Of a DNA stretch of 64,000 nt, positions 1-64,000 are shown piece by piece; position 1 is the stretch's first letter; each line of letters opens with the position of its first letter. The translations under genes and the position numbers were made by a program. Source of the DNA: Propionibacteriaceae bacterium (GTDB taxonomy: Bacteria > Actinomycetota > Actinomycetes > Propionibacteriales > Propionibacteriaceae). Location: NCBI GenBank assembly GCA_031285845.1, contig JAITVK010000014.1:1-64000 (forward strand). Reading direction: 5' to 3'. The notes below the pieces were generated by a model. That model did no database searches. It saw only the letters and a program-made list of their open reading frames with translations, and was not told the origin of the DNA.

Positions 1-66
1 ACAACCAACCCCACCAACCACATCAGCCAACTCCACACCACCCTCACCACCCCACACCACCAATAG
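1..66. other. Edge sequence, extremely A/C-rich, possible gene end
   Basis: Of the first 60 bases, 56 are A or C on the plus strand. Frame 1 reads 21 sense codons rich in Thr, Pro and His, mostly with C in the third position, and ends in TAG at 64-66. It could be the tail of a gene that starts before the window. The opposite strand also reads open from an ATG at 96 (Gly/Val-rich), so direction cannot be settled from this fragment. Confidence 0.2.
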
Positions 67-130
67 CCAGGTCAAGTCCCGCCACCCAACCCACATCACG
101 ACCCCACCACACACACCGCTGACTCCCGCG

Positions 131-136
131 TAGAAT
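131..136 (+). promoter_or_regulatory. -10 box (TAGAAT) for pepP
   Basis: TAGAAT lies eight bases before the ATG at 145, with no Shine-Dalgarno sequence between them. This fits a leaderless or nearly leaderless transcript. I see no clear -35 box. Confidence 0.45.
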
Positions 137-144
137 GGACGGTC

Positions 145-1596
145 ATGACCAAGAAGTCCTCCAACCGCCTGCCGAACCGCATGGTTCCCTATTCCGAGGC
201 GTTCACTCAGTTCATCCCTGAGCAGTGGGCGCCGTACCCTGCGCAATGGCGCGAGCCGAACGGCGCGATGGCGTACACTCCAGCACGCCGCGAGACCATC
301 ATGACCAAGTTTCCTAACGACCGGTTGGTGATTCCCGCCGGTGGTTACCACGTCCGTTCCAACGACTGCGACTTCCGTTTCCGACCGCATTCCGCGTTCG
401 CCCACCTGACCGGGTTGGGCGAGGATTTCGAGCCAGACGCGGCGCTGGTGTTGGAGAACGGCGAAGCCACCCTTTATTTCCATGGTCGTGTCGCGCGGAC
501 CGATCCTGAGTTCTACTCGTCGGCTCAGTACGGCGAGATGTGGGTGGGGCCCCGCCCCAGCCTCGACGAGATGGCGCATTACACCCAGTTGACGGTGATG
601 GACTCCGCCGAACTGGCCCCCCGCCTAGCCTCGCCGCTGACCTGCGGTGGGATCACGCGGATCATCGCTGGTGTCGATCCTCGCTTGGACGCGCTCGTCA
701 CCGCGTTGCGCGGTTCGAACACCGAAGCTGATCATGAGTTGACGGTGGCTTTGTCGGAGTTGCGCCTACGCAAGGATGAGTACGAGATCGAGCAGATGGA
801 GGCGGCCTGCGCGGCCACTCTGACCGGTTTCGAAGCGGTCATCGCCGAGTTGCCGGAGGCGGTGCGCCGGGGCCGCGGTGAGCGCTGGGTCGAAGGTGTT
901 TTCGGTCTTCATGCTCGCCATTTGGGCAATGCGCTCGGCTATGACACGATCGCCGCCGGTGGAGATCACGCCTGTACCTTGCATTGGATCCGCAATGATG
1001 GCGACCTCAAACCGTCGGACCTGCTGCTGCTGGACGCCGGGGTCGAAGTCGATTCGCTCTACACCGCCGACATCACTCGCACGTTGCCGGTTGGTGGGCG
1101 ATTCTCCCCCGCTCAGCGTCAGGTGTACGACGCGGTGTTGGAAGCGCAGCAGGCCGGTATCAATGCGGCGCGTCCGGGAGCGAACTTCATCGATGTCCAC
1201 CGCGCCGCCGTCAAAGTGCTGGCCACAAAACTACACGAGTGGGGCATCCTGCCAGTGTCGGTCGAAGAGACGTTGAGCAGCGAAGGTGGCCAGTTCCGTC
1301 GCTGGATGGTCCATGGAACCTCCCATCATCTGGGCATCGACGTCCATGACTGCGCTCAGGCTCGTCAGAAGCACTATCGGGCGGGCAAACTGAAGCCGGG
1401 AATGGTCATCACGGTCGAACCGGGTCTGTATTTCAAGTCGACCGATTTGATGGTGCCTGAAGAGTTGCGCGGCATCGGGGTCCGGATCGAGGATGACATC
1501 CTCATCACTGATGACGAAGCCCGGGTGTTGTCTGAGGCCTTCCCGCGCGATCCGGAAGCTGTCGAAGCGTGGATCAGCGAAGTTCAGTCCCGCTGA
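145..1596 (+). CDS. pepP: Xaa-Pro aminopeptidase (M24B family)
   Basis: This is a 483-residue cytoplasmic metallopeptidase that removes an N-terminal residue preceding proline. The first ~180 residues form the aminopeptidase P N-terminal domain and the rest is the pita-bread M24 domain. The five expected metal ligands are visible: Asp297 (LLLLDAG), Asp309 (TADITRT), His394 (SHHLG), Glu425 (TVEPGLY) and Glu449 (GVRIEDD). The length is usual for actinobacterial PepP. The ATG at 145 follows a -10-like TAGAAT at 131-136 with no ribosome site, so I take it as leaderless. It is convergent with the CitE-like gene. The family assignment is firm, but the natural substrates are unknown. Confidence 0.95.
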   Translation: MTKKSSNRLPNRMVPYSEAFTQFIPEQWAPYPAQWREPNGAMAYTPARRETIMTKFPNDRLVIPAGGYHVRSNDCDFRFRPHSAFAHLTGLGEDFEPDAALVLENGEATLYFHGRVARTDPEFYSSAQYGEMWVGPRPSLDEMAHYTQLTVMDSAELAPRLASPLTCGGITRIIAGVDPRLDALVTALRGSNTEADHELTVALSELRLRKDEYEIEQMEAACAATLTGFEAVIAELPEAVRRGRGERWVEGVFGLHARHLGNALGYDTIAAGGDHACTLHWIRNDGDLKPSDLLLLDAGVEVDSLYTADITRTLPVGGRFSPAQRQVYDAVLEAQQAGINAARPGANFIDVHRAAVKVLATKLHEWGILPVSVEETLSSEGGQFRRWMVHGTSHHLGIDVHDCAQARQKHYRAGKLKPGMVITVEPGLYFKSTDLMVPEELRGIGVRIEDDILITDDEARVLSEAFPRDPEAVEAWISEVQSR

Positions 1597-1709
1597 CACC
1601 GTTCCCGGCTCGATCTGAGTTCAGACTCGCCGAACGCTGCCAGCGGTAATCGCAACGCGCTGATCACTGCCAGGATCACCCGCCGAACCCCGCTGATCTC
1701 AGCCCCGGC

Positions 1710-2627
1710 TCACTGGCGCAGCGCCTTGGCCAATAGAGCCTGCGCGAGTTTGACCCCCGCCTCGTCGACCATCTCACGATCGACTTCGATCGCCCCGGTG
1801 AATCCGCCGGTTTGCGATGTCGCTTGGTCGTACGCTGCCACGATGCGCCGTGCCCGTTCGATGACGGATGGGTCGACTGAGTAGATCTGATTGCCCTGCT
1901 CGACCTGATCTGGATGCACCACCCATTTGCCGTCGAAGCCGAGTGCGGCTGACTTGGCGGCCGAAGCGACGAACCCATCGAGGTCGCGTATCCCGACGAA
2001 TGGGCCGTCGATAGCCTGCAGACCATGAGCCCTGGCGGCGACCAGAATCGTCATCAGGGCATGATGGAAGGCGTCGGCGGAGTAGCCGGCGGGCTGAGAA
2101 CCGACTGACAGGGTCCCCATGCCGACACTGGCCATGAAGTCCCCCGGCCCGAACACGAGCGACACCATCCGGGCCGAGGCAGCGGCGATGGCGTCGGCGG
2201 CGATCAGCCCGCGAGCGTCTTCGATCTGAGCCTCGATGCCGATGCGACCGACCGGCCAACCCGCGCCACGTTCGATCTGACTCAACACCAGGTCGGTGGC
2301 GCGAATCTGGTCGACGCCGGTCACTTTCGGAACCACGATGGCGTCGATGCGGTCGCCGACCTGTCCGACCACGTCGATCAGATCGGACACCGTCCACGGC
2401 CCGGTCCAGTCGTTGACTCTGACAGTCACGCACGGCGCCTGCCAGCCTTGCGGATCGCGCAGCGCTCGTACGACATTGTCCCGGGCGGCGACTTTCGCAC
2501 CAGCAGCGACCGCGTCCTCCAAATCCAAGAAGATGGCGTCCACATTCAAGTGGCGCGACTTGGCGATGAAACGTTCGGATGAGCCGGGGACAGCTAGGAC
2601 GGTACGGCGAGACAGGGTGGTACGCAT
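1710..2627 (-). CDS. CitE-like HpcH/HpaI aldolase family lyase
   Basis: The 305-residue TIM-barrel protein belongs to the citrate lyase beta-subunit-like family, which cleaves or forms CoA thioesters such as citramalyl-CoA or malyl-CoA. Family features seen are LDLEDAV near residue 35 (acidic Mg-binding stretch), VRVN near 72, the GIEAQIEDARG strand with its Glu, and FGPGDFMASVG with its Asp. No citD or citF partner is nearby, so it is unlikely to be part of a true citrate lyase complex. A stand-alone (methyl)malyl- or citramalyl-CoA lyase is more likely. The ATG lies six bases after TAGGGT (2634-2639), suggesting a leaderless start. It is divergent from the MgtE-domain gene, only 29 bases away. 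Confidence 0.85.
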   Translation of the reverse strand: MRTTLSRRTVLAVPGSSERFIAKSRHLNVDAIFLDLEDAVAAGAKVAARDNVVRALRDPQGWQAPCVTVRVNDWTGPWTVSDLIDVVGQVGDRIDAIVVPKVTGVDQIRATDLVLSQIERGAGWPVGRIGIEAQIEDARGLIAADAIAAASARMVSLVFGPGDFMASVGMGTLSVGSQPAGYSADAFHHALMTILVAARAHGLQAIDGPFVGIRDLDGFVASAAKSAALGFDGKWVVHPDQVEQGNQIYSVDPSVIERARRIVAAYDQATSQTGGFTGAIEVDREMVDEAGVKLAQALLAKALRQ

Positions 2628-2633
2628 GCCTCC

Positions 2634-2639
2634 ACCCTA
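2634..2639 (-). promoter_or_regulatory. -10 box (TAGGGT) for the CitE-like gene
   Basis: TAGGGT on the minus strand is separated by six bases (GGAGGC) from the ATG at 2627. The GGAGG in the spacer is too close to the ATG to serve as a normal Shine-Dalgarno. It lies five bases from the opposing -10 box at 2645-2650. Confidence 0.5.
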
Positions 2640-2644
2640 ACGGT

Positions 2645-2650
2645 TACACT
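2645..2650 (+). promoter_or_regulatory. -10 box (TACACT) for the MgtE-domain gene
   Basis: TACACT is followed by six bases and then GTG at 2657, so transcription should begin at or next to the start codon. There is no Shine-Dalgarno. It is one of the clearest leaderless promoters in the window. Confidence 0.6.
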
Positions 2651-2656
2651 TGTCGG

Positions 2657-3925
2657 GTGGCACCTGTCGGAACCAGCGTGTTCATCTCGCGCATCCATGA
2701 TCTTCCCATCGTCGATTCCAGTGGCGACTCCCTGGGAACGCTGGGTGATGTTGTGGTGTCCATTCGCTCCAGGCTTCGCCCGCCGCGGGTGAAAGGCATT
2801 GTCATGGAGTTGTTTGCCCGCCGCCGGGTGTACGTGCCGATGGAGCGGGTCTACTCACTGGACGCCTCGCAAGTGGTCGTGTCCGGTGTGCTCAACGCCC
2901 GACGGTTCCATCGGCGCGAAGGCGAGTCGCTGGTGATCGAAGACTTCATCGACCGTCACGTCATCCGGCGCGGTTCAACCATCGCCTCCTTGATCTACGA
3001 CGTGTCAATGGCGTCGTCGCGCAACGGCGAATGGGAGATCAACCAGGTGGCGCTGACCCCGATGCCCAAGGGTTTGTCGTTCAGCTCGAAGGTTCCGATC
3101 ACGGTGGTCAAATGGTCGGAGATCCCCGACCTCAGCCCGGCCGCCGGCCAAGCCCCCGACGAGCAGTTGTCGGAGTTGATGGATATGAAACCGGCCGACG
3201 TCGCCCGCGAACTGCATGACATGGCCGAGGCCAGGCGCCTCGAAGTCGCTCAAGCTTTGGACGATCATCGGCTGGCTGAAGCGATCGAAGAGCTGCCCGA
3301 AGACGAGCAGGTCGCCTTGATTTCGATCCTCAACCCTGAACGGGCGGCCGACGTGTTGGAGGAGATGGATCCTGACGACGCGGCCGACCTGATCGCCGAT
3401 CTGCCCAGCGACACCGCCGAGGTGTTGTTGACTCGCATGCGCCCCGAAGACGCCCAGGATGTTCGCGATCTGCTGGCGTACGAAGAGAACACCGCCGGCG
3501 GCATGATGACTCCCGAGCCGATCATCGTCGCGGCCGACGCGACCGTGGCCGACGCTTTGGCGATGGTGCGCGAAGAACAGATCCCTGCAGCTTTGGCCGC
3601 GATGGTCTTCGTCGTACGCCCACCGCTGGAATGTCCCACCGGGCGTTTCTTGGGTGGAGTTCATTTGCAACGCCTGTTGCGCGAACCGCCGTCCGAATTG
3701 GTGTCGGGGCTGATCGACCCTGAGTTGGAGCCGCTGGACGTCGACGCGCCGTTGGCTGTTGTCAGCCGCTACTTCGCGACGTACGACATGGTGGTCGCGC
3801 CCGTTGTGGACGCCCAAGTCCGCCTGGTGGGCGCGGTGACTGTCGACGACGTGCTCGACCATATGCTGCCCGAGGATTGGCGCGGCATCCAACTCGACCA
3901 AGACGGCGCCGCAGCCAGACCCTGA
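2657..3925 (+). CDS. MgtE N-terminal/CBS domain protein with PRC barrel
   Basis: The 422-residue soluble protein begins with a PRC-barrel-like region (FISRIHDLPIVDSSGDSLG and the following ~120 residues). It continues with an MgtE N-terminal superhelical domain, which carries repeats such as LPEDEQVALI, MDPDDAADLIADLP and RMRPEDAQDV. It ends with a CBS-type segment containing GGMMTPEPI. The transmembrane Mg channel of true MgtE is absent, so it cannot transport magnesium alone. A sensor or regulatory role is inferred. The next gene encodes a DUF1003 membrane protein, which could be its partner. I chose the GTG at 2657 because TACACT lies exactly six bases before it. An upstream in-frame start near 2579 would overlap the divergent gene. 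Confidence 0.85.
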   Translation: MAPVGTSVFISRIHDLPIVDSSGDSLGTLGDVVVSIRSRLRPPRVKGIVMELFARRRVYVPMERVYSLDASQVVVSGVLNARRFHRREGESLVIEDFIDRHVIRRGSTIASLIYDVSMASSRNGEWEINQVALTPMPKGLSFSSKVPITVVKWSEIPDLSPAAGQAPDEQLSELMDMKPADVARELHDMAEARRLEVAQALDDHRLAEAIEELPEDEQVALISILNPERAADVLEEMDPDDAADLIADLPSDTAEVLLTRMRPEDAQDVRDLLAYEENTAGGMMTPEPIIVAADATVADALAMVREEQIPAALAAMVFVVRPPLECPTGRFLGGVHLQRLLREPPSELVSGLIDPELEPLDVDAPLAVVSRYFATYDMVVAPVVDAQVRLVGAVTVDDVLDHMLPEDWRGIQLDQDGAAARP

Positions 3926-3951
3926 CAATTCCCCGCCCCTAGGAGGTGACC

Positions 3952-4506
3952 ATGGCCAGACAACGCCAACATGTCGACAATCGTCTCGACACACCCGGTC
4001 CCCGACGTCGCAGTTTCCTCGCCAGACCCCGCACCGATCCTGATCGTTTCGGCCGATTCGCCGAGGCGTTCGCCCGACGAATGGGCACGGCCAACTTCAT
4101 CTTCGGCATGACCGTGTTCATCATCTTCTGGGTGATTCTCAACATGGTGTTGGGGCAAAAGCTCGCCCCAGACTATTACCCATTCATCCTGCTCAACCTG
4201 TTCTTCTCTGTGCAGGCGTCGTACGCTTCCCCGCTGATTTTGCTGGCGACCAACCGGCAGGAGGCCCGCGACCGGATCTCGTTAGAAGCCGACCGCAAAC
4301 AGGCCGCCCAATCGAAGGCCGACATGGAGTATCTGGCGCGCGAGATCGCCAGTCTGCGAATGCGCATGGGTGACATGGCCACCCGCGATTTCATTCGCTC
4401 CGAGCTGCGGTCGATGCTCAACGAACTGGACCGACGCGAGGTCGCCGCCCAGGACATCGACGGCGACGAGACGGTGGCGCGCGCCGTCGACTCCCACGGC
4501 ATATAG
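3952..4506 (+). CDS. DUF1003 family membrane protein
   Basis: This 184-residue protein belongs to the uncharacterised DUF1003 family. A basic N-terminus (~40 residues) is followed by two hydrophobic segments, about residues 45-65 (FIFGMTVFIIFWVILNMV) and 75-100 (FILLNLFFSVQASYASPLIL). The family-typical NRQEARDR then leads into a charged, probably coiled-coil C-terminal half. The start is ATG 3952, five bases after AGGAGG at 3941-3946. The GTG at 3946 overlaps that site and is rejected. It follows the MgtE-domain gene by 26 bases, so the two are probably co-transcribed. Function is unknown, and a link to divalent cations is only inferred from this pairing. Confidence 0.85.
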   Translation: MARQRQHVDNRLDTPGPRRRSFLARPRTDPDRFGRFAEAFARRMGTANFIFGMTVFIIFWVILNMVLGQKLAPDYYPFILLNLFFSVQASYASPLILLATNRQEARDRISLEADRKQAAQSKADMEYLAREIASLRMRMGDMATRDFIRSELRSMLNELDRREVAAQDIDGDETVARAVDSHGI

Positions 4507-4557
4507 CCGTACAACAACCGTACACCTGGGCCGCCCCAAAACGTTTGGTGGTGCGGC

Positions 4558-4563
4558 TAGAAT
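4558..4563 (+). promoter_or_regulatory. -10 box (TAGAAT) for mrp
   Basis: TAGAAT is followed by six bases and then GTG at 4570, with no ribosome-binding site, so this is a leaderless start. It has the same geometry as the box at 2645-2650. Confidence 0.6.
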
Positions 4564-4569
4564 AGCCCG

Positions 4570-5685
4570 GTGAACGATTCCCATCCTCTTCTTCCAGCCG
4601 TCTCGGCTGCCCTGGCCACTGTCATCGACCCCGAGCTGGGTCGGCCCATCACCGACTTGGGGATGGTGTCCAACATCGACATCGACCCGGATTCACGCGT
4701 CCATGTCACGATCTTGTTGACGACACCCGCCTGTCCTTTGGCGGACCGTTTCACCCACGACGTCACTGAGGCTGTCCTGGGGGTGGATGGTGTCGCCGAC
4801 GTGCGGGTGACCATGGATCAGATGAACGACGAGCAGCGACAGGCCTTGCGCGAGAGCCTGCGGGGGCCCGAGCGAGTGATCCCGTTCGCTCAGCCGGACA
4901 ACCGTACGCGCGTCATCGCCGTCGCCTCCGGCAAGGGCGGGGTCGGCAAGTCGTCAGTGACGGTGAACCTGGCCTCCGCGTTGACCCAGTTGGGTCACAA
5001 AGTCGGCGTGCTCGACGCCGACGTCTATGGACACTCGGTGCCAGATCTGCTCGGCATCGGCGAAGATGACGGTCCGACTGTCATCGAAGGCATGGACCTG
5101 ATTTTGCCGGTGGAGGCTCAAGGACTCAAAGTCATGAGCATCGGCATGATGAAGCCCAGTCGCGACCAAGTGGTGGCTTGGCGCGGTCCGGTCGTCGATC
5201 GGGCGCTGAACCAGTTCTTGACCGATGTCTTGTGGGGCGACTTGGACTTCTTGATCCTCGACCTGCCGCCGGGCACGGGTGACACCGCTATCGGGTTGGG
5301 CCAGAAGGTTCCCAACGCCGAAGTCTTGGTCGTGACCACGCCTCAAGACGCCGCGACCGAGGTGGCCGAGCGGGCTGGAACGATGGCGTCGATGATGAAG
5401 CAGAAGGTGATCGGGGTGGTCGAGAACATGAGCTACCTCGACGTCACCTGTCCTGACTGCGGCTCGACTCATCGAGTCGACGTCTTCGGTTCCGGTGGCG
5501 GCGAGGCGGTGGCGGCCAGTCTGAGCCAACGTCTCGGCTACGAGGTGCCGCTGCTGGCTCAGATCCCGCTCGAACCGAACTTCCGACAGGCCGGCGACGC
5601 CGGTCGACCAGCCGTGTTAGCCAACCCCGACTCCACGTCCGCGGTGGCCATCACCGAGCTGGCTAAGACTGTCAGCCAGGCCTGA
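4570..5685 (+). CDS. mrp: Mrp/NBP35-type Fe-S cluster carrier ATPase
   Basis: The 371-residue cytoplasmic P-loop ATPase carries and inserts iron-sulfur clusters. Residues ~8-95 form a MIP18/DUF59 domain (ITDLGMV, CPLAD). A deviant Walker A, GKGGVGKS, begins near residue 121 and leads into the MinD/ParA-like ATPase domain (DADVYGHSVPDLLG, DLPPGTGD). The bridging cysteine pair is Cys294-Pro-Asp-Cys297. All hallmark residues are intact. The start is GTG 4570, leaderless behind TAGAAT. MgtE-domain, DUF1003 and Mrp genes in this order recur in actinobacteria as far as I recall, but here mrp has its own promoter. Confidence 0.95.
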   Translation: MNDSHPLLPAVSAALATVIDPELGRPITDLGMVSNIDIDPDSRVHVTILLTTPACPLADRFTHDVTEAVLGVDGVADVRVTMDQMNDEQRQALRESLRGPERVIPFAQPDNRTRVIAVASGKGGVGKSSVTVNLASALTQLGHKVGVLDADVYGHSVPDLLGIGEDDGPTVIEGMDLILPVEAQGLKVMSIGMMKPSRDQVVAWRGPVVDRALNQFLTDVLWGDLDFLILDLPPGTGDTAIGLGQKVPNAEVLVVTTPQDAATEVAERAGTMASMMKQKVIGVVENMSYLDVTCPDCGSTHRVDVFGSGGGEAVAASLSQRLGYEVPLLAQIPLEPNFRQAGDAGRPAVLANPDSTSAVAITELAKTVSQA

Positions 5686-5701
5686 CCAGTCCGATCCCCC
5701 G

Positions 5702-5731
5702 ATTCCCCGGGCGCTATGCCGACCGGGGGAT
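5702..5731 (+). terminator. Terminator-like hairpin after mrp
   Basis: Nine pairs, one of them a wobble, join 5702-5710 (ATTCCCCGG) to 5723-5731 (CCGGGGGAT) around a 12-base loop. The hairpin lies 17 bases after the mrp stop. No T-run follows, so it would be a weak or atypical terminator. Confidence 0.4.
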
Positions 5732-5758
5732 TGACACACCCGATCATCGACACCCGAG

Positions 5759-5773
5759 GAGCTGTTCCAGCTC
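5759..5773 (+). repeat. Inverted repeat between ribosome site and MATE start
   Basis: GAGCTG-TTC-CAGCTC is a perfect six-base inverted repeat. It sits between the GAGG ribosome-binding core (5756-5759) and the ATG at 5775. In mRNA it would fold right beside the start codon and shorten the otherwise long (~13-base) spacing. Confidence 0.45.
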
Positions 5774-5774
5774 A

Positions 5775-7220
5775 ATGACCACCAACTTGACCGTGGGTCA
5801 TCCGACCCGAAGTATTGTCGCTTTCACCATACCGTTGCTCATCGGCAACCTGTTCCAGCAGGTGTACGCCTTCACTGACGCCGCCGTCGTCGGACGCCTG
5901 ATCGACGTCAACGCCTTGGCCGCGGTGGGAGCCGCCGGGAGCCTGCAATTCCTGCTGATCGGATTCACCTTCGGCGCCTCCGGCGGTCTAGCGATTCCCA
6001 CCGCCCGAGCCTTCGGAGCCGGCGACATGGCGGCGATGCGTCGCTATGTCGCAGCGGGGTTGGCCTTGTCGGCCGGCATCTCCATCGTCATCACCGCCAT
6101 CGGAGTGCTCGGGGCCCACGGATTATTGACCGCGCTGCACACGCCAGCGGCCCTGATCGCCGACACGGAGGCCTTCCTCGTCGTCTCCTTCCTCGGCACC
6201 TCGGTCACCATGGCGTACAACTTCCTCGGCGCGACGATCCGGGCCTTGGGCGACTCGCGCACTCCGCTCTACTTCCTCATCATCGCCTGCGTGCTGAACG
6301 CCGGATTGGTCGCTTTCTTCATCGGGGTGCTGAAGCTTGGCGTGATCGGGGCGTCCGCCGCCACTGTGCTGGCCCAGTTCGTCTCGGTGGTGCTGTGCCT
6401 GCTGTTGATCGCCAAGAGGATGCCCCAGTTGAGGATCCGGCGCGCCGACTGGCGATTCTCGCGCGCCGAGTTGGGCGAGACTGCCCGTCTCGGGCTGGCG
6501 ATGGGCTTCCAAATGTCCGTCATCGCCGTGGGGGCCGTCGTCTTGCAGTACGCCATCAACACCCTCGGTCCGGACGCCATCGCCGCCTTCACCGCCTCGG
6601 TCCGCGTCGACCAGATGGCGTCCACACCGTTGAGTTCCTTCGGCCTGGCCATGGCGACGTACGTGGCGCAAAACCGCGGCGCTCGTCAATGGGATCGCAT
6701 CCGCGTGGGAGTCTTCCGCATCATGCTGGTCGTGATCGGAGCCGCTGTCACACTCGGCGCGCTCGTGATCGTCACCGGCCGCCCGATCGTGGAACTGTTC
6801 CTCGGCCCCGACGAGCCTCACATCGCCGAGATGGCCCATCAGTACCTGATCGTGTCCGGAGTCTGCTACGCGATTCTGGCGCTGTTGTTCCTCTATCGCA
6901 ACACGATCCAGGGACTCGGGGCGACGGCTGTGCCGACGGTGGCTGGCGCGATGGAACTGGTGCTGAGGGCCGGATCGGGGATCTTCCTCGTCAGCCACAT
7001 CGGATTCTGGGGGGTCTGTCTGGCCAGCCCCCTGGCATGGCTGGGCGCGCTGATTCCGACCGCGATCGCCTGGATGGTCGAACGGCGTCGCCTGATCGAA
7101 CGAGGATTGTCCGAGCAGGGCTTTCAGGCCGAGGTCGCCCACGAGATCGCCAGCGGCGAGTCCTACACGGTCAGCGAGCCCGCCCATCCACGATGTGACG
7201 CTCTTCGTCTTGCAGACTGA
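5775..7220 (+). CDS. MATE family efflux transporter
   Basis: This 481-residue integral membrane exporter has about 12 hydrophobic segments and belongs to the multidrug and toxic compound extrusion family (NorM/DinF-like). It uses an ion gradient to expel cationic compounds. The N-terminus HPTRSIVAFTIPLLIGNLFQ and the FTDAAVVGRLID helix are typical, as is the second-half repeat starting near residue 235 (LGLAMGFQMSVIAVGAVVLQ). The substrate cannot be told. The start is ATG 5775. The GAGG site is unusually far upstream, with a small inverted repeat in between. Gene and promoter appear separate from mrp, whose hairpin lies before it. Confidence 0.92.
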   Translation: MTTNLTVGHPTRSIVAFTIPLLIGNLFQQVYAFTDAAVVGRLIDVNALAAVGAAGSLQFLLIGFTFGASGGLAIPTARAFGAGDMAAMRRYVAAGLALSAGISIVITAIGVLGAHGLLTALHTPAALIADTEAFLVVSFLGTSVTMAYNFLGATIRALGDSRTPLYFLIIACVLNAGLVAFFIGVLKLGVIGASAATVLAQFVSVVLCLLLIAKRMPQLRIRRADWRFSRAELGETARLGLAMGFQMSVIAVGAVVLQYAINTLGPDAIAAFTASVRVDQMASTPLSSFGLAMATYVAQNRGARQWDRIRVGVFRIMLVVIGAAVTLGALVIVTGRPIVELFLGPDEPHIAEMAHQYLIVSGVCYAILALLFLYRNTIQGLGATAVPTVAGAMELVLRAGSGIFLVSHIGFWGVCLASPLAWLGALIPTAIAWMVERRRLIERGLSEQGFQAEVAHEIASGESYTVSEPAHPRCDALRLAD

Positions 7221-7255
7221 GTTTGCTTGTACGCTGGAAGTGTCAAAGGAGGAGA

Positions 7256-8599
7256 ATGTTCCAAACCGACTATGCCCAACGCGTCTTCACTGAGGTCAGC
7301 GAACGCACACCATGGGAAGCCGAATTTCTGCAAGCCGTGCGCGAGGTCCTGCTCAGCATCGAACCAGTGCTGAAAGCCAACCCCGGCCTGGAAGACACCG
7401 CGATTCTGGAGCGCGTGGTCGAACCGGATCGTCAAATCAAGTTTCGCGTCGCCTGGACTGACGACGCCGGACGGATCCGCGTCAACCGCGGGTATCGCTT
7501 CGAGTTCAACGCGGCCATCGGCCCGTACAAGGGTGGGCTGCGCTTCCACTCCTCAGTCAACGCCTCCATTTTGAAGTTCCTCGGCTTCGAACAGGTGTTC
7601 AAGAATTCTTTGACCGGCTTGTGGATGGGCGGCGGCAAGGGCGGCAGCGACTTCGACACTCACGGCAAATCCGACGCCGAAGTGATGCGCTTCTGCCAGG
7701 CCTTCATGACTGAGCTTTACCGCCACATCGGGCCCGACACCGATGTCCCGGCGGGCGACATCGGTGTGGGCGGTCGAGAAGTCGGCTACCTATTCGGGCA
7801 ATATCGTCGCATCACCAATGAGTTCACCGGTGTCCTGACCGGCAAGGGCTTGGACTTCGGCGGCAGCTTGGCAAGAACCGAAGCCACCGGGTACGGCCTG
7901 TGCTACTACACCCAAGAGGTGTTGCGGTTGCTGAAGAAGGACTCGTTCGACGGCAAGATCGTGGCTGTTTCCGGCTCGGGCAATGTGGCGATTTTCGCCG
8001 CCGAGAAGGCCACCCAGTTGGGCGGTCGAGTGGTCACCATGAGTGACTCCTCCGGCTACGTCTACGACCCGGAGGGGATCGACGTCGAGGCCGTCAAGCA
8101 GATCAAACTGGTCGACCGCGGCCGGATGTCGGCCTATGTCAACACTCACCCGAAGGCGACGTACGTCGAAGGCCGCAGAGTGTGGGAAGTCCCCTGCGAC
8201 ATCGCGTTGCCCTGCGCCACACAGAACGAGCTCGATTTGAGCGACGCCCAAGGATTGATTCAGGCGGGCGTCACTTTGGTGGCGGAGGGCGCGAACATGC
8301 CCACCACACCGGACGCGATCGAGGCGTTGCGCGCCGCCGGTGTGCTGTTCTGCCCGGGCAAGGCATCCAATGCTGGTGGGGTGGCCGTCTCCGGTTTGGA
8401 GATGGCTCAAGACTCCCAGCGCCTGCAGTGGACTTTCGAGCAGACCGACGAGAAGTTGCAGTCGATCATGAAATCGATCGTCGCCAACACGCTGAGCGCC
8501 GCCGAGCGCTACGGTTTGGGCCCTGATCTGTTCAATGGCGCCAACATCGCCGGTTTTGAGCGCGTGGTCAACGCCATGACAGCCCAAGGCGTTTTCTGA
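7256..8599 (+). CDS. gdhA: NADP-type glutamate dehydrogenase
   Basis: The 447-residue enzyme has the same length as the E. coli hexameric GdhA. It interconverts 2-oxoglutarate plus ammonia and glutamate in the cytoplasm. The substrate domain shows GPYKGGLRFHSSVN and MGGGKGGSDFD with the catalytic and substrate lysines, and PAGDIGVGGREVGYLFGQY follows. The Rossmann domain has VSGSGNVAIFAAEKA. The start is ATG 7256, behind AAAGGAGG (7245-7252). The in-frame GTG at 7223 has no such site. It is monocistronic, with a strong terminator 16 bases after the stop. GarA-type FHA proteins regulate glutamate dehydrogenase in some actinobacteria, and a garA gene is in this window. That connection is inference. 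Confidence 0.96.
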   Translation: MFQTDYAQRVFTEVSERTPWEAEFLQAVREVLLSIEPVLKANPGLEDTAILERVVEPDRQIKFRVAWTDDAGRIRVNRGYRFEFNAAIGPYKGGLRFHSSVNASILKFLGFEQVFKNSLTGLWMGGGKGGSDFDTHGKSDAEVMRFCQAFMTELYRHIGPDTDVPAGDIGVGGREVGYLFGQYRRITNEFTGVLTGKGLDFGGSLARTEATGYGLCYYTQEVLRLLKKDSFDGKIVAVSGSGNVAIFAAEKATQLGGRVVTMSDSSGYVYDPEGIDVEAVKQIKLVDRGRMSAYVNTHPKATYVEGRRVWEVPCDIALPCATQNELDLSDAQGLIQAGVTLVAEGANMPTTPDAIEALRAAGVLFCPGKASNAGGVAVSGLEMAQDSQRLQWTFEQTDEKLQSIMKSIVANTLSAAERYGLGPDLFNGANIAGFERVVNAMTAQGVF

Positions 8600-8615
8600 G
8601 CGATGACTCTGACGG

Positions 8616-8642
8616 GAGGCCCGGGCCATCGGCCCGGGCCTC
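8616..8642 (+). terminator. Strong rho-independent terminator of gdhA
   Basis: Twelve perfect pairs join 8616-8627 (GAGGCCCGGGCC) to 8631-8642 (GGCCCGGGCCTC) with an ATC loop. T-rich TTGCTTGT follows. Confidence 0.85.
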
Positions 8643-8668
8643 TTGCTTGTCTATGCGTCAGTGCACCG

Positions 8669-8690
8669 GGCCAATTTTCACCAATTGGCC
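8669..8690. promoter_or_regulatory. Candidate operator upstream of the Tm-1-like operon
   Basis: GGCCAATT-TTCACC-AATTGGCC is a perfect eight-base inverted repeat with a six-base spacer. It abuts the proposed -35 box at 8691, which is the usual position of an activator site. The MocR-type regulator encoded two genes downstream is a possible binder, by proximity only. Confidence 0.45.
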
Positions 8691-8719
8691 TTGCGCGATG
8701 ATGCCCCGGTGGCTACTGT
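8691..8719 (+). promoter_or_regulatory. Promoter of the Tm-1-like/PEP-hydrolase operon
   Basis: -35 TTGCGC (8691-8696), a 17-base spacer and -10 TACTGT (8714-8719) predict transcription from about 8726. That leaves a ~24-base leader containing the AAAGG ribosome site before ATG 8750. Confidence 0.5.
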
Positions 8720-8749
8720 GAATTCGTTGCCCACTACAAAGGAATGATC

Positions 8750-9985
8750 ATGACAACCGTGGCGATCCTCGGCACCTTCGACACCAAAGGCCCGGAGTAT
8801 TTGTGGCTCGCCCAGCGTCTGGAACACTTGGGCGTCGACGTCGTACGGATCGACACCGGCGCGTTCTCCGACGTTGAGTGGGCTGATGTCAGCTCCACCG
8901 AAGTCCTTCACGCTGCCGGAGTCGATCCAGCGACTCTGCGCCAGCGACGTGACCGAGGCGAGATGATGACCGCCATGGGGCGTGGAGCCGCCCAGATCGT
9001 ACGCCGACTGGCCGATCGCGGTCAGATCCACGGCCTGCTGAGCATCGGCGGTTCTGGCGGATCCTCCCTGGCCGCGACTGCGATGCAAGCGCTGCCGATC
9101 GGATTCCCCAAACTGCTGGTGTCCACCATGGCTTCTGGAGACGTCCAGCCGTACGTCGGTGAGGTTGACGCCACCTTGATGTATTCGGTGGTGGACGTCG
9201 CCGGGATCAACCGGATCTCGCAGATGGTGTTCGACAACGCCGCCGCGGCGATCGCGGGCATGGCCAAGGCGCAGGCCGAGCGCGAGGCCACGCCGGTCGA
9301 GGCGACGAAGCCTCTGATCGGTATGACCATGTTCGGGGTGACCACCCCGGTGTGCGACGAGGCCCGTCAGCGACTGACCGAGTTGGGATACGAGGTGTTG
9401 GTCTTCCATGCCACCGGCACCGGTGGCCGGGCGATGGAGAAGCTGATCGAATCCGGATTGTTGAGCGGAGTCTGTGACATCACCACCACGGAGTTGGCCG
9501 ATGACCTGGTCGGCGGAGTGCTCACCGCCGGACCACACCGAGGAGAGATGGCCGCGAAGACGGGTCTTCCTCAAGTGGTCAGCGTCGGCGCGCTCGACAT
9601 GGTGAATTTCGGACCGATGGACACCGTTCCCGCTCAGTTCCGTGCTCGCAATCTGTTCGTCCACAATCCCACAGTCACGTTGATGCGCACCACCGCCGAC
9701 GAGATGGCCGAGCTTGGCCAACGTTTGGCGGCCAAGCTCGCCGACGCGCCCGGGCCCACAGCGATCTTCCTGCCGTTGGGCGGGGTCAGCGCCATCGACA
9801 CGCCAGGCCAACCGTTTTGGGATCCCACCGCCGACCGGGCCCTGTTCGCCGCCCTACGCGACGGTCTGGCTGGCAGTGACGTCGACATCCATGAAGTGGA
9901 CGAACCGATCAACGCTGACGGGGTCGGGCGGGCCATGGCCGACACCCTTCACCGCCTCATCACCGCCACACAGCCCCGAACTTGA
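8750..9985 (+). CDS. Tm-1-like ATP-binding domain protein (UPF0261)
   Basis: The 411-residue protein begins with [15 protein letters not shown], the signature of the Tm-1-like ATP-binding (UPF0261) family, and contains [21 protein letters not shown] and [15 protein letters not shown]. The family is named after the N-terminal half of the tomato virus-resistance protein Tm-1. The bacterial reaction is not established. The next gene encodes the PEP-hydrolase-like TIM barrel, which as I recall forms the C-terminal half of the plant protein, so the two products probably act together. The start is ATG 8750, seven bases behind AAAGG. The ATG at 8744 is too close to the site. Confidence 0.88.
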
Positions 9986-10017
9986 CCACCACACCATCCA
10001 CATCAGAAGGAAACACC

Positions 10018-10845
10018 ATGTCACGACAAGAGATTCTCGATCGTTTCCGAGCCCAAATCGCTTCGGGCCGACCGATCGTCGGGGGCGGAGCCGGAACCGG
10101 CATCACCGCCAAATCGGCTGAGGCCGGAGGCATCGACTTGCTCGTCATCTACAATTCCGGACGGTTCCGCATGGCTGGACGCGGCTCCTTGTCGGGCCTG
10201 TTGGCGTACGGCGACGCTAACGCCATCGTGATGGACATGGCCCGCGAGGTGCTGCCCGTGGTGAAGCACACCCCAGTGATCGCGGGTGTGAACGGCACCG
10301 ATCCTTTCCGCGTCATGCCCTACTTCTTGAGCCAGATCCAGGCGCTCGGCTTCGCCGGCGTGCAGAATTTCCCCACCGTCGGACTGATCGACGGGATGTT
10401 CCGCGCGAACCTGGAGGAGACCGGCATGGGCTTCGGACTAGAGATCGACATGATCCGTCTGGCTCACGAGATGAATCTGCTGACCACGCCGTACGCCTTC
10501 GACGCCGATCAGGCGCGCGAATTGGCCCGAGCCGGAGCGGACATCTTGGTGCCCCACATGGGCTTGACCACGTCGGGCACGATCGGGGCTCAGACCGCAC
10601 TGACCCTGGAACAGGCGGCGGCCAAGGTTCAGGAACTGGCCGACGCGGCCCGTTCGGTCAATCCAGAGATCCTCTGTCTGTGTCACGGCGGCCCGATCGC
10701 CAATCCCGAGGACGCGCAGTACATTCTGGATCACACCGACTCCATCGTCGGCTTCTACGGCGCCTCGTCGATCGAGCGTTTTCCGGCCGAAGTGGGAATC
10801 CGTCGCCAAACCGAGCAGTTCAAGGCGCTCACGTTCTCCAAATGA
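10018..10845 (+). CDS. Phosphoenolpyruvate hydrolase-like TIM-barrel protein
   Basis: This 275-residue protein belongs to the PEP-hydrolase-like/TIM-barrel signal transduction family (PF09370 type). Typical segments are [51 protein letters not shown] and [15 protein letters not shown]. It follows the Tm-1-like gene by 32 bases, and ATG 10018 has AGAAGG seven bases upstream, so they form one operon. Despite the family name, no reaction can be assigned from sequence. A role in metabolism of a small carbon compound is a guess based on the barrel fold and on the neighbouring MocR gene. Confidence 0.85.
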
Positions 10846-10979
10846 GCCGCGGCTAGCGTCGGCGAGGATCAGATCCGACGCGAACCTCGCTTCATCGCAC
10901 GGAGGCTGGCACCGCCCCAAAACCCCTACTCAATGACGGTACGGTGGTAGGTGACACTCAAACCATGGAGGCCACCATC

Positions 10980-12434
10980 ATGAGAACCGTTGCGCCGAGG
11001 CGGGTCGACTCAGCCCACTTGATCCATCTGCTTGGCGACTGGGCGAATCCCTCGATCGGCCTGGTGGAGTCGCTCACGACGGCAGTGATGGACCTGGTCA
11101 GAGCGGGCCTGATCGTCCCGGGTGTCGAGTTGCCGCCCCAGCGAGTGTTGGCCCAAGCTCTGTCGGTCAGTCGTGGAACGGTCACTATGGCGTACGCCAA
11201 TCTGGTCGAACGCGGCTATCTGGAAGCCAGACGAGGCTCTGGCTCGCGCATCCGATCGCGAGCCCGCGAAGCCGAGCGGACCGCTCAAGGCCGCTTGATG
11301 TCGCTGACGCGGGCGGCTCCGGGAGTCGTCGACTTGTCCAGTGGGGCGTTACCAGCCTCAGTCATCACCCGTGAGGTTCTCGGACAGCCGCTGCCCGACA
11401 TGGCGGCGTACTACGACACCGACGGCTACTTCCCACAAGGCGTTCCGGCTCTGCGCTCGGCTCTGGCCGACCATCTGACCGCGTCGGGGTTGCCGACCCA
11501 GCCTGACGAAGTCGTGGTCACTGCCGGTGGCCAACAGGGCCTCCACATCGCCGTAGGATCCGTGGTCCAACCTGGAGATCTGTGCCTGGTGGAGGAACCG
11601 ACCTACCGCGGAGCGCTGGAGGTGTTGCAGGATTGCAGTGCCCGCATCGAGACGGTTCCGGCTGATTCAGGGATCGATGTTCGTCTGGTCGCTCGGGCGA
11701 TGACTCGACATCCTGCGGCGCTGATCTGCCAGACGAGCATCAACAATCCGACCGGCCAGACGATGGCGGTCGACCAGCGAATCGAGTTGGCCGACGTCAT
11801 CAACCGCAACGGACTGACAACGATTGAAGACTGCTGTTCCTTCGACCTGACCTGCTCAGGCCAACCGGCGACCACCCTGGCCGGCCTGGTCGACCCGAGC
11901 CTGTTGATCTGTGTCGGCACCTTCTCCAAACTGTTCTGGGGTGGACTACGTTTGGGATGGATTCGGACGTCGTCGGATCGGATCCGCTCGCTGACCGAGC
12001 TGCGCAAGACTGTCGATCTGGCGTCGTCGGTCCCTTGCCAACTGAAAGGCATCGACCTGTTGGCTCATGTCGACCAGGCCCGGATAGAGCGTCAGATGAT
12101 GCTCAATGAGCACTTGGCCGCGACCCAAGCCGCGATCCGGGAGGTGTTCCCCCAGTGGACCTGGAGACCGATCCACGGCGGATCGAGTCTATGGGTCGAC
12201 ACCCACACCGACACGGTCGCCCTGGTGGAACGGGCCAAGCGCGCCCGCATCAAGCTGTCGGCCGGGCCCAGTTTCTCCGCCAACGGCGGCCAGCGCACAA
12301 TGTTGCGACTGCCGGTGTGGCATGCCCCCGACATGGCCCGCGAGACACTGATTCGATTGGCTCATGCGATCGATGATCCGGCGCGCCGAACAGGCGGTCA
12401 GTCGAGCAGAGCGGCGAGCCGTACGTCGGTGTAG
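10980..12434 (+). CDS. MocR-type transcriptional regulator (GntR plus aminotransferase fold)
   Basis: The 484-residue regulator has a GntR winged-helix domain (residues ~15-85; VPGVELPPQRVLAQALSVSR then TMAYANLVERGYL). It is joined to a fold-type-I aminotransferase domain (~105-475). GTFSKLFWGGLRLGW holds the expected PLP lysine, and NNPTGQTM is the usual substrate-side motif. MocR proteins sense PLP or amino compounds and often act on an adjacent gene. Here the likely target is the Tm-1-like operon just upstream, which has an inverted repeat at its promoter. That target is inferred. The start is ATG 10980, with GGAGG at 10967-10971. GTG 10944 and ATG 10965 lack such a site. Confidence 0.9.
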   Translation: MRTVAPRRVDSAHLIHLLGDWANPSIGLVESLTTAVMDLVRAGLIVPGVELPPQRVLAQALSVSRGTVTMAYANLVERGYLEARRGSGSRIRSRAREAERTAQGRLMSLTRAAPGVVDLSSGALPASVITREVLGQPLPDMAAYYDTDGYFPQGVPALRSALADHLTASGLPTQPDEVVVTAGGQQGLHIAVGSVVQPGDLCLVEEPTYRGALEVLQDCSARIETVPADSGIDVRLVARAMTRHPAALICQTSINNPTGQTMAVDQRIELADVINRNGLTTIEDCCSFDLTCSGQPATTLAGLVDPSLLICVGTFSKLFWGGLRLGWIRTSSDRIRSLTELRKTVDLASSVPCQLKGIDLLAHVDQARIERQMMLNEHLAATQAAIREVFPQWTWRPIHGGSSLWVDTHTDTVALVERAKRARIKLSAGPSFSANGGQRTMLRLPVWHAPDMARETLIRLAHAIDDPARRTGGQSSRAASRTSV

Positions 12435-12531
12435 CCTTCCGACCTAGCGTCGTGGAACCGATGACTCATCCTGTGGCGCGGTCTGAACCCCCGATCGGGC
12501 GATCTTCGTTCCGGTCTCTTGCGATGGACCC

Positions 12532-12741
12532 CTAGCCACCCGATGTCATGACAATGCCGTAGACCCAGTGGCCGAAAGCGAACAGCGCTGCGCTCACGGC
12601 GACGAAGGCGGAACCCCACAGCCAGCGGGTGAGGCGTTTGCGGCGCGTCGACGGCACCTCGGCTGGTCCCCACTCGCCGATCTGCGGCTGGACTCGCACA
12701 GGGGTGTCGCCGTGAAGGTTGAGGTCGGTCAGCACACGCAC
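12532..12741 (-). CDS. Small single-pass membrane protein
   Basis: I do not recognise this 69-residue protein. Residues 1-37 are polar with a basic RRKRLTRW stretch. Residues ~40-65 (GSAFVAVSAALFAFGHWVYGIVM) form one hydrophobic helix, so it is probably a small inner-membrane protein with its N-terminus in the cytoplasm. The GTG start at 12741 sits exactly six bases after TACACT (12748-12753), as in other leaderless genes here, and this supports it as a real gene. It lies just downstream of ligA on the same strand and is convergent with the MocR gene. Confidence 0.6.
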   Translation of the reverse strand: MRVLTDLNLHGDTPVRVQPQIGEWGPAEVPSTRRKRLTRWLWGSAFVAVSAALFAFGHWVYGIVMTSGG

Positions 12742-12747
12742 CCCATC

Positions 12748-12753
12748 AGTGTA
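12748..12753 (-). promoter_or_regulatory. -10 box (TACACT) for the small membrane protein
   Basis: TACACT, then six bases, then GTG 12741 on the minus strand. It is the same hexamer and spacing as the box at 2645-2650. Confidence 0.55.
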
Positions 12754-12772
12754 CCCTGACCCTGCCTCGCGC

Positions 12773-14911
<2,139 letters not shown>

Positions 14912-15000
14912 TCAGACCGGCGGTCTTGATCCTCCCGTGTACGATCACACAATGCTGTTAGGCTAGTTTGGTTGATAGTTCTGCTAAGTCGAAGGATGCC

Positions 15001-17277
15001 ATGATCGCACTGCATCTCCCCGCGCCTGGGGCGCAAGCCCGGCTCGGAGCCACTCTCGATGAGTCGGGAGCGTGGTTCTCCTTGTGGGCTCCACGCGCGA
15101 CCAGAGTCGAGTTGGCACTGGTGAGCCGCGACCACGAACAGGCCAATCATGACATGGAGCTGGGCGACGGCGGGGTGTGGACTGTGCATGTCGACGGCGT
15201 GCGCGCTGAGCAACTCTATGGCTTCCGGGTCCACGGGTTGTGGGAGCCGAAGACCGGCCAGCGGTTCAATCCAGCGCGTCTATTGATGGATCCGTACGCC
15301 AAAGCGATCACCGGAGGCGTGGATTATTCCGGCCCGATCCATGACCACACCTCCGAGTCGGATTATCTGCCCGACACCACCGACTCGTCTTTAGCCGTGC
15401 CGCTGTCGGTCGTGGTCGCTCCATCGGGACCTCCGACCGCGCTGGCGAAATCGATTCAGCCCAACGAGCGTGTCATCTTGGAGACCCACGTCAAGGGCTA
15501 CACTTTGCGTCATCCTCTGGTGCCTGAACACCTGCGTGGGACGTACGCCGGGCTGGCCTACCCAGCGATCATCAACCATCTGAAGAGCATCGGCGTGACC
15601 ACGATCGAGTTGCTTCCGATCCATCATTTCGTGTCCGAGCCGTTCATCATCCGCGCCGGGCTGAGCAACTACTGGGGCTACAACACGATGGGCTTCTTCG
15701 CCCCCCACGCGGCGTACGCCTCGATCGGAACGATGGGCGAGCAGGTCGACGAGTTCAAAGACATGGTCTCAGCCCTGCATGAGGCGGGCATCGAGGTCAT
15801 CCTCGACGTCGTCTACAACCACACCGGCGAAGGCAACCACGAGGGTCCGACCCTGTCATTCCGGGGCATCGACCACGCCGGCTACTACCGGTTGACCGAG
15901 AACATGTACGACGACTACGACGTCGACGGCTGCGGCAACTCGGTGGACACCGCCCAACCCGGGGTGCTGCGCATGATCATGGATTCCTTGCGCTACTGGG
16001 TGACCGACATGGGTGTGGATGGGTTCCGTTTCGATTTGGCCACCACACTGATCCGCGACGAGTACCACCACGTCGATCAGGCCCACCCGTTCAAGAAGGC
16101 CTTGGCCGAAGACCCGGTTTTGGCGAACACCACGTTCATCGCCGAACCGTGGGACATCGGGCCGTACGGCTATCAACTGGGAAACTGGGGACCCGGCTGG
16201 GGCGAATGGAACGGGCAGTTCCGCGACTATCTGCGCGACTTCTGGCGCGGGCAGACCCCCGGCGTCCAAGAGCTGGCCACCCGCTTGTCGGGCTCGCCGG
16301 ATCTGTTCCAAGACGATGGGCGTCCGGTGACCAGTTCAATCAACCTGATCACCTGCCACGACGGTTTCACCCTGCGCGATCTCGTGACCTACAACGAGAA
16401 GCACAATGAGGCCAACAACGAGAACAACCGTGACGGCAACAACGACAACCGGTCATGGAACTGTGGAGTCGAAGGTGAGACCGATGACCCCACGGTCCAG
16501 GCTCTGCGTCAGCGCCAGGTCCGCAACTTCCTCATGACGCTGGTTCTGGCCCACGGCACCCCGATGCTGACCGCCGGCGACGAGTTCGGTCGCAGCCAGC
16601 AAGGCAACAACAACGCCTACTGTCAAGATTCCCCGATCTCCTGGGCGTCCTGGGCAGAAGAGGACACCTGGGGCGATCTGATCAGTTTCGTCGGCAACCT
16701 GACGGCCGTACGAGCCGGTCATGAGGCACTGCATCCGCAAGATTGGATCCACCATGACGCCGTGGTCGACGACGCCGGGGCGTCGCTGGGTCGTCCTGGT
16801 CTGGCCTGGCTGAACGGCGGCTCAGGCGAGATGGGCGACGCCGACTGGCATGACACGTCCCGCAAACTCCTCGGCATGTACTCCTCGACCACACAAGAAG
16901 CCTTCATTTTGTGGTTGTACGCCGGAGCCGACCCCTGCGACATCACGTTGCCCGGCACCGCCTGGGGTAGCGAATACCGTGTCATCTTGCACTCAGGAAC
17001 CGAGGATGAGTTCCCCGTCTCGGGTCAGAGTCTGGCCCCCGGCGCGACGCTGACCATTCCCGGGCGTACGACCATCCTGATGCAGGCCGTGGTCGCCGAT
17101 CGCACCCCGACCGAGATGAAACCGACCGAGGCAGGTTCGCCTCAGACGGAGCCGAGCACCGACACACAGTCGACGCAGCCGGTCGCACCCGAGCACGACT
17201 CGACTTCGACAGCCGCTGAGGATTCGCGGGTCGAGTCGAGCGAACCGGCCAGCGACTCGGGGTCTCCACAGGCCTGA
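15001..17277 (+). CDS. glgX: Glycogen debranching enzyme (isoamylase-type)
   Basis: The 758-residue GH13 enzyme hydrolyses alpha-1,6 branches of glycogen. A CBM48 domain (~15-110; GAWFSLWAPRATRVELAL) precedes the barrel, whose catalytic triad is Asp345 (FRFDLAT), Glu382 (FIAEPWD) and Asp454 (ITCHDGF). A beta domain follows. The last ~55 residues (from about MKPTEAGSPQ) are Ser/Thr/Glu/Pro-rich and probably disordered, which is unusual for GlgX. ATG 15001 follows AAGGA (14992-14996). A -10-like TAGGCT lies at 14959-14964. It is divergent from ligA and heads a same-strand glgX-glgE-glgB series, though glgE has its own promoter. Confidence 0.95.
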   Translation: MIALHLPAPGAQARLGATLDESGAWFSLWAPRATRVELALVSRDHEQANHDMELGDGGVWTVHVDGVRAEQLYGFRVHGLWEPKTGQRFNPARLLMDPYAKAITGGVDYSGPIHDHTSESDYLPDTTDSSLAVPLSVVVAPSGPPTALAKSIQPNERVILETHVKGYTLRHPLVPEHLRGTYAGLAYPAIINHLKSIGVTTIELLPIHHFVSEPFIIRAGLSNYWGYNTMGFFAPHAAYASIGTMGEQVDEFKDMVSALHEAGIEVILDVVYNHTGEGNHEGPTLSFRGIDHAGYYRLTENMYDDYDVDGCGNSVDTAQPGVLRMIMDSLRYWVTDMGVDGFRFDLATTLIRDEYHHVDQAHPFKKALAEDPVLANTTFIAEPWDIGPYGYQLGNWGPGWGEWNGQFRDYLRDFWRGQTPGVQELATRLSGSPDLFQDDGRPVTSSINLITCHDGFTLRDLVTYNEKHNEANNENNRDGNNDNRSWNCGVEGETDDPTVQALRQRQVRNFLMTLVLAHGTPMLTAGDEFGRSQQGNNNAYCQDSPISWASWAEEDTWGDLISFVGNLTAVRAGHEALHPQDWIHHDAVVDDAGASLGRPGLAWLNGGSGEMGDADWHDTSRKLLGMYSSTTQEAFILWLYAGADPCDITLPGTAWGSEYRVILHSGTEDEFPVSGQSLAPGATLTIPGRTTILMQAVVADRTPTEMKPTEAGSPQTEPSTDTQSTQPVAPEHDSTSTAAEDSRVESSEPASDSGSPQA

Positions 17278-17319
17278 CAGTTGTCCTCGACGCGCTGCTC
17301 AACAACAACGAGACGCGAG

Positions 17320-17330
17320 GAACAATGTTC
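17320..17330. promoter_or_regulatory. Small palindrome upstream of the glgE promoter
   Basis: GAACA-A-TGTTC is a perfect 11-base palindrome. It lies 47 bases before the glgE -35 box and could be a regulator site. Confidence 0.25.
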
Positions 17331-17377
17331 ACTATTCGGACAAAGCAGGCGACAGTAACCCCTGATGAGACCAGAAA

Positions 17378-17406
17378 TTGAGACGGAGTCAGTCCACCGC
17401 TACATT
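17378..17406 (+). promoter_or_regulatory. glgE promoter, leaderless
   Basis: -35 TTGAGA (17378-17383), a 17-base spacer and -10 TACATT (17401-17406) are followed after seven bases by the ATG at 17414. It is the best complete promoter I see in the window. Confidence 0.65.
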
Positions 17407-17413
17407 AGTGAAC

Positions 17414-19534
17414 ATGCCGTCATCATCTCGCTCCACCACCCCACGCTCCAAGTCCGCCGCCACAACCAAAGCCAAGGCGTCGGCGACGGCGAAGGCCACC
17501 ACGAAGCCCGCCGCGAAGTCGAAGACCACGGTCGCGCACGGCTCAGCCGACTCGGCCGGTCCCCTGGTGATCGGCCCCCAGGTTCCGGGGCTGGCTCGCG
17601 GCGTCGGACGCATCCCAGTGCTCGATGTGAGCCCGGTGATCGAGGGCGGCGCTTACCCGGCCAAAGCCGTGGTTGACCACCCCTTCCCGGTGCGGGCCCA
17701 TGTTTTCCGCGAAGGTCACGACGCTTTGGGCGCGACCGTCGTCTTGACCGATCCGAACGGCGGCGAGCATTCCTACCCGATGCCGCAGATCTGGCCCGAC
17801 GGTCTAGACATTTTCGAGTCCTGGGTCACCGCTGACGCGCCCGGCACATGGAGTTTCCGAGTCGAGGGTTGGTCAGACCCGTGGCACACCTGGCTTCACA
17901 ACGCCGGGATCAAACTTCCGGCCGGCATCGACACCGACCTGGTCTTCCTCGAAGGCCGCCAGCTGTTGGCTCGGACGCTGACCGAGCGAGCCGAGGATCC
18001 CACCGTCGAACAGTTGGCCTCGTACGCCACCGTGTTCGACTCCGGCGACGTGGACGGCCTGATCCGCCTGGTGAACGACGACACCTTCCTTCGACTGCTC
18101 ACCGATCGGCCACTGCGCGACATGGTCTCCCCGACCGCTGATTTTCCGCTGTGGGTCGATCGTCTGGCGGCGGAGTACTCCTCCTGGTACGAGATGTTCC
18201 CCCGCTCCCAGGGCGCGGTCCGCCGCGACGACGGCTCGTGGGCCTCGGGAACCTTCGACACTGCGGCGAAACGACTTCCGGGGATCGCTGCACTCGGCTT
18301 CGACGTGGTCTATCTGCCCCCGATCCACCCGATCGGGCGTCAATTCCGCAAAGGGCCGAACAACAGTCTCACTCCTGGACCGAACGACCCTGGCTCCCCG
18401 TGGGCGGTCGGCGGACCTGAGGGCGGCCATGACGCCATCCACCCGGATTTGGGTGACTTCGCCGCGTTCGAGCGTTTCGTCACCACAGCGAAGTCGCTCG
18501 GGATGGAAGTCGCGTTGGACTTCGCCTTGCAGGCCTCGCCGGATCACCCGTGGGTGAAAGATCATCCGCAGTGGTTCGCCACTCGCGCCGATGGCACGAT
18601 CGCGCACGCCGAAAATCCTCCAAAGAAGTACCAGGACATCTACCCGATCAACTTCGACCACGATCCCGAAGGGATCTACCACGAATGCCTGCGCCTGTTG
18701 GAGTTCTGGGTCGCGAAGGGTGTCACCATCTTCCGCGTCGACAACCCTCACACCAAGCCGGTGGAATTCTGGGCCTGGCTGATGTCGCAGATGCGGCGGC
18801 GTCATCCCGAGGTGCTGTTCTTGGCTGAGGCCTTCACTCGTCCGGCGATGATGCACGCCTTGGGTAAAATCGGTTTCCACCAGTCGTACAGCTATTTCGT
18901 GTGGCGGACGACCAAGACCGAACTGTGCGACTACCTGACTGAGCTGAGTCATGACAGCGCCAGCTTCTTCCGACCCAACTTCTTCGTCAACACCCCAGAC
19001 ATCAACCCGGTCTATCTCCAAGACGGCAATCCCGCCGGTTTCGCGATTCGAGTCATCTTGGCCGCGACGATGAGCCCCAGCTGGGGGGTGTATTCCGGCT
19101 TCGAACTGTTCGAGCACGCCAGCTTGCCCGGACGCGAAGAGTATCGCGACTCGGAGAAGTACGAGTACCGTCCCCGCGACTACCAAGCTGAACCGAATTT
19201 GAACCAACTGATCACTGTGTTGAACCAGATCCGCCGCGACCATCCGTCGCTGCAGCAACTGCGGTCGATCACCTTCCATGACATCGACAACGACCGCATC
19301 ATCGCGTATTCGAAGAGACTGGGCGACGACACCGTGTTGGTGATCGTCAGCCTGGATCCGGTGACCGGCCAGCAGGGCACGGTCCATCTTGATCTGGACG
19401 CGCTCGGACTAGGCGATCGGGCCGGTTTCACGGCCAAAGATCTGTTGACCGGGCACGTGTGGCAGTGGGGTCGCGACAACTTTGTGGACCTGTATCCGGC
19501 GCAACCAGCACACATTTTGGTTTTCACGAGCTAG
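17414..19534 (+). CDS. glgE: Alpha-1,4-glucan:maltose-1-phosphate maltosyltransferase
   Basis: The 706-residue GH13_3 enzyme extends alpha-1,4-glucans using maltose-1-phosphate. The catalytic nucleophile is Asp443 (IFRVDNPHTKP) and the acid is Glu472 (LFLAEAFTRP). The start of the conserved enzyme is near residue 67 (RIPVLDVSPVIEGG). The first ~48 residues are a Lys/Ala/Thr/Ser-rich tail resembling a histone-H1-like basic region, which standard GlgE lacks. The start is ATG 17414, set by the TTGAGA-17-TACATT promoter. No treS, pep2 or glgM is in the window, so the source of maltose-1-phosphate is not shown here. glgB follows after 54 bases. Confidence 0.96.
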   Translation: MPSSSRSTTPRSKSAATTKAKASATAKATTKPAAKSKTTVAHGSADSAGPLVIGPQVPGLARGVGRIPVLDVSPVIEGGAYPAKAVVDHPFPVRAHVFREGHDALGATVVLTDPNGGEHSYPMPQIWPDGLDIFESWVTADAPGTWSFRVEGWSDPWHTWLHNAGIKLPAGIDTDLVFLEGRQLLARTLTERAEDPTVEQLASYATVFDSGDVDGLIRLVNDDTFLRLLTDRPLRDMVSPTADFPLWVDRLAAEYSSWYEMFPRSQGAVRRDDGSWASGTFDTAAKRLPGIAALGFDVVYLPPIHPIGRQFRKGPNNSLTPGPNDPGSPWAVGGPEGGHDAIHPDLGDFAAFERFVTTAKSLGMEVALDFALQASPDHPWVKDHPQWFATRADGTIAHAENPPKKYQDIYPINFDHDPEGIYHECLRLLEFWVAKGVTIFRVDNPHTKPVEFWAWLMSQMRRRHPEVLFLAEAFTRPAMMHALGKIGFHQSYSYFVWRTTKTELCDYLTELSHDSASFFRPNFFVNTPDINPVYLQDGNPAGFAIRVILAATMSPSWGVYSGFELFEHASLPGREEYRDSEKYEYRPRDYQAEPNLNQLITVLNQIRRDHPSLQQLRSITFHDIDNDRIIAYSKRLGDDTVLVIVSLDPVTGQQGTVHLDLDALGLGDRAGFTAKDLLTGHVWQWGRDNFVDLYPAQPAHILVFTS

Positions 19535-19588
19535 GATTGGGATATGAATCGCTGACAAGCATCGACGCGCACAACTGGAGGAGATTTG

Positions 19589-21499
19589 ATGGCGGGCTAT
19601 GATCTGGGCGGGGAGCTTCGGGGCACGGACATGGAAGGGCTGGCTAGCGGCGGCGACACCGAGCTGTGGAAGCGCTTGGGCGCCCATGTGACCACGGTGT
19701 ACGACCCTGAGACCAAGCGAAGAATCCCTGGTGTGCGGTTCTCGGTGTGGGCTCCGAACGCACAACAGGTTCTCGTGGAAGGCGACTTCAACTACTGGTC
19801 GGGCGACGAGATGGTGAAACTGCCCGGGACCGGGGTGTGGTCACGCTTCATCGAACAGCGCGGGACTGGAACGGCGTACAAATTCCGCGTCCTCGGGGCG
19901 GATGGGGTCTGGCGGGAGAAGGCCGACCCGATGGCGCAATTCGCCGAGACTAACGGACGTTCCGCCTCCATCGTCTACCAGTCCACCCACACGTGGGGCG
20001 ATCAGGCCTGGCTGGATTATCGTGAGGCCTGGAAGGCATGGGAATCCCCGATGTCGATCTACGAGGTCCATCTCGGCAGTTGGCGGGCTGGCAAAGGCTA
20101 TCGCGACATCGCCGACGAGTTGATCGAGTACGTGACGTGGCAGGGATACACCCATGTCGAGTTCATGCCGCTGGCCGAGCATCCGTTCTACGGCTCTTGG
20201 GGTTACCAGGTGACCGGTTACTACGCTCCGACATCGCGTTATGGCACCCCCGACGATTTGAGGTACCTGATCGATCGCCTGCATCAAGCCGGCATCGGGG
20301 TCATCATGGACTGGGTGCCTGGTCATTTCGCCACCGACGAGTGGTCCTTGGTGAAATTCGACGGCACCAGCCTGTATGAGCACGCCGACCCGCGACAGGG
20401 TTTCCACCCCGACTGGGGGACGTACATCTTCAACTTTGGTCGTAACGAGGTGAAGTCCTTCTTGGTCTCCAACGCGCTCTACTGGCTGCAGGAGTTCCAC
20501 ATCGACGGCCTGCGGGTCGACGCCGTGGCGTCCATGCTCTACCTGGACTACTCCCGCCAGGACGGCCAATGGGTCCCCAACCGCTACGGTGGGCGCGAGA
20601 ACCTGGAGGCCATCGACTTCTTGAAGTACGTCAACCACCACCTGTACTCCCGCTGCCCGGGCATCGTCATGATCGCCGAAGAGTCCACTGCTTTCCCCGG
20701 CGTCACCGAACCGGTGGACAAGGGCGGCTTGGGCTTCGGTTTCAAATGGAACATGGGCTGGATGAACGATTCGCTGAGATACATCGAGATGGATCCCATC
20801 TATCGTCAATGGCATCACGACGACATTACCTTCGGCATGGTTTACGCCTTCTCCGAGAACTACATCTTGCCGATCAGTCATGACGAGGTGGTCCACGGCA
20901 AGGGGTCCATGATCGACAAGATCCCCCAAGACGATTGGCGCAAATTCGCCACGTTGCGCGCCTTCTACTCCTATCAGTGGTCGTGGCCGGGCAAGCAGTT
21001 GATCTTCATGGGCCAAGAGTTCGGTCAGCGACGCGAGTTCACCGAGAAGGAGTCACTCGAATGGTGGGTGACCGGATTGTGGGGCCACCACGGTCTTCAG
21101 CTGCTGTTCCACGACATGAATGCGATCTACCGCTCGAACCGGGCGTTCTGGCGCAAGGACTGCGATCCTGACGGATTCCAGTGGATCGTCGGAGACGACT
21201 CGTCGGCCAACATCTTCGCCTGGCTGCGCACCGATGGACAGAACCGACTGGTCGCTTGCGTCACGAACTTCTCGGCCACCCCGCAAGAGCACTACCGCTT
21301 GGGGCTGCCCCAAGGCGGAACCTGGGTCGAGATTCTCAACACGAACGCCAGCCAGTACGACGGCAGCGGAGATTATCTGAATCCGGCCGTCACCGCGGTC
21401 GACGAGCCTCACCGAGACTTCAGCCACCACGCCGACATCGCTGTGCCCGCACTGGCTAGCGTATGGCTGGAGTGGGAACCAGAGCCCGCGGAGTTCTGA
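19589..21499 (+). CDS. glgB: 1,4-alpha-glucan branching enzyme
   Basis: The 636-residue GH13_9 enzyme makes the alpha-1,6 branches of glycogen. It has one CBM48 domain (~50-135; VRFSVWAPNAQQVLVEGDFN), so it is the short form without the extra N1 module. The barrel residues are Asp311 (LRVDAVA), Glu364 (MIAEEST) and Asp432 (SHDEVVHGKG). The C-terminal all-beta domain is complete. ATG 19589 lies five bases after GGAGGAG (19577-19583). TTG 19586 is also possible. GlgE builds the linear chains this enzyme branches, and GlgX removes branches, so glgX-glgE-glgB covers remodelling of the polymer. Confidence 0.96.
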   Translation: MAGYDLGGELRGTDMEGLASGGDTELWKRLGAHVTTVYDPETKRRIPGVRFSVWAPNAQQVLVEGDFNYWSGDEMVKLPGTGVWSRFIEQRGTGTAYKFRVLGADGVWREKADPMAQFAETNGRSASIVYQSTHTWGDQAWLDYREAWKAWESPMSIYEVHLGSWRAGKGYRDIADELIEYVTWQGYTHVEFMPLAEHPFYGSWGYQVTGYYAPTSRYGTPDDLRYLIDRLHQAGIGVIMDWVPGHFATDEWSLVKFDGTSLYEHADPRQGFHPDWGTYIFNFGRNEVKSFLVSNALYWLQEFHIDGLRVDAVASMLYLDYSRQDGQWVPNRYGGRENLEAIDFLKYVNHHLYSRCPGIVMIAEESTAFPGVTEPVDKGGLGFGFKWNMGWMNDSLRYIEMDPIYRQWHHDDITFGMVYAFSENYILPISHDEVVHGKGSMIDKIPQDDWRKFATLRAFYSYQWSWPGKQLIFMGQEFGQRREFTEKESLEWWVTGLWGHHGLQLLFHDMNAIYRSNRAFWRKDCDPDGFQWIVGDDSSANIFAWLRTDGQNRLVACVTNFSATPQEHYRLGLPQGGTWVEILNTNASQYDGSGDYLNPAVTAVDEPHRDFSHHADIAVPALASVWLEWEPEPAEF

Positions 21500-21594
21500 A
21501 CTTCACCCGTGTCTGCCGGAACCTTCCTCCAGCCGCGAGCGTACGTCCTGCGGCTAGCCCGCCTGGCGAGTCCCGATGGCCCAGCGAGCCAACC

Positions 21595-22200
21595 TCATCC
21601 GCGCCAGATCAGCGAGACGGCGATCAGCCACATCACGACAGCGATCGCCACATCCAACACCTGCCAGGCTTTCGGTGAGGCGAAGATCGGTCGCAGCCAC
21701 CGCGCGCCGTAGCCCAGCAGCGGGAACCAGGCGCAACTGGCCAACATCGCACCGACAGCGAACCACCACTGGTTCGGCTGGTTGCTGACCGCGATCGACC
21801 CCAAGAGCAGCACGGTGTCCAGGTAGACGTGAGGATTCAACCAGGTCAGCGCCAGACACGTGAGCACGACGGACACCACCGAGGTTGCCGAGTCGGTGGC
21901 TTCGACCATCGAGCGCTTCGTCCAGGCCCGGCGCGCCGACATCAGGCCATACCACAACAAAAAGACGACTCCGCCGACGCGCATCACCGGCAGGGCCCAA
22001 CCGGCCACCGACGACACCTGGTCGAGCGCAGCAGTGCCCAGGCTGATCAGAATCAGGTCAGAGATCGCGCAGATCGCCGTCACCAAGCTCACATGACTAC
22101 CGCCCAAGCCTTGACGCAAGACAAAAGCGTTTTGAGCCCCGATCGCCACAATCAGGGACAGCCCGGTGCCCAGGCCGGACAAGGCCACAAGAAACGGCAA
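21595..22200 (-). CDS. LysE/ArgO-type amino acid exporter
   Basis: The 201-residue membrane protein has six hydrophobic segments and belongs to the LysE/ArgO family of basic amino acid exporters. The diagnostic VAIGAQNAFVLRQGL lies in the first helix, with FLLWYGLMSARRA in the third and TWLNPHVYLDTVLLLGS later. The Pro in the TWLNPH stretch is typical. It starts about ten bases after the YbbN-like stop, with TTG 22200 as the first in-frame start. GTG 22188 is an alternative. It is convergent with glgB. Lysine or arginine export is likely by family, but not shown. Confidence 0.9.
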   Translation of the reverse strand: MPFLVALSGLGTGLSLIVAIGAQNAFVLRQGLGGSHVSLVTAICAISDLILISLGTAALDQVSSVAGWALPVMRVGGVVFLLWYGLMSARRAWTKRSMVEATDSATSVVSVVLTCLALTWLNPHVYLDTVLLLGSIAVSNQPNQWWFAVGAMLASCAWFPLLGYGARWLRPIFASPKAWQVLDVAIAVVMWLIAVSLIWRG

Positions 22201-22210
22201 CCAACACCAC

Positions 22211-23095
22211 TCAGAACAAGGCCGTCGCCAGATTGCGACGCGCGGTCAACACCACCTTGTCGGAGGGGTCCTGGGTGGCGAACAGCTCAAGCAAGCGCAG
22301 ACGCAGCGTCTCGCGCTGGTCGCCACTGGTCTGACTGATCGCAGTGATCAGCCGGGTGAAACCAGCGGCGGCCTCGCCACTGGCGACCTCAGCGTCGGCG
22401 GCAGCCATCACATCGTCGATGCTGGCGTCCGGTTGATTCGCCGTCGCTACCGCCTGGGCGAAATCTAGCTTGTCCACCCGGACGAGCATCCCGGCCTGGG
22501 CCTGACCGATCTTCGCCAGCCCGTCGCCGGGATCGGCAGCCAGAATCGTCTCGAAAGCCGCCTTCGCTCCGGCGTAGTCGCCCTGCCCCATCAGGTCGTA
22601 CGCGGTGGTGTAACGCGGATCCTCGGGCTGTTCGGCGTCGTCGCCGTCCTGACTGACCTCCCCCTGCGGCTCGACCCGGCCGAGCACGCCATTGCCTGCG
22701 GCCATCTTCAACAGCTCGCCGATCACCTTCTCGGCATCCTCTTTCGGCATCGAACCCTGCCACAGCGGGACCAACTGGCCGGAGAGCACACCGACCACCA
22801 TCGGGACCGCGCGAATCTGAAGGGCTTGGACGATCTGGGGAGAGTCGTCGACGTTCATCCGTGCCAGCAGCCAAGCGCCCTTGGCGGCGTTGGCCAGCCC
22901 GGTCAGCGTCTGACCCATGGCGGTCGACTCCGGCGCCTTGGCGGAATAGAACTCCAACACCACCGGATACTGGATCGATTTGCGCACCGTCGCGTCGAAG
23001 GTCGCCTCAGTCACTTCGGTGACATATCCACCGCCGGTGGGTGCTGGTGTCTTCGACAACTGGGAGAGATCGACTGCGCCTGAAACCTGTGCCAT
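22211..23095 (-). CDS. YbbN-like thioredoxin-fold/TPR protein
   Basis: The 294-residue protein has a thioredoxin fold (~25-135) whose active-site position reads FYSAKAPES with no cysteines, so it cannot do redox chemistry. A helical TPR-like region (~160-294; TTAYDLMGQGDYAGAKAAFETIL) follows. This matches the YbbN/CnoX co-chaperone family, which holds or delivers client proteins. A short acidic linker joins the halves. The ATG lies six bases after CACAAT (23102-23107), suggesting leaderless expression. It is divergent from pgm and is followed by the LysE-type gene. Confidence 0.85.
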   Translation of the reverse strand: MAQVSGAVDLSQLSKTPAPTGGGYVTEVTEATFDATVRKSIQYPVVLEFYSAKAPESTAMGQTLTGLANAAKGAWLLARMNVDDSPQIVQALQIRAVPMVVGVLSGQLVPLWQGSMPKEDAEKVIGELLKMAAGNGVLGRVEPQGEVSQDGDDAEQPEDPRYTTAYDLMGQGDYAGAKAAFETILAADPGDGLAKIGQAQAGMLVRVDKLDFAQAVATANQPDASIDDVMAAADAEVASGEAAAGFTRLITAISQTSGDQRETLRLRLLELFATQDPSDKVVLTARRNLATALF

Positions 23096-23101
23096 ACCCC
23101 T

Positions 23102-23107
23102 ATTGTG
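23102..23107 (-). promoter_or_regulatory. -10-like box (CACAAT) for the YbbN-like gene
   Basis: CACAAT, then six bases, then ATG 23095. The same hexamer and spacing precede the lhr start. Confidence 0.4.
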
Positions 23108-23161
23108 TCATGAATGAGACACCGGTTGCCGATTCCGGCTGCGGTAGAGGAAGATGGATTC

Positions 23162-24781
23162 ATGCTTGATCCTCGCGCCGGCCAACCTGCCCGCCCCGAA
23201 GACCTGATCGACCCTCAGGCACTGATTTCGGCCTACTACGATCTGACTCCTGATCCGGACAATCCTGACCAACAGGTGGTCTTCGGAACGTCGGGACACC
23301 GCGGTTCCAGTCTGGACCGCGCCTTCAATCAGGCTCACATCGCCTGCATCACTCAAGCGATCGTAGAATATCGCGCCGCCCAGGGCACCACCGGTCCGCT
23401 GTACATCGCCAAAGACACTCATGCGTTGTCAATCCCGGCCTGGAAGACGGCCCTGGAAGTGTTGGCGGCCAACAACATCCCAGTCGCTTCTGACCGTGAC
23501 GGCGAATACACCCCGACACCGGCCCTGTCTCGAGCCATCATCGCTCACAATGCCGGTCGAACCGAAGCGCTCGCCGACGGCATCGTCGTCACCCCGTCGC
23601 ACAATCCGCCGCGCGACGGTGGGTTCAAGTACAACCCGCCCAACGGTGGACCGGCCGACACCGATGCCACCGGATGGATCGCGCGCCGGGCCAACGAGTT
23701 GCTGCGCGCTCCTGAGCAGGTCAGACGCTCCACCACATTGAACTCGATCTCATGGTTCGACTTCCGCACCCCGTACTGCGAAGCACTGAGTCTGGTGGTC
23801 GATTTGGACGACATCCGTTCCAGTGGCGTACGCATCGGCGCAAACCCCTTAGGTGGCGCCTCCTTGCAGTACTGGGAGTACATCGCTGAGCATTTCAACC
23901 TGAACCTGACCGTGACCGACACTCGGCTGGACCCCACTTGGTCGTTCATGACCTTGGATCACGACGGCAAGATTCGCATGGACTGCTCCTCGCCGTACTG
24001 CATGGCCAACGTCGTGGCGACCAAGGACGCCTACGACATCTCCACCGGCAACGACGCCGACTCCGACCGCCACGGCATCGTCACCCCCGACGACGGCCTG
24101 GTCAACCCGAACCACTACCTGGCCGTGGCGATCGATTACCTGTTCACTCATCGGCCCGGCTGGCCGCATCACGCCGAGGTGGGCAAGACCCTGGTCTCCA
24201 GTTCGATCATCGATCGAGTGGCCCAATCCATCGGTCGCAAGCTGGTCGAAGTGCCGGTGGGCTTCAAATGGTTCGTTCCCGGCCTGATCTCAGGAGATCT
24301 GGGTTTCGGCGGCGAAGAGTCGGCCGGAGCCTCGTTCCTGACCCGCACCGGGCAGACCTGGACCACCGACAAGGACGGCATCATCCTCGACCTGCTCGCC
24401 GCGGAGATTCTCGCTGTCACTGGAGCCAACCCTTCGGCCCATTATCGCGATCTCGAAGCGCGCTTCGGCGTCTCAAGCTATGCCAGGACCGACGCCCCGG
24501 CCACCCGCGAGCAGAAGGCCCGTTTGTCACATTTGGCTCCAGACGATGTCACGGCCACCGAGTTGGCGGGCGAGCCCATCACCGCCACTCTGACCTCGGC
24601 TCCCGGCAACGGAGCGCCGATCGGCGGCCTCAAAGTCGTCACCCGTGACGCGTGGTTCGCCGCCCGACCTTCTGGGACGGAGAACATCTACAAGATCTAC
24701 GCTGAGTCCTTCAAGGGCCCCGACCACCTGCGCCAGGTCCAAACCGAGGCGCGCGCCGTCGTCGATCGGGCCTTGGGCTGA
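23162..24781 (+). CDS. pgm: Phosphoglucomutase (alpha-D-glucose specific)
   Basis: The 539-residue enzyme interconverts glucose-1-phosphate and glucose-6-phosphate, which links glycogen metabolism to glycolysis. The phosphoserine loop is VVTPSHNPPRDGG (~residues 140-152). The metal loop DADSDRHG and the sugar loop GGEESAGASF are present, as is the C-terminal phosphate-binding RPSGTENIYKIYAES. Its length is like E. coli Pgm. ATG 23162 has GAGGAAG eight bases upstream. An earlier in-frame start near 23114 has no site. It fits functionally with glgX-glgE-glgB 2 kb away, though transcribed separately. Confidence 0.96.
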   Translation: MLDPRAGQPARPEDLIDPQALISAYYDLTPDPDNPDQQVVFGTSGHRGSSLDRAFNQAHIACITQAIVEYRAAQGTTGPLYIAKDTHALSIPAWKTALEVLAANNIPVASDRDGEYTPTPALSRAIIAHNAGRTEALADGIVVTPSHNPPRDGGFKYNPPNGGPADTDATGWIARRANELLRAPEQVRRSTTLNSISWFDFRTPYCEALSLVVDLDDIRSSGVRIGANPLGGASLQYWEYIAEHFNLNLTVTDTRLDPTWSFMTLDHDGKIRMDCSSPYCMANVVATKDAYDISTGNDADSDRHGIVTPDDGLVNPNHYLAVAIDYLFTHRPGWPHHAEVGKTLVSSSIIDRVAQSIGRKLVEVPVGFKWFVPGLISGDLGFGGEESAGASFLTRTGQTWTTDKDGIILDLLAAEILAVTGANPSAHYRDLEARFGVSSYARTDAPATREQKARLSHLAPDDVTATELAGEPITATLTSAPGNGAPIGGLKVVTRDAWFAARPSGTENIYKIYAESFKGPDHLRQVQTEARAVVDRALG

Positions 24782-24816
24782 ACTCAGTTCCGCGTACGCT
24801 CGCTGCGGTGTCGGTG

Positions 24817-24830
24817 GACGCTGCAGCGTC
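24817..24830. repeat. Perfect 14-base palindrome between convergent genes
   Basis: GACGCTGCAGCGTC is a perfect palindrome in the 116-base gap between the ends of pgm and the PH-domain gene. There is no loop and no T-run, so it is not a good terminator. Confidence 0.35.
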
Positions 24831-24897
24831 GGTCGGTGCTGTCGCGTGTCCCCACCTCAGCCCGCTGGGGCGATCCAGTTGATCGACCGGGTCGCAG

Positions 24898-25437
24898 TCA
24901 TGACCCGTCTGGCTCATCCTTGGCTTGCGCCATCGCGCGAATTCCGGCCCGCTGGATCACCCGCTGGATGGTCAGGTCGCGCCGTTTCGGATCCCCGACG
25001 AATGTGATCTTCCGCAGCCCCTGGTCGAGCGCGGCGGACTCAAAGGTGAAATGCCCGTAGTTGAGAGCCATGCCGACCAGTGACTGATAGACCGAGATGT
25101 CGAGGATTCGCGTCAGCGGCATCGTCGCCACGTGACGGTTGATGATTCCATTGACGCGATACACGCGCATATTGGTGATGACGAACCGGTCCATCGACCG
25201 GGAGTGGAGCTTCCATAGCCCGATCAGCCCGACCACCGCGCCGATGATGACCACCAACAGCCAGAACTGGTGGGCCAACGGGGCGGCCAACATTGTCAGG
25301 ATCCCGACCAAGACAAAAAACAGCGGCACGATCATGCACACCGGGTGTTTGACCACCTCGTCGACGATCTGTTCGCCCTCCTCCACCAACAGATACCGGC
25401 GGACATCAGGGAAGAACAGAGAAGGTCGCTCCCCCAT
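24898..25437 (-). CDS. PH domain-containing membrane protein
   Basis: The 179-residue protein has two hydrophobic helices (~35-75; VCMIVPLFFVLVGILTML and FWLLVVIIGAVVGLIGLW). A bacterial PH (bPH2) domain follows (~80-160), with DRFVITNMRVYRVNGIINRHVATMPLTRILDIS. It is typical of actinobacterial membrane PH proteins of unknown function. The ATG at 25437 comes directly after the TAG of the upstream 54-residue gene, so translation of the two is probably coupled. It is convergent with pgm. Confidence 0.85.
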   Translation of the reverse strand: MGERPSLFFPDVRRYLLVEEGEQIVDEVVKHPVCMIVPLFFVLVGILTMLAAPLAHQFWLLVVIIGAVVGLIGLWKLHSRSMDRFVITNMRVYRVNGIINRHVATMPLTRILDISVYQSLVGMALNYGHFTFESAALDQGLRKITFVGDPKRRDLTIQRVIQRAGIRAMAQAKDEPDGS

Positions 25438-25602
25438 CTAACGGCCTTGGGTGACCAGAGCCTCGAAGAATCGATACACCGACTCAAAGGTGCCGAAAAA
25501 GGTGCGTACGGCCTGAGCCGACTGCTCGGGGCGAGTGAACAGGAAGAACAGGACGAAGGCGGCGACAAAAAGCAGCAGCACCCGCTTGATCCACTTCGAC
25601 AT
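25438..25602 (-). CDS. 54-residue membrane protein coupled to the PH-domain gene
   Basis: This short frame encodes a basic start (MSKWIKRV), one hydrophobic helix (LLLFVAAFVLFFLF) and an amphipathic tail ending in VTQGR. A good ribosome site (AGGAAGAAGG) precedes ATG 25602 by six bases. Its TAG stop (25440-25438) directly abuts the ATG of the PH-domain gene. The site, the helix and the exact junction support a real gene. Function is unknown. It probably works with the PH protein. Confidence 0.7.
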   Translation of the reverse strand: MSKWIKRVLLLFVAAFVLFFLFTRPEQSAQAVRTFFGTFESVYRFFEALVTQGR

Positions 25603-25859
25603 CTGTGGCCTTCTTCCTAAGTCAGTTCTACCCCATCATGCCTCATCCACACGCTCGTACAACCACGACTCGCCGCCGGGTCGACAATCACCGCGATCGA
25701 ACTGAATCCGTCGTGCTTTGAGTCTGGTCTCACCTCGTCGCCGAGATGAGCTCGGTGGGCGTCAGGGCCTGTCACCACTATGATCTCTGGCTGCGGACCC
25801 CCTGATCCACCGCCGGTGGCGAAGTAGAAACGCCTTGGCGGATGTGGAAAACTAGAGGC
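25603..25859. other. Spacer between the PH-domain pair and mce
   Basis: This 257-base spacer holds the upstream regions of both divergent units. A minus-strand frame stays open through it (ending at 25617), but it runs into the epimerase gene, has no convincing start or ribosome site, and uses less G/C in third positions than its neighbours. I treat it as non-coding or decayed. Confidence 0.3.
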
Positions 25860-26309
25860 ATGGAAAACGTAGATCTGTTCGTCTGTATCGACCATGTCGG
25901 TTACGCAGTTTTGAACCTCGATGAAGCCATCGAGTTCCACACCAAGGTTCTGGGCTTTCGGGTCCTCCACCGCGAGATCAACGAGGAGCAAGGCGTCGAA
26001 GAGGCCATGCTCGGCACCGGGGAGCAGCTTCCCCAGTCGGCGCAGGTTCAGTTGCTCGCCCCGTTGAACCCAGAATCCACCATCGGCAAGTTCATCGCCA
26101 ACAACAAGGGCCGCGGCGGCATCCAGCAGGTCTGCTACCGTGTGGCTGATCTCGACCACGTCAGCGAAGTGCTGCGTTCGCGCGGAGTACGGCTGTTGTA
26201 CGACACACCGAAGGTCGGCACTGGCGGCTCACGCATTCAGTTCGCTCACCCGAAGGACACCGGCGGGATTTTGCTGGAGATCGTCGAGCCGGCGGTTAGT
26301 TCCCACTGA
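25860..26309 (+). CDS. mce: Methylmalonyl-CoA epimerase
   Basis: The 149-residue glyoxalase-fold enzyme interconverts (2R)- and (2S)-methylmalonyl-CoA in the propionate/succinate route. It resembles the P. freudenreichii enzyme closely (FVCIDHVGYA, LHREINEEQGVEEAML, APLNPESTIGKF, PKVGTGGSRIQFAHPK). Metal ligands His12, Gln64 and the C-terminal Glu (LLEIVEP) are present. The position of the P. freudenreichii ligand His91 appears to be Gln90 (GIQQVCYRV). I recall a similar QQ in mycobacterial homologues. The start is ATG 25860, with -10-like AAAACT six bases upstream and no usable ribosome site. A strong terminator follows. Confidence 0.94.
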   Translation: MENVDLFVCIDHVGYAVLNLDEAIEFHTKVLGFRVLHREINEEQGVEEAMLGTGEQLPQSAQVQLLAPLNPESTIGKFIANNKGRGGIQQVCYRVADLDHVSEVLRSRGVRLLYDTPKVGTGGSRIQFAHPKDTGGILLEIVEPAVSSH

Positions 26310-26332
26310 GACCGCAAATCCAGTAGACTCAT

Positions 26333-26365
26333 GATCACCGTGAAGAGGGCCTCTTCACGGTGATC
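26333..26365 (+). terminator. Strong terminator after mce
   Basis: Fifteen perfect pairs join 26333-26347 (GATCACCGTGAAGAG) to 26351-26365, with a three-base GGC loop, followed by GTTTATGT. It lies 23 bases after the mce stop and 28 bases before the next ATG. Confidence 0.85.
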
Positions 26366-26393
26366 GTTTATGTATGTGTGAGGGGTATGGTCA

Positions 26394-27821
26394 ATGTCGT
26401 TTCCCGTCAACCCAGGAACAGAGTACGCCGATGACGCCACTGGTGGCGCCGGATCGTTCCAGATGCAGATGCGCGGCTATGACAAGGCGCAGGTCGACGC
26501 GTACATCCAGGAATTGCAGCAGCGACTGAATTCGACCCGCCAAGAGTTGGCGCAAGCTCAATCCGCGGCCCAAGCCCGGGCGGGTGAACCCGGCGCGGTC
26601 GAGTCTCGTGAGTCGGAGCTGGACGTCAACCGCTTGTCGGGTCACGCGGCTCAAATCCTGCACGCCTCTCAAGCCAAGGCTGACGAGATCCTGTCGGCCG
26701 CCACCATCGAAGCCCAGCGCATCATGTCAGAGGCCACCACGGCCGCGCAAGACATTCGCTCATCTGGTCAGCGCGAGGCCGACGCCTTGAGGACCTCGTC
26801 GATGGAAGCGTTGACCCAGGTCCGTGAAGAGCAGATGACACAGATTCAGGGCATCGTCGACCGGACCAAGTCTGACTCGAACGCTTCTTTGGCCGCCGCG
26901 CAGTCTCACGCCGAATCTTTGATCACTCAGGCGCAGCAGGAAGCCACAGGCATTGTCGAATCCGCCCAACGCCAGGCCGCCCAGTTGCGCAACGAAGCCG
27001 ACCTGTCGATGACCCAGGCGCTGGCAACGGCACAGGCTTCTCGTGACACCTTGGTGGCCGAAGCGCACAAGTCACTGGAAGAAGCTCAGGCGACCAAGAC
27101 CGCAGCGTTGAGCGAGATCACCGCCAAACAAGAGGCCGCGGCCAACAAGCTGGCCGAAGAGACTCAGTTAGCGTCCAACATCCGCAACACTGCTGTGGCC
27201 GAGGCGGAGCAAATCCGCCGCGACGCCACCGCCCACGCCCAGCGCCTGGTCGAAGCTGCTCACCGCGAGATCGCCGACCTGCAACAGAAAGTCACCCTGG
27301 AAGCGGCGAATCGTCGCAGCAAGTTGCAGGCCGACATCACCGCCCTGCAACAGCGCAAACGCTCTTTGACTCAGCAACTGGGCAACCTGTTTGGCCTGGG
27401 CAACGCGGCTGCGCACCAGTTCGGGGACGATGACTGGGATGAACTTCCTCAGGTGAAGTTCGCCGCTGCCACAGATTCAGACGCCGCAACGCCGAGCGCG
27501 CCAGTCGACGAGGTCTCCCCCGCCGCTGACAGCCCTACTGACACCCAAACCGACCAGGCTCAAACCGACCAGGTCGGCGCGGAGTCAGTCGACAAGGCTG
27601 AGCAGTCGAGCGAGTCAGACTCGACGCCCCAGCTTGAGCATCGGCCTGAGCCTCAGCCCGATGCCGCGGTTGAGGCCACGTCTGAGTCCCAGGATTCTGA
27701 CGACCACAGTGCCTCAGAGCATGCCCAGCATGCCGATTCGACGCCGTCCGACGACAGTGAAGACGAGTCGGCCGCGCCGCGCCGCGAAGACTCCACACCG
27801 GACTCGGACGACCAGCACTGA
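26394..27821 (+). CDS. Long coiled-coil protein, Scy/FilP/DivIVA-like
   Basis: The 475-residue protein has a DivIVA-like N-terminal segment (FQMQMRGYDKAQVDAYIQEL, ~22-41). About 290 residues of Ala/Gln/Glu-rich heptad coiled coil follow, with recurring AQSHAESLI and AEAEQIRRDA-type units. A ~125-residue acidic Asp/Ser/Gln tail ends it. Such proteins (Scy, FilP in Streptomyces) organise polar growth and cytoskeleton-like structures. As I recall, those genes also lie beside the epimerase gene, so position supports the link. AGGGG sits eight bases before the ATG. It could instead be another actinobacterial DivIVA-domain protein, and the exact role is unproven. Confidence 0.75.
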   Translation: MSFPVNPGTEYADDATGGAGSFQMQMRGYDKAQVDAYIQELQQRLNSTRQELAQAQSAAQARAGEPGAVESRESELDVNRLSGHAAQILHASQAKADEILSAATIEAQRIMSEATTAAQDIRSSGQREADALRTSSMEALTQVREEQMTQIQGIVDRTKSDSNASLAAAQSHAESLITQAQQEATGIVESAQRQAAQLRNEADLSMTQALATAQASRDTLVAEAHKSLEEAQATKTAALSEITAKQEAAANKLAEETQLASNIRNTAVAEAEQIRRDATAHAQRLVEAAHREIADLQQKVTLEAANRRSKLQADITALQQRKRSLTQQLGNLFGLGNAAAHQFGDDDWDELPQVKFAAATDSDAATPSAPVDEVSPAADSPTDTQTDQAQTDQVGAESVDKAEQSSESDSTPQLEHRPEPQPDAAVEATSESQDSDDHSASEHAQHADSTPSDDSEDESAAPRREDSTPDSDDQH

Positions 27822-27928
27822 TCCTGCGGCCCAGCCACACCGACTGGCGCGGCTGAACTGGCCAAAGCAGTGGGCCGATCACTACTGGGCCGAGTACAAC
27901 GCTGGGTTCACATGAAACAGTAGGCCGC

Positions 27929-28612
27929 CTAAAACAGGCGGTCGACGTCGGGCTCCATGCCACGAAGCTCGTCGTAATCCACGGTCACACAGTCGATGCC
28001 GCGGTCCTTCGCCAGCGTACGGGCCTGCGGACGGATGATTTGAGCAGCGAAGATCCCTTCGACGGCCCCCAACAGCGGATCGCGCCGCATCAACTCCAGG
28101 TACCTGGTCAGTTGCTCGACACCGTCGATCTCGCCGCGGCGCTTGATCTCCACCGCCACGTACTGACCGGTCGCGGTTCGGCACAGCAGGTCCACCGGGC
28201 CGATGGCCGTGAAGTACTCCCGCTGAACCAAGCTCAGTCCCGGTCGAAGAGTCGCCGGATGCTCAGCCAACAGTTCCTGAAGATGCTTCTCCACCCCGTC
28301 TTTGACGAGCCCCGGGTCCACTCCGAGATCGACCATCTGGTCGGATTCGATCGACGAGATCGCGATGCGCAACGTGTCCTCGCCGCGGTTGGTCACCGTC
28401 CACACCTGGATCAGTTCCTCATCGTCACCCCGGTTCTCGACCAACAGCGAACAGGGGGCCGACATCCAGTTCAGCGGTTTGTACGCTCCGCCGTCGGCGT
28501 GGATCGACACCGAGCCGTCGGATTTGACCATGACCAATCGTTTGGCCATCGGCAGATGCGCTGCCAGACGCCCGGAGTAATCCACCTCACAGGTGGCGAC
28601 CATCAAACGCAT
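27929..28612 (-). CDS. nucS: Mismatch-specific endonuclease NucS/EndoMS
   Basis: The 227-residue nuclease provides the non-canonical, MutS/MutL-independent mismatch repair of actinobacteria. The N-terminal DNA-binding half (residues 1-~110) contains [16 protein letters not shown]. The C-terminal RecB-like nuclease core holds Asp141 (GPVDLLC) and Glu155-x-Lys157 (VAVEIKRRG). It ends in DVDRLF, matching the C-terminal sliding-clamp-binding motif of the family. ATG 28612 fits the conserved family start ([16 protein letters not shown]). The cyclophilin lipoprotein gene ends eight bases upstream and may be co-transcribed. Confidence 0.95.
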
Positions 28613-28620
28613 CGGCGATC

Positions 28621-29346
28621 TCAGGCGACCGAAGCGGACGTGATGTGGCCACCTTGAGCCGGCCGGGTGCCCTGAGGATCGGTTGGATCGACCCCTGCGG
28701 CCGCGATCGTGTCCACCACGGACATCGACGCCTGCGACACGGTTCCCATCACGGTGTAGGCCGGATCCAGTTTGACGTCCTCACCGATGACGATGAAGAA
28801 CTGTGAGCCGTTGGTGTTCGGCCCGGCGTTCGCCATCGCCACCGTGCCGTACGGATAGGTCTCACGACCGCTCAACTCGTCATTGAAACGATAGCCGGGT
28901 CCCCCGGTTCCTTTGCCTGTCGGATCTCCGCACTGCAGCACGAACCCGGGCACCAACCGGTGGCAGCTAGTGTCATCAAAGTACCCCTGCTCAGCCAACC
29001 AGACCAGCGAGTTCGTCGCGCATGGCGCCATGGAACGATCGAGGTCGAGGACGACGTCACCGGCGTCCATGTGCAAAGTGACGTCGACCGTGCCCGTGGC
29101 GGCCACGCCTGACCCGTTGGGCGGATCCACCTGTTTCGCGGCAGTTCCAGAGGCCGGATAGGCGCAGTCGACCGTGCCCGAGGCGGCCGGGGTCGAACTC
29201 GACGCGTGGACCGGTGAGGACGACCTGGCCGAACTGGAGGACGTCGACGAGACCGGCGTGGTGGCCGGTCCTCCCGAACAGGCCGCCGTGGTCGCCACGA
29301 CACCTATCAACAACGCTGTCAGAACAATTCGACGCACCCGACTCAT
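28621..29346 (-). CDS. Cyclophilin-type peptidyl-prolyl isomerase lipoprotein
   Basis: The 241-residue exported protein has a signal peptide with basic RVRR, a hydrophobic core and a lipobox leading to Cys23 (ATTAACSGG). A Ser/Thr/Pro linker of ~40 residues follows, then a cyclophilin domain (~80-240; [31 protein letters not shown]). It should catalyse prolyl cis-trans isomerisation in secreted proteins at the outer face of the membrane. I chose ATG 29346, which has GAAGAGG six bases upstream. ATG 29352 overlaps the site. It is divergent from the adenosyltransferase gene, 33 bases away. Confidence 0.92.
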
Positions 29347-29367
29347 GACCATCCTCTTCTGCCTTGC

Positions 29368-29373
29368 TAGGCT
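29368..29373 (+). promoter_or_regulatory. -10 box (TAGGCT) for pduO
   Basis: TAGGCT, then six bases (GTGTCT), then ATG 29380, with no ribosome site: a leaderless start. Confidence 0.55.
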
Positions 29374-29379
29374 GTGTCT

Positions 29380-29955
29380 ATGGTGAACTTAACTAGGATA
29401 TATACCAGAACCGGCGATCAGGGCACGACACGACTGGCGACCGGCCAGACCGTGTTCAAAACCGATCCGCGTCTACAAGCCTACGGCACAGTCGACGAAG
29501 CCAATTCGGTCATCGGAGCGGCTTTGGCCCTGACCGGCCTCGACGCGGAGATCGAGCAGGTGCTCATCATAATCCAAAACGATCTGTTCACTGTCGGAGC
29601 CGATCTGGCCACTCCGGCCAGCGAGACCCCGACCCTGAGAGTCGAACCGGAATGGATCACCCGGTTGGAGCAGTGGTGTGATCATTTCGGCGACGGTATG
29701 CCCCATCTGCGCTCTTTTCTGCTGCCCGGCGGATCCCAGTTGGCCGCCTGGCTCAACATCGCTCGTACTGTCGTGAGGCGGGCCGAGCGCGCCGGATGGG
29801 ATGTCGAGGACGACAACGGGGTCAACAAGGTCGCGTTGCAGTACCTCAACCGACTGTCGGACCTGTTGTTCATCTTGAGCCGTCACGCCAACCGGATCGC
29901 CGGAATCCCTGAGCGGCTGTGGTCTCAGCCGCGCCGCGATGGCGCCTCACAGTGA
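29380..29955 (+). CDS. pduO: PduO-type cob(I)yrinic acid a,c-diamide adenosyltransferase
   Basis: The 191-residue enzyme transfers adenosine from ATP to cob(I)alamin to make coenzyme B12. The family start IYTRTGDQGTTRL binds ATP, and RRAERAGW and YLNRLSDLLFILSR form the C-terminal signature helices. Adenosylcobalamin is the cofactor of methylmalonyl-CoA mutase, which acts with the epimerase 3 kb upstream. ATG 29380 is leaderless behind TAGGCT. GTG 29374 is within the spacer and is rejected. The next gene starts at a GTGA overlapping the stop, so translation is coupled. Confidence 0.94.
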   Translation: MVNLTRIYTRTGDQGTTRLATGQTVFKTDPRLQAYGTVDEANSVIGAALALTGLDAEIEQVLIIIQNDLFTVGADLATPASETPTLRVEPEWITRLEQWCDHFGDGMPHLRSFLLPGGSQLAAWLNIARTVVRRAERAGWDVEDDNGVNKVALQYLNRLSDLLFILSRHANRIAGIPERLWSQPRRDGASQ

Positions 29956-30224
29956 GCCACCGGCGCTCCAAACACACCCAGCAGCCACGCCCCCTGTCCT
30001 CCAGCTTCGCCCACGCCGAGACGTACGACGGCCGCCGCTGGATCGTCGCGACGATGGCCGCAGCCAAGGCGAGCAAGGCCTACCGCTGCCCCGGCTGCCA
30101 ATCCCCGATAACCCCGGGAACCGCGCACCTGGTCGTGTGGCCTGACACCCCACAGTTGGGCTCCGAGCGGGCGGTCGACGATCGTCGACACTGGCACACC
30201 GGCTGCTGGCGACACCACCCATGA
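29952..30224 (+). CDS. Small zinc-ribbon-like protein
   Basis: The 90-residue protein is of a kind often left as hypothetical or ATP/GTP-binding in actinobacteria. A basic, disordered N-terminus precedes WIVATMAAAKASKAYRCPGC. CPGC (~47-50) and the later HWHTGC look like a four-ligand zinc site. GTG 29952 overlaps the pduO stop (GTGA), and its own TGA overlaps the next ATG (ATGA). It is therefore the middle gene of a tightly coupled three-gene unit. Function is unknown. Nothing in it supports nucleotide binding. Confidence 0.75.
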   Translation: MSHRRSKHTQQPRPLSSSFAHAETYDGRRWIVATMAAAKASKAYRCPGCQSPITPGTAHLVVWPDTPQLGSERAVDDRRHWHTGCWRHHP

Positions 30225-30997
30225 CAGCCCGGCTGGTGGGGGTCTCGCCGCCTGACATCGTCTTCTTGCATGGGCTGCTCGGCTCAGGGCGAAATTGGAC
30301 CACCGTGGCCACCTCGATGAGCCCGCTGTCGAGCGCGCTGGTCGATCTGCCGAACCACGGCGAAGCCGCCTGGACCGACCACTTGTCGTACGACCTGGTC
30401 TGTGACGATGTCGCGACCTATCTGGCGAGCCTTGACGAGCCGCCCTATCTGGTCGGACACTCCTTCGGTGGCCGGGTGGCGATGTTGGTGGGGTTGCGCC
30501 ATCCAGAACTGCTCCGCGGCCTTGTGATCGAAGACACCTCCTGTGGCACGATGGCGATCGACGAGCCGGACCAGGTGATCGCCGCGGCGCTCACATTGCC
30601 TCTGACGTCGCTGACTTCTCGATCTGCCGCGCTCGATCAGTTGATCGCCCAACAGATCTCGCCAACGATGGCTGGGTTCCTACTGCATAACCTGACTCGC
30701 CGCGATGACACCTGGCACTGGCGTCCCAACCTGGCGGTCATCCAAGCTAGCCTGGCCGACGTGGCGGCTTGGCCCGACACTGACGCGTTGAGTTTCACCG
30801 GCCCAGTGTGGTGGGTGCGCGGCGGGCGAAGCACCCCGATCACCGCCGACGCCCAAGACCAGATGCGAGCCTTGTTCCCCGCGATGATCACCACCACCGT
30901 ACGAGCCGCTGGGCACTGGATCCATGCCGAGTTCCCTGAGGTGTTCGTGTCAGGGCTTCGGCGCTTCATCGACACGGACATCGCCCAACGATCATGA
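30221..30997 (+). CDS. Alpha/beta hydrolase
   Basis: The 258-residue alpha/beta-hydrolase has the HGLLGSGRNW oxyanion region near residue 17, nucleophile Ser81 in VGHSFGG and a late catalytic His in AGHWIHAEFP. The LLGSGRNW...DLPNHG pattern resembles the YbfF/menaquinone-type esterases. No signal peptide is seen, so it should be cytoplasmic. ATG 30221 overlaps the preceding stop by four bases, tying its expression to pduO. The substrate is unknown. Confidence 0.85.
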   Translation: MTARLVGVSPPDIVFLHGLLGSGRNWTTVATSMSPLSSALVDLPNHGEAAWTDHLSYDLVCDDVATYLASLDEPPYLVGHSFGGRVAMLVGLRHPELLRGLVIEDTSCGTMAIDEPDQVIAAALTLPLTSLTSRSAALDQLIAQQISPTMAGFLLHNLTRRDDTWHWRPNLAVIQASLADVAAWPDTDALSFTGPVWWVRGGRSTPITADAQDQMRALFPAMITTTVRAAGHWIHAEFPEVFVSGLRRFIDTDIAQRS

Positions 30998-31055
30998 CAT
31001 CGGTGGCCGACGGCGCGGCCAGCGGACCTGATCGCGACGAGGCGAGCAACCAGAT

Positions 31056-31595
31056 TCAGGCCGCGCGACGGGCGCGGCGACGCTGACTGAGCTCGTCGGT
31101 CCACACCTGGGTGACCGGGCTGGTCGGCAGCTGAACCAAACAGCCTTCGACATCGTGCCACACCCCGGACAAGGCGATGGCGAACATGGCTTGACCGCCT
31201 TTGACCAAATCGATGATCTCGTTGTCTTCGGTGCATTCGAACACCGACGTCCCATCGGACATCAAAGTGATCGAAGTCAGATCCACCGTTCCGCGGGCCC
31301 GCAGATGCGCGATCGCCAACCGGATCTGCTGCAAAGAGATGCCCGCGTCGATCAGCTTCTTGATGACTTTGAGCAGCAGGATGTCGCGGAAACTGTAGAG
31401 ACGCTGAGTCCCGGAGCCCTCGGCCACCCGGATCTCAGGCTCGACCAAGCCGGTGCGCGCCCAATAATCCAGTTGACGGTAGGTGATGCCGGCGGCCATG
31501 CAGGCCACCGGGCCACGATAGCCCAAACCTTCACCGACGGCGGAGAAATCCCCGTCGAACAGACTGTCCTGGCGGTACTCGTCTGACTGGTTCAT
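31056..31595 (-). CDS. MerR-family regulator, Rv1830-like
   Basis: The 179-residue regulator has a MerR winged-helix domain (~25-100; GPVACMAAGITYRQLDYWARTGLVEP, LYSFRDILLLKVIKKLIDAGISL) and a small C-terminal effector-like domain. The sequence and its place after the garA/ftsR genes match the M. tuberculosis Rv1830 group as I recall it. AGGGAAGG lies six bases before the ATG. A promoter (31625-31653) lies just upstream, so it is transcribed apart from ftsR. The DUF151 nuclease gene usually found between the two regulators is missing. The target genes are unknown. Confidence 0.85.
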   Translation of the reverse strand: MNQSDEYRQDSLFDGDFSAVGEGLGYRGPVACMAAGITYRQLDYWARTGLVEPEIRVAEGSGTQRLYSFRDILLLKVIKKLIDAGISLQQIRLAIAHLRARGTVDLTSITLMSDGTSVFECTEDNEIIDLVKGGQAMFAIALSGVWHDVEGCLVQLPTSPVTQVWTDELSQRRRARRAA

Positions 31596-31624
31596 GATGG
31601 CCTTCCCTACTGCGGATAGCCGTC

Positions 31625-31653
31625 ACGCTAGGCCAGAATCGATCCGGGTTCAA
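31625..31653 (-). promoter_or_regulatory. Promoter of the MerR (Rv1830-like) gene
   Basis: On the minus strand, -35 TTGAAC (31648-31653), a 17-base spacer and -10 TAGCGT (31625-31630) predict a start near 31618, 23 bases before the ATG. Confidence 0.55.
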
Positions 31654-31731
31654 CGATGACCGTGACACGTCGGCGTGCCCGGCAGTGAAGTCTCAACCTT
31701 GACTCAAGCCTGAGCCGCGAACAACGTGACC

Positions 31732-32418
31732 TCACCCGGCCTGGACATGATCCAACCCGACCTGGAGCAGTGCGGCATGGGCCTGCATCACCACTTCAGC
31801 GACCTCCAAGGTGGCCTGCTGTTTGCCTTGGGCTCGTCGGCTCCGCGGCGTGGCCGCCGCCACGATCAACTCGACCTCACGGTCCGCGGCCGCCTTGACG
31901 ACTCTCAACTGACGGGTCTCGATACCCAGCGGCGCAAATTTCACCGCCACGATCGCCAGGGTCAACGCTTCCCAGCCATAGTACGACGCCCCACGCCGCG
32001 GACGGATGATGCCTTGGCGCTCCAACTCCACCAGGCTGGACTCCGGCAGGCCGCTACGTTCCAGCAGCTCCTCGCGAGTCAACCGCACCGGCGGGCGCTG
32101 ACCGGCGACCACCGGCTCCACCCGTACTTTCCGGGGAGCCCCGACCGGTTTGGCAGCCATCGGCTCGACACCACGATCGATCAGTTCCAGGTTCTCCCGA
32201 ATCACCTTCAGAGGCAGATAGTTGTCTTTCTGAGCGGAAAGAATGTAGCGCAGACGCTCGATGTCGGCCTTGGAGTAGCGGCGAAAACCCGACGGCGCGC
32301 GTTCGGGTGTGATCAGCCCCTCCGTCTCAAGAAACCGTATTTTCGAAATGGAAATGTCTGGATACTCTGGCTTCAGCACGGCCAGGACTTTTCCAATCGC
32401 GAGCCCTGCATTTGCCAT
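31732..32418 (-). CDS. ftsR: MerR-type regulator FtsR-like (Rv1828 family)
   Basis: The 228-residue protein has an N-terminal MerR domain (~5-75; DISISKIRFLETEGLITPERAPSG and RLRYILSAQKDNYLPLKVIRE). A second helical domain (~105-225) is characteristic of the Rv1828/FtsR family, whose corynebacterial member activates ftsZ. ATG 32418 overlaps the garA stop in TGATG (GTG 32421 is also possible), so the two are translated together. The regulatory role in division is by family, and the targets here are not shown. Confidence 0.88.
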   Translation of the reverse strand: MANAGLAIGKVLAVLKPEYPDISISKIRFLETEGLITPERAPSGFRRYSKADIERLRYILSAQKDNYLPLKVIRENLELIDRGVEPMAAKPVGAPRKVRVEPVVAGQRPPVRLTREELLERSGLPESSLVELERQGIIRPRRGASYYGWEALTLAIVAVKFAPLGIETRQLRVVKAAADREVELIVAAATPRSRRAQGKQQATLEVAEVVMQAHAALLQVGLDHVQAG

Positions 32419-32906
32419 CACTGGGTCCCGGTCGCCGACCCTAGGAAGAAGATCATCCGGTACTTTCCGATCTGAACCTCGTCGCCATTGCGCAGCAGCA
32501 CCGGAGCCTTCAGCAACTCACGATTGACGTACGTTCCATTGAGCGATCCAAGGTCTTCGGCCAGGAAGGATCCCTGATCGCGGGTGAACCCGACATGGGA
32601 TCGGGACACCGTGATGTCGTCCAAAAAGATGCCCGAGTCCGGATGCCGCCCGGCCACCACCCGATCATCGCGCAACAAGTAGCGCCCACCGGCGCCTGGC
32701 CCTTTGAGAACCATCAGCAGCGCCGAGCCAGCCGGCAAGGCGTCGATGGCGGCGATGTCCTCGCTGCTGAGCTCGTTGGTCAAGGTCTGGTCGTCCAGCG
32801 CCCCCATCGTGGTCGTCGTCTCGAACCCAGCCAGTCGTTCACCGCACATGGAACAGAACCGATCATCGGCGCTGACTTCGTGGCCACATGCCGGACAAGT
32901 GATCAT
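32418..32906 (-). CDS. garA: FHA-domain phospho-switch protein (GarA/OdhI type)
   Basis: The 162-residue protein binds 2-oxoglutarate dehydrogenase and glutamate enzymes when unphosphorylated, and is switched off by Ser/Thr kinases. An N-terminal zinc ribbon (CPACG...CSMCG) precedes the kinase target ETTTT at residues 29-33. The FHA domain (~65-155) shows AGRHPDSG, VSRSHVGF and GSLNGTYVN. GarA itself lacks a zinc ribbon as I recall, so this is a longer variant. I chose ATG 32906, five bases after GGAG. ATG 32909 is possible. A -10-like TATACT lies at 32964-32969. It is coupled to ftsR. Confidence 0.9.
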   Translation of the reverse strand: MITCPACGHEVSADDRFCSMCGERLAGFETTTTMGALDDQTLTNELSSEDIAAIDALPAGSALLMVLKGPGAGGRYLLRDDRVVAGRHPDSGIFLDDITVSRSHVGFTRDQGSFLAEDLGSLNGTYVNRELLKAPVLLRNGDEVQIGKYRMIFFLGSATGTQ

Positions 32907-32963
32907 CATTGCTCCTTCTCTATTGTCCTAAGTCACGTGTGAATCGAGTCATTGGAGTTGCCC

Positions 32964-32969
32964 AGTATA
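32964..32969 (-). promoter_or_regulatory. -10-like box (TATACT) for garA-ftsR
   Basis: TATACT on the minus strand, about 60 bases before the garA start, in the gap after pgsA. No good -35 is spaced correctly; a TTGACG lies only two bases upstream. Confidence 0.35.
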
Positions 32970-33041
32970 CGCGTCAACCCGAGGCAAATCATCAGGCTTG
33001 TCTGAACCGACGAACGTCCACAAGGCTCCATAACCATCTGA

Positions 33042-33677
33042 TCACACTTGGCCAGCTCGAAGGACCGGGACGCGCCGAATGAACCTCAGACCTTGGAACA
33101 TATACAGCACACCAGCCCACCAGTAGAAGAAGGTGCCCCACAACGCCACAGCCCAGCCCGTCACCGCGAAGAAGCCCTCCCACGCGAAATGCTGCTGACC
33201 CAACAAGATGCACGGGAAAGCGAACAACAGACAGAAGGTCGCGATCTTGCCCAGGAAATGCACCGGCAAACTGGCGTACCCTCGGGCTCTCAGAGCCGGA
33301 ATCAAACACGCCAGCATCACGTCACGCGCGATCAACAACACCACCAGCGACCAGGGCAGGAAGTCCCGAACCGCCAATCCGACGATGATGGCCAAGATGT
33401 AAGACCGATCAGCGATCGGGTCCAGCACCTGTCCCAACCGCGAGACCTGGTTCCACGATCGAGCGAGAAACCCGTCGAAGAAATCTGTGATAGAGGCAAC
33501 CACCAGCACGGCGACGGCCGCCACGTCCCAGCGCGCGCCGAGCAGGAACCACAAGAACACCGGGATGCCCGCCAGCCGGATGAAGCTCAGCACATTCGGC
33601 ACAGTCCACACCCGAGTGGTCTGATACCCGGGCGCGGAACCTTCAGTCGGCTGGGGTTGGGGATGTCCGGTCGTCAT
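33042..33677 (-). CDS. CDP-alcohol phosphatidyltransferase (PgsA2/Rv1822-like)
   Basis: The 211-residue membrane enzyme makes a phospholipid from CDP-diacylglycerol and an alcohol. The catalytic signature is DGFLARSWNQVSRLGQVLDPIAD, read as D-G-x2-A-R-x8-G-x3-D-x3-D, within about six helices. The start VWTVPNVLSFIRLAGIP and the LGKIATFCLLFAFPCILLGQ helix resemble M. tuberculosis Rv1822 (PgsA2) rather than the phosphatidylinositol-phosphate synthase Rv2612c. This is despite its place beside a Rv2613c-like HIT gene. ATG 33677 overlaps the HIT stop (ATGA). The head group is not determined. Confidence 0.88.
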   Translation of the reverse strand: MTTGHPQPQPTEGSAPGYQTTRVWTVPNVLSFIRLAGIPVFLWFLLGARWDVAAVAVLVVASITDFFDGFLARSWNQVSRLGQVLDPIADRSYILAIIVGLAVRDFLPWSLVVLLIARDVMLACLIPALRARGYASLPVHFLGKIATFCLLFAFPCILLGQQHFAWEGFFAVTGWAVALWGTFFYWWAGVLYMFQGLRFIRRVPVLRAGQV

Positions 33678-34225
33678 GAACGCTCCCACGCCTTGGCGAG
33701 TCGGGCTCGTGTGTCACCGAGCAATTGCGGGATGGCCTTGGTCTGGCCGATGATCGGGAAAAAGTTGGCGTCGCCAGCCCAGCGAGGCACGACATGCTGA
33801 TGCAGGTGCTCCGCCACTCCTGCCCCAGCCACGCGCCCTTGGTTCATCCCCAGATTGAAACCGTCCGGGTTGGACACCTCGCGGGTGACCCGCATGGCCT
33901 GTCGGGTCAGTTCGGCGATCTCGGCGACCTCGCTGGTCGTGGCCTGGGTGTAGTCGCCGAAATGACGATAGGGGCAGATCAGCAGGTGACCGGGATTGTA
34001 CGGAAAAGCGTTCATCACGACAAAGGCCAACTGTCCTCGCCAGACGATGAGCCCTTCCTCGTCATCCAGGGTCGGGGCAGTGCAAAACGGGCAGGCCTTG
34101 GCGTGATCCTGGTCATCGCCCGCGCCATGCGAGTCGATGTAGGCCATCCGATGGGGAGTCCACAACCGTTCCATGCCGTCGTCATCCCCGGCCAAACTCG
34201 AAACCGGTCGCGCCGTGGACGCCAT
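33674..34225 (-). CDS. HIT-family nucleotide hydrolase/phosphorylase
   Basis: The 183-residue protein has a zinc-type CPFC pair (~46-49), the GHLLICPYRH strand and the histidine triad HLHQHVVPRW (~138-147). It resembles the mycobacterial Ap4A phosphorylase Rv2613c, which lies next to thrS there as well. It probably cleaves diadenosine polyphosphates, some of which aminoacyl-tRNA synthetases make. ATG 34225 overlaps the thrS stop (TGATG), and GTG 34228 is possible. The downstream pgsA overlaps its own stop. Confidence 0.88.
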   Translation of the reverse strand: MASTARPVSSLAGDDDGMERLWTPHRMAYIDSHGAGDDQDHAKACPFCTAPTLDDEEGLIVWRGQLAFVVMNAFPYNPGHLLICPYRHFGDYTQATTSEVAEIAELTRQAMRVTREVSNPDGFNLGMNQGRVAGAGVAEHLHQHVVPRWAGDANFFPIIGQTKAIPQLLGDTRARLAKAWERS

Positions 34226-36195
34226 CACTTCTGCCCCGTGATGGTGTCGATGATCTCGGCGATGGCCTCGCTGATCGGAACGCCGTTCTTCTGCGAGCCA
34301 TCACGGTAACGGAACGACACCGCGCCGTGAGCCTGGTCCTCACCACCGGCGATCAGCATGAACGGCACCTTGGATTTGGTGGCGTTGCGGATCTTCTTCT
34401 GCATCCGATCCTCACCGTCGTCCAACTCCACCCGCACCCCCGCAGCAGCCAGTTGGTCGAGCACCCCGCTCAGATAGTCGTTGAAATCGGCGGCCACCGG
34501 AATGCCCACCACCTGCACTGGAGCCAACCAAGCGGGGAATGCCCCGGCGTAATGCTCGATCAGCACCCCGATGAAACGCTCGATCGAACCAAACTTGGCC
34601 GAGTGGATCATCACCGGGCGACGATGGGATCCATCCGGGGCAGTGTATTCCAGACCGAAACGCTCAGGCTGGTTGAAGTCGTACTGGATGGTCGACATCT
34701 GCCAGGTCCGCCCGATCGCGTCCTTGCACTGGACGGAGATCTTCGGACCGTAGTACGCGGCCCCGCCTGGATCGGGCACCGTCACCAGGCCCTCGTCGAG
34801 GGCCACCCGCTGGAGCACCGCAGTGGCTTCGGCCCAATCCTCATCCGACCCGATGAACTTGTCCTTCTTCTTGCCATCCTCGTCGCGAGTCGACAGCTCG
34901 ACGTAGAAGTCGTTCAGACCGAAGTCGCGCAGCAGTTTCAAGACGAAGCGCAGCAGGTGACGCACTTCGTCAGCCGCCTGCTCAGCCATGACATAGCTGT
35001 GAGAGTCGTCCTGGGTGATCATGCGTACTCGAGTCAGACCTTGGAGGACCCCCGACTTCTCGTTGCGGTAGACCGTGCCAAACTCGAACAGCCGCAACGG
35101 CAGTTCACGATAACTGCGCTGGCGCGAGCGATAGATCAGGTTGTGCATCGGGCAGTTCATCGCCTTCAGGCGATAGCGGTCGCCATCGTCGTCCATGGCT
35201 GGGAACATGAAGTCGGCGTAATACGGCAGATGACCTGAGGTGTAGAACAGTCCCTCCCGGGCGATGTGCGGTGTGGACACGTAGCTGAACCCGGCCTCGA
35301 TGTGGGCCTGGCGCACGTAGTCTTCCATCACCCGCTTCAACACCCCGCCTTTGGGATGGAACACCGGCAAGCCTGGCCCCAATTCCTCTGGGAAACTGAA
35401 CAGATCCAGTTCGGCTCCCAACCGGCGGTGATCGCGCTTGGCAGCCTCCTCCAAACGAGTCTGGTAGGCCACCAGGTCTTCTTTCGACGCCCAGGCCGTT
35501 CCGTAGACTCGCTGCAACGTGTCATTGGCCTGGTCCCCACGCCAATAGGCCGCCGAGGTCTTCGTCAGCGCCACCGCCTTGATGTAGCCGGTGTGAGGCA
35601 CATGCGGACCACGACACAGATCCTTCCACGCCACACTGCCGTCGCGGCGCAGGTTGTCGTACATCGTCAACTCGCCGGCCCCGACTTCGACCCCCGACTC
35701 GTCGTCTTGGGCGTGGGCCTTGTCAGCGATGAGTTCCAGCTTGTACGGCTCGGTGGCTTCCTCGCGACGGGCTTGTTCATCGGAGACGACTCGTCGAACG
35801 AACCGCTGGCGCTCCTTGATGATGCGGGCCATGCCCTTCTCGATCGCCTTCAGATCCTCCGGCGTCAGCGGCTGGACGCGGAAATCGTAATAGAAGCCGT
35901 CAGTGATCGGAGGACCGATGCCCAGCTTAGCTTCAGGGAAGATCGCCTGCAGAGCCTGGGCGGTGACGTGGGCCGCCGAATGGCGGATGATCGCCAAGCC
36001 TTCGTCGCTGGCAGCCAGCACCGGCTCGATTTGATCGCCATCGACCAACTCGGCCGCCAAATCGCAGACCTCGCCCTGTCGCCGCATCGCCACGACGTCA
36101 TGATCATCACCCAGCAGATCCAGACCGGTCGCGCCCGTGTCGAGAACGTGTGACACCGAATCACCGTCGCGTAACAGCAGAACAGACACCGACAT
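34225..36195 (-). CDS. thrS: Threonyl-tRNA synthetase
   Basis: The 656-residue class II synthetase charges tRNA-Thr. The TGS-like N-terminal region (1-~60) is followed by the editing domain with HSAAH (~72) and the HxxxC-type [11 protein letters not shown] region. The catalytic core has motif 2 ([27 protein letters not shown]) and the zinc residues in MNCPMHN. The anticodon-binding domain closes the protein. AGAGGGAAG precedes ATG 36195. It leads a coupled thrS-HIT-pgsA unit. No T-box leader is apparent in the 184-base gap upstream. Confidence 0.97.
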
Positions 36196-36289
36196 GAGCT
36201 TCCCTCTTTCCGAAGACGACAGACCTGGCCGCCTTCACCAGGACTATTCTGCCTCATTTACCGCCGCGATGAGTGGCTGACTTGCAGCG

Positions 36290-36326
36290 CGACCCATGGT
36301 CCGCGTGATTCACGGGCCATGGGTCG
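36290..36326 (-). terminator. Terminator-like hairpin after hpf
   Basis: GACCCATGG (36291-36299) pairs with CCATGGGTC (36317-36325). Inner pairs CGTG/CACG close on an ATT loop, giving a long stem with two bulges. It lies about 55 bases after the hpf stop and lacks a T-run. Confidence 0.45.
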
Positions 36327-36379
36327 ACGTCTGCTCGTCGCCCAGCCCGCTCAATCCCGCTGGCCGGGCGTTAGTCAAC

Positions 36380-36988
36380 TCACTCGGTCAGCTTCAGATG
36401 GATCACGCCGTAGTCGTACGCCTTACGCCGATAGACCACCGACGGGAGTGTGGTGTCGGCGTCGACGTACAAGAAGAAGTCGTGGCCGACCAACTCCATC
36501 TCATCCAAAGCCTGGGCCAACGTCAGCGGCGCGGACCAGAACAGCTTCTCGCGCACGACCATTGGACCATCACCTTGGATCTCCAGCCCCCCGACCTTCG
36601 TCACAGGCACCGCGCCGTGTTCAGTCGCGACCGGTTCGGCCGGCGTCAGATCCACCGGCTGGTCGACAAAGCCGACCTTGCGCAGATTGCGATGGGCGCG
36701 ACGGCGATCCTGAGCCTTGCGCAGACGAGCCTTCAGATGATCGAAGGCCTCATCAAAAGCCTGCGTCTTGCTGTCGGAGAGCGCCTCAGCCCTCACAACC
36801 GGGCCTTTGCCGATCAACGTGATCTCGACACGAACCGCCTCCCCGGATCCCCTGGGTTCGGCCTGCGCCTGAACCTCGGCGCGAATCACTTTGTCAACAC
36901 GGGAATCCAACTCTGACATCTTCTTGGCCACCTGCTCCTTGAAGCTATCCGTGATCTGGATCTTCCGTCCAGTGATCGTGACATCCAT
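36380..36988 (-). CDS. hpf: Long-form ribosome hibernation promoting factor
   Basis: The 202-residue protein dimerises and stores 70S ribosomes as 100S particles. Residues 1-~105 are the S30AE domain (MDVTITGRKIQITDSFKEQV, FDEAFDHLKARLRKAQDRRRAHR). After a linker, ~145-202 is the dimerisation domain (MVVREKLFWSAPLTLAQALDEMELVGHDFFLY). AAGGAGGAG sits just before the ATG. It follows comF by 100 bases on the same strand. In M. tuberculosis secA1 comes next, whereas here thrS does. Confidence 0.95.
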   Translation of the reverse strand: MDVTITGRKIQITDSFKEQVAKKMSELDSRVDKVIRAEVQAQAEPRGSGEAVRVEITLIGKGPVVRAEALSDSKTQAFDEAFDHLKARLRKAQDRRRAHRNLRKVGFVDQPVDLTPAEPVATEHGAVPVTKVGGLEIQGDGPMVVREKLFWSAPLTLAQALDEMELVGHDFFLYVDADTTLPSVVYRRKAYDYGVIHLKLTE

Positions 36989-37088
36989 GACTCCTCCTTG
37001 AATGATGCACCCGGTGTTGGGATGAGTCCAACGTTAGCCTGAGCGGCGGCGAAAGGATAGAGGCCGAGCCGAATTTCTGCACTGCGCG

Positions 37089-37760
37089 TCACCTATGATG
37101 ACGCAGGACCGTGGCGGCCACGGTCGCCGCGCCCGCGCTGGACAACCCCGATCGAGCCAGCGCCGCCGTCGCCTCAGCCAGGCTAGCCCCCGTGGTCATC
37201 ACGTCGTCGACCACGACCAACCAGCCCGCCATCGGCCGAAGTTTCGCCTTCATCGCCCCGTCCAGGTTCGCGTGCCGGTCTTGACTGGACAGTCCGCCTT
37301 GATCGGCCACCCGCCGCCGATGGGTCAGCAGCGGTCGCACACCAACGGTGACGCCGACCCGTCTGAGGTGACGAGCAGCGACGCCGGCCAACGCGGCGGT
37401 GAAATCCAGGCCACGTCGTCGTACAGCGGCTGGCGTCGACGGCACAGGCACCAACCAACCCGGGCCAGCGCAGCCGACTGCGTCGATCAGACCGGCCACC
37501 GAAAAAGCCAGCCGTGCGCCCAACACATTGATCGCGTCCCATCGACGGTGGTCCTTGGCCTGGGAGATCAACCGGGGAACCGGATGGACGTAATCCCCGC
37601 TGGACCACACCACAGCAGAAACCCGGTCACGGTGACGCGGCGCGACCACCCCGCACATGACCAGCGCCACACAGCCCTGGCACACCGCCCGCCCGGGCCG
37701 CCCACACCCTGGGCACACCCCACCGACCAACAGATCGGCGCTCGCATCGACAAACCTCAC
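37089..37760 (-). CDS. ComF-family phosphoribosyltransferase-like protein
   Basis: The 223-residue protein has a zinc-finger-like CPGCGRPGRAVCQGC at residues 16-30 and the PRPP-binding loop VVVDDVMTTGASL near residue 185. These are the two hallmarks of ComF proteins, which aid DNA uptake in competent bacteria but whose role in actinobacteria is unknown. The start is GTG 37760. It lies 51 bases after lpqB and may be co-transcribed with it. Confidence 0.87.
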   Translation of the reverse strand: MRFVDASADLLVGGVCPGCGRPGRAVCQGCVALVMCGVVAPRHRDRVSAVVWSSGDYVHPVPRLISQAKDHRRWDAINVLGARLAFSVAGLIDAVGCAGPGWLVPVPSTPAAVRRRGLDFTAALAGVAARHLRRVGVTVGVRPLLTHRRRVADQGGLSSQDRHANLDGAMKAKLRPMAGWLVVVDDVMTTGASLAEATAALARSGLSSAGAATVAATVLRHHR

Positions 37761-37811
37761 ACCGTGACCATGGTCGGCCCCGGACTCGAAGTGTCACGCA
37801 AACCGAGATGA

Positions 37812-39554
37812 TCAGCTCGGGAACACCACCGCCGTGACCTGGTCGCCGTCTTGAATCCAGTCGGAGTTGGTGTAGACCCACACCATTCCGTCGGCGTCCA
37901 AGACCACGATGCGTGCCGACGTGGCGGTCGGATGGACGGTCATCGCCACCGGAGACCAATCGGGGCGCATGCCCCACTCCTCCATCGACAATCCGTCCAG
38001 ATCGGTCGAGAATAACCCCGCTGAGGCTGACGGATCGGTCGATCCCAGCACCAGCAGCGACGACGGACCGAGCCAGGCCACATCGATCAGAGACCGCAGT
38101 GACGTCTCGTCGCGAACCAGCCGGATCTGACGCCAATCCACGATCGCCGCCGGATGGCCGCTCTCGTACGTGATCAACGCCACGCCCAGCTCCAAACTCG
38201 ACGGATCGGTGGCACTGGCCTGGCGAATCATCACCATCCGTCGCCCGTCGGGGGCCACCTGGAAGCCTTTGATGATCATGCCATTCAGGTCAGTGGTGTC
38301 CACGGACCAGGCGCCTCGGGCGGAGAACACCTGGAGCTCGACCTGTCCTTCCCGGCTCGCCATCGCCCACAGGTTGGCCTGCTGATCGTACTGTGGGCGC
38401 AGCAGGTCGGTCGTCTCCCAGTGCATGCTCGGCTCGACTCCACCGCCGGCCGCTCCGACCAGCAGACCCTCAGCGGTGACAGCCGCGATCTGAGAATTGG
38501 CCGCCTGAGCGGCGAACCCGGTGATCTGGCGCGGCGTCGTGCCCCAGTTCCCGCTCAGCGGTCTGGACTCACCGGCCGGGTCGATAGCCACCAAGACCTG
38601 GTCACGCACAGCCAGAAGCGTGTCAGCGCCCGCCCCAGCAGTGGGATAGTACGCCTCGACCGCCGACACCGGAATCGATCCGTCGGCAGCCGCGCCGGCC
38701 AAAGGAACCGGGCGTTCGTCACACAACAGGCGTATCCGTGTCAGATCCCCCAACTCCGACATCGTGGCGGCCATCTCGATCGCCAAACTGGTCGCCTCGT
38801 CCATGGAGAACCGGCCGAGGTCACAGGTCAATGGAATGCTCGCCACCCCCTGATCCGACACGACCACTTCGCCGTTCAGTGACACATTCGCGCTGGTGGT
38901 GGACGCCACGATCCCCGACAGCCACGTCGAGGGCCCGTCCAACACCAACTGAGCGGCTTTGGTCATGTTCCATTGCCCGACTTGGATGTAGCGGGTGTCA
39001 GGGACCAACGTCGAGCCCGATTCGGGGAAGAAGTAGACCGTTGCCCGGGTGAAGCTTTGGTTGAGCATGTACTGCGACACTGCCACACCCTCAGGCGGAG
39101 TCGAGATCCGCCATTGGCCGTCCTCTTGGACCAACCCCAGGTCGAGTCGCCAATTGGGTTCGGGGTCGGATACGAAAGATCCGTCGGGACGCAAGTAGCC
39201 GATGCGGCTGCCTGTCATCGTCCACTGATTGTCGGTGGCCTGCGGAGTGGTGGTGTTGGAGTAGATCACCACCGACGATTCCGGGGACCAGGTCTGACCG
39301 GCCTGAGCAGTCAGGTACATCCGAGCCATGGCGTAATCCGACCCATAGGCCGTCATCGCGGTCAAGAAGCCCCGGATGATGTTCGCTGGAACAGCACCCT
39401 GCGGTGGCGGCTCGGCCACGATGGTGATCCCGCCTTGATTCTCATCGACGACTCGGCGCGACTCCGACACCACCGGGCCCGAGGTCGGGATCGACACGCA
39501 GCCGGCGCACACGGCGAGCAGGGCCACCAGGACGGCTCTGAGGAATGGCTTCAT
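37812..39554 (-). CDS. lpqB: Lipoprotein LpqB, MtrAB accessory
   Basis: The 580-residue exported lipoprotein has a short signal peptide ending in the lipobox with Cys19 (AVCAGC). An N-terminal domain (~50-190) and a GerMN-like domain (STLVPDTRYIQVGQWNMTKAAQLVLDGP, ~185-290) follow. A C-terminal beta-propeller-like half completes it. LpqB contacts the sensor domain of MtrB and tunes signalling for cell wall and division genes. ATG 39554 overlaps the mtrB stop (ATGA). The gene order mtrA-mtrB-lpqB-comF-hpf is as in mycobacteria. Confidence 0.95.
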   Translation of the reverse strand: MKPFLRAVLVALLAVCAGCVSIPTSGPVVSESRRVVDENQGGITIVAEPPPQGAVPANIIRGFLTAMTAYGSDYAMARMYLTAQAGQTWSPESSVVIYSNTTTPQATDNQWTMTGSRIGYLRPDGSFVSDPEPNWRLDLGLVQEDGQWRISTPPEGVAVSQYMLNQSFTRATVYFFPESGSTLVPDTRYIQVGQWNMTKAAQLVLDGPSTWLSGIVASTTSANVSLNGEVVVSDQGVASIPLTCDLGRFSMDEATSLAIEMAATMSELGDLTRIRLLCDERPVPLAGAAADGSIPVSAVEAYYPTAGAGADTLLAVRDQVLVAIDPAGESRPLSGNWGTTPRQITGFAAQAANSQIAAVTAEGLLVGAAGGGVEPSMHWETTDLLRPQYDQQANLWAMASREGQVELQVFSARGAWSVDTTDLNGMIIKGFQVAPDGRRMVMIRQASATDPSSLELGVALITYESGHPAAIVDWRQIRLVRDETSLRSLIDVAWLGPSSLLVLGSTDPSASAGLFSTDLDGLSMEEWGMRPDWSPVAMTVHPTATSARIVVLDADGMVWVYTNSDWIQDGDQVTAVVFPS

Positions 39555-41128
39555 GACGGTTCCTCCTCGCCTCCGGCCGCGTCGACCGGAATCAGCGGAA
39601 TCGGCGAGTAGGTCACCACGACATCCTCACGTCGAGGCAGCACCACCCTGAACTGCGCCCCTTGCCCAGGACGACCCCAAGCGTGGATCCAGCCCTGATG
39701 CAGTCGGACGTCCTCCTGCGAAATCGACAGCCCCAATCCGGTGCCGCCGATGTGTCGGGCCCGGGCCGGATCGGCCCGCCAGAACCGGTTGAACAACTGC
39801 TTGCCCTGATCCAAAGTGAATCCGATTCCATGGTCGCGCACAGCGAACCCGACCACGTCGGCGTCATGAGCGACGAACACGTCGATCGGTTTCGACTCCC
39901 CATGTTCGATCGCGTTGCTCAGCAGGTTGCGGATCAGCCGCGACACCCGGCGCGGATCGACCCTGGCCGTGGCGTCCGGATCAGGATGCAAGAGCAACTG
40001 GGTGCCGCTGGAGGCGGCCAACTCACCCAGGTAATCGATCTCGGCCACCACCAGATCGTTGATGTTCTCGTCTTCGAGATGGGCCACCGCGGCCCCGGCG
40101 TCGAAGCGGGAGATCTCCAACAGATCCGCCAACAAAGCCTGGAACCGATGGACTTCTTTGTTCAGCAGTTCGACCGAGCGGCGCTCGACCTCAGGCAATT
40201 GATCCCGGCTGGTGTACAACAGATCGGCGGCCATGCGCACCGTGGCCAACGGCGTGCGCAACTCATGGGAGACGTCGGAGACGAAGCGCTGCTGGACGGC
40301 CGACAACTGTTCGAGTTGACGGATGCGCTGCTGGAGCTGGTTGGCCATGTGGTTCATCGCCACCGACAACTGCGCCAAGTCGTCGGTGCCTTTGACAGAC
40401 ATCAGTTGGGTTAACTCGCCCGCCGCCAGCCGTTCGGCGGCACGCCTGGCCATGCGCAGCGGGGTCAGGGTTTGGCGAGCCACGACATACGACACCAATC
40501 CGATGCCGACCAGCACCACCATCCCCGACAATCCGACAGCCGTTTGGACCACGCGCAGGGTACGTGCCTCCTGTTCGAACGAGAACACGAAGTAGACCAC
40601 GAAGCGATCCAGTCCGCCGCCCGACAGTGTGGAGGCGACCACCAGTCCGGGAGCAGTCGACCCGTTCTTCAGACGCACCACCGTCGGAACCGAGGACACC
40701 GCCTGCTGATTGGCGACGACGGCCTGGCGGATCGAGTCTGGAATGACCGAGGTGTCGAAACCGCCAGTGGCGTACGTCGCACTGCCTGCTCGCATCTGCA
40801 CCTGATAGCGCCCCGACGACGCTCCGCGGTGGATGGCGGAGGCGACGATGTTCCACAGGGCGTCGGGGTTGACGTAGTCGTAGCCGACAGCGCGCATCTG
40901 CTGCTCGATCTCGGTCATCGCCTCGTTGGCGTCCACCGACGCCGCCTCTTCGGCGTTGTCGACGATCCCACCGGTCACCTGATAGAGCAGGAAGAAACCC
41001 GCCACCATCAACACCAGGGACGACCCCAAGACAGCCGACAGCACCACGCGCAGCGTCAGCGATGACTTCCACAGCCGGTACGGAGCGCTCAAACCATGGC
41101 GGATCCGTACGAAATCAATCTCAGTCAC
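39551..41128 (-). CDS. mtrB: Sensor histidine kinase MtrB
   Basis: The 525-residue membrane kinase phosphorylates MtrA. Helices are at ~26-50 and ~196-217, flanking an extracytoplasmic sensor region. HAMP (~218-270), the dimerisation/phosphoacceptor helix with His288 (SDVSHELRTPL) and an ATPase domain (NLLSNAIEHGE, DHGIGF, GGTGLGLSI) follow. I chose GTG 41128, which overlaps the mtrA end by eight bases (GTGACTGA). Longer starts would run deep into mtrA. It is coupled to lpqB at its other end. Confidence 0.95.
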   Translation of the reverse strand: MTEIDFVRIRHGLSAPYRLWKSSLTLRVVLSAVLGSSLVLMVAGFFLLYQVTGGIVDNAEEAASVDANEAMTEIEQQMRAVGYDYVNPDALWNIVASAIHRGASSGRYQVQMRAGSATYATGGFDTSVIPDSIRQAVVANQQAVSSVPTVVRLKNGSTAPGLVVASTLSGGGLDRFVVYFVFSFEQEARTLRVVQTAVGLSGMVVLVGIGLVSYVVARQTLTPLRMARRAAERLAAGELTQLMSVKGTDDLAQLSVAMNHMANQLQQRIRQLEQLSAVQQRFVSDVSHELRTPLATVRMAADLLYTSRDQLPEVERRSVELLNKEVHRFQALLADLLEISRFDAGAAVAHLEDENINDLVVAEIDYLGELAASSGTQLLLHPDPDATARVDPRRVSRLIRNLLSNAIEHGESKPIDVFVAHDADVVGFAVRDHGIGFTLDQGKQLFNRFWRADPARARHIGGTGLGLSISQEDVRLHQGWIHAWGRPGQGAQFRVVLPRREDVVVTYSPIPLIPVDAAGGEEEPS

Positions 41129-41807
41129 TCGCCCGATACCCCACCCCGCGCACTGTGACCACGATCTCCGGATTGTCCGGGTCACGCTCGATCTTGGCCC
41201 TCAGGCGCTGAATGTGGACGTTGACCAGCCGTGTGTCCGCCGGATTCTGGTAACCCCAGACCTGCTTCAACAACTGCTCACGGGTGAAGACATGCTTCGG
41301 GTGGCGCGCCAGCGCCAACAACAGGTCGAACTCCAGCGGAGTGACCGAGATGAGCTGGTCAGCTTTGCGCACCTGATGGGATTCGACCGCGATCGTCAGA
41401 TCCCCGATGTGCAAGGTCTCCACCTCGCCACTGGACGTACGACGCAGCCGCGTGCGTACTCTGGCGACCAACTCGCGCGGAGCGAACGGTTTGGCGACAT
41501 AGTCGTCGGCTCCAGCCTCCAGCCCCTTGACGACGTCGTTGGTGTCGGACTTGGCCGTCAGCATCACGATCGGAACACCCGACTCGGACCGGATGTCACG
41601 GCAGATGTCGACCCCGCCGCGTCCCGGCAGCATCAAGTCGAGCAGGACCAGATCCGGGCGCTCGGCATGGAACGCTTCCAACGCACGGTCACCTCGTCCG
41701 CACCACGCCGTCTCGAAACCATCCTGTCTCAGGACGATCTGCAGCATTTCGGCCAACGAGGCATCATCATCGATGACCAGGATCTTTCCTTCAGCCGGGT
41801 CAGACAC
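41121..41807 (-). CDS. mtrA: Response regulator MtrA
   Basis: The 228-residue OmpR-type regulator controls cell wall hydrolases, osmotic response and division genes. The receiver domain has IDDD (12-15), phospho-acceptor Asp57 (LLDLMLP) and Lys106 (AKPFAP). The winged-helix DNA-binding domain (~130-225) shows VTPLEFDLLLALARHPKHVFTREQLL and RLRAKIE. GTG 41807 lies six bases after AGGAGG. The 171-base gap upstream, ending at gatB, should hold the promoter, but I cannot assign boxes with confidence. Confidence 0.97.
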   Translation of the reverse strand: MSDPAEGKILVIDDDASLAEMLQIVLRQDGFETAWCGRGDRALEAFHAERPDLVLLDLMLPGRGGVDICRDIRSESGVPIVMLTAKSDTNDVVKGLEAGADDYVAKPFAPRELVARVRTRLRRTSSGEVETLHIGDLTIAVESHQVRKADQLISVTPLEFDLLLALARHPKHVFTREQLLKQVWGYQNPADTRLVNVHIQRLRAKIERDPDNPEIVVTVRGVGYRASD

Positions 41808-41978
41808 GCCATCCTCCTCGCCTTGTTTAGGTCAAAGGTACACCCTGAGGACCAGTGGCGGGGTGGATGAACAATGGTCAGGTTCCAAATCGCGGCCCGA
41901 CCCAGCGATCATGCGGAACGCCGCCGACCCAATCCGTGGCCAGTCGCCAACCCCATCAGTCAGCCAGCGCCAACCCAG

Positions 41979-43478
41979 TCAGTCAGTCAGGGTCGCCTCG
42001 ATCAGTCGGCGTACCGTCTGAGCGTCGACTTGACCTTTCATCTGACGCATGACCGCCCCGATCAGCACCCCGGCTGCTTGGACCTTGCCAGCGCGCACCG
42101 ACTCGGCGACGTCGGGATTCTCCGCGAGCGCTTGATCGACCGCCGCCTGCAGCTGCGACTGGTCGTTGACCACTGCCAGGCCATGGTCGGCCACGATCCG
42201 ACGCGGCGAGCCATCACCGGCCTGAACCAGCCCCAGCACGTGGCGAGCCACCTTGTCGTTGATGACACCCTCGTCGATGAGCGCCTGAACCTCACCGACC
42301 TGCGCCGGGGTGACACCGACCTGGTCCAGGCTGACGCCGAGGGCGTTGGCGCGCCTGGTCAACTCGGTCATCCACCACTTGCGGGCCGCTTGCGGATCAC
42401 ACCCGACCTCGACGGTGGCCTCGATCAGATCCAGCGCCTCACCGGCCACCACGTCACGCATCTCGGCGGCCGAAAATCCCCACTGCTGACGCAACTGCGC
42501 GCGCCGCGCCGTCGGTGACGGTGGAATCGTCGTCGCCAGTTCGGCGACCCATTCGGGTGACGGGGCCACCGGAACCAGATCCGGCTCGGGAAAATACCGA
42601 TAGTCCTCGGCTTGCTCTTTGCTGCGTCCAGCCGAGGTATACTCCCCGTCCTCATGCCAGTGGCGGGTCTCCTGCTTGACCTTGCCGCCGCTAGCCAGAA
42701 TCGCGCCTTGACGACAGATCTCATAGCGCAGCGCGCGCTCGACCGACCGCAGCGAGTTGACGTTTTTCGTCTCCGTGCGTGTCCCCAACGTGGTCACGCC
42801 GTGCGGTCGCAGCGACACGTTGGCGTCGCATCGCAGCGAGCCCTGTTCCATGCGCACATCCGACACGCCGAGCGCTCGCATCATGTCGCGCAGGAAGCCG
42901 ACGTACGCCCGAGCAATCTCGGGGGCCTTCGCGCCGCAGCCCGTGACCGGCTTGGTGACGATCTCGATCAACGGCACTCCGGCGCGGTTGTAATCCAGCA
43001 GCGAATGATCCGCCCCCTGGATCCGACCGGTGGCTCCCCCCACATGCAGCGATTTGCCCGCGTCCTCTTCCATATGGGCCCGCTCGATCGGCACAGTGAA
43101 GACCATGTCGTCCAACTCCACCTCGACATGACCGTCGAAACAGATCGGCTCGTCGTATTGCGAGGTTTGGAAATTCTTCGTCATGTCGGGATAGAAATAG
43201 TTCTTGCGTGCGAATCGGCACCAGGTGGCAATCGAACAGTTCAACGCCAAGCCGATACGGATGGCCGAAGCGACGGCGGCCGCGTTCACCACCGGCAGTG
43301 CGCCGGGCAACCCCAGACACACGGGGCAGGTTTGAGAATTCGGCTCCGCGCCGAAACTGGTCGAACAGGAGCAGAACATCTTCGAAGCGGTGTTCAGCTC
43401 GACATGGACTTCCAACCCGATCACCGGCTCGTACGCCGCCATGACCTCGTCATAATCCATCACGGCGTCAACGTTCAT
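41979..43478 (-). CDS. gatB: Asp-tRNA(Asn)/Glu-tRNA(Gln) amidotransferase subunit B
   Basis: The 499-residue subunit holds the tRNA and the kinase step of the GatCAB amidotransferase. It shows [13 protein letters not shown] at the start, the zinc-binding CSCS...[10 protein letters not shown] (~36-58), the [22 protein letters not shown] region and a C-terminal YqeY-like tail. ATG 43478 overlaps the gatA stop (ATGA). The stop codon lies in a short CAGT tandem repeat (41980s). Confidence 0.97.
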
Positions 43479-44974
43479 CGTGCGGTCTCCTTGATCTGGT
43501 TCAGCAGCGGCCCACCCCAGCTGCCCTCCATCGCCGCTTCGAAAGCGGCGCCCACCTGATACAGCCGATCGTCACACATCGGCGGGGCCATGACCTGCAA
43601 TCCCACCGGCAGTCCATCCTCGTCGCTCAGCCCGATCGGGAAGGACGCGGCCGTGTTGCCCGCCAGGTTGGACGGGATCGTCGCCAGATCAGCTTGGTAC
43701 ATCGCCATCGGATCGTCGACCCGCTCCCCCAGACGGAAAGCCGTCGTCGGAGTGGACGGGGAGATCATGACGTCGACCGATTCGAATCCAGCCGTGAAAT
43801 CCTCGGTGATCAGTGTGCGCACCTTCTGGGCCGAGCCATAGTACGCGTCGTAGTACCCGCTGGACAGAGCGTACGTGCCCAAGATGATCCGGCGCTTGAC
43901 CTCGGCTCCGAAGCCTGAGCCACGACTGAGCCGCATCACCTGCTCGGCCGAGTTCTTGCCGTCGTCGCCGACCCGCAGGCCGTAGCGCATGGCGTCGAAC
44001 CGCGCCAAGTTGCTGGAGACCTCGGAAGGCATGATCAGGTAGTACGCGGGCAGGGCGTACTGGAAATGTGGGCAGGAGACTTCCACCACGTCGGCGCCAA
44101 GTCCGGTCAGGACGTCCACCGCCTGGGCGAAACGACGCTCCACCGCCGGAGCGTACCCGGGCCCGCCCAGCTCCTTGACCACCCCGACGCGCATCCCGGT
44201 GATGTCGGCCCGTCTCGCGCCAGCCACCACTGGGGGCACGGGGGCGTTCACCGAAGTCGAGTCACGGGGGTCGTACCCACAGATCACCTCGTGCAACATC
44301 GCGGCGTCCATCACCGTTCGCGCGCACGGTCCGGGCTGGTCCAGCGACGACGCGGTGGCGACCAAGCCGTAGCGCGAGCAGCCGCCGTACGTCGGTTTGA
44401 CCCCGACGGTTCCGGTGACCGCAGCGGGCTGGCGAATCGAGCCACCGGTGTCGGAGCCGATGGTCAGCGGGGCTTCGAACGCGGCGAGCGCGGCTGACGA
44501 GCCGCCACCGGATCCTCCAGGAATCCGATCCAGAGCCCACGGATTGTGGGTCGGGCCGAAATAGGAGTTCTCGGTCGACGACCCCATGGCGAACTCGTCC
44601 ATGTTGGTTTTGCCGAGGATGACCATGTCGGCGTCGATCAGGCGTCGCACCACAGTCGAGGTGTACGGCGGCATCCAGCCTTCCAACATTTTCGAGCCAC
44701 AGGTGGTCGGCAGTCCTTCGTACGTGAACGCGTCTTTGACTGCGACGGGCACTCCGGCCAGCGGCCCCAAAACCTCGCCTGTGGCGCGTTTGGCGTCCAC
44801 ACGGGCGGCAGTGGCCATCGCACGATCGTAGTCGAGGCTGAGGAAGGCGTGGATCGCCTGATCGACCTGCGCGATGCGGTCGAAATGGGCTTGGACCACC
44901 TCGACCGACGACACCTGGCCAGTCGCGATCCACTGAGCCAACTGCGCGGCGGAACTACGGGTCAGATCGGTCAT
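43475..44974 (-). CDS. gatA: Asp-tRNA(Asn)/Glu-tRNA(Gln) amidotransferase subunit A
   Basis: The 499-residue amidase subunit releases ammonia from glutamine. The Ser-cisSer-Lys catalytic triad is Lys80 (VAVKDAF), Ser155 (PGGSGGGSS) and Ser179 ([11 protein letters not shown]), spaced as in other GatA proteins. ATG 44974 overlaps the gatC stop (ATGA), and its own stop overlaps gatB. All three subunits are therefore made from one coupled message. Confidence 0.97.
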
Positions 44975-45279
44975 GCTTCTTCCTCCAAAATCCTTGGGAC
45001 GCGGAATCGTTCATCCTCCACGGCCGGCGCCATCGCCAAAGCTTCGCGCGGTGTCAAGGACGGTTCGACAACGTCGTCCCGAAAAACGTTGGTCAGCGCC
45101 AGCGCATGGGACGTGGGCGCCACATCGGCGCTCGCGACCTGACTGACAGCAGCGACCGCGTCGAGGATGACATCCAGTTGCCCGGCCAGAACCGTCAACT
45201 CGTCGTTCGTCACCTCGATACGCGCCAGATCCGCCAGCCTGGCCACATCGGCATTGGTCAAAGCCACAAGATGCTCCAT
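44971..45279 (-). CDS. gatC: Asp-tRNA(Asn)/Glu-tRNA(Gln) amidotransferase subunit C
   Basis: The 102-residue subunit stabilises GatA-GatB. It has the typical [22 protein letters not shown] start and the [20 protein letters not shown] tail. The start is ATG 45279 with TACCCT (45285-45290) five bases upstream, another near-leaderless arrangement. It is the first gene of gatC-gatA-gatB, divergent from the ACT-domain gene. Confidence 0.95.
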
Positions 45280-45412
45280 CGGTGAGGGTAAACGCCGTCA
45301 GTCTAGCGGCTCAGTGTCAGGTCGTGCGCTGCGGCCCAGGGTTGATCGACCGGGGCTGTGAGTGATTCTCACCCGCGCCGCGTGGGGTCGAGCGATCAGA
45401 CGGCTGGTCGAC

Positions 45413-45432
45413 TAGGATGACTTAAAGTCGTC
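45413..45432 (+). promoter_or_regulatory. -10 box with palindrome at the ACT-gene start site
   Basis: TAGGAT (45413-45418) is a -10 box. The near-perfect palindrome GATGACTTAAAGTCGTC (45416-45432) would cover the predicted start of transcription (~45425), a position suited to a repressor. The perfect core is GACTT-A-AAGTC (45419-45429). A leader of ~87 bases follows. Confidence 0.4.
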
Positions 45433-45511
45433 GAACGACAATCTGCTGTCGGATCGCGACCGACTGGCCACGGGGGCTGGTCGAACTCACCGTCATCAGA
45501 AGGTTGATCGA

Positions 45512-46132
45512 ATGTTCATTCTGCGGGTGCAACTGCCCGAGCTGCCGGGTACCCTCGGCCGAATCGCCACCGCCATCGGCGCGGCTGGAGCCGACATCCA
45601 AGCCCTGGAGATCGTCGGACACGGCGACGGGTTCGCGATCGATGACTTCGTCGTCGATCTGCCTGGGGACGTCTTAGCCGACACGGTGGTCGCCGCCTGC
45701 CAAAGTGTGGACGACGTCCGAGTGCTGTGGGTCTCGCGCAGCCAAGGCACCTGGACCATCGCCTCCGACGTCGAAGTCCTCGACGCGATGACCGCCAATC
45801 CGAGTTGCGCCAAGACTATCCTGTTGAGCGAGGCGCCCAACCTGTTTCACTGCGCTTGGGCAATGTTGGCCAACCAAGACCGCCAGGTGTTGGCAGCCAC
45901 CCAAACCGCTCCGGTGTTGAACGAGTCGGCTTGGGAAGACATTGGGGCATTGTCGAGCGTACGAACCGTCGAGCTGCCCTCCGAATGGCTGCCGGAATGG
46001 GGCGAGACGATCGTGGCGATCGCCCCGATGGGAGCCGACCAGGCGATCCTGATCGGCCGCCAAGGCGGTCCGAGTTTTCTGCGCAGCGAGCTGACTCGTT
46101 TGAAGTATTTGGCCCGCCTGGCGACAGTGTGA
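45512..46132 (+). CDS. ACT domain-containing protein
   Basis: The 206-residue protein starts with an ACT domain (1-~75; FILRVQLPELPGTLGRIATAIGAAGADIQALEIVG), an amino-acid-binding regulatory fold. A less familiar C-terminal region (~95-205) contains VAIAPMGADQAILIGRQGGPSFL. It probably senses an amino acid. Genes like it lie beside gatCAB in other actinobacteria as I recall. AGAAGG precedes ATG 45512 by about eight bases. Partner and ligand are unknown. Confidence 0.8.
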   Translation: MFILRVQLPELPGTLGRIATAIGAAGADIQALEIVGHGDGFAIDDFVVDLPGDVLADTVVAACQSVDDVRVLWVSRSQGTWTIASDVEVLDAMTANPSCAKTILLSEAPNLFHCAWAMLANQDRQVLAATQTAPVLNESAWEDIGALSSVRTVELPSEWLPEWGETIVAIAPMGADQAILIGRQGGPSFLRSELTRLKYLARLATV

Positions 46133-46205
46133 CCGAACCGCGAAAGACCGGTCACCACGAAGAATCACCGTTGCCGAAAATGAGGAGGAAACCTAGCCGG
46201 TGGAC

Positions 46206-46211
46206 TATGGT
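46206..46211 (+). promoter_or_regulatory. -10 box (TATGGT) for the O-methyltransferase
   Basis: TATGGT, then six bases (GGACTC), then GTG 46218. This places the start codon at the expected transcription start. Confidence 0.55.
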
Positions 46212-46217
46212 GGACTC

Positions 46218-46865
46218 GTGAGTTCACTTTCGCCCCAAGCCTTGGATTTGGCCGCCCAATTCGCGGAATCCTACATCGCCGACAGCCCCGAAGCACTCCT
46301 GGCCCGACAAGCGTCACGCGACTTGGGCATCGAGCCGATCAGCGCGGGCACGGCTCGCTTCCTGACTCTGCTCACCCGTCTGATCAACGCGCAGGCCGTG
46401 GCCGAGATCGGCACCGGCGCGGCGGTGTCGGCGCTGGCTTTCTTCTCCGGCATGTCCGATGACGCGGTGGTCACCAGCGTCGACCGGGAGGCTGAACACC
46501 AGGCGGCGGCGCGCGAAGCGTTGAAAGCGGCCAAGATCTCCCACACGCGCTATCGTCTGATCACCGGCGAGGCGCTGATCGTCTTGCCGAAACTGCGGGC
46601 GCAGGCGTACGACATCGTCTTCATCGACGCCGATCCGATGGAATACCCGGAGTATTTCGAAGAAGCGCTCAGGATCGTGCGCCCCGGTGGGCTGGTGATC
46701 GTCAACCACGTGTTGGCCCAAGGCAAGGTGGCCGATCCGACAAATTTCGACGATGACACCATGATCATTCGCGACACGATCGAAGCGGCCCGCTCGATGG
46801 ACGACCTGACTTGTGCGGTCGTGCCGGTCGGCGACGGACTGCTCGTCTGCGTGACCGCATCCTGA
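46218..46865 (+). CDS. O-methyltransferase family 3 protein
   Basis: The 215-residue SAM-dependent methyltransferase is of the caffeoyl-CoA/catechol type. Motif I is AEIGTGAAVSALAFF (~residue 68). VTSVDREAEHQ follows, FIDADPMEYPEYFEEALRIV includes the metal-binding Asp, and GGLVIVNHVL lies after it. It is similar to mycobacterial Rv1220c as I recall. The substrate is unknown. I chose GTG 46218 because TATGGT lies six bases before it. GTG 46200 would place the -10 box inside the gene. Confidence 0.88.
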   Translation: MSSLSPQALDLAAQFAESYIADSPEALLARQASRDLGIEPISAGTARFLTLLTRLINAQAVAEIGTGAAVSALAFFSGMSDDAVVTSVDREAEHQAAAREALKAAKISHTRYRLITGEALIVLPKLRAQAYDIVFIDADPMEYPEYFEEALRIVRPGGLVIVNHVLAQGKVADPTNFDDDTMIIRDTIEAARSMDDLTCAVVPVGDGLLVCVTAS

Positions 46866-46866
46866 C

Positions 46867-46918
46867 CGACCGCTCGTTAGAGGCCGACTGACCGACAGCC
46901 TCCTGCCGACCGCTCGTC
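46867..46918 (+). repeat. Short direct repeat after the O-methyltransferase gene
   Basis: CCGACCGCTCGT occurs at 46867-46878 and 46907-46918, each preceded by CCTG, in the gap between the convergent O-methyltransferase and lhr ends. Confidence 0.4.
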
Positions 46919-46987
46919 TGCGGGAGCGCCGCGCGACCACTTGCCGGGGCTCGGATTCTTCAGCGTGACCACGTCGCGGTCGACTGC

Positions 46988-48040
46988 CTAGACCTGGGCT
47001 CGTCGGCGGAAGCCTTGTGGGACCATCGTCCATCCGCCGCGTTCCAGTGTCTCGACCCACTCGCTGGCTTTCAGGGCCGAAGTCAAGTTGATCCGCGTGA
47101 TCGTGATCGTGTCCAACCGGCGCTGGTCGATCCACTGGCCGACCAGACGAAGAGCCGACACCACCGAGTCGGGATCCTCGGTGAACGTGATCAATGTGTG
47201 AGCCCCCTTTTCGACGTAGATCACCGGCTGGCCGTCATCCAACACCACGATGGCTCCAGCGACCCGAGTCGGCCGATGCCCCATCGACTCCGGCCAGGCC
47301 AACGCGGCGCCCCAGGGGTTGGCCGGATCGCAGGCCGCCAGCAACACGAGCCCGCCGTTGGTCGACTCTCGCAGCCGATCCACCGCGCCGGGCAGCGCGA
47401 ACTGAGCCGCGCCCAGACCGTCGATGAAGTACCCCCGGCGCACCACCCGCTGATCCTCCATGGCCGCCAGCACCTTGTACGCCACGAAGAACGACGGTGT
47501 CATGGCCTCGGTCACCACGGAGCCTTTCGTCAGCACTGCGTAACGCCCCAGTTCGAGGCTGATCGCCTGGATCTGGCGTGCCGCCGGCGTCAGATCCTCG
47601 GTGGCAGGAGCGAACCAGCGGGTCGCCGCTTGTGGGGATCGTACGATCGCGCGTGGGCGTACGACTCGCCGCACCCGCGGATTGGACGGACGACGCAGCA
47701 CGCCGGCCGCCCCACTCAACGCCCGCAGCGCAGCCCACGTGTCGCATGTGGCCAACCCAGCCCAGACCAACTCCCACACCGCGGCTTGGGTCTCGCTAGC
47801 ACTCATATCCGACTCGGTCAAGGCCTCCACCGTCCAGGCGCCACCGGCGAGCAGCGCGCCTCGAATGCTCCGGGCGGTCGCCGTGAGATCGGGGGCGACC
47901 TCGGCCACCGCCAAGGGCGCGATGTCCCCCGGCCACAAACAGACCCAACCGTCATGGGCACCGAGACTGCCATGACCAGTCCAGGTCACCTCACCGGCGG
48001 CGAGCACCTCGTCCAGCATGTGTGGCGCGTAATTCGCCAC
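46988..48040 (-). CDS. lhr: C-terminal part of Lhr helicase, behind an in-frame TAG
   Basis: These 350 residues continue the Lhr sequence in the same frame (VANYAPHMLDEVLAAGEVTW, AVDRLREST, LAACDPANPWGAALAWPESMG, GWTMVPQGFRRR) and include the usual Lhr C-terminus. Seven more sense codons (SVILPAR, 48061-48041) lie between the upstream TAG and GTG 48040. I see no ribosome site or -10 box before GTG 48040, so independent translation is doubtful. It may be made by readthrough, by reinitiation after the TAG, or not at all. Confidence 0.7.
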   Translation of the reverse strand: MANYAPHMLDEVLAAGEVTWTGHGSLGAHDGWVCLWPGDIAPLAVAEVAPDLTATARSIRGALLAGGAWTVEALTESDMSASETQAAVWELVWAGLATCDTWAALRALSGAAGVLRRPSNPRVRRVVRPRAIVRSPQAATRWFAPATEDLTPAARQIQAISLELGRYAVLTKGSVVTEAMTPSFFVAYKVLAAMEDQRVVRRGYFIDGLGAAQFALPGAVDRLRESTNGGLVLLAACDPANPWGAALAWPESMGHRPTRVAGAIVVLDDGQPVIYVEKGAHTLITFTEDPDSVVSALRLVGQWIDQRRLDTITITRINLTSALKASEWVETLERGGWTMVPQGFRRRAQV

Positions 48041-48061
48041 CCGGGCTGGCAGAATGACCGA

Positions 48062-51000
48062 CTAGACCATCGACACCGGCATCGGGTAGCCAGCCAACTG
48101 ATCGACCGCTGCCAACAGCGCTTCCACACCCGAGCCGGGTTCGCTGACCTCCTGCCAGCGCGTCAAGAACGAGGCGTATCGAGCCGGCGACACCGGTTGG
48201 ATCGCGGCTCGCAGCGCGGTCAGACCATGGCGGCGGACCCGCTCCAAAACCTCAGTGGCGATGTGCTGGTCGGCGAGACCTTGAGCCGTGTCGATCCGGT
48301 GGGATCCGACGCCCTGCGCCGCGTCGACGCCCTGCGTGTCGGGGTCGACGAAACGGCCGGTCTTGGCCCAGCCTTGGACGACCAGACGATCCAGCACCGC
48401 GCTCACCGCTGCGGCGGGCACCCCGAAACGTCGCGCCACGGTTTGAGCGGTGACCACGGTGTGGCGGCCCATCCAGCGACGCACGATTCGCTCCAGATGT
48501 GAGTCGTCCTCCAGGTCGGCAAGAAGCCCGGCGTCGTCGGTGACGGCCACCATCGCCCGACCGGCCAGGACCACCTCCACGACACGCCCTGAGGCTCGCA
48601 GGTCATCCAACCATCGCCGGTTCGAGTCCTCGGTGCGCTCCGACCATTCGTCCGGCGTCAACGGCCCCATCTCGCGAAGCAGATCCCATCCTGCCTCCAT
48701 CGACCTGGCCCGACGCTTCGCGCCCGTACGTTGCAGCTCGGCCTCGACCTCGGCGAACCATGGCGTGTCCAGTCCAGGACCGCCGCTGCTGAGCAGAAGG
48801 CTGGCCAACAGCTCCGGGTCGACCCAGTTCGCCGCCGCGGCCCGCTCGGCGATCGGCGCGTCGTAGTCGTACATGAACGCGCCGGTGTAACCGAACAGCA
48901 GGGCGGTCGCGAACGGCGAGGGACGCTCGGTCGTCACTTCGACCACACGGACCCGCCGCGCCGCGATGTCGCGCATCAACTGTTTGAGCGGTTCCAAGTC
49001 GAACACGTCGCTGAGGCACTCCCGCAGCGCCTCAGCCACGATCGGGAAGTCAGGGTACGACGCCGCCACGCCCAACAACTGTGAGGCGCGCAGACGCTGC
49101 TGCCACAAAGGTGACCGCTTGCCCGGATCGCGTCGAGGCAGCAACAACGCCCGAGCCGCACATTGGCGGAAATGAGCGGTGAGCAGAGCCGACTGCTGAA
49201 GCTCGGTCGCCACGACCGACTCCACAACGCCTGGATCCAGCCACAGGTGATGTCCGATCGCGACAGAGTCAACCTCACCCAGCCGAAGCACGATGCCATC
49301 GTCAGTGACCAAAACCTGAGGGTCCTGGGCGCGGTCCAAGCCGCTGGCCAGCCGCAGGTTGCGTTGGATGATCATCGCCCACGGTTGCAGGACGGCCCGC
49401 CCCAACGGACTGTGGACGCAGACCCGCCAGGCTCCCATCTCGTCGCGATGAGCTTCGACCACGATGGTCGTGGCGTCGGGCAACACTGAAGTGGCGGCCC
49501 TCTGATCGCGCAGGTACGCCACCAGGTTGGCTTGCGCCGAAGGATCGACCCTCAGCACCTGGCCGCCGACGGCGACCGACTCGACCACCTGAGCCTGGCC
49601 GTGGTGGTCCGGGCTCGATGAGGACCGGTCCAGCCGTGGATCGCCAGGCGTGGCGAGCTCGTCCAGCTCCGGTTCGAGGCTGGCGACGTACGACCCAATG
49701 GCCGCGCCGACTTCGGCCGATCGCGACATCTCGTCACCATGCCAGAACGGCATTCGCCCAGTTTGGCCCGGAGCGGAACTGACCACCACCTGGTTGGCGT
49801 CGATCTCGTCGATGCGCCACGCGCTGGCGCCCAAGGTGAAGATGTCACCGATCCGGGACTCGTAGACCATTTCCTCGTCCAACTCACCGACTCGGCGACC
49901 GCCGACCCGACTGCCCTTGGCCTGCTCATCACCAGCCATGACCACGGTGAACAGACCACGATCAGGGATCGTCCCGCCTGAGGTCGTGACCAACCGTCGT
50001 GCCCCTGGGCGGGCCGACAATCGACCGGTGACCTGATCACGAGTCAGGCGGGGTCGAAACTCGGCGAAGTCCTCGCTCGGATAAGCCCCCGTCAGCATGT
50101 CGACGACGGAGTCGAACGCGGCGACTGGCAGGTCGGCGAAACAGTCGGCTCGCGTGACGATGTGGCGCAACTCCTCGCCGGTCAGTTGGTCGTCCAAGCA
50201 CATGGACACCAACTGTTGGGCCAGCACATCCAGCGGATTGACGATCCGACGAATCGGCTCGATCAGACCGGACACCATCCGCGCGGTCACTACCGTCGTG
50301 GTGAGCAGGTCGGAACGCGACAGCGGCAACAGAACCCCGTGGGAGATGGCCGACACCTGGTGGCCTCCACGACCGATGCGCTGCAGGCCACTGGCCACTG
50401 ACGGCGGAGAACCGACCTGGATCACCAGATCGACCGCACCCATGTCGATGCCCAACTCCAACGAGTTGGTCGCCACCACACACGGCAGGAGCCCCTGTTT
50501 GAGATCGGACTCGATCTGCAACCGAAGCGACTTGGACACCGATCCATGGTGGGTGCGCGCGATGACCGTGTCGGAGTCCCCGGGCACACTTTCTCGATAC
50601 AGCGCGTTCAAATGATTGGTCAGGCGTTCGGCCACACCCCGGGAGTTCGCGAAGCAGATCGTCGACCGATGAGCCATCACCAGATCAAAGACTTCCCGTT
50701 CGACATGGGGCCAGATCGAATTCGCCGGGGTCGACTGGTCAAGACTGAGCCGCGGATCGACCCCGACCGAAGGATCGCTGGTCGCCTCGTCACCTGATCG
50801 TACGACTGCGGACCGACCCTGGTCGATCAGTGTGGGGCTGCCGCCGACATCCGCGGACACGGTCGACACCGGGGCCGCCGTCGATGATTGAGACACGGTC
50901 GATGGCGCACTCGACGCAAGTTTCGGCGCGCTGCCTGGCGCAGGGGTGGTCAAGACCGTCATGTCTTCGACTGGCGCCACCACGTCCAACTGCCATTTCT

Positions 51001-51697
51001 TCGGCATCGTGGGAGCGACCACCACGGCCTCACGTCCTGAGCCGGTCAGGAAGCGAGCCACCACGTCGATCGGACGCACCGTGGCCGACAAACCGACCCG
51101 TTGACATCCCCCGCCCTCGTTCAACGCGTCCAGGCGTTCCAAACTGACCGCGAGGTGGGCCCCACGCTTGGTTCCAGCCAGGTAGTGGATCTCGTCGATG
51201 ATGACCGTCGACACCGTCGTCAGCGATTGTCTGGCCGCTGAGGACAGCATCAGGAACAGGGACTCGGGGGTTGTGATCAGAATCTGCGGTGGATGACTCA
51301 CCAAGCGGCGACGCTCATGCGGCGCGGTGTCGCCGCTTCGAACCCCGACCCGAATGGCCGGCACGGTCTCACCACGCTCCAGCGCCGTGGCGGCGATCCC
51401 AGCCAAAGGCAGCCGCAAGTTGCGCTCGACGTCGACCCCGAGCGCCTTCATCGGCGACACGTACAACACCTGAACTCCGGAGGGAACTGGGTCGCTCGCC
51501 AACAAACGATCCACGCTGTGGAGGAAGGCCGCCAACGTCTTGCCCGAACCCGTCGGGGCGATCACCAGCCCATGCGATCCGCGCCCGATCGCCTGCCAGG
51601 CCTCGACCTGGACCGGAGTCGGCGAACCGAAGGCGGCCCGAAACCACTGCTGTGTGGCGGGCAGGAATTGAGCCATCGGGTCAGAGGTGGTCACCAT
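48062..51697 (-). CDS. lhr: Lhr-type superfamily 2 DNA helicase, cut short by TAG
   Basis: The 1211-residue part of a large helicase-related (Lhr) repair helicase has Walker A (APTGSGKT, ~residue 45), DEIH (IIDEIHYLAG), motif III (GLSATVR) and SVASGLQRIGRGGHQ (motif VI). Winged-helix and Lhr-core domains follow. It carries a long variable insert (~255-340, Ser/Ala/Pro-rich) between the RecA domains. The frame ends at TAG 48064-48062 after YPMPVSMV, where Lhr proteins normally continue. The rest follows in the same frame. ATG 51697 is leaderless behind CACAAT (51704-51709). Confidence 0.9.
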   Translation of the reverse strand: MVTTSDPMAQFLPATQQWFRAAFGSPTPVQVEAWQAIGRGSHGLVIAPTGSGKTLAAFLHSVDRLLASDPVPSGVQVLYVSPMKALGVDVERNLRLPLAGIAATALERGETVPAIRVGVRSGDTAPHERRRLVSHPPQILITTPESLFLMLSSAARQSLTTVSTVIIDEIHYLAGTKRGAHLAVSLERLDALNEGGGCQRVGLSATVRPIDVVARFLTGSGREAVVVAPTMPKKWQLDVVAPVEDMTVLTTPAPGSAPKLASSAPSTVSQSSTAAPVSTVSADVGGSPTLIDQGRSAVVRSGDEATSDPSVGVDPRLSLDQSTPANSIWPHVEREVFDLVMAHRSTICFANSRGVAERLTNHLNALYRESVPGDSDTVIARTHHGSVSKSLRLQIESDLKQGLLPCVVATNSLELGIDMGAVDLVIQVGSPPSVASGLQRIGRGGHQVSAISHGVLLPLSRSDLLTTTVVTARMVSGLIEPIRRIVNPLDVLAQQLVSMCLDDQLTGEELRHIVTRADCFADLPVAAFDSVVDMLTGAYPSEDFAEFRPRLTRDQVTGRLSARPGARRLVTTSGGTIPDRGLFTVVMAGDEQAKGSRVGGRRVGELDEEMVYESRIGDIFTLGASAWRIDEIDANQVVVSSAPGQTGRMPFWHGDEMSRSAEVGAAIGSYVASLEPELDELATPGDPRLDRSSSSPDHHGQAQVVESVAVGGQVLRVDPSAQANLVAYLRDQRAATSVLPDATTIVVEAHRDEMGAWRVCVHSPLGRAVLQPWAMIIQRNLRLASGLDRAQDPQVLVTDDGIVLRLGEVDSVAIGHHLWLDPGVVESVVATELQQSALLTAHFRQCAARALLLPRRDPGKRSPLWQQRLRASQLLGVAASYPDFPIVAEALRECLSDVFDLEPLKQLMRDIAARRVRVVEVTTERPSPFATALLFGYTGAFMYDYDAPIAERAAAANWVDPELLASLLLSSGGPGLDTPWFAEVEAELQRTGAKRRARSMEAGWDLLREMGPLTPDEWSERTEDSNRRWLDDLRASGRVVEVVLAGRAMVAVTDDAGLLADLEDDSHLERIVRRWMGRHTVVTAQTVARRFGVPAAAVSAVLDRLVVQGWAKTGRFVDPDTQGVDAAQGVGSHRIDTAQGLADQHIATEVLERVRRHGLTALRAAIQPVSPARYASFLTRWQEVSEPGSGVEALLAAVDQLAGYPMPVSMV

Positions 51698-51703
51698 GGT
51701 TCT

Positions 51704-51709
51704 ATTGTG
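51704..51709 (-). promoter_or_regulatory. -10-like box (CACAAT) for lhr
   Basis: CACAAT, then six bases (AGAACC), then ATG 51697. The hexamer and spacing are identical to those before the YbbN-like gene. Confidence 0.45.
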
Positions 51710-51799
51710 GACCATCGCTACGACATGTCGACCAGCACCGATCCCGGCTCGACCGCCGACTGACCTTCACGCCAGCCAGACCGCCCAGATCATCGGATC

Positions 51800-52603
51800 T
51801 CAGGCAGCGATCACCGAGTCGACCGCAGCGACCAGCGCTGCTGGATCCCCGCCAGCTTTGAGGACCTCACGACTGACCGAGGGCAACAGCAGCGCATTCG
51901 TGCCGCGAAACGACTGGGCGAGCCTGGACACCGTTCCGCCTTGCGCCCCGATCCCTGGAATCAGAATCGCCGCGTCGAATCTCGTCAGATCGACGCCAAG
52001 ATCGGCGTGAGTGCCCCCGACGACTACTCCGACCACCCGCTGGCCCAAGTCCTGGTTCCATCGGACAGCCTGGTCGACGATCGATTGGGCCACCACCTGG
52101 CCTGAGACCGTGTGTCCCAACTGCAGATCAGCCCCCTCGGGATTGGACGTACGAGCCAAGACGAAGACCCCTCGACCGTTTCGGGCGGCCAACTGGATCG
52201 CCGGAGCCAGCGCGTCGAATCCGAGATAGGCGCTGAGGGTGATCGCATCCACGCTTAGCGGACCAGAGTCCAGGTACGCCTCGGCGTACGCTGTCATCGT
52301 CGATCCGATGTCGCCGCGTTTCACATCGGCGATCACCAAAGCCCCGCGCGCGGTGAGCTCAGACACACAGCGTTCCAACACGGCGATGCCCGGGCTGCCC
52401 CAGCGTTCAAAGAAGGCCGACTGCGGTTTGAACACCGCCACCTGATCGGCCAGCGCCTCGACCAGGGTCATCGCCAGCTTCTCCACCCCTGCCACACTGT
52501 GAGGCAGTCCCCAGGCGTCGAGCACCCCCGGATGGGGATCGATGCCCACACATAGTGGAGCCGTTCGCGCCATCCGCTGATTCAAGCGATCGAAGAATGT
52601 CAT
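51800..52603 (-). CDS. pyrF: Orotidine-5'-phosphate decarboxylase
   Basis: The 267-residue enzyme makes the last step to UMP. It is the longer actinobacterial-type PyrF. LCVGIDPHPGVL opens the barrel, IADVKRGDIGSTM holds the catalytic Lys/Asp array, and ILIPGIGAQGG forms the phosphate loop. ATG 52603 overlaps the pyrD stop (ATGA). It is the last gene of the efp-to-pyrF run. Readthrough from here toward lhr is prevented by orientation-independent start signals of lhr, not by a visible terminator. Confidence 0.96.
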   Translation of the reverse strand: MTFFDRLNQRMARTAPLCVGIDPHPGVLDAWGLPHSVAGVEKLAMTLVEALADQVAVFKPQSAFFERWGSPGIAVLERCVSELTARGALVIADVKRGDIGSTMTAYAEAYLDSGPLSVDAITLSAYLGFDALAPAIQLAARNGRGVFVLARTSNPEGADLQLGHTVSGQVVAQSIVDQAVRWNQDLGQRVVGVVVGGTHADLGVDLTRFDAAILIPGIGAQGGTVSRLAQSFRGTNALLLPSVSREVLKAGGDPAALVAAVDSVIAA

Positions 52604-53691
52604 GACCGTCCTGTCTTGTCTCGGCTCCAGTGGTTGATCCCAGCGACCAACCCCGGACCGGAGTAAATGAAACCGGTGTACACCTGAACGGCGACAGCCC
52701 CAAGATCAAGCATGGCCATGGCGTCGCCAGGAGTCATGATGCCCCCCGAGGCGATGACCGGCAGACCCTGGTCGACCGTACGAGCCACCACCTGTCGAGC
52801 ACGTCGGGTCAACGGGGCTCCCGACAAACCACCGGGCTGACTGGCCAGGAGTCGATCGGCCCCGACCAGGCCGGTTCGTCCCAGCGTGGTGTTGGTGGCG
52901 ATGACGCCGGCCGCGCCAGCGCCGACCACGGCGGCCAACAACTGGTCCAACTCATCCCATGACACGTCCGGAGCGATCTTGACGAACACCGGGATCGGGG
53001 TCTCATCCAGTTCGCGCGCCCGAGCCACCAGGGCGGCGAGGAGCTCTTCGATCGTGGCCGCGCGTTGCAAAGTCCTCAACCCCGGGGTGTTCGGACTCGA
53101 CACGTTCACCGCCACGTAATCGGCTTGACCATGCACCGTCTCGAGCGAACGCACATAGTCGGGCACCGCCTGCTCGATCGGCGTCAGCTTCGTCTTGCCA
53201 ATCGACACACCCAGCGGGATGCCAGCCGCGCCATTGCCCCGACGCACACCCCAACCGGCCAGTCGACTGGCCAGCGCGGAGGCGCCATCGTTGTTGAAAC
53301 CCATCCGATTGATCAGGCCCGACGAGCGGCGAGCCCGAAACAATCGGGGGCTGGGGTTGCCCGGCTGAGCCTCGGCGGTGACCGTGCCCAGTTCAGCGAA
53401 ACCGAAACCCAGATGGGACCACATCATCGCGGCCCGACCATCCTTGTCCAAGCCAGCGGCAACACCGACTCGACCAGCGAATCGGACTCCAGCCACCGTC
53501 ACCGGATCGTTGGCCCGCCCGACCAGCCAGTCGACTCCACGGGCCACTGGGCTGGACGCCACTTGGGCCAGCAGGTTGATCATCGCCTCATGGATCCGCT
53601 CCGGGTCAGCGCCGTACGACCGGAACAGCACCGGACGAATCAGCGCACGGTACCCCGCGCGCAGCGCCGCCGACCTCATCGATCCGCTCAT
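52600..53691 (-). CDS. pyrD: Dihydroorotate dehydrogenase, class 2 (quinone)
   Basis: The 363-residue FMN enzyme oxidises dihydroorotate with a membrane quinone. It has the N-terminal amphipathic helix of class 2 ([29 protein letters not shown]). FMN-site residues lie in [11 protein letters not shown] and NRMGFNNDG. The catalytic Ser lies in [11 protein letters not shown], and [11 protein letters not shown] binds phosphate. The start is ATG 53691, which overlaps the carB stop (ATGA). The longer frame upstream lies inside carB. Confidence 0.96.
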
Positions 53692-56600
53692 AGGGTCGGC
53701 CTCATCTGTGGTCCCCACTGCTGCAAGGACCGGACTGTGACCCCGCCCTTGCGGGCGGCGGCGATACCTTGCACCACCGCGATCAGGCCCTGAATGGTCG
53801 TCACGCAAGGGATGTCGGCCATGATGGCGGCTGAACGCAATCCATAACCGTCGCGCCTGGTCGACCCGGAACTGGCCCCCGAATACGGGGTGTTGATCAC
53901 CAGATCGACTTGGTGGTCAAGGATCAGATCGACCACCGTCTTCTCCCCATCGGGTCCGACCCCTTCGGAGCGTTTGCGCACCGAGATGACCTCTATGCCG
54001 TTGCGGGCCAACACCTGAGCGGTTCCGGCCGTCGCCAGGATACGAAAGCCCATGTCCGACAGCATTTGAACTGGTAGGATGGCATGGCGTTTGTCTGAGT
54101 TGGCCACGGAGACGAACACCGACCCCGAGGTGGGCAGCGAGCCGTACGACCCGGCCTGGCTCTTGGCGAACGCGATCCCGAAGCTCGAATCCAGACCCAT
54201 GACTTCACCGGTGGATCGCATCTCGGGCCCCAACAGCGTGTCGACGGTCAAACCCTCGGCGGTGTGGAAACGATTGAACGGCATGACAGCCTCTTTGACC
54301 GCGACCGGAGTGGTCGGGGCGGGCACCGACCCGTCGCTGGTTGAATTCAGCAGACCCTCAGCGCGCAGCTGGTGGATCGTGCGCCCCATCATGATCAAAG
54401 CAGCCCCCTTCGCCAACTGGACGTTGGTGGCTTTGGACACGAACGGAACGGTACGAGAGGCGCGGGGGTTGGCCTCCAAAACATACAACGTGTTGCCGGC
54501 CAGAGCGTACTGAATGTTGATCAGCCCGCGAACCCCGACCCCTTCAGCGATCGCCCGGGTCGACGTGCGAATCCGTTCGATCACTTCCGCGCCCAGCGTG
54601 ATCGGCGGCAGAGCGCACGCCGAGTCGCCGGAATGGACCCCGGCCTCCTCGATGTGCTCCATGATCCCGCCCAAGTAGAGGTCCTGCCCGTCGAACAACG
54701 CGTCGACGTCGATCTCGGTGGCGTCATCCAAGAACTTGTCGATCATCACCGGGTTGGTCGCACTGGCCAGAGTCACCGTGGTGACATAGGTGGTCAAGGT
54801 GGCGTCGTCATAGACGATCTCCATGCCCCGACCGCCCAAGACATAGCTCGGACGAACCAACACCGGATAGCCGATGTCGGCGGCGATCTGGCGTGCCTGC
54901 GACGCCGAGGTGGCCATCCCATAGCGTGGCGCGGGCAACCCGGCGTCAGCCAAGACCTGCCCGAAGGCTCCGCGTTCCTCCGCCAGATCGATCGCGGCCG
55001 GAGAAGTTCCCACCAAGGGCAGACCGGCGGCCTGCAATCGCCAGGCCAGCTTCAACGGGGTTTGACCGCCCAGCTGGACGATGACCCCGGCCACCGGCCC
55101 AGCGTTCGCCTCGGCGGCGTAGACCTCCAACACGTCCTCTTCAGTCAGCGGCTCGAAATAGAGCCGATCCGAGGTGTCGTAGTCGGTGGAGACCGTCTCG
55201 GGATTGCAGTTGATCATGACCGTCTCATAGCCGGCCCCCGACAGCGCCATCGACGCGTGGACGCAGGAGTAGTCGAACTCGATGCCCTGGCCGATCCGGT
55301 TCGGACCTGATCCGAGGATCAGCACCGCCGGGTTCGTACGAGGCCGAACCTCGGTCTCCTGGTCGTAAGTCGAGTAATGATACGGGGTGTCAGCGGCGAA
55401 CTCGGCCGCGCAGGTGTCGACTGTTTTGAACACTGGCCTGACCCCCAAGGCCCATCGCAGCGAGCGGACTTGCTCGGAGGTCATCGAGCGCAACTGACCG
55501 ATCTGGGCGTCGGACAAGCCGTGACGCTTAGCCAAACGCAACAACTGAGCGTCCAAGCCGGGAGCAGAAGCGATATCGGTGGCGACGTCGAGCACCATGA
55601 CCAGTTGGTCGAGGAACCACGGATCGATCTTGGTGGCGGCGTGGACCTCGTCGACCGTGGCCCCAGCGCGGAAGGCCTGCATCACATCTTGCAGCCGACC
55701 ATCGTGGGGCCGAGCCGCCGAACGCAGCGCGTCCTGCTTAGGAGGCGTAGGGCCGGTGAACACCAAGGGAGCCCGCGCGTCCTCCACCGAGCGCAAGGCT
55801 TTGCCCAACGCCTCGGTGAAATTGCGTCCGATCGCCATGGCCTCGCCGACCGACTTCATGTGCGTGGTCAGCGTGTCCTCGGCCGAGGAGAACTTTTCGA
55901 AGGCGAAGCGAGGCACTTTGACCACGATGTAGTCCAGACTCGGCTCGAAACTGGCCGGAGTGACCTTCGTGATGTCGTTGGGGATCTCGTCCAAGGCGTA
56001 GCCCACGGCCAGTTTGGCCGCGATCTTGGCGATAGGGAAACCGGTGGCCTTCGACGCCAGCGCTGAGGAGCGCGACACCCGAGGATTCATCTCAATGACG
56101 ATGATGCGCCCGTCGAGCGGGTTGACGGCGAACTGGATGTTACAGCCACCGGTGTCGACCCCCACCGCGCGAATCACCTGGATGCCGATGTCACGCAGGC
56201 GCTGATATTCACGATCGGTCAGCGTCAGCGCCGGGGCCACGGTGATGGAGTCACCGGTGTGGACCCCCATCGGGTCGAGGTTCTCGATCGAACACACCAC
56301 GACCACGTTGTCTTTGTGGTCGCGCATGATCTCCAGTTCGAATTCTTTCCAGCCCTGGATCGACTCCTCGACCAACACTTCGGTCGTCGGCGAGGCCTCC
56401 AATCCGATCTCAGCCATCGTACGAGCCTCGGCTTGGTCGTGAGCGAAACCAGAGCCCACCCCGCCCATGGTGTACGACGGACGCAGCACCACCGGATAGC
56501 TCAGCTCCTCGGCGGCGGCGAGGACCTCGTCGACACTGTGGCAGATCACCGAACGCGCCACTTCCGGCGCGCCACCAACGATGTCGGTCAACCCGAGCAC

Positions 56601-57005
56601 GACCTGTTTGAACTTCTCGCGATCCTCACCGCGCTCGATGGCGTCCAGCCTCGCGCCGATCAACTCGACGCCGTAGCGTTCCAACACCCCGGTCTTGGCC
56701 AAGGTCACCGCGATGTTGAGCGCGGTCTGACCGCCCATGGTGGCCAGCAGCGCGTCGGGGCGCTCCTTGTCGATCACCCGCTCGACGAATTGCGGGGTGA
56801 TGGGCTCGATGTAGGTCGCGTCAGCGAACTGAGGGTCGGTCATGATCGTGGCCGGGTTGGAATTCACCAGGATGACCCGATAGCCCTCCTCACGCAGCAC
56901 CCGGCAGGCTTGAGTCCCCGAATAGTCGAACTCGCAGGCTTGTCCGATGACGATCGGACCGGATCCGATGATCAGAATTGACGAGATGTCTTGACGTCTA
57001 GGCAT
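53688..57005 (-). CDS. carB: Carbamoyl-phosphate synthase large subunit
   Basis: The 1105-residue subunit makes carbamoyl phosphate from bicarbonate, ammonia and two ATP. Two homologous ATP-grasp halves start at [22 protein letters not shown] and at [17 protein letters not shown] (~575). The oligomerisation region lies between them and an MGS-type allosteric domain (~950-1105; [19 protein letters not shown]) at the end. ATG 57005 overlaps the carA end by eight bases. The product feeds both arginine and pyrimidines, but here it is joined to pyrD-pyrF. Confidence 0.97.
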
Positions 57006-58191
57006 CTGGGCTCCCTGCCGCTGAAGTGGATGATTCGTCGACGGGTCGTGAATCAGGTGAGGACTGGGATCGGTTCGCGGCCATCAGATCGACGAAGCGA
57101 TCGAACAGGTACGACGCGTCGTGCGGCCCGGCGGCGGCTTCGGGATGATACTGGACGCTGAATCCGACCAGGCGTCCATCGCGGGTCAACTCCAAACCTT
57201 CGACCACGTCGTCGTTCAACCCGACATGGCTGACTCGGGCTTGACCGAATGGCGTGGCGACGTCGACCCCGATTGGGGCGTCGACGGCGAAGCCGTGATT
57301 GTGGGCGGTGATCTCGACCACCCCGGTTCCGAGGTCTTTGACCGGCTGGTTGATACCGCGGTGGCCGTACTTCAGCTTGTAGGTCGAAAAACCCAGCGCT
57401 CGACCGAAGATTTGGTTGCCGAAACAGATCCCGAAGTACGCCAACCCGGAGCCCAACACCTGTTTGAGCAGGGCGACCGCGTGATCGGCGGTGGCCGGAT
57501 CCCCCGGGCCGTTGGAGAAAAACACTCCATCGGGGTTGAGCGCCGAGATCTGGCCGAAGGTGGCCGTCTGGGGCAGCACATGGACGTCGATGCCGCGTCG
57601 ACTGAGCAGCTGCGGGGTCATCGCTTTGATGCCGAGATCGATCGCGGCGACCGTGAAACGCTTCGTGCCTTGGGCGGGCACGAGGTACGGCTGCTCGGTG
57701 GTGACCTCGCCCGCGAGGTCAGCTCCGGCCATGACGGCGGTCTGACGGACTTTGGCGAGCAGGGAATCCGGATCGAGGTCGATCGTCGAGATGCCGACCC
57801 GCATCGAACCGCGCTCTCGCAGGTGCCGGGTCAACGCTCTGGTGTCGACTCCGGCGATGCCCACCACTGATTGGCGGACCAGTTCCTCATCCAATGAACG
57901 CCGCGATCGCCACGACGACGGACGCGGGCTGGGGTCTCGTACGACATAGCCGGCGACCCAGATCCGACCCGACTCGTCGTCCTCGTCATTCCAGCCGGTG
58001 TTGCCGATGTGAGGAGCGGTCGCCACGACGACTTGACGGTCGTAGCTGGGGTCGGTCAGGGTTTCTTGGTAGCCGCTCATTCCCGTGGCGAACACGGCCT
58101 CACCGAAGGTCTGGCCGGTCGCGCCGAACGAGGTTCCGGTGAACGCTCGGCCATCTTCAAGAACCAGCAGGGCGGGGACAGTGTTCCGCAT
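56998..58191 (-). CDS. carA: Carbamoyl-phosphate synthase small subunit
   Basis: The 397-residue glutaminase subunit has its class I amidotransferase nucleophile at Cys256 ([12 protein letters not shown]) and the His-Glu pair in [11 protein letters not shown]. The N-terminal CPSase domain begins [19 protein letters not shown]. The GICFGNQ form (rather than GICLGHQ) is, as I recall, also found in mycobacteria. A ~25-residue Ser-rich tail ends the protein. The start is ATG 58191. AAAGGA is ~11 bases upstream, somewhat far. GTG 58233 would overlap the nusB end. Confidence 0.95.
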
Positions 58192-58229
58192 GGGTGGGTT
58201 CGTCCTTTCTGAAGGATGCCGCGTGGGGG

Positions 58230-58760
58230 TCACGATACCGTGGACATCGTGACCGTTGTGGAGTTGTCCGTAGTCTCGCTGTTCGTCGGGGCCGGTTCTG
58301 ACCGATCCGAGTCCCCACTCGGCGGGCGCACCGACGAGAAGTCGGCCACCTCAGTGGCGACGTGGCTCAACACGCCAGTCAGAAAACTCGGCGAAGAATC
58401 AGTCGACAATTCTCTCGCCAGACTGACCGCTTCGCTGATCGCCACCGCGGGCGGAACATCGGCGCAGGTCATCTCGAAAATCGCGATCCGGGCCAAGACA
58501 CGGTCCACGATCGGCATACGCTCGATCGCCCAGCCCGTCGACAGGCTCGACTCCAATTCCCGATCGATCTGACGCAGATGCGCGACCACACCGTGGGCCA
58601 ACTCACGCGAATACGCGGGAATCTCGTGGCTGGACATTGTGGCGTACGTCGCCATGGCCGAGTCGACCCCCATTGAGGTCAACTCGGCCGAATACAAGAT
58701 GTCCAAGGCGTACTTGCGCGCCTTGCGCATCTTGGAGCGTTTCGGAGTCGGATCAGACAC
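58230..58760 (-). CDS. nusB: Transcription antitermination factor NusB
   Basis: The 176-residue all-helical RNA-binding protein acts with NusE/S10 in rRNA antitermination. The NusB fold covers ~10-140 ([52 protein letters not shown]). A Ser/Thr/Asp-rich tail of ~33 residues follows, longer than usual. GTG 58760 overlaps the efp stop by eight bases (GTGTCTGA). efp-nusB-car order is common in actinobacteria. Confidence 0.94.
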
Positions 58761-59310
58761 GAGAGATGTATGAGCCGTCGCGGGTGTCCACCTTCACTCG
58801 CTCACCGGTGGTGATGAACAGCGGCACCTGGATCTGGTATCCCGTCTCGACCGTGGCCGGTTTCGTGCCAGCGCTCGACCGGTCACCCTGCAGACCGGGC
58901 TCGGTGTAGGTGATCTCCAGCTCGACAGAGGCCGGCAGCTCGATGAACAGCGGGTTGCCCTCGTAGAGCGCGACCGAACCGGTGCCGTTCTCCAACAGGA
59001 AGTTCTTGGCGTCGCCGACGACTTCGTCAGGGATGGTCATCTGCGAATAATCGGCGGTGTCCATGAAGACATAGCCGTCGTTGTCATGGTAGAGATACTG
59101 CATCTCGCGACGATCCACCTGTGCGTCCTCGACCTTGATGTCGGAGTTGAACGTCCGGTCGACGGTTTTGCCGGTCAGAATGTGCTTCAGCTTGGTGCGC
59201 ACCACGGTGTTTCCCTTGCCAGGCTTGTGATGCTGGAACCATGTCACCTGCCACAGTTGCCCGTCCAGATTGAGCACCGTCCCGTTGTGGATGTCGTTTG
59301 TTGAGATCAT
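58753..59310 (-). CDS. efp: Elongation factor P
   Basis: The 185-residue factor relieves ribosome stalling at polyproline. It has the KOW-like N-domain with loop HHKPGKG and the tip Lys32. Two OB domains follow ([42 protein letters not shown]). ATG 59310 has AAAGGAAAGGG upstream. The in-frame start at 59331 overlaps that site. A -10 box TAGGAT (59338-59343) places transcription start ~20 bases before the ATG, so efp heads the efp-nusB-carAB-pyrD-pyrF run. Confidence 0.96.
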
Positions 59311-59337
59311 GTGAACCCTTTCCTTTGCCAAGGATCA

Positions 59338-59368
59338 ATCCTACCGGACCGCTCCAGCGTGCGCTGGA
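59338..59368 (-). promoter_or_regulatory. efp operon promoter with overlapping palindrome
   Basis: -10 TAGGAT lies at 59338-59343 on the minus strand. The palindrome TCCAGCGTGCGCTGGA (59353-59368; 14 of 16 positions symmetric) lies where the -35 box would be, so a binding protein could block polymerase. Confidence 0.4.
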
Positions 59369-59456
59369 CCCGACCGTTCGTCGCGTGGGACAAGAATCGC
59401 TGCGGCAAGCGGTGGCGTCCGGTGACGGCGACCGGGCTCCACACCATCGAACTGGA

Positions 59457-60098
59457 CTACGGCGACACCGTGAGCCGGGCCTGACGCACCCGCTCGTCGC
59501 GGTCGTCGGCGTGAGCTGATCCGATCGACGCGATGCGCTGGCCCAAGTGAGGACAGGTGGCCCCGACCTGAGCGGCGATCGTACGAATCTGCGCCGCAGG
59601 CCGATTTTGAGACAGCTTCGACTTGGCCTCGACCTCACGAACCTCGAACTCCAGACCGACCACCGCCTTGGCCTGACGGGCCAACCACGCTGGGTCGTAC
59701 CGCTCGATGCCGTCGGCGCCACGAGCGCGAAGCAACTCCTGCCACGAGGCGATGATCCACTGCGGGTCGGTGTGCGCGCTCAACCGGCCCCGCAACTGAA
59801 CGGTCTCGTAATCCCACGTCGGAGCCGCGCTGGGCCCCATCCACTGATCGTCGATGTAGGAGTCCTCCCCCATCACCACGATCAGCGCCTCGCCTGGGCG
59901 ATGCGCCGGGGCGTTCACCTTCGCGACGTGGGTCCGCAAGATCGGAGCTTCGGTGAGCTCACCGACTCGCACCCAGGGCAGAAAGGTCGCCTGAGGCGAC
60001 AACGACTCGTCGACGCTGATCAGCGTCCCCGCGCCGATCCGATCGACGAAGTCCCACACGTCAGTGTCGGGCATCCGGAAGTGGTCGGGGGTGTACAT
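59457..60098 (-). CDS. PaiB-type FMN-binding protein
   Basis: The 213-residue protein starts [28 protein letters not shown] and continues with FLPWVRVGELTEAPILRTHVAKVNAPAH, matching the FMN-binding negative transcriptional regulator family (PaiB). These have a split-barrel flavin fold and no DNA-binding domain, so the regulator name is uncertain. ATG 60098 overlaps the aroKB stop (TGATG), making it translationally coupled to the shikimate genes. Its part in that pathway, if any, is unknown. Confidence 0.82.
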   Translation of the reverse strand: MYTPDHFRMPDTDVWDFVDRIGAGTLISVDESLSPQATFLPWVRVGELTEAPILRTHVAKVNAPAHRPGEALIVVMGEDSYIDDQWMGPSAAPTWDYETVQLRGRLSAHTDPQWIIASWQELLRARGADGIERYDPAWLARQAKAVVGLEFEVREVEAKSKLSQNRPAAQIRTIAAQVGATCPHLGQRIASIGSAHADDRDERVRQARLTVSP

Positions 60099-61702
60099 CA
60101 GCGCTGCCACCGGATCGCGTCGTACGCCTTCGCCAACACGGCCTCGTCGATGTCGGACACGATCACCGGATGACCCAGCCCATCCAACAAGACCAGACGC
60201 AGATGGTCGCCGCGGGCCTTCTTGTCGCTGCTCATCACGGCCCGCAGTTGAGACCACGTGGCGCCGTCGTACGACGTCGGCAAGCCGACCGACGCCAGCA
60301 GTTCGCGATGACGAGCGACGTCGTCCGCGCTGAGCAGTCCGACACGGGCGGCGACTTCGGCGGCGAACACCATTCCGACCGCGACGGCCGCGCCGTGAGA
60401 CCAGGTGAACTTCTCGGCTTGCTCGATCGCGTGACCGAACGTATGACCGTAGTTCAGAGCCGCCCGACCGATGGAACCAACGCCGTCAGTCTCGCGCAGA
60501 TCCTGGGTGACCACCTGGGCTTTCAGACGGATGGAGCGGGTCAACACTTCAGCGAAATCAACCGTGTCGGTGGCCAACACCGCCGATGGGCTCTCGGCCA
60601 CGATGTCACAGATCGCCTCGTCGCCGATCAAGCCGCACTTGACGACCTCCCCCAAGCCCGAGCGGACCTGATCGGGCGGCAGACTCGCCAACAGGTCCAG
60701 ATCACACAAGACCGCCCGTGGCTCCCAGAAGGCGCCAACCAGGTTCTTCCCCTCCGGCAGGTTGATTCCGGTCTTGCCCCCGACCCCGGCGTCGGCCATG
60801 CCGAGGACAGTGGTGGGCACGCAGACGTAGTCCAGACCGCGCAGCATGGTCGCCGCGACGAAGCCGGCCAGATCAGTCGTGGTCCCCCCGCCGAGCCCGA
60901 TGACGACATCCGACCGCGTGAAACCGTGCCGGGCCAACTCCCGCCAGCAACGCTCCAGATTATCCGTGGTCTTGGCCTGCTCCGCGTCCGGGACCTGAAT
61001 CAGGACCGGGCCAGGAACTGTGGCTGCCAACCGAGTCGCGGTGGTCGCCATGACCGCAGGATGGATGATCGCGGTGCGCGTCGCCAACGCCACCAGGTCA
61101 CCGGCCTGAGCCACCACGCCCCGTCCGATCACCACGTCGTACGCCCGATCAGCCTCGACGCGAATGATCATCGAGGTGACGACGTCAGTAGTCGTGGTCG
61201 ATGGCGTCGACTGCGCCAGGTGGTCCATGATCGTGGCCACGACCTCACCCGGCGACGCTTGAGCGTCGACCCGCCAGGTCGCGCAGTCTTTGTAGACTGC
61301 CAGTCGGCTTTGCGCCAGCGCCGTCATCTGCTGGCGGACGTCGCCCAGCAGCAACGGTCGCAGCCGATTCATCCCGACCCGCCGGGTCACGGTGACCACG
61401 GACGCGTCCAGCCACACCACCTGATGCGGTTCGAGCAGTGCCCGGACTTCGGGGTTCATCACCGCGCCGCCGCCCAAGGCCGCCACGCCGTCTTGGCTCA
61501 GGGCCTGCCGCGCGGCCTGCGCCTCCAGCGCTCGAAAACACTCCTCCCCGTCGGTGGCGAAAATCTCCCCAATCGCGCGACCGCTGGTGATTTCCACCAG
61601 TTCGTCAGTGTCGACGAAACTGACACCCAGCGCTTGCGCCAACAGGGGACCGACCGTGGATTTTCCGCTGGCCGGCAGCCCGATCAACACCACGCTCACC
61701 AT
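60098..61702 (-). CDS. aroKB: Bifunctional shikimate kinase/3-dehydroquinate synthase
   Basis: The single 534-residue frame joins shikimate kinase (AroK, ~1-165) to 3-dehydroquinate synthase (AroB, ~180-534). AroK shows the P-loop GLPASGKST, the DTDELVE Asp pair and [11 protein letters not shown]. AroB shows [17 protein letters not shown], the [19 protein letters not shown] lysines and the metal-binding [10 protein letters not shown] Ser/Thr linker (~[11 protein letters not shown]) joins them. The start is ATG 61702, overlapping aroC, or GTG 61699 in a GTGA overlap. Separate genes are more common. Fused forms occur in some actinobacteria as I recall. Confidence 0.93.
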
Positions 61703-62892
61703 CGGCTCCGAAGGTTCGCGGCATCCAGCCTGCTCCGATAGTGCTCGACACTGGCGCGAACATCGCCGACCGTGTCGGAGCCGAACTTCTCCACACAAGC
61801 ATCAGCCAGAACCAAGGCGACCATCGACTCTGCGATGACCGCGGCGGCCGGAACCGCGCAGACATCCGAGCGCTGATGATGAGCCGTCGCCTGGGACCCG
61901 GTCGCGACGTCGACCGTGGGCAGGGCTCGAGCGATGGTGGCGATCGGCTTCATCGCCACGCGGATCCGAATCGGCTCTGCGTTGCTCATGCCCCCTTCGA
62001 TGCCACCGGCCCGATTCGAGGAACGGACGATGCGGCCATCGACCAGCCGCATCTGATCGTGGGCGGCTGAACCGCGCATGGTCGCCAATTCAAAGCCGTC
62101 TCCAATCTCCACCCCTTTGATCGCCGGAATCCCCATCAGTGCCGCCGCCAATCGGGCGTCCAAACGACGCTTGGCCACCGTGTGGGTTCCCAGGCCCGGT
62201 GGACAACCCCAAGCCACGACCTCGAACACTCCGCCGAGGGTGTCGCCGGCCGCGCCGACCTCGGCGATCAGATCCTGCATCGCACGGGAGGCCACCGGGT
62301 CGACACAACGAACCGGATCGGCGTCGATCTGGTCGGCTTGGTCGGGGCGCGGGCACTGATCGGTGGGCGCTGCGACCGATCCGATCGACGTCACGTGGCT
62401 GACGATCTGGATGTCCAGCGCTTGGATCAAAAAGTTGCGCGCGACCACGCCTGCGGCGACCCGGGCCGCCGTCTCACGGGCCGAGGCGCGCTCAAGGATC
62501 GGACGGGCCTGGTCGAATTCGTACTTCTGCATTCCAGGCAAGTCGGCGTGGCCCGGACGCGGGCGGGTCAATGGCGCGTTGCGAGCCGAGCTGAGAACCT
62601 CAGGGTCGTTCACCGCATCGGCGGACATGACCTGCGACCACTGCCCCCACTCCGAGTTGCCGATCTGAATCGCCACAGGTGAGCCCAAGGTCTCGCCCCA
62701 CCGCACTCCAGCGGTGATCGTGACTTCGTCGCGCTCGATGCCCATACGCGCTCCCCGACCGGCTCCCAGCCGACGGCGCGCCAAAGCGTCCACCAACTCG
62801 GCGGTGGTGATTTTGACATGGGCCGGCACACCCTCGACGATGGCGGTCAATTGTTGCCCATGGGACTCCCCGGCAGTGATGTATCTCAACAC
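61696..62892 (-). CDS. aroC: Chorismate synthase
   Basis: The 398-residue FMN-dependent enzyme makes chorismate. It opens [14 protein letters not shown] and shows [13 protein letters not shown], the [14 protein letters not shown] signature and [18 protein letters not shown] loop near residue 165 ([13 protein letters not shown]) varies in the family. I chose GTG 62892: TAGACT lies seven bases upstream, and the resulting start equals the conserved family start. GTG 62898 adds two residues but sits one base after the -10 box. The gene ends overlapping aroKB. Confidence 0.95.
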
Positions 62893-62899
62893 GGGCACC

Positions 62900-62905
62900 A
62901 GTCTA
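62900..62905 (-). promoter_or_regulatory. -10 box (TAGACT) for aroC
   Basis: TAGACT lies between the aroE stop and the aroC GTG (62892), seven bases before it, giving aroC-aroKB-paiB a possible leaderless promoter of its own inside the aro run. Confidence 0.45.
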
Positions 62906-62937
62906 CTGACAGGGGTGGACGGCCTCGGCGCGCCCAG

Positions 62938-63870
62938 TCACTGGTCGTCGCCGGACAACCCCAGCGCACGAGCCCCAGCCTGACGCAGGACCGCGAAGGG
63001 CACGTGCGACCCGGTCATCGTCGCCACCTGCCCAACCGCTTGAGCGGCCAACAGATCCAGGCCAGTGGCCACGGCGATCCCTCGTCGCGCGGCCCTCGAG
63101 ACCAATCCGGTGGGCCACGGGTCGTAGAGCACGTCGAAGACCAGCGACGGTGTCGACTCGGGTGGCAACCAGCGCAGCGCCACCGCCGCCGGAACCGTCG
63201 AGATCACCGTCGCACCGTCGAAGTCGGAAGCAGAAACGGCGTCGACCGTGGGATCCGAGGTGATCGGTTGAACCTCGATTCCCCACCCGGCCGCGTCGCG
63301 AGCCAGTCGCGCGGATGTGGCCACAGCCCGCCCGAACACTCGAACCGTGCCCAGCCCCAATCGCGCGGCCGCGTAGACACAGGACCGCGCTGTCGCTCCG
63401 TTGCCGAACACCACCAGATCATCATTGGCGCCGACCCCGGCTCGGCCGAGCACCAGTTCCACGCCGGTGACATCGGTGTTGACAACTCTGGTCGTCGATC
63501 TGAACCCCGGATCGCCGTCGAAGATCACCGTGTTGGCCACGCCCAACGCGACGACGACGTCGTCGGGCTGTCCCAACTCGACGATGGCCTGCTTGCAGGG
63601 CATCGTCACCGACAGTCCGCGCCACCGGCGATCCAACCCTGCGACGAACGAAGCAACGCCCTCCGCTGTGACCTCGTGACGGTCATAGACCCAGTCCAAT
63701 CCGAGCCAGTCGTACGCTGCCTGATGGATGACCGGTGACAGCGAATGACTGATCGGCGAGCCGATGACCGCACAGCGCCGATACTGTTCGCCGGCGAGAT
63801 CGGACTCAGGAGCACCCGGTGGGGTGGCCATTGTCGACGCACCACTGATCGAATCGGAGCTTCCCCTCAT
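62938..63870 (-). CDS. aroE: Shikimate 5-dehydrogenase
   Basis: The 310-residue enzyme reduces 3-dehydroshikimate. The substrate domain begins RRCAVIGSPISHSLSP (near residue 32), with LSVTMPCKQAIVELG (catalytic Lys) and NTDVTG. The nucleotide domain has VVFGNGATARSC, a variant of the usual GAGGxA. ATG 63870 has AGGAGG six bases upstream but lies inside the preceding mltG gene (65-base overlap). ATG 63831 (26-base overlap, no ribosome site) is the alternative. Confidence 0.9.
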   Translation of the reverse strand: MRGSSDSISGASTMATPPGAPESDLAGEQYRRCAVIGSPISHSLSPVIHQAAYDWLGLDWVYDRHEVTAEGVASFVAGLDRRWRGLSVTMPCKQAIVELGQPDDVVVALGVANTVIFDGDPGFRSTTRVVNTDVTGVELVLGRAGVGANDDLVVFGNGATARSCVYAAARLGLGTVRVFGRAVATSARLARDAAGWGIEVQPITSDPTVDAVSASDFDGATVISTVPAAVALRWLPPESTPSLVFDVLYDPWPTGLVSRAARRGIAVATGLDLLAAQAVGQVATMTGSHVPFAVLRQAGARALGLSGDDQ

Positions 63871-64000
63871 TGAAGGCCTCCTCTGTCTCGTAGAACTCGG
63901 TCTCGCCCGTGAACAGGTTCTGCGTGATCCACCAGCGCCAAGGCCCAGGGGTGGGATTGGCGGCGGCCTGAAGCGCGTCGCGCCCAGGATTGGCGATCGG
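63806..64000 (-). CDS. mltG: MltG endolytic transglycosylase, C-terminal end
   Basis: The last 64 residues of a gene enter from the right edge (PIANPGRDALQAAANPTPG, then WITQNLFTGETEFYETEEAF). The PIANPGxxAL motif and the following ~45 residues match the end of MltG, the membrane enzyme that cuts nascent peptidoglycan. mltG-aroE-aroC order is common in actinobacteria. The stop TGA is at 63808-63806, inside aroE. Confidence 0.85.
   Translation of the reverse strand, partial: PIANPGRDALQAAANPTPGPWRWWITQNLFTGETEFYETEEAFNEGKLRFDQWCVDNGHPTGCS

Follow-up and report, generated by a model that had tools for sequence, protein, structure and literature searches.

Introduction

Lhr is a well-known bacterial DNA-repair helicase. 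In the Lhr protein of Mycobacterium smegmatis, the motor lies within residues 1-856 and the C-terminal domain builds the tetramer; an lhr deletion in this species is complemented neither by Lhr-(1-856) nor by the tetramer-defective H1199A/R1206A/R1286A form (PMC11323726). The Lhr protein of Escherichia coli has a uracil-DNA glycosylase activity, for which Asp-1536, located near the C-terminus, is needed (PMC10953399). In the present work, we have analysed the lhr gene found in a 64,000-nucleotide stretch of DNA from a Propionibacteriaceae genome (hereafter the window), the product of which shows the same domain order as the M. smegmatis (PDB 7LHL) and E. coli (PRK09751) proteins, but the frame of which, unlike that of these bacterial Lhr proteins, is interrupted by one TAG codon. 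The two settings also differ in that nei2 adjoins lhr in the mycobacterial lhr-nei2 operon, whereas the window lhr is without an adjacent nei2. The gene that adjoins the window lhr encodes an O-methyltransferase and lies on the opposite strand. In another genome (G054), lhr is closely followed by the apparent start of a Nei-type glycosylase (L022 from 5410 on), an arrangement like that of the mycobacterial operon.

Results and Discussion

The Lhr Frame and Its Interruption

Our analyses have identified an in-frame TAG at positions 48064-48062 of the window (minus strand), within an Lhr frame that is otherwise intact. A direct read of the minus strand from position 48070 gives ATG GTC TAG TCG GTC ATT CTG CCA GCC CGG, and translation from 51697 to 46988 (minus strand) yields 1211 residues, the stop, a further 357 residues and a normal stop, with no change of frame and no other internal stop. 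The part of the frame that ends with the TAG (48062..51715, minus strand), as established from the open reading frame, its translation and Pfam, comprises the helicase core and the first part of the C-terminal domain, and it corresponds to a product of 1217 aa if translation starts at the ATG at 51715 or of 1211 aa if it starts at the ATG at 51697. The rest of the frame (46988..48061, minus strand) encodes the end of WH3 and the whole of WH4. The per-codon coding score is equal across the TAG (0.19 and 0.20 on the two sides), and there is neither a run of identical bases nor a frameshift at the site.

All of the core domains expected of a full-length bacterial Lhr are present on the minus strand upstream of the TAG, viz. 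the DEAD helicase domain (PF00270, residues 27-208, 51074..51619), Helicase_C (PF00271, residues 342-445, 50363..50674), the WH_Lhr winged helix of the core (PF19306, residues 473-649, 49751..50281) and DEAD_assoc (PF08494, residues 739-930, 48908..49483). The tandem winged helices that follow in such proteins are likewise encoded on this strand, viz. WH2_Lhr (PF23236, residues 983-1061, 48515..48751), WH3_Lhr (PF23235, residues 1169-1258, 47924..48193) and WH4_Lhr (PF23234, residues 1371-1446, 47360..47587), but their series is broken, as the TAG cuts through WH3 and WH4 is absent from the truncated product. The WH3_Lhr profile scores 88 bits when the stop is read through and 54.6 bits when only the downstream piece is scored; since it spans the TAG and scores higher in this manner, it is one domain, and not merely one gene, that is interrupted. 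The match to 7LHL is similarly contiguous over the TAG, running up to chain residue 1125, resuming at 1128 and being strong on both sides. These results bear out the original prediction that a single TAG, with no change of frame, divides what is one Lhr protein. Between the two helicase domains, residues ~256-321 (window ~50735-50932, minus strand) form an insertion rich in Ser, Thr, Pro and Ala, which is not found in three other genomes (G001, G016, and G018), where the matches to Lhr end at ~255-263, resume at ~322-326 and abut on the genome.

The Same Codon in Related Lhr Proteins

In 55 relatives from the genus, family and order, the residue aligned with the TAG is Glu (52 sequences) or Asp (3 sequences), the codons being GAG in 37, GAA in 15, GAC in 2 and GAT in 1; both G001 and G013, which belong to the same genus, carry GAG. 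Because an acidic residue occupies this site in all of the relatives, a single G-to-T substitution is the simplest origin of the TAG, which agrees with the change from GAG to TAG and the Glu residue in related Lhr proteins that had been anticipated from the window's sequence. Among the matches listed from 198 genomes of the family, the only interior stop in this stretch is the window's own, so that the stop stands where relatives have a sense codon and is peculiar to the window genome, as in pseudogenes of the nonsense type. Two flags of "1 TGA" in G051 and G054, which could have pointed to a similar stop in relatives, correspond to normal terminal stops.

The region downstream of the TAG shows no sign of relaxed selection. 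The mean distance of residues 1212-1568 to 23 outgroup sequences is 0.587 for the window and 0.580-0.603 for seven sequences from the same genus, and at sites conserved to 95% or more, the window shares the conserved residue in 57 of 59 cases downstream of the TAG and in 142 of 149 upstream. The lack of decay in this region indicates that the change is very recent, or that it is a base error, or that this part is still used.

Other Interrupted Genes in the Genome

A scan for stops with coding in the same frame on both sides, which detected 69% of simulated interior stops, returned 36 sites in 2.315 Mb. The Lhr site ranked first, and its two halves are thus not a chance pair of open reading frames. 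The second interrupted gene, which lies outside the window, is one of the Fic/DOC family with one in-frame TAA (contig C25:56261, minus strand), where the match to the Fic domain runs across the stop when an X is placed there. As this second interrupted gene carries TAA and not TAG, the pattern is that expected of sporadic nonsense changes. The other 34 sites were rejected as interrupted genes, as they appear to be adjacent genes that share a frame, a start codon lying only a few codons away. Among them are pairs that we take, on the basis of their sequences, to be hisE/hisG and rplY/pth.

Origin of the Premature Stop

The continuation of the Lhr frame past the TAG without decay could be accounted for by programmed readthrough or recoding of UAG (by pyrrolysine, a suppressor tRNA or the context of the stop codon), which would yield a full-length Lhr. 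However, of the 1635 genes predicted in the 2.315 Mb analysed (the genome has 2.68 Mb), 198 end with TAG (12%; TGA 1344, TAA 93), release factor RF1 is present (464 bits, the cut-off being 423), and the only match to the PylRS model reaches 19.5 bits where the cut-off is 178. None of the 36 tRNAs found by ARAGORN in the 2.315 Mb reads UAG, and a pattern for a CUA anticodon and T-arm, the T-arm part of which occurs in 31 of the 36 known tRNAs, has no match across the whole genome (the remaining 0.36 Mb being covered by this pattern search alone). The Lhr codon is moreover the only interior TAG found in the scan, it is shared with none of the relatives, and interior UAG codons were found neither in several genes nor conserved in orthologues. 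A structured readthrough element was also considered and rejected, as the RNA that follows the TAG folds no better than its shuffles (z -0.28). Stop usage, RF1, PylRS, tRNAs and the interior-stop scan all speak against a recoded UAG, which was rejected on these grounds, and programmed readthrough as a whole is scarcely credible. It is also very improbable that the gene has truly been divided to encode two proteins, with translation of the second starting from the GTG at 48040 or a later in-frame codon. In-frame GTG and ATG codons do occur 8 and 15 codons after the TAG, and archaea are known to have Lhr proteins that consist of the core alone (PMC10953399); nevertheless, no sequence resembling a Shine-Dalgarno motif precedes the GTG at 48040 or the ATG at 48019, the GACGAG before the GTG at 48007 is weak, the break cuts through WH3 and not at the border between the core and the C-terminal domain, and Lhr is one continuous gene in relatives, the handful of detached C-terminal pieces probably being fragments at contig ends. 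The ribosome-binding evidence is to be read in the light of the fact that 488 of the 1635 predicted genes have a Shine-Dalgarno-like mark at their best-scoring start, so that starts in this genome are only partly marked. We give very little credence to a lineage-specific functional readthrough or restart at the UAG that sets the ratio of core-only to full-length Lhr.

Of the four options named in the original prediction, readthrough and a split are thus left unsupported, while a nonsense mutation and a sequence error both remain. We consider the TAG to be an ordinary premature stop, probably produced by a recent nonsense mutation, the presence of which in the organism we infer. This reading is supported by the Glu or Asp conserved in every one of the 55 relatives (with a GAG codon in 37), by the lack of an interior stop in the other listed matches of the family, by the use of TAG as a stop in 198 of 1635 genes together with the presence of RF1, and by the Fic-family gene broken by TAA and the tolerance of Lhr loss in the family. 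Against this mutation it may be held that the 357 downstream codons look fully constrained, so little time can have passed since the change, and a mutation of such recent date has the same appearance as a wrong base in a draft assembly. A base error or a minority allele in the consensus of this draft (probably metagenome-assembled) genome, with the real lhr being intact, is accordingly a possibility to be taken seriously, though we doubt it. The intact and constrained state of the remaining frame and the draft nature of the genome (37 contigs) agree with such an error, and a low rate of substitution errors could also give the two interior stops found in 2.3 Mb at a simulated sensitivity of ~69%; nothing specific speaks against an error, although the site has neither a run of identical bases nor a frameshift, and single base calls in assemblies of this type are for the most part correct. 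Under the favoured nonsense mutation, the window lhr resembles other pseudogenes with a single nonsense change in having one substitution, a frame that is otherwise intact and a dispensable gene, and differs from them only in that no further decay has begun.

Predicted Consequences of Truncation

According to the proposed mechanism, one G-to-T substitution at the conserved Glu codon of lhr would have produced UAG, at which translation would end through RF1 to give a protein of 1211-1217 residues. This protein would keep the complete ATPase/helicase core and would lose the C-terminal domain from the second half of WH3 onwards, including WH4, and it is expected to be non-functional in repair. 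By comparison with the M. smegmatis and E. coli proteins, a truncated window Lhr that is without the corresponding C-terminal region has probably kept its motor and lost its repair function. In our reading of the alignment, two tetramer residues of the M. smegmatis protein, H1199 and R1206, correspond to Ala and Glu in the window Lhr; as they are not conserved, the argument from the tetramer rests on the region and not on these residues. If the mutation is real, the window encodes a natural core-only Lhr that is predicted to unwind DNA yet to fail in the repair of crosslinks, a prediction based on the failure of both M. smegmatis Lhr-(1-856) and the tetramer-defective mutants to complement the lhr deletion.

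A premature stop of this kind is an ordinary phenomenon, and its significance alone is small, the gene being one more DNA-repair helicase that the family can lose. It also serves as a warning that, where a draft genome shows a lone stop, reads should be consulted before readthrough is put forward.

Loss of Lhr in the Family

No match to this region of Lhr is found in 18 of 141 good genomes of the family, and in several, e.g. G002 from the same genus, the core likewise has only weak helicase matches, indicating that the loss of Lhr is tolerated and that the family can dispense with the gene. In G006 (contamination 7%), contigs C1 and C2 carry two different full-length Lhr frames, representing either paralogues or a mixed bin. 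Lhr has apparently been lost several times in the family, including in G002 (1.6 Mb, 93% complete) and in a genome cluster within genus g14.
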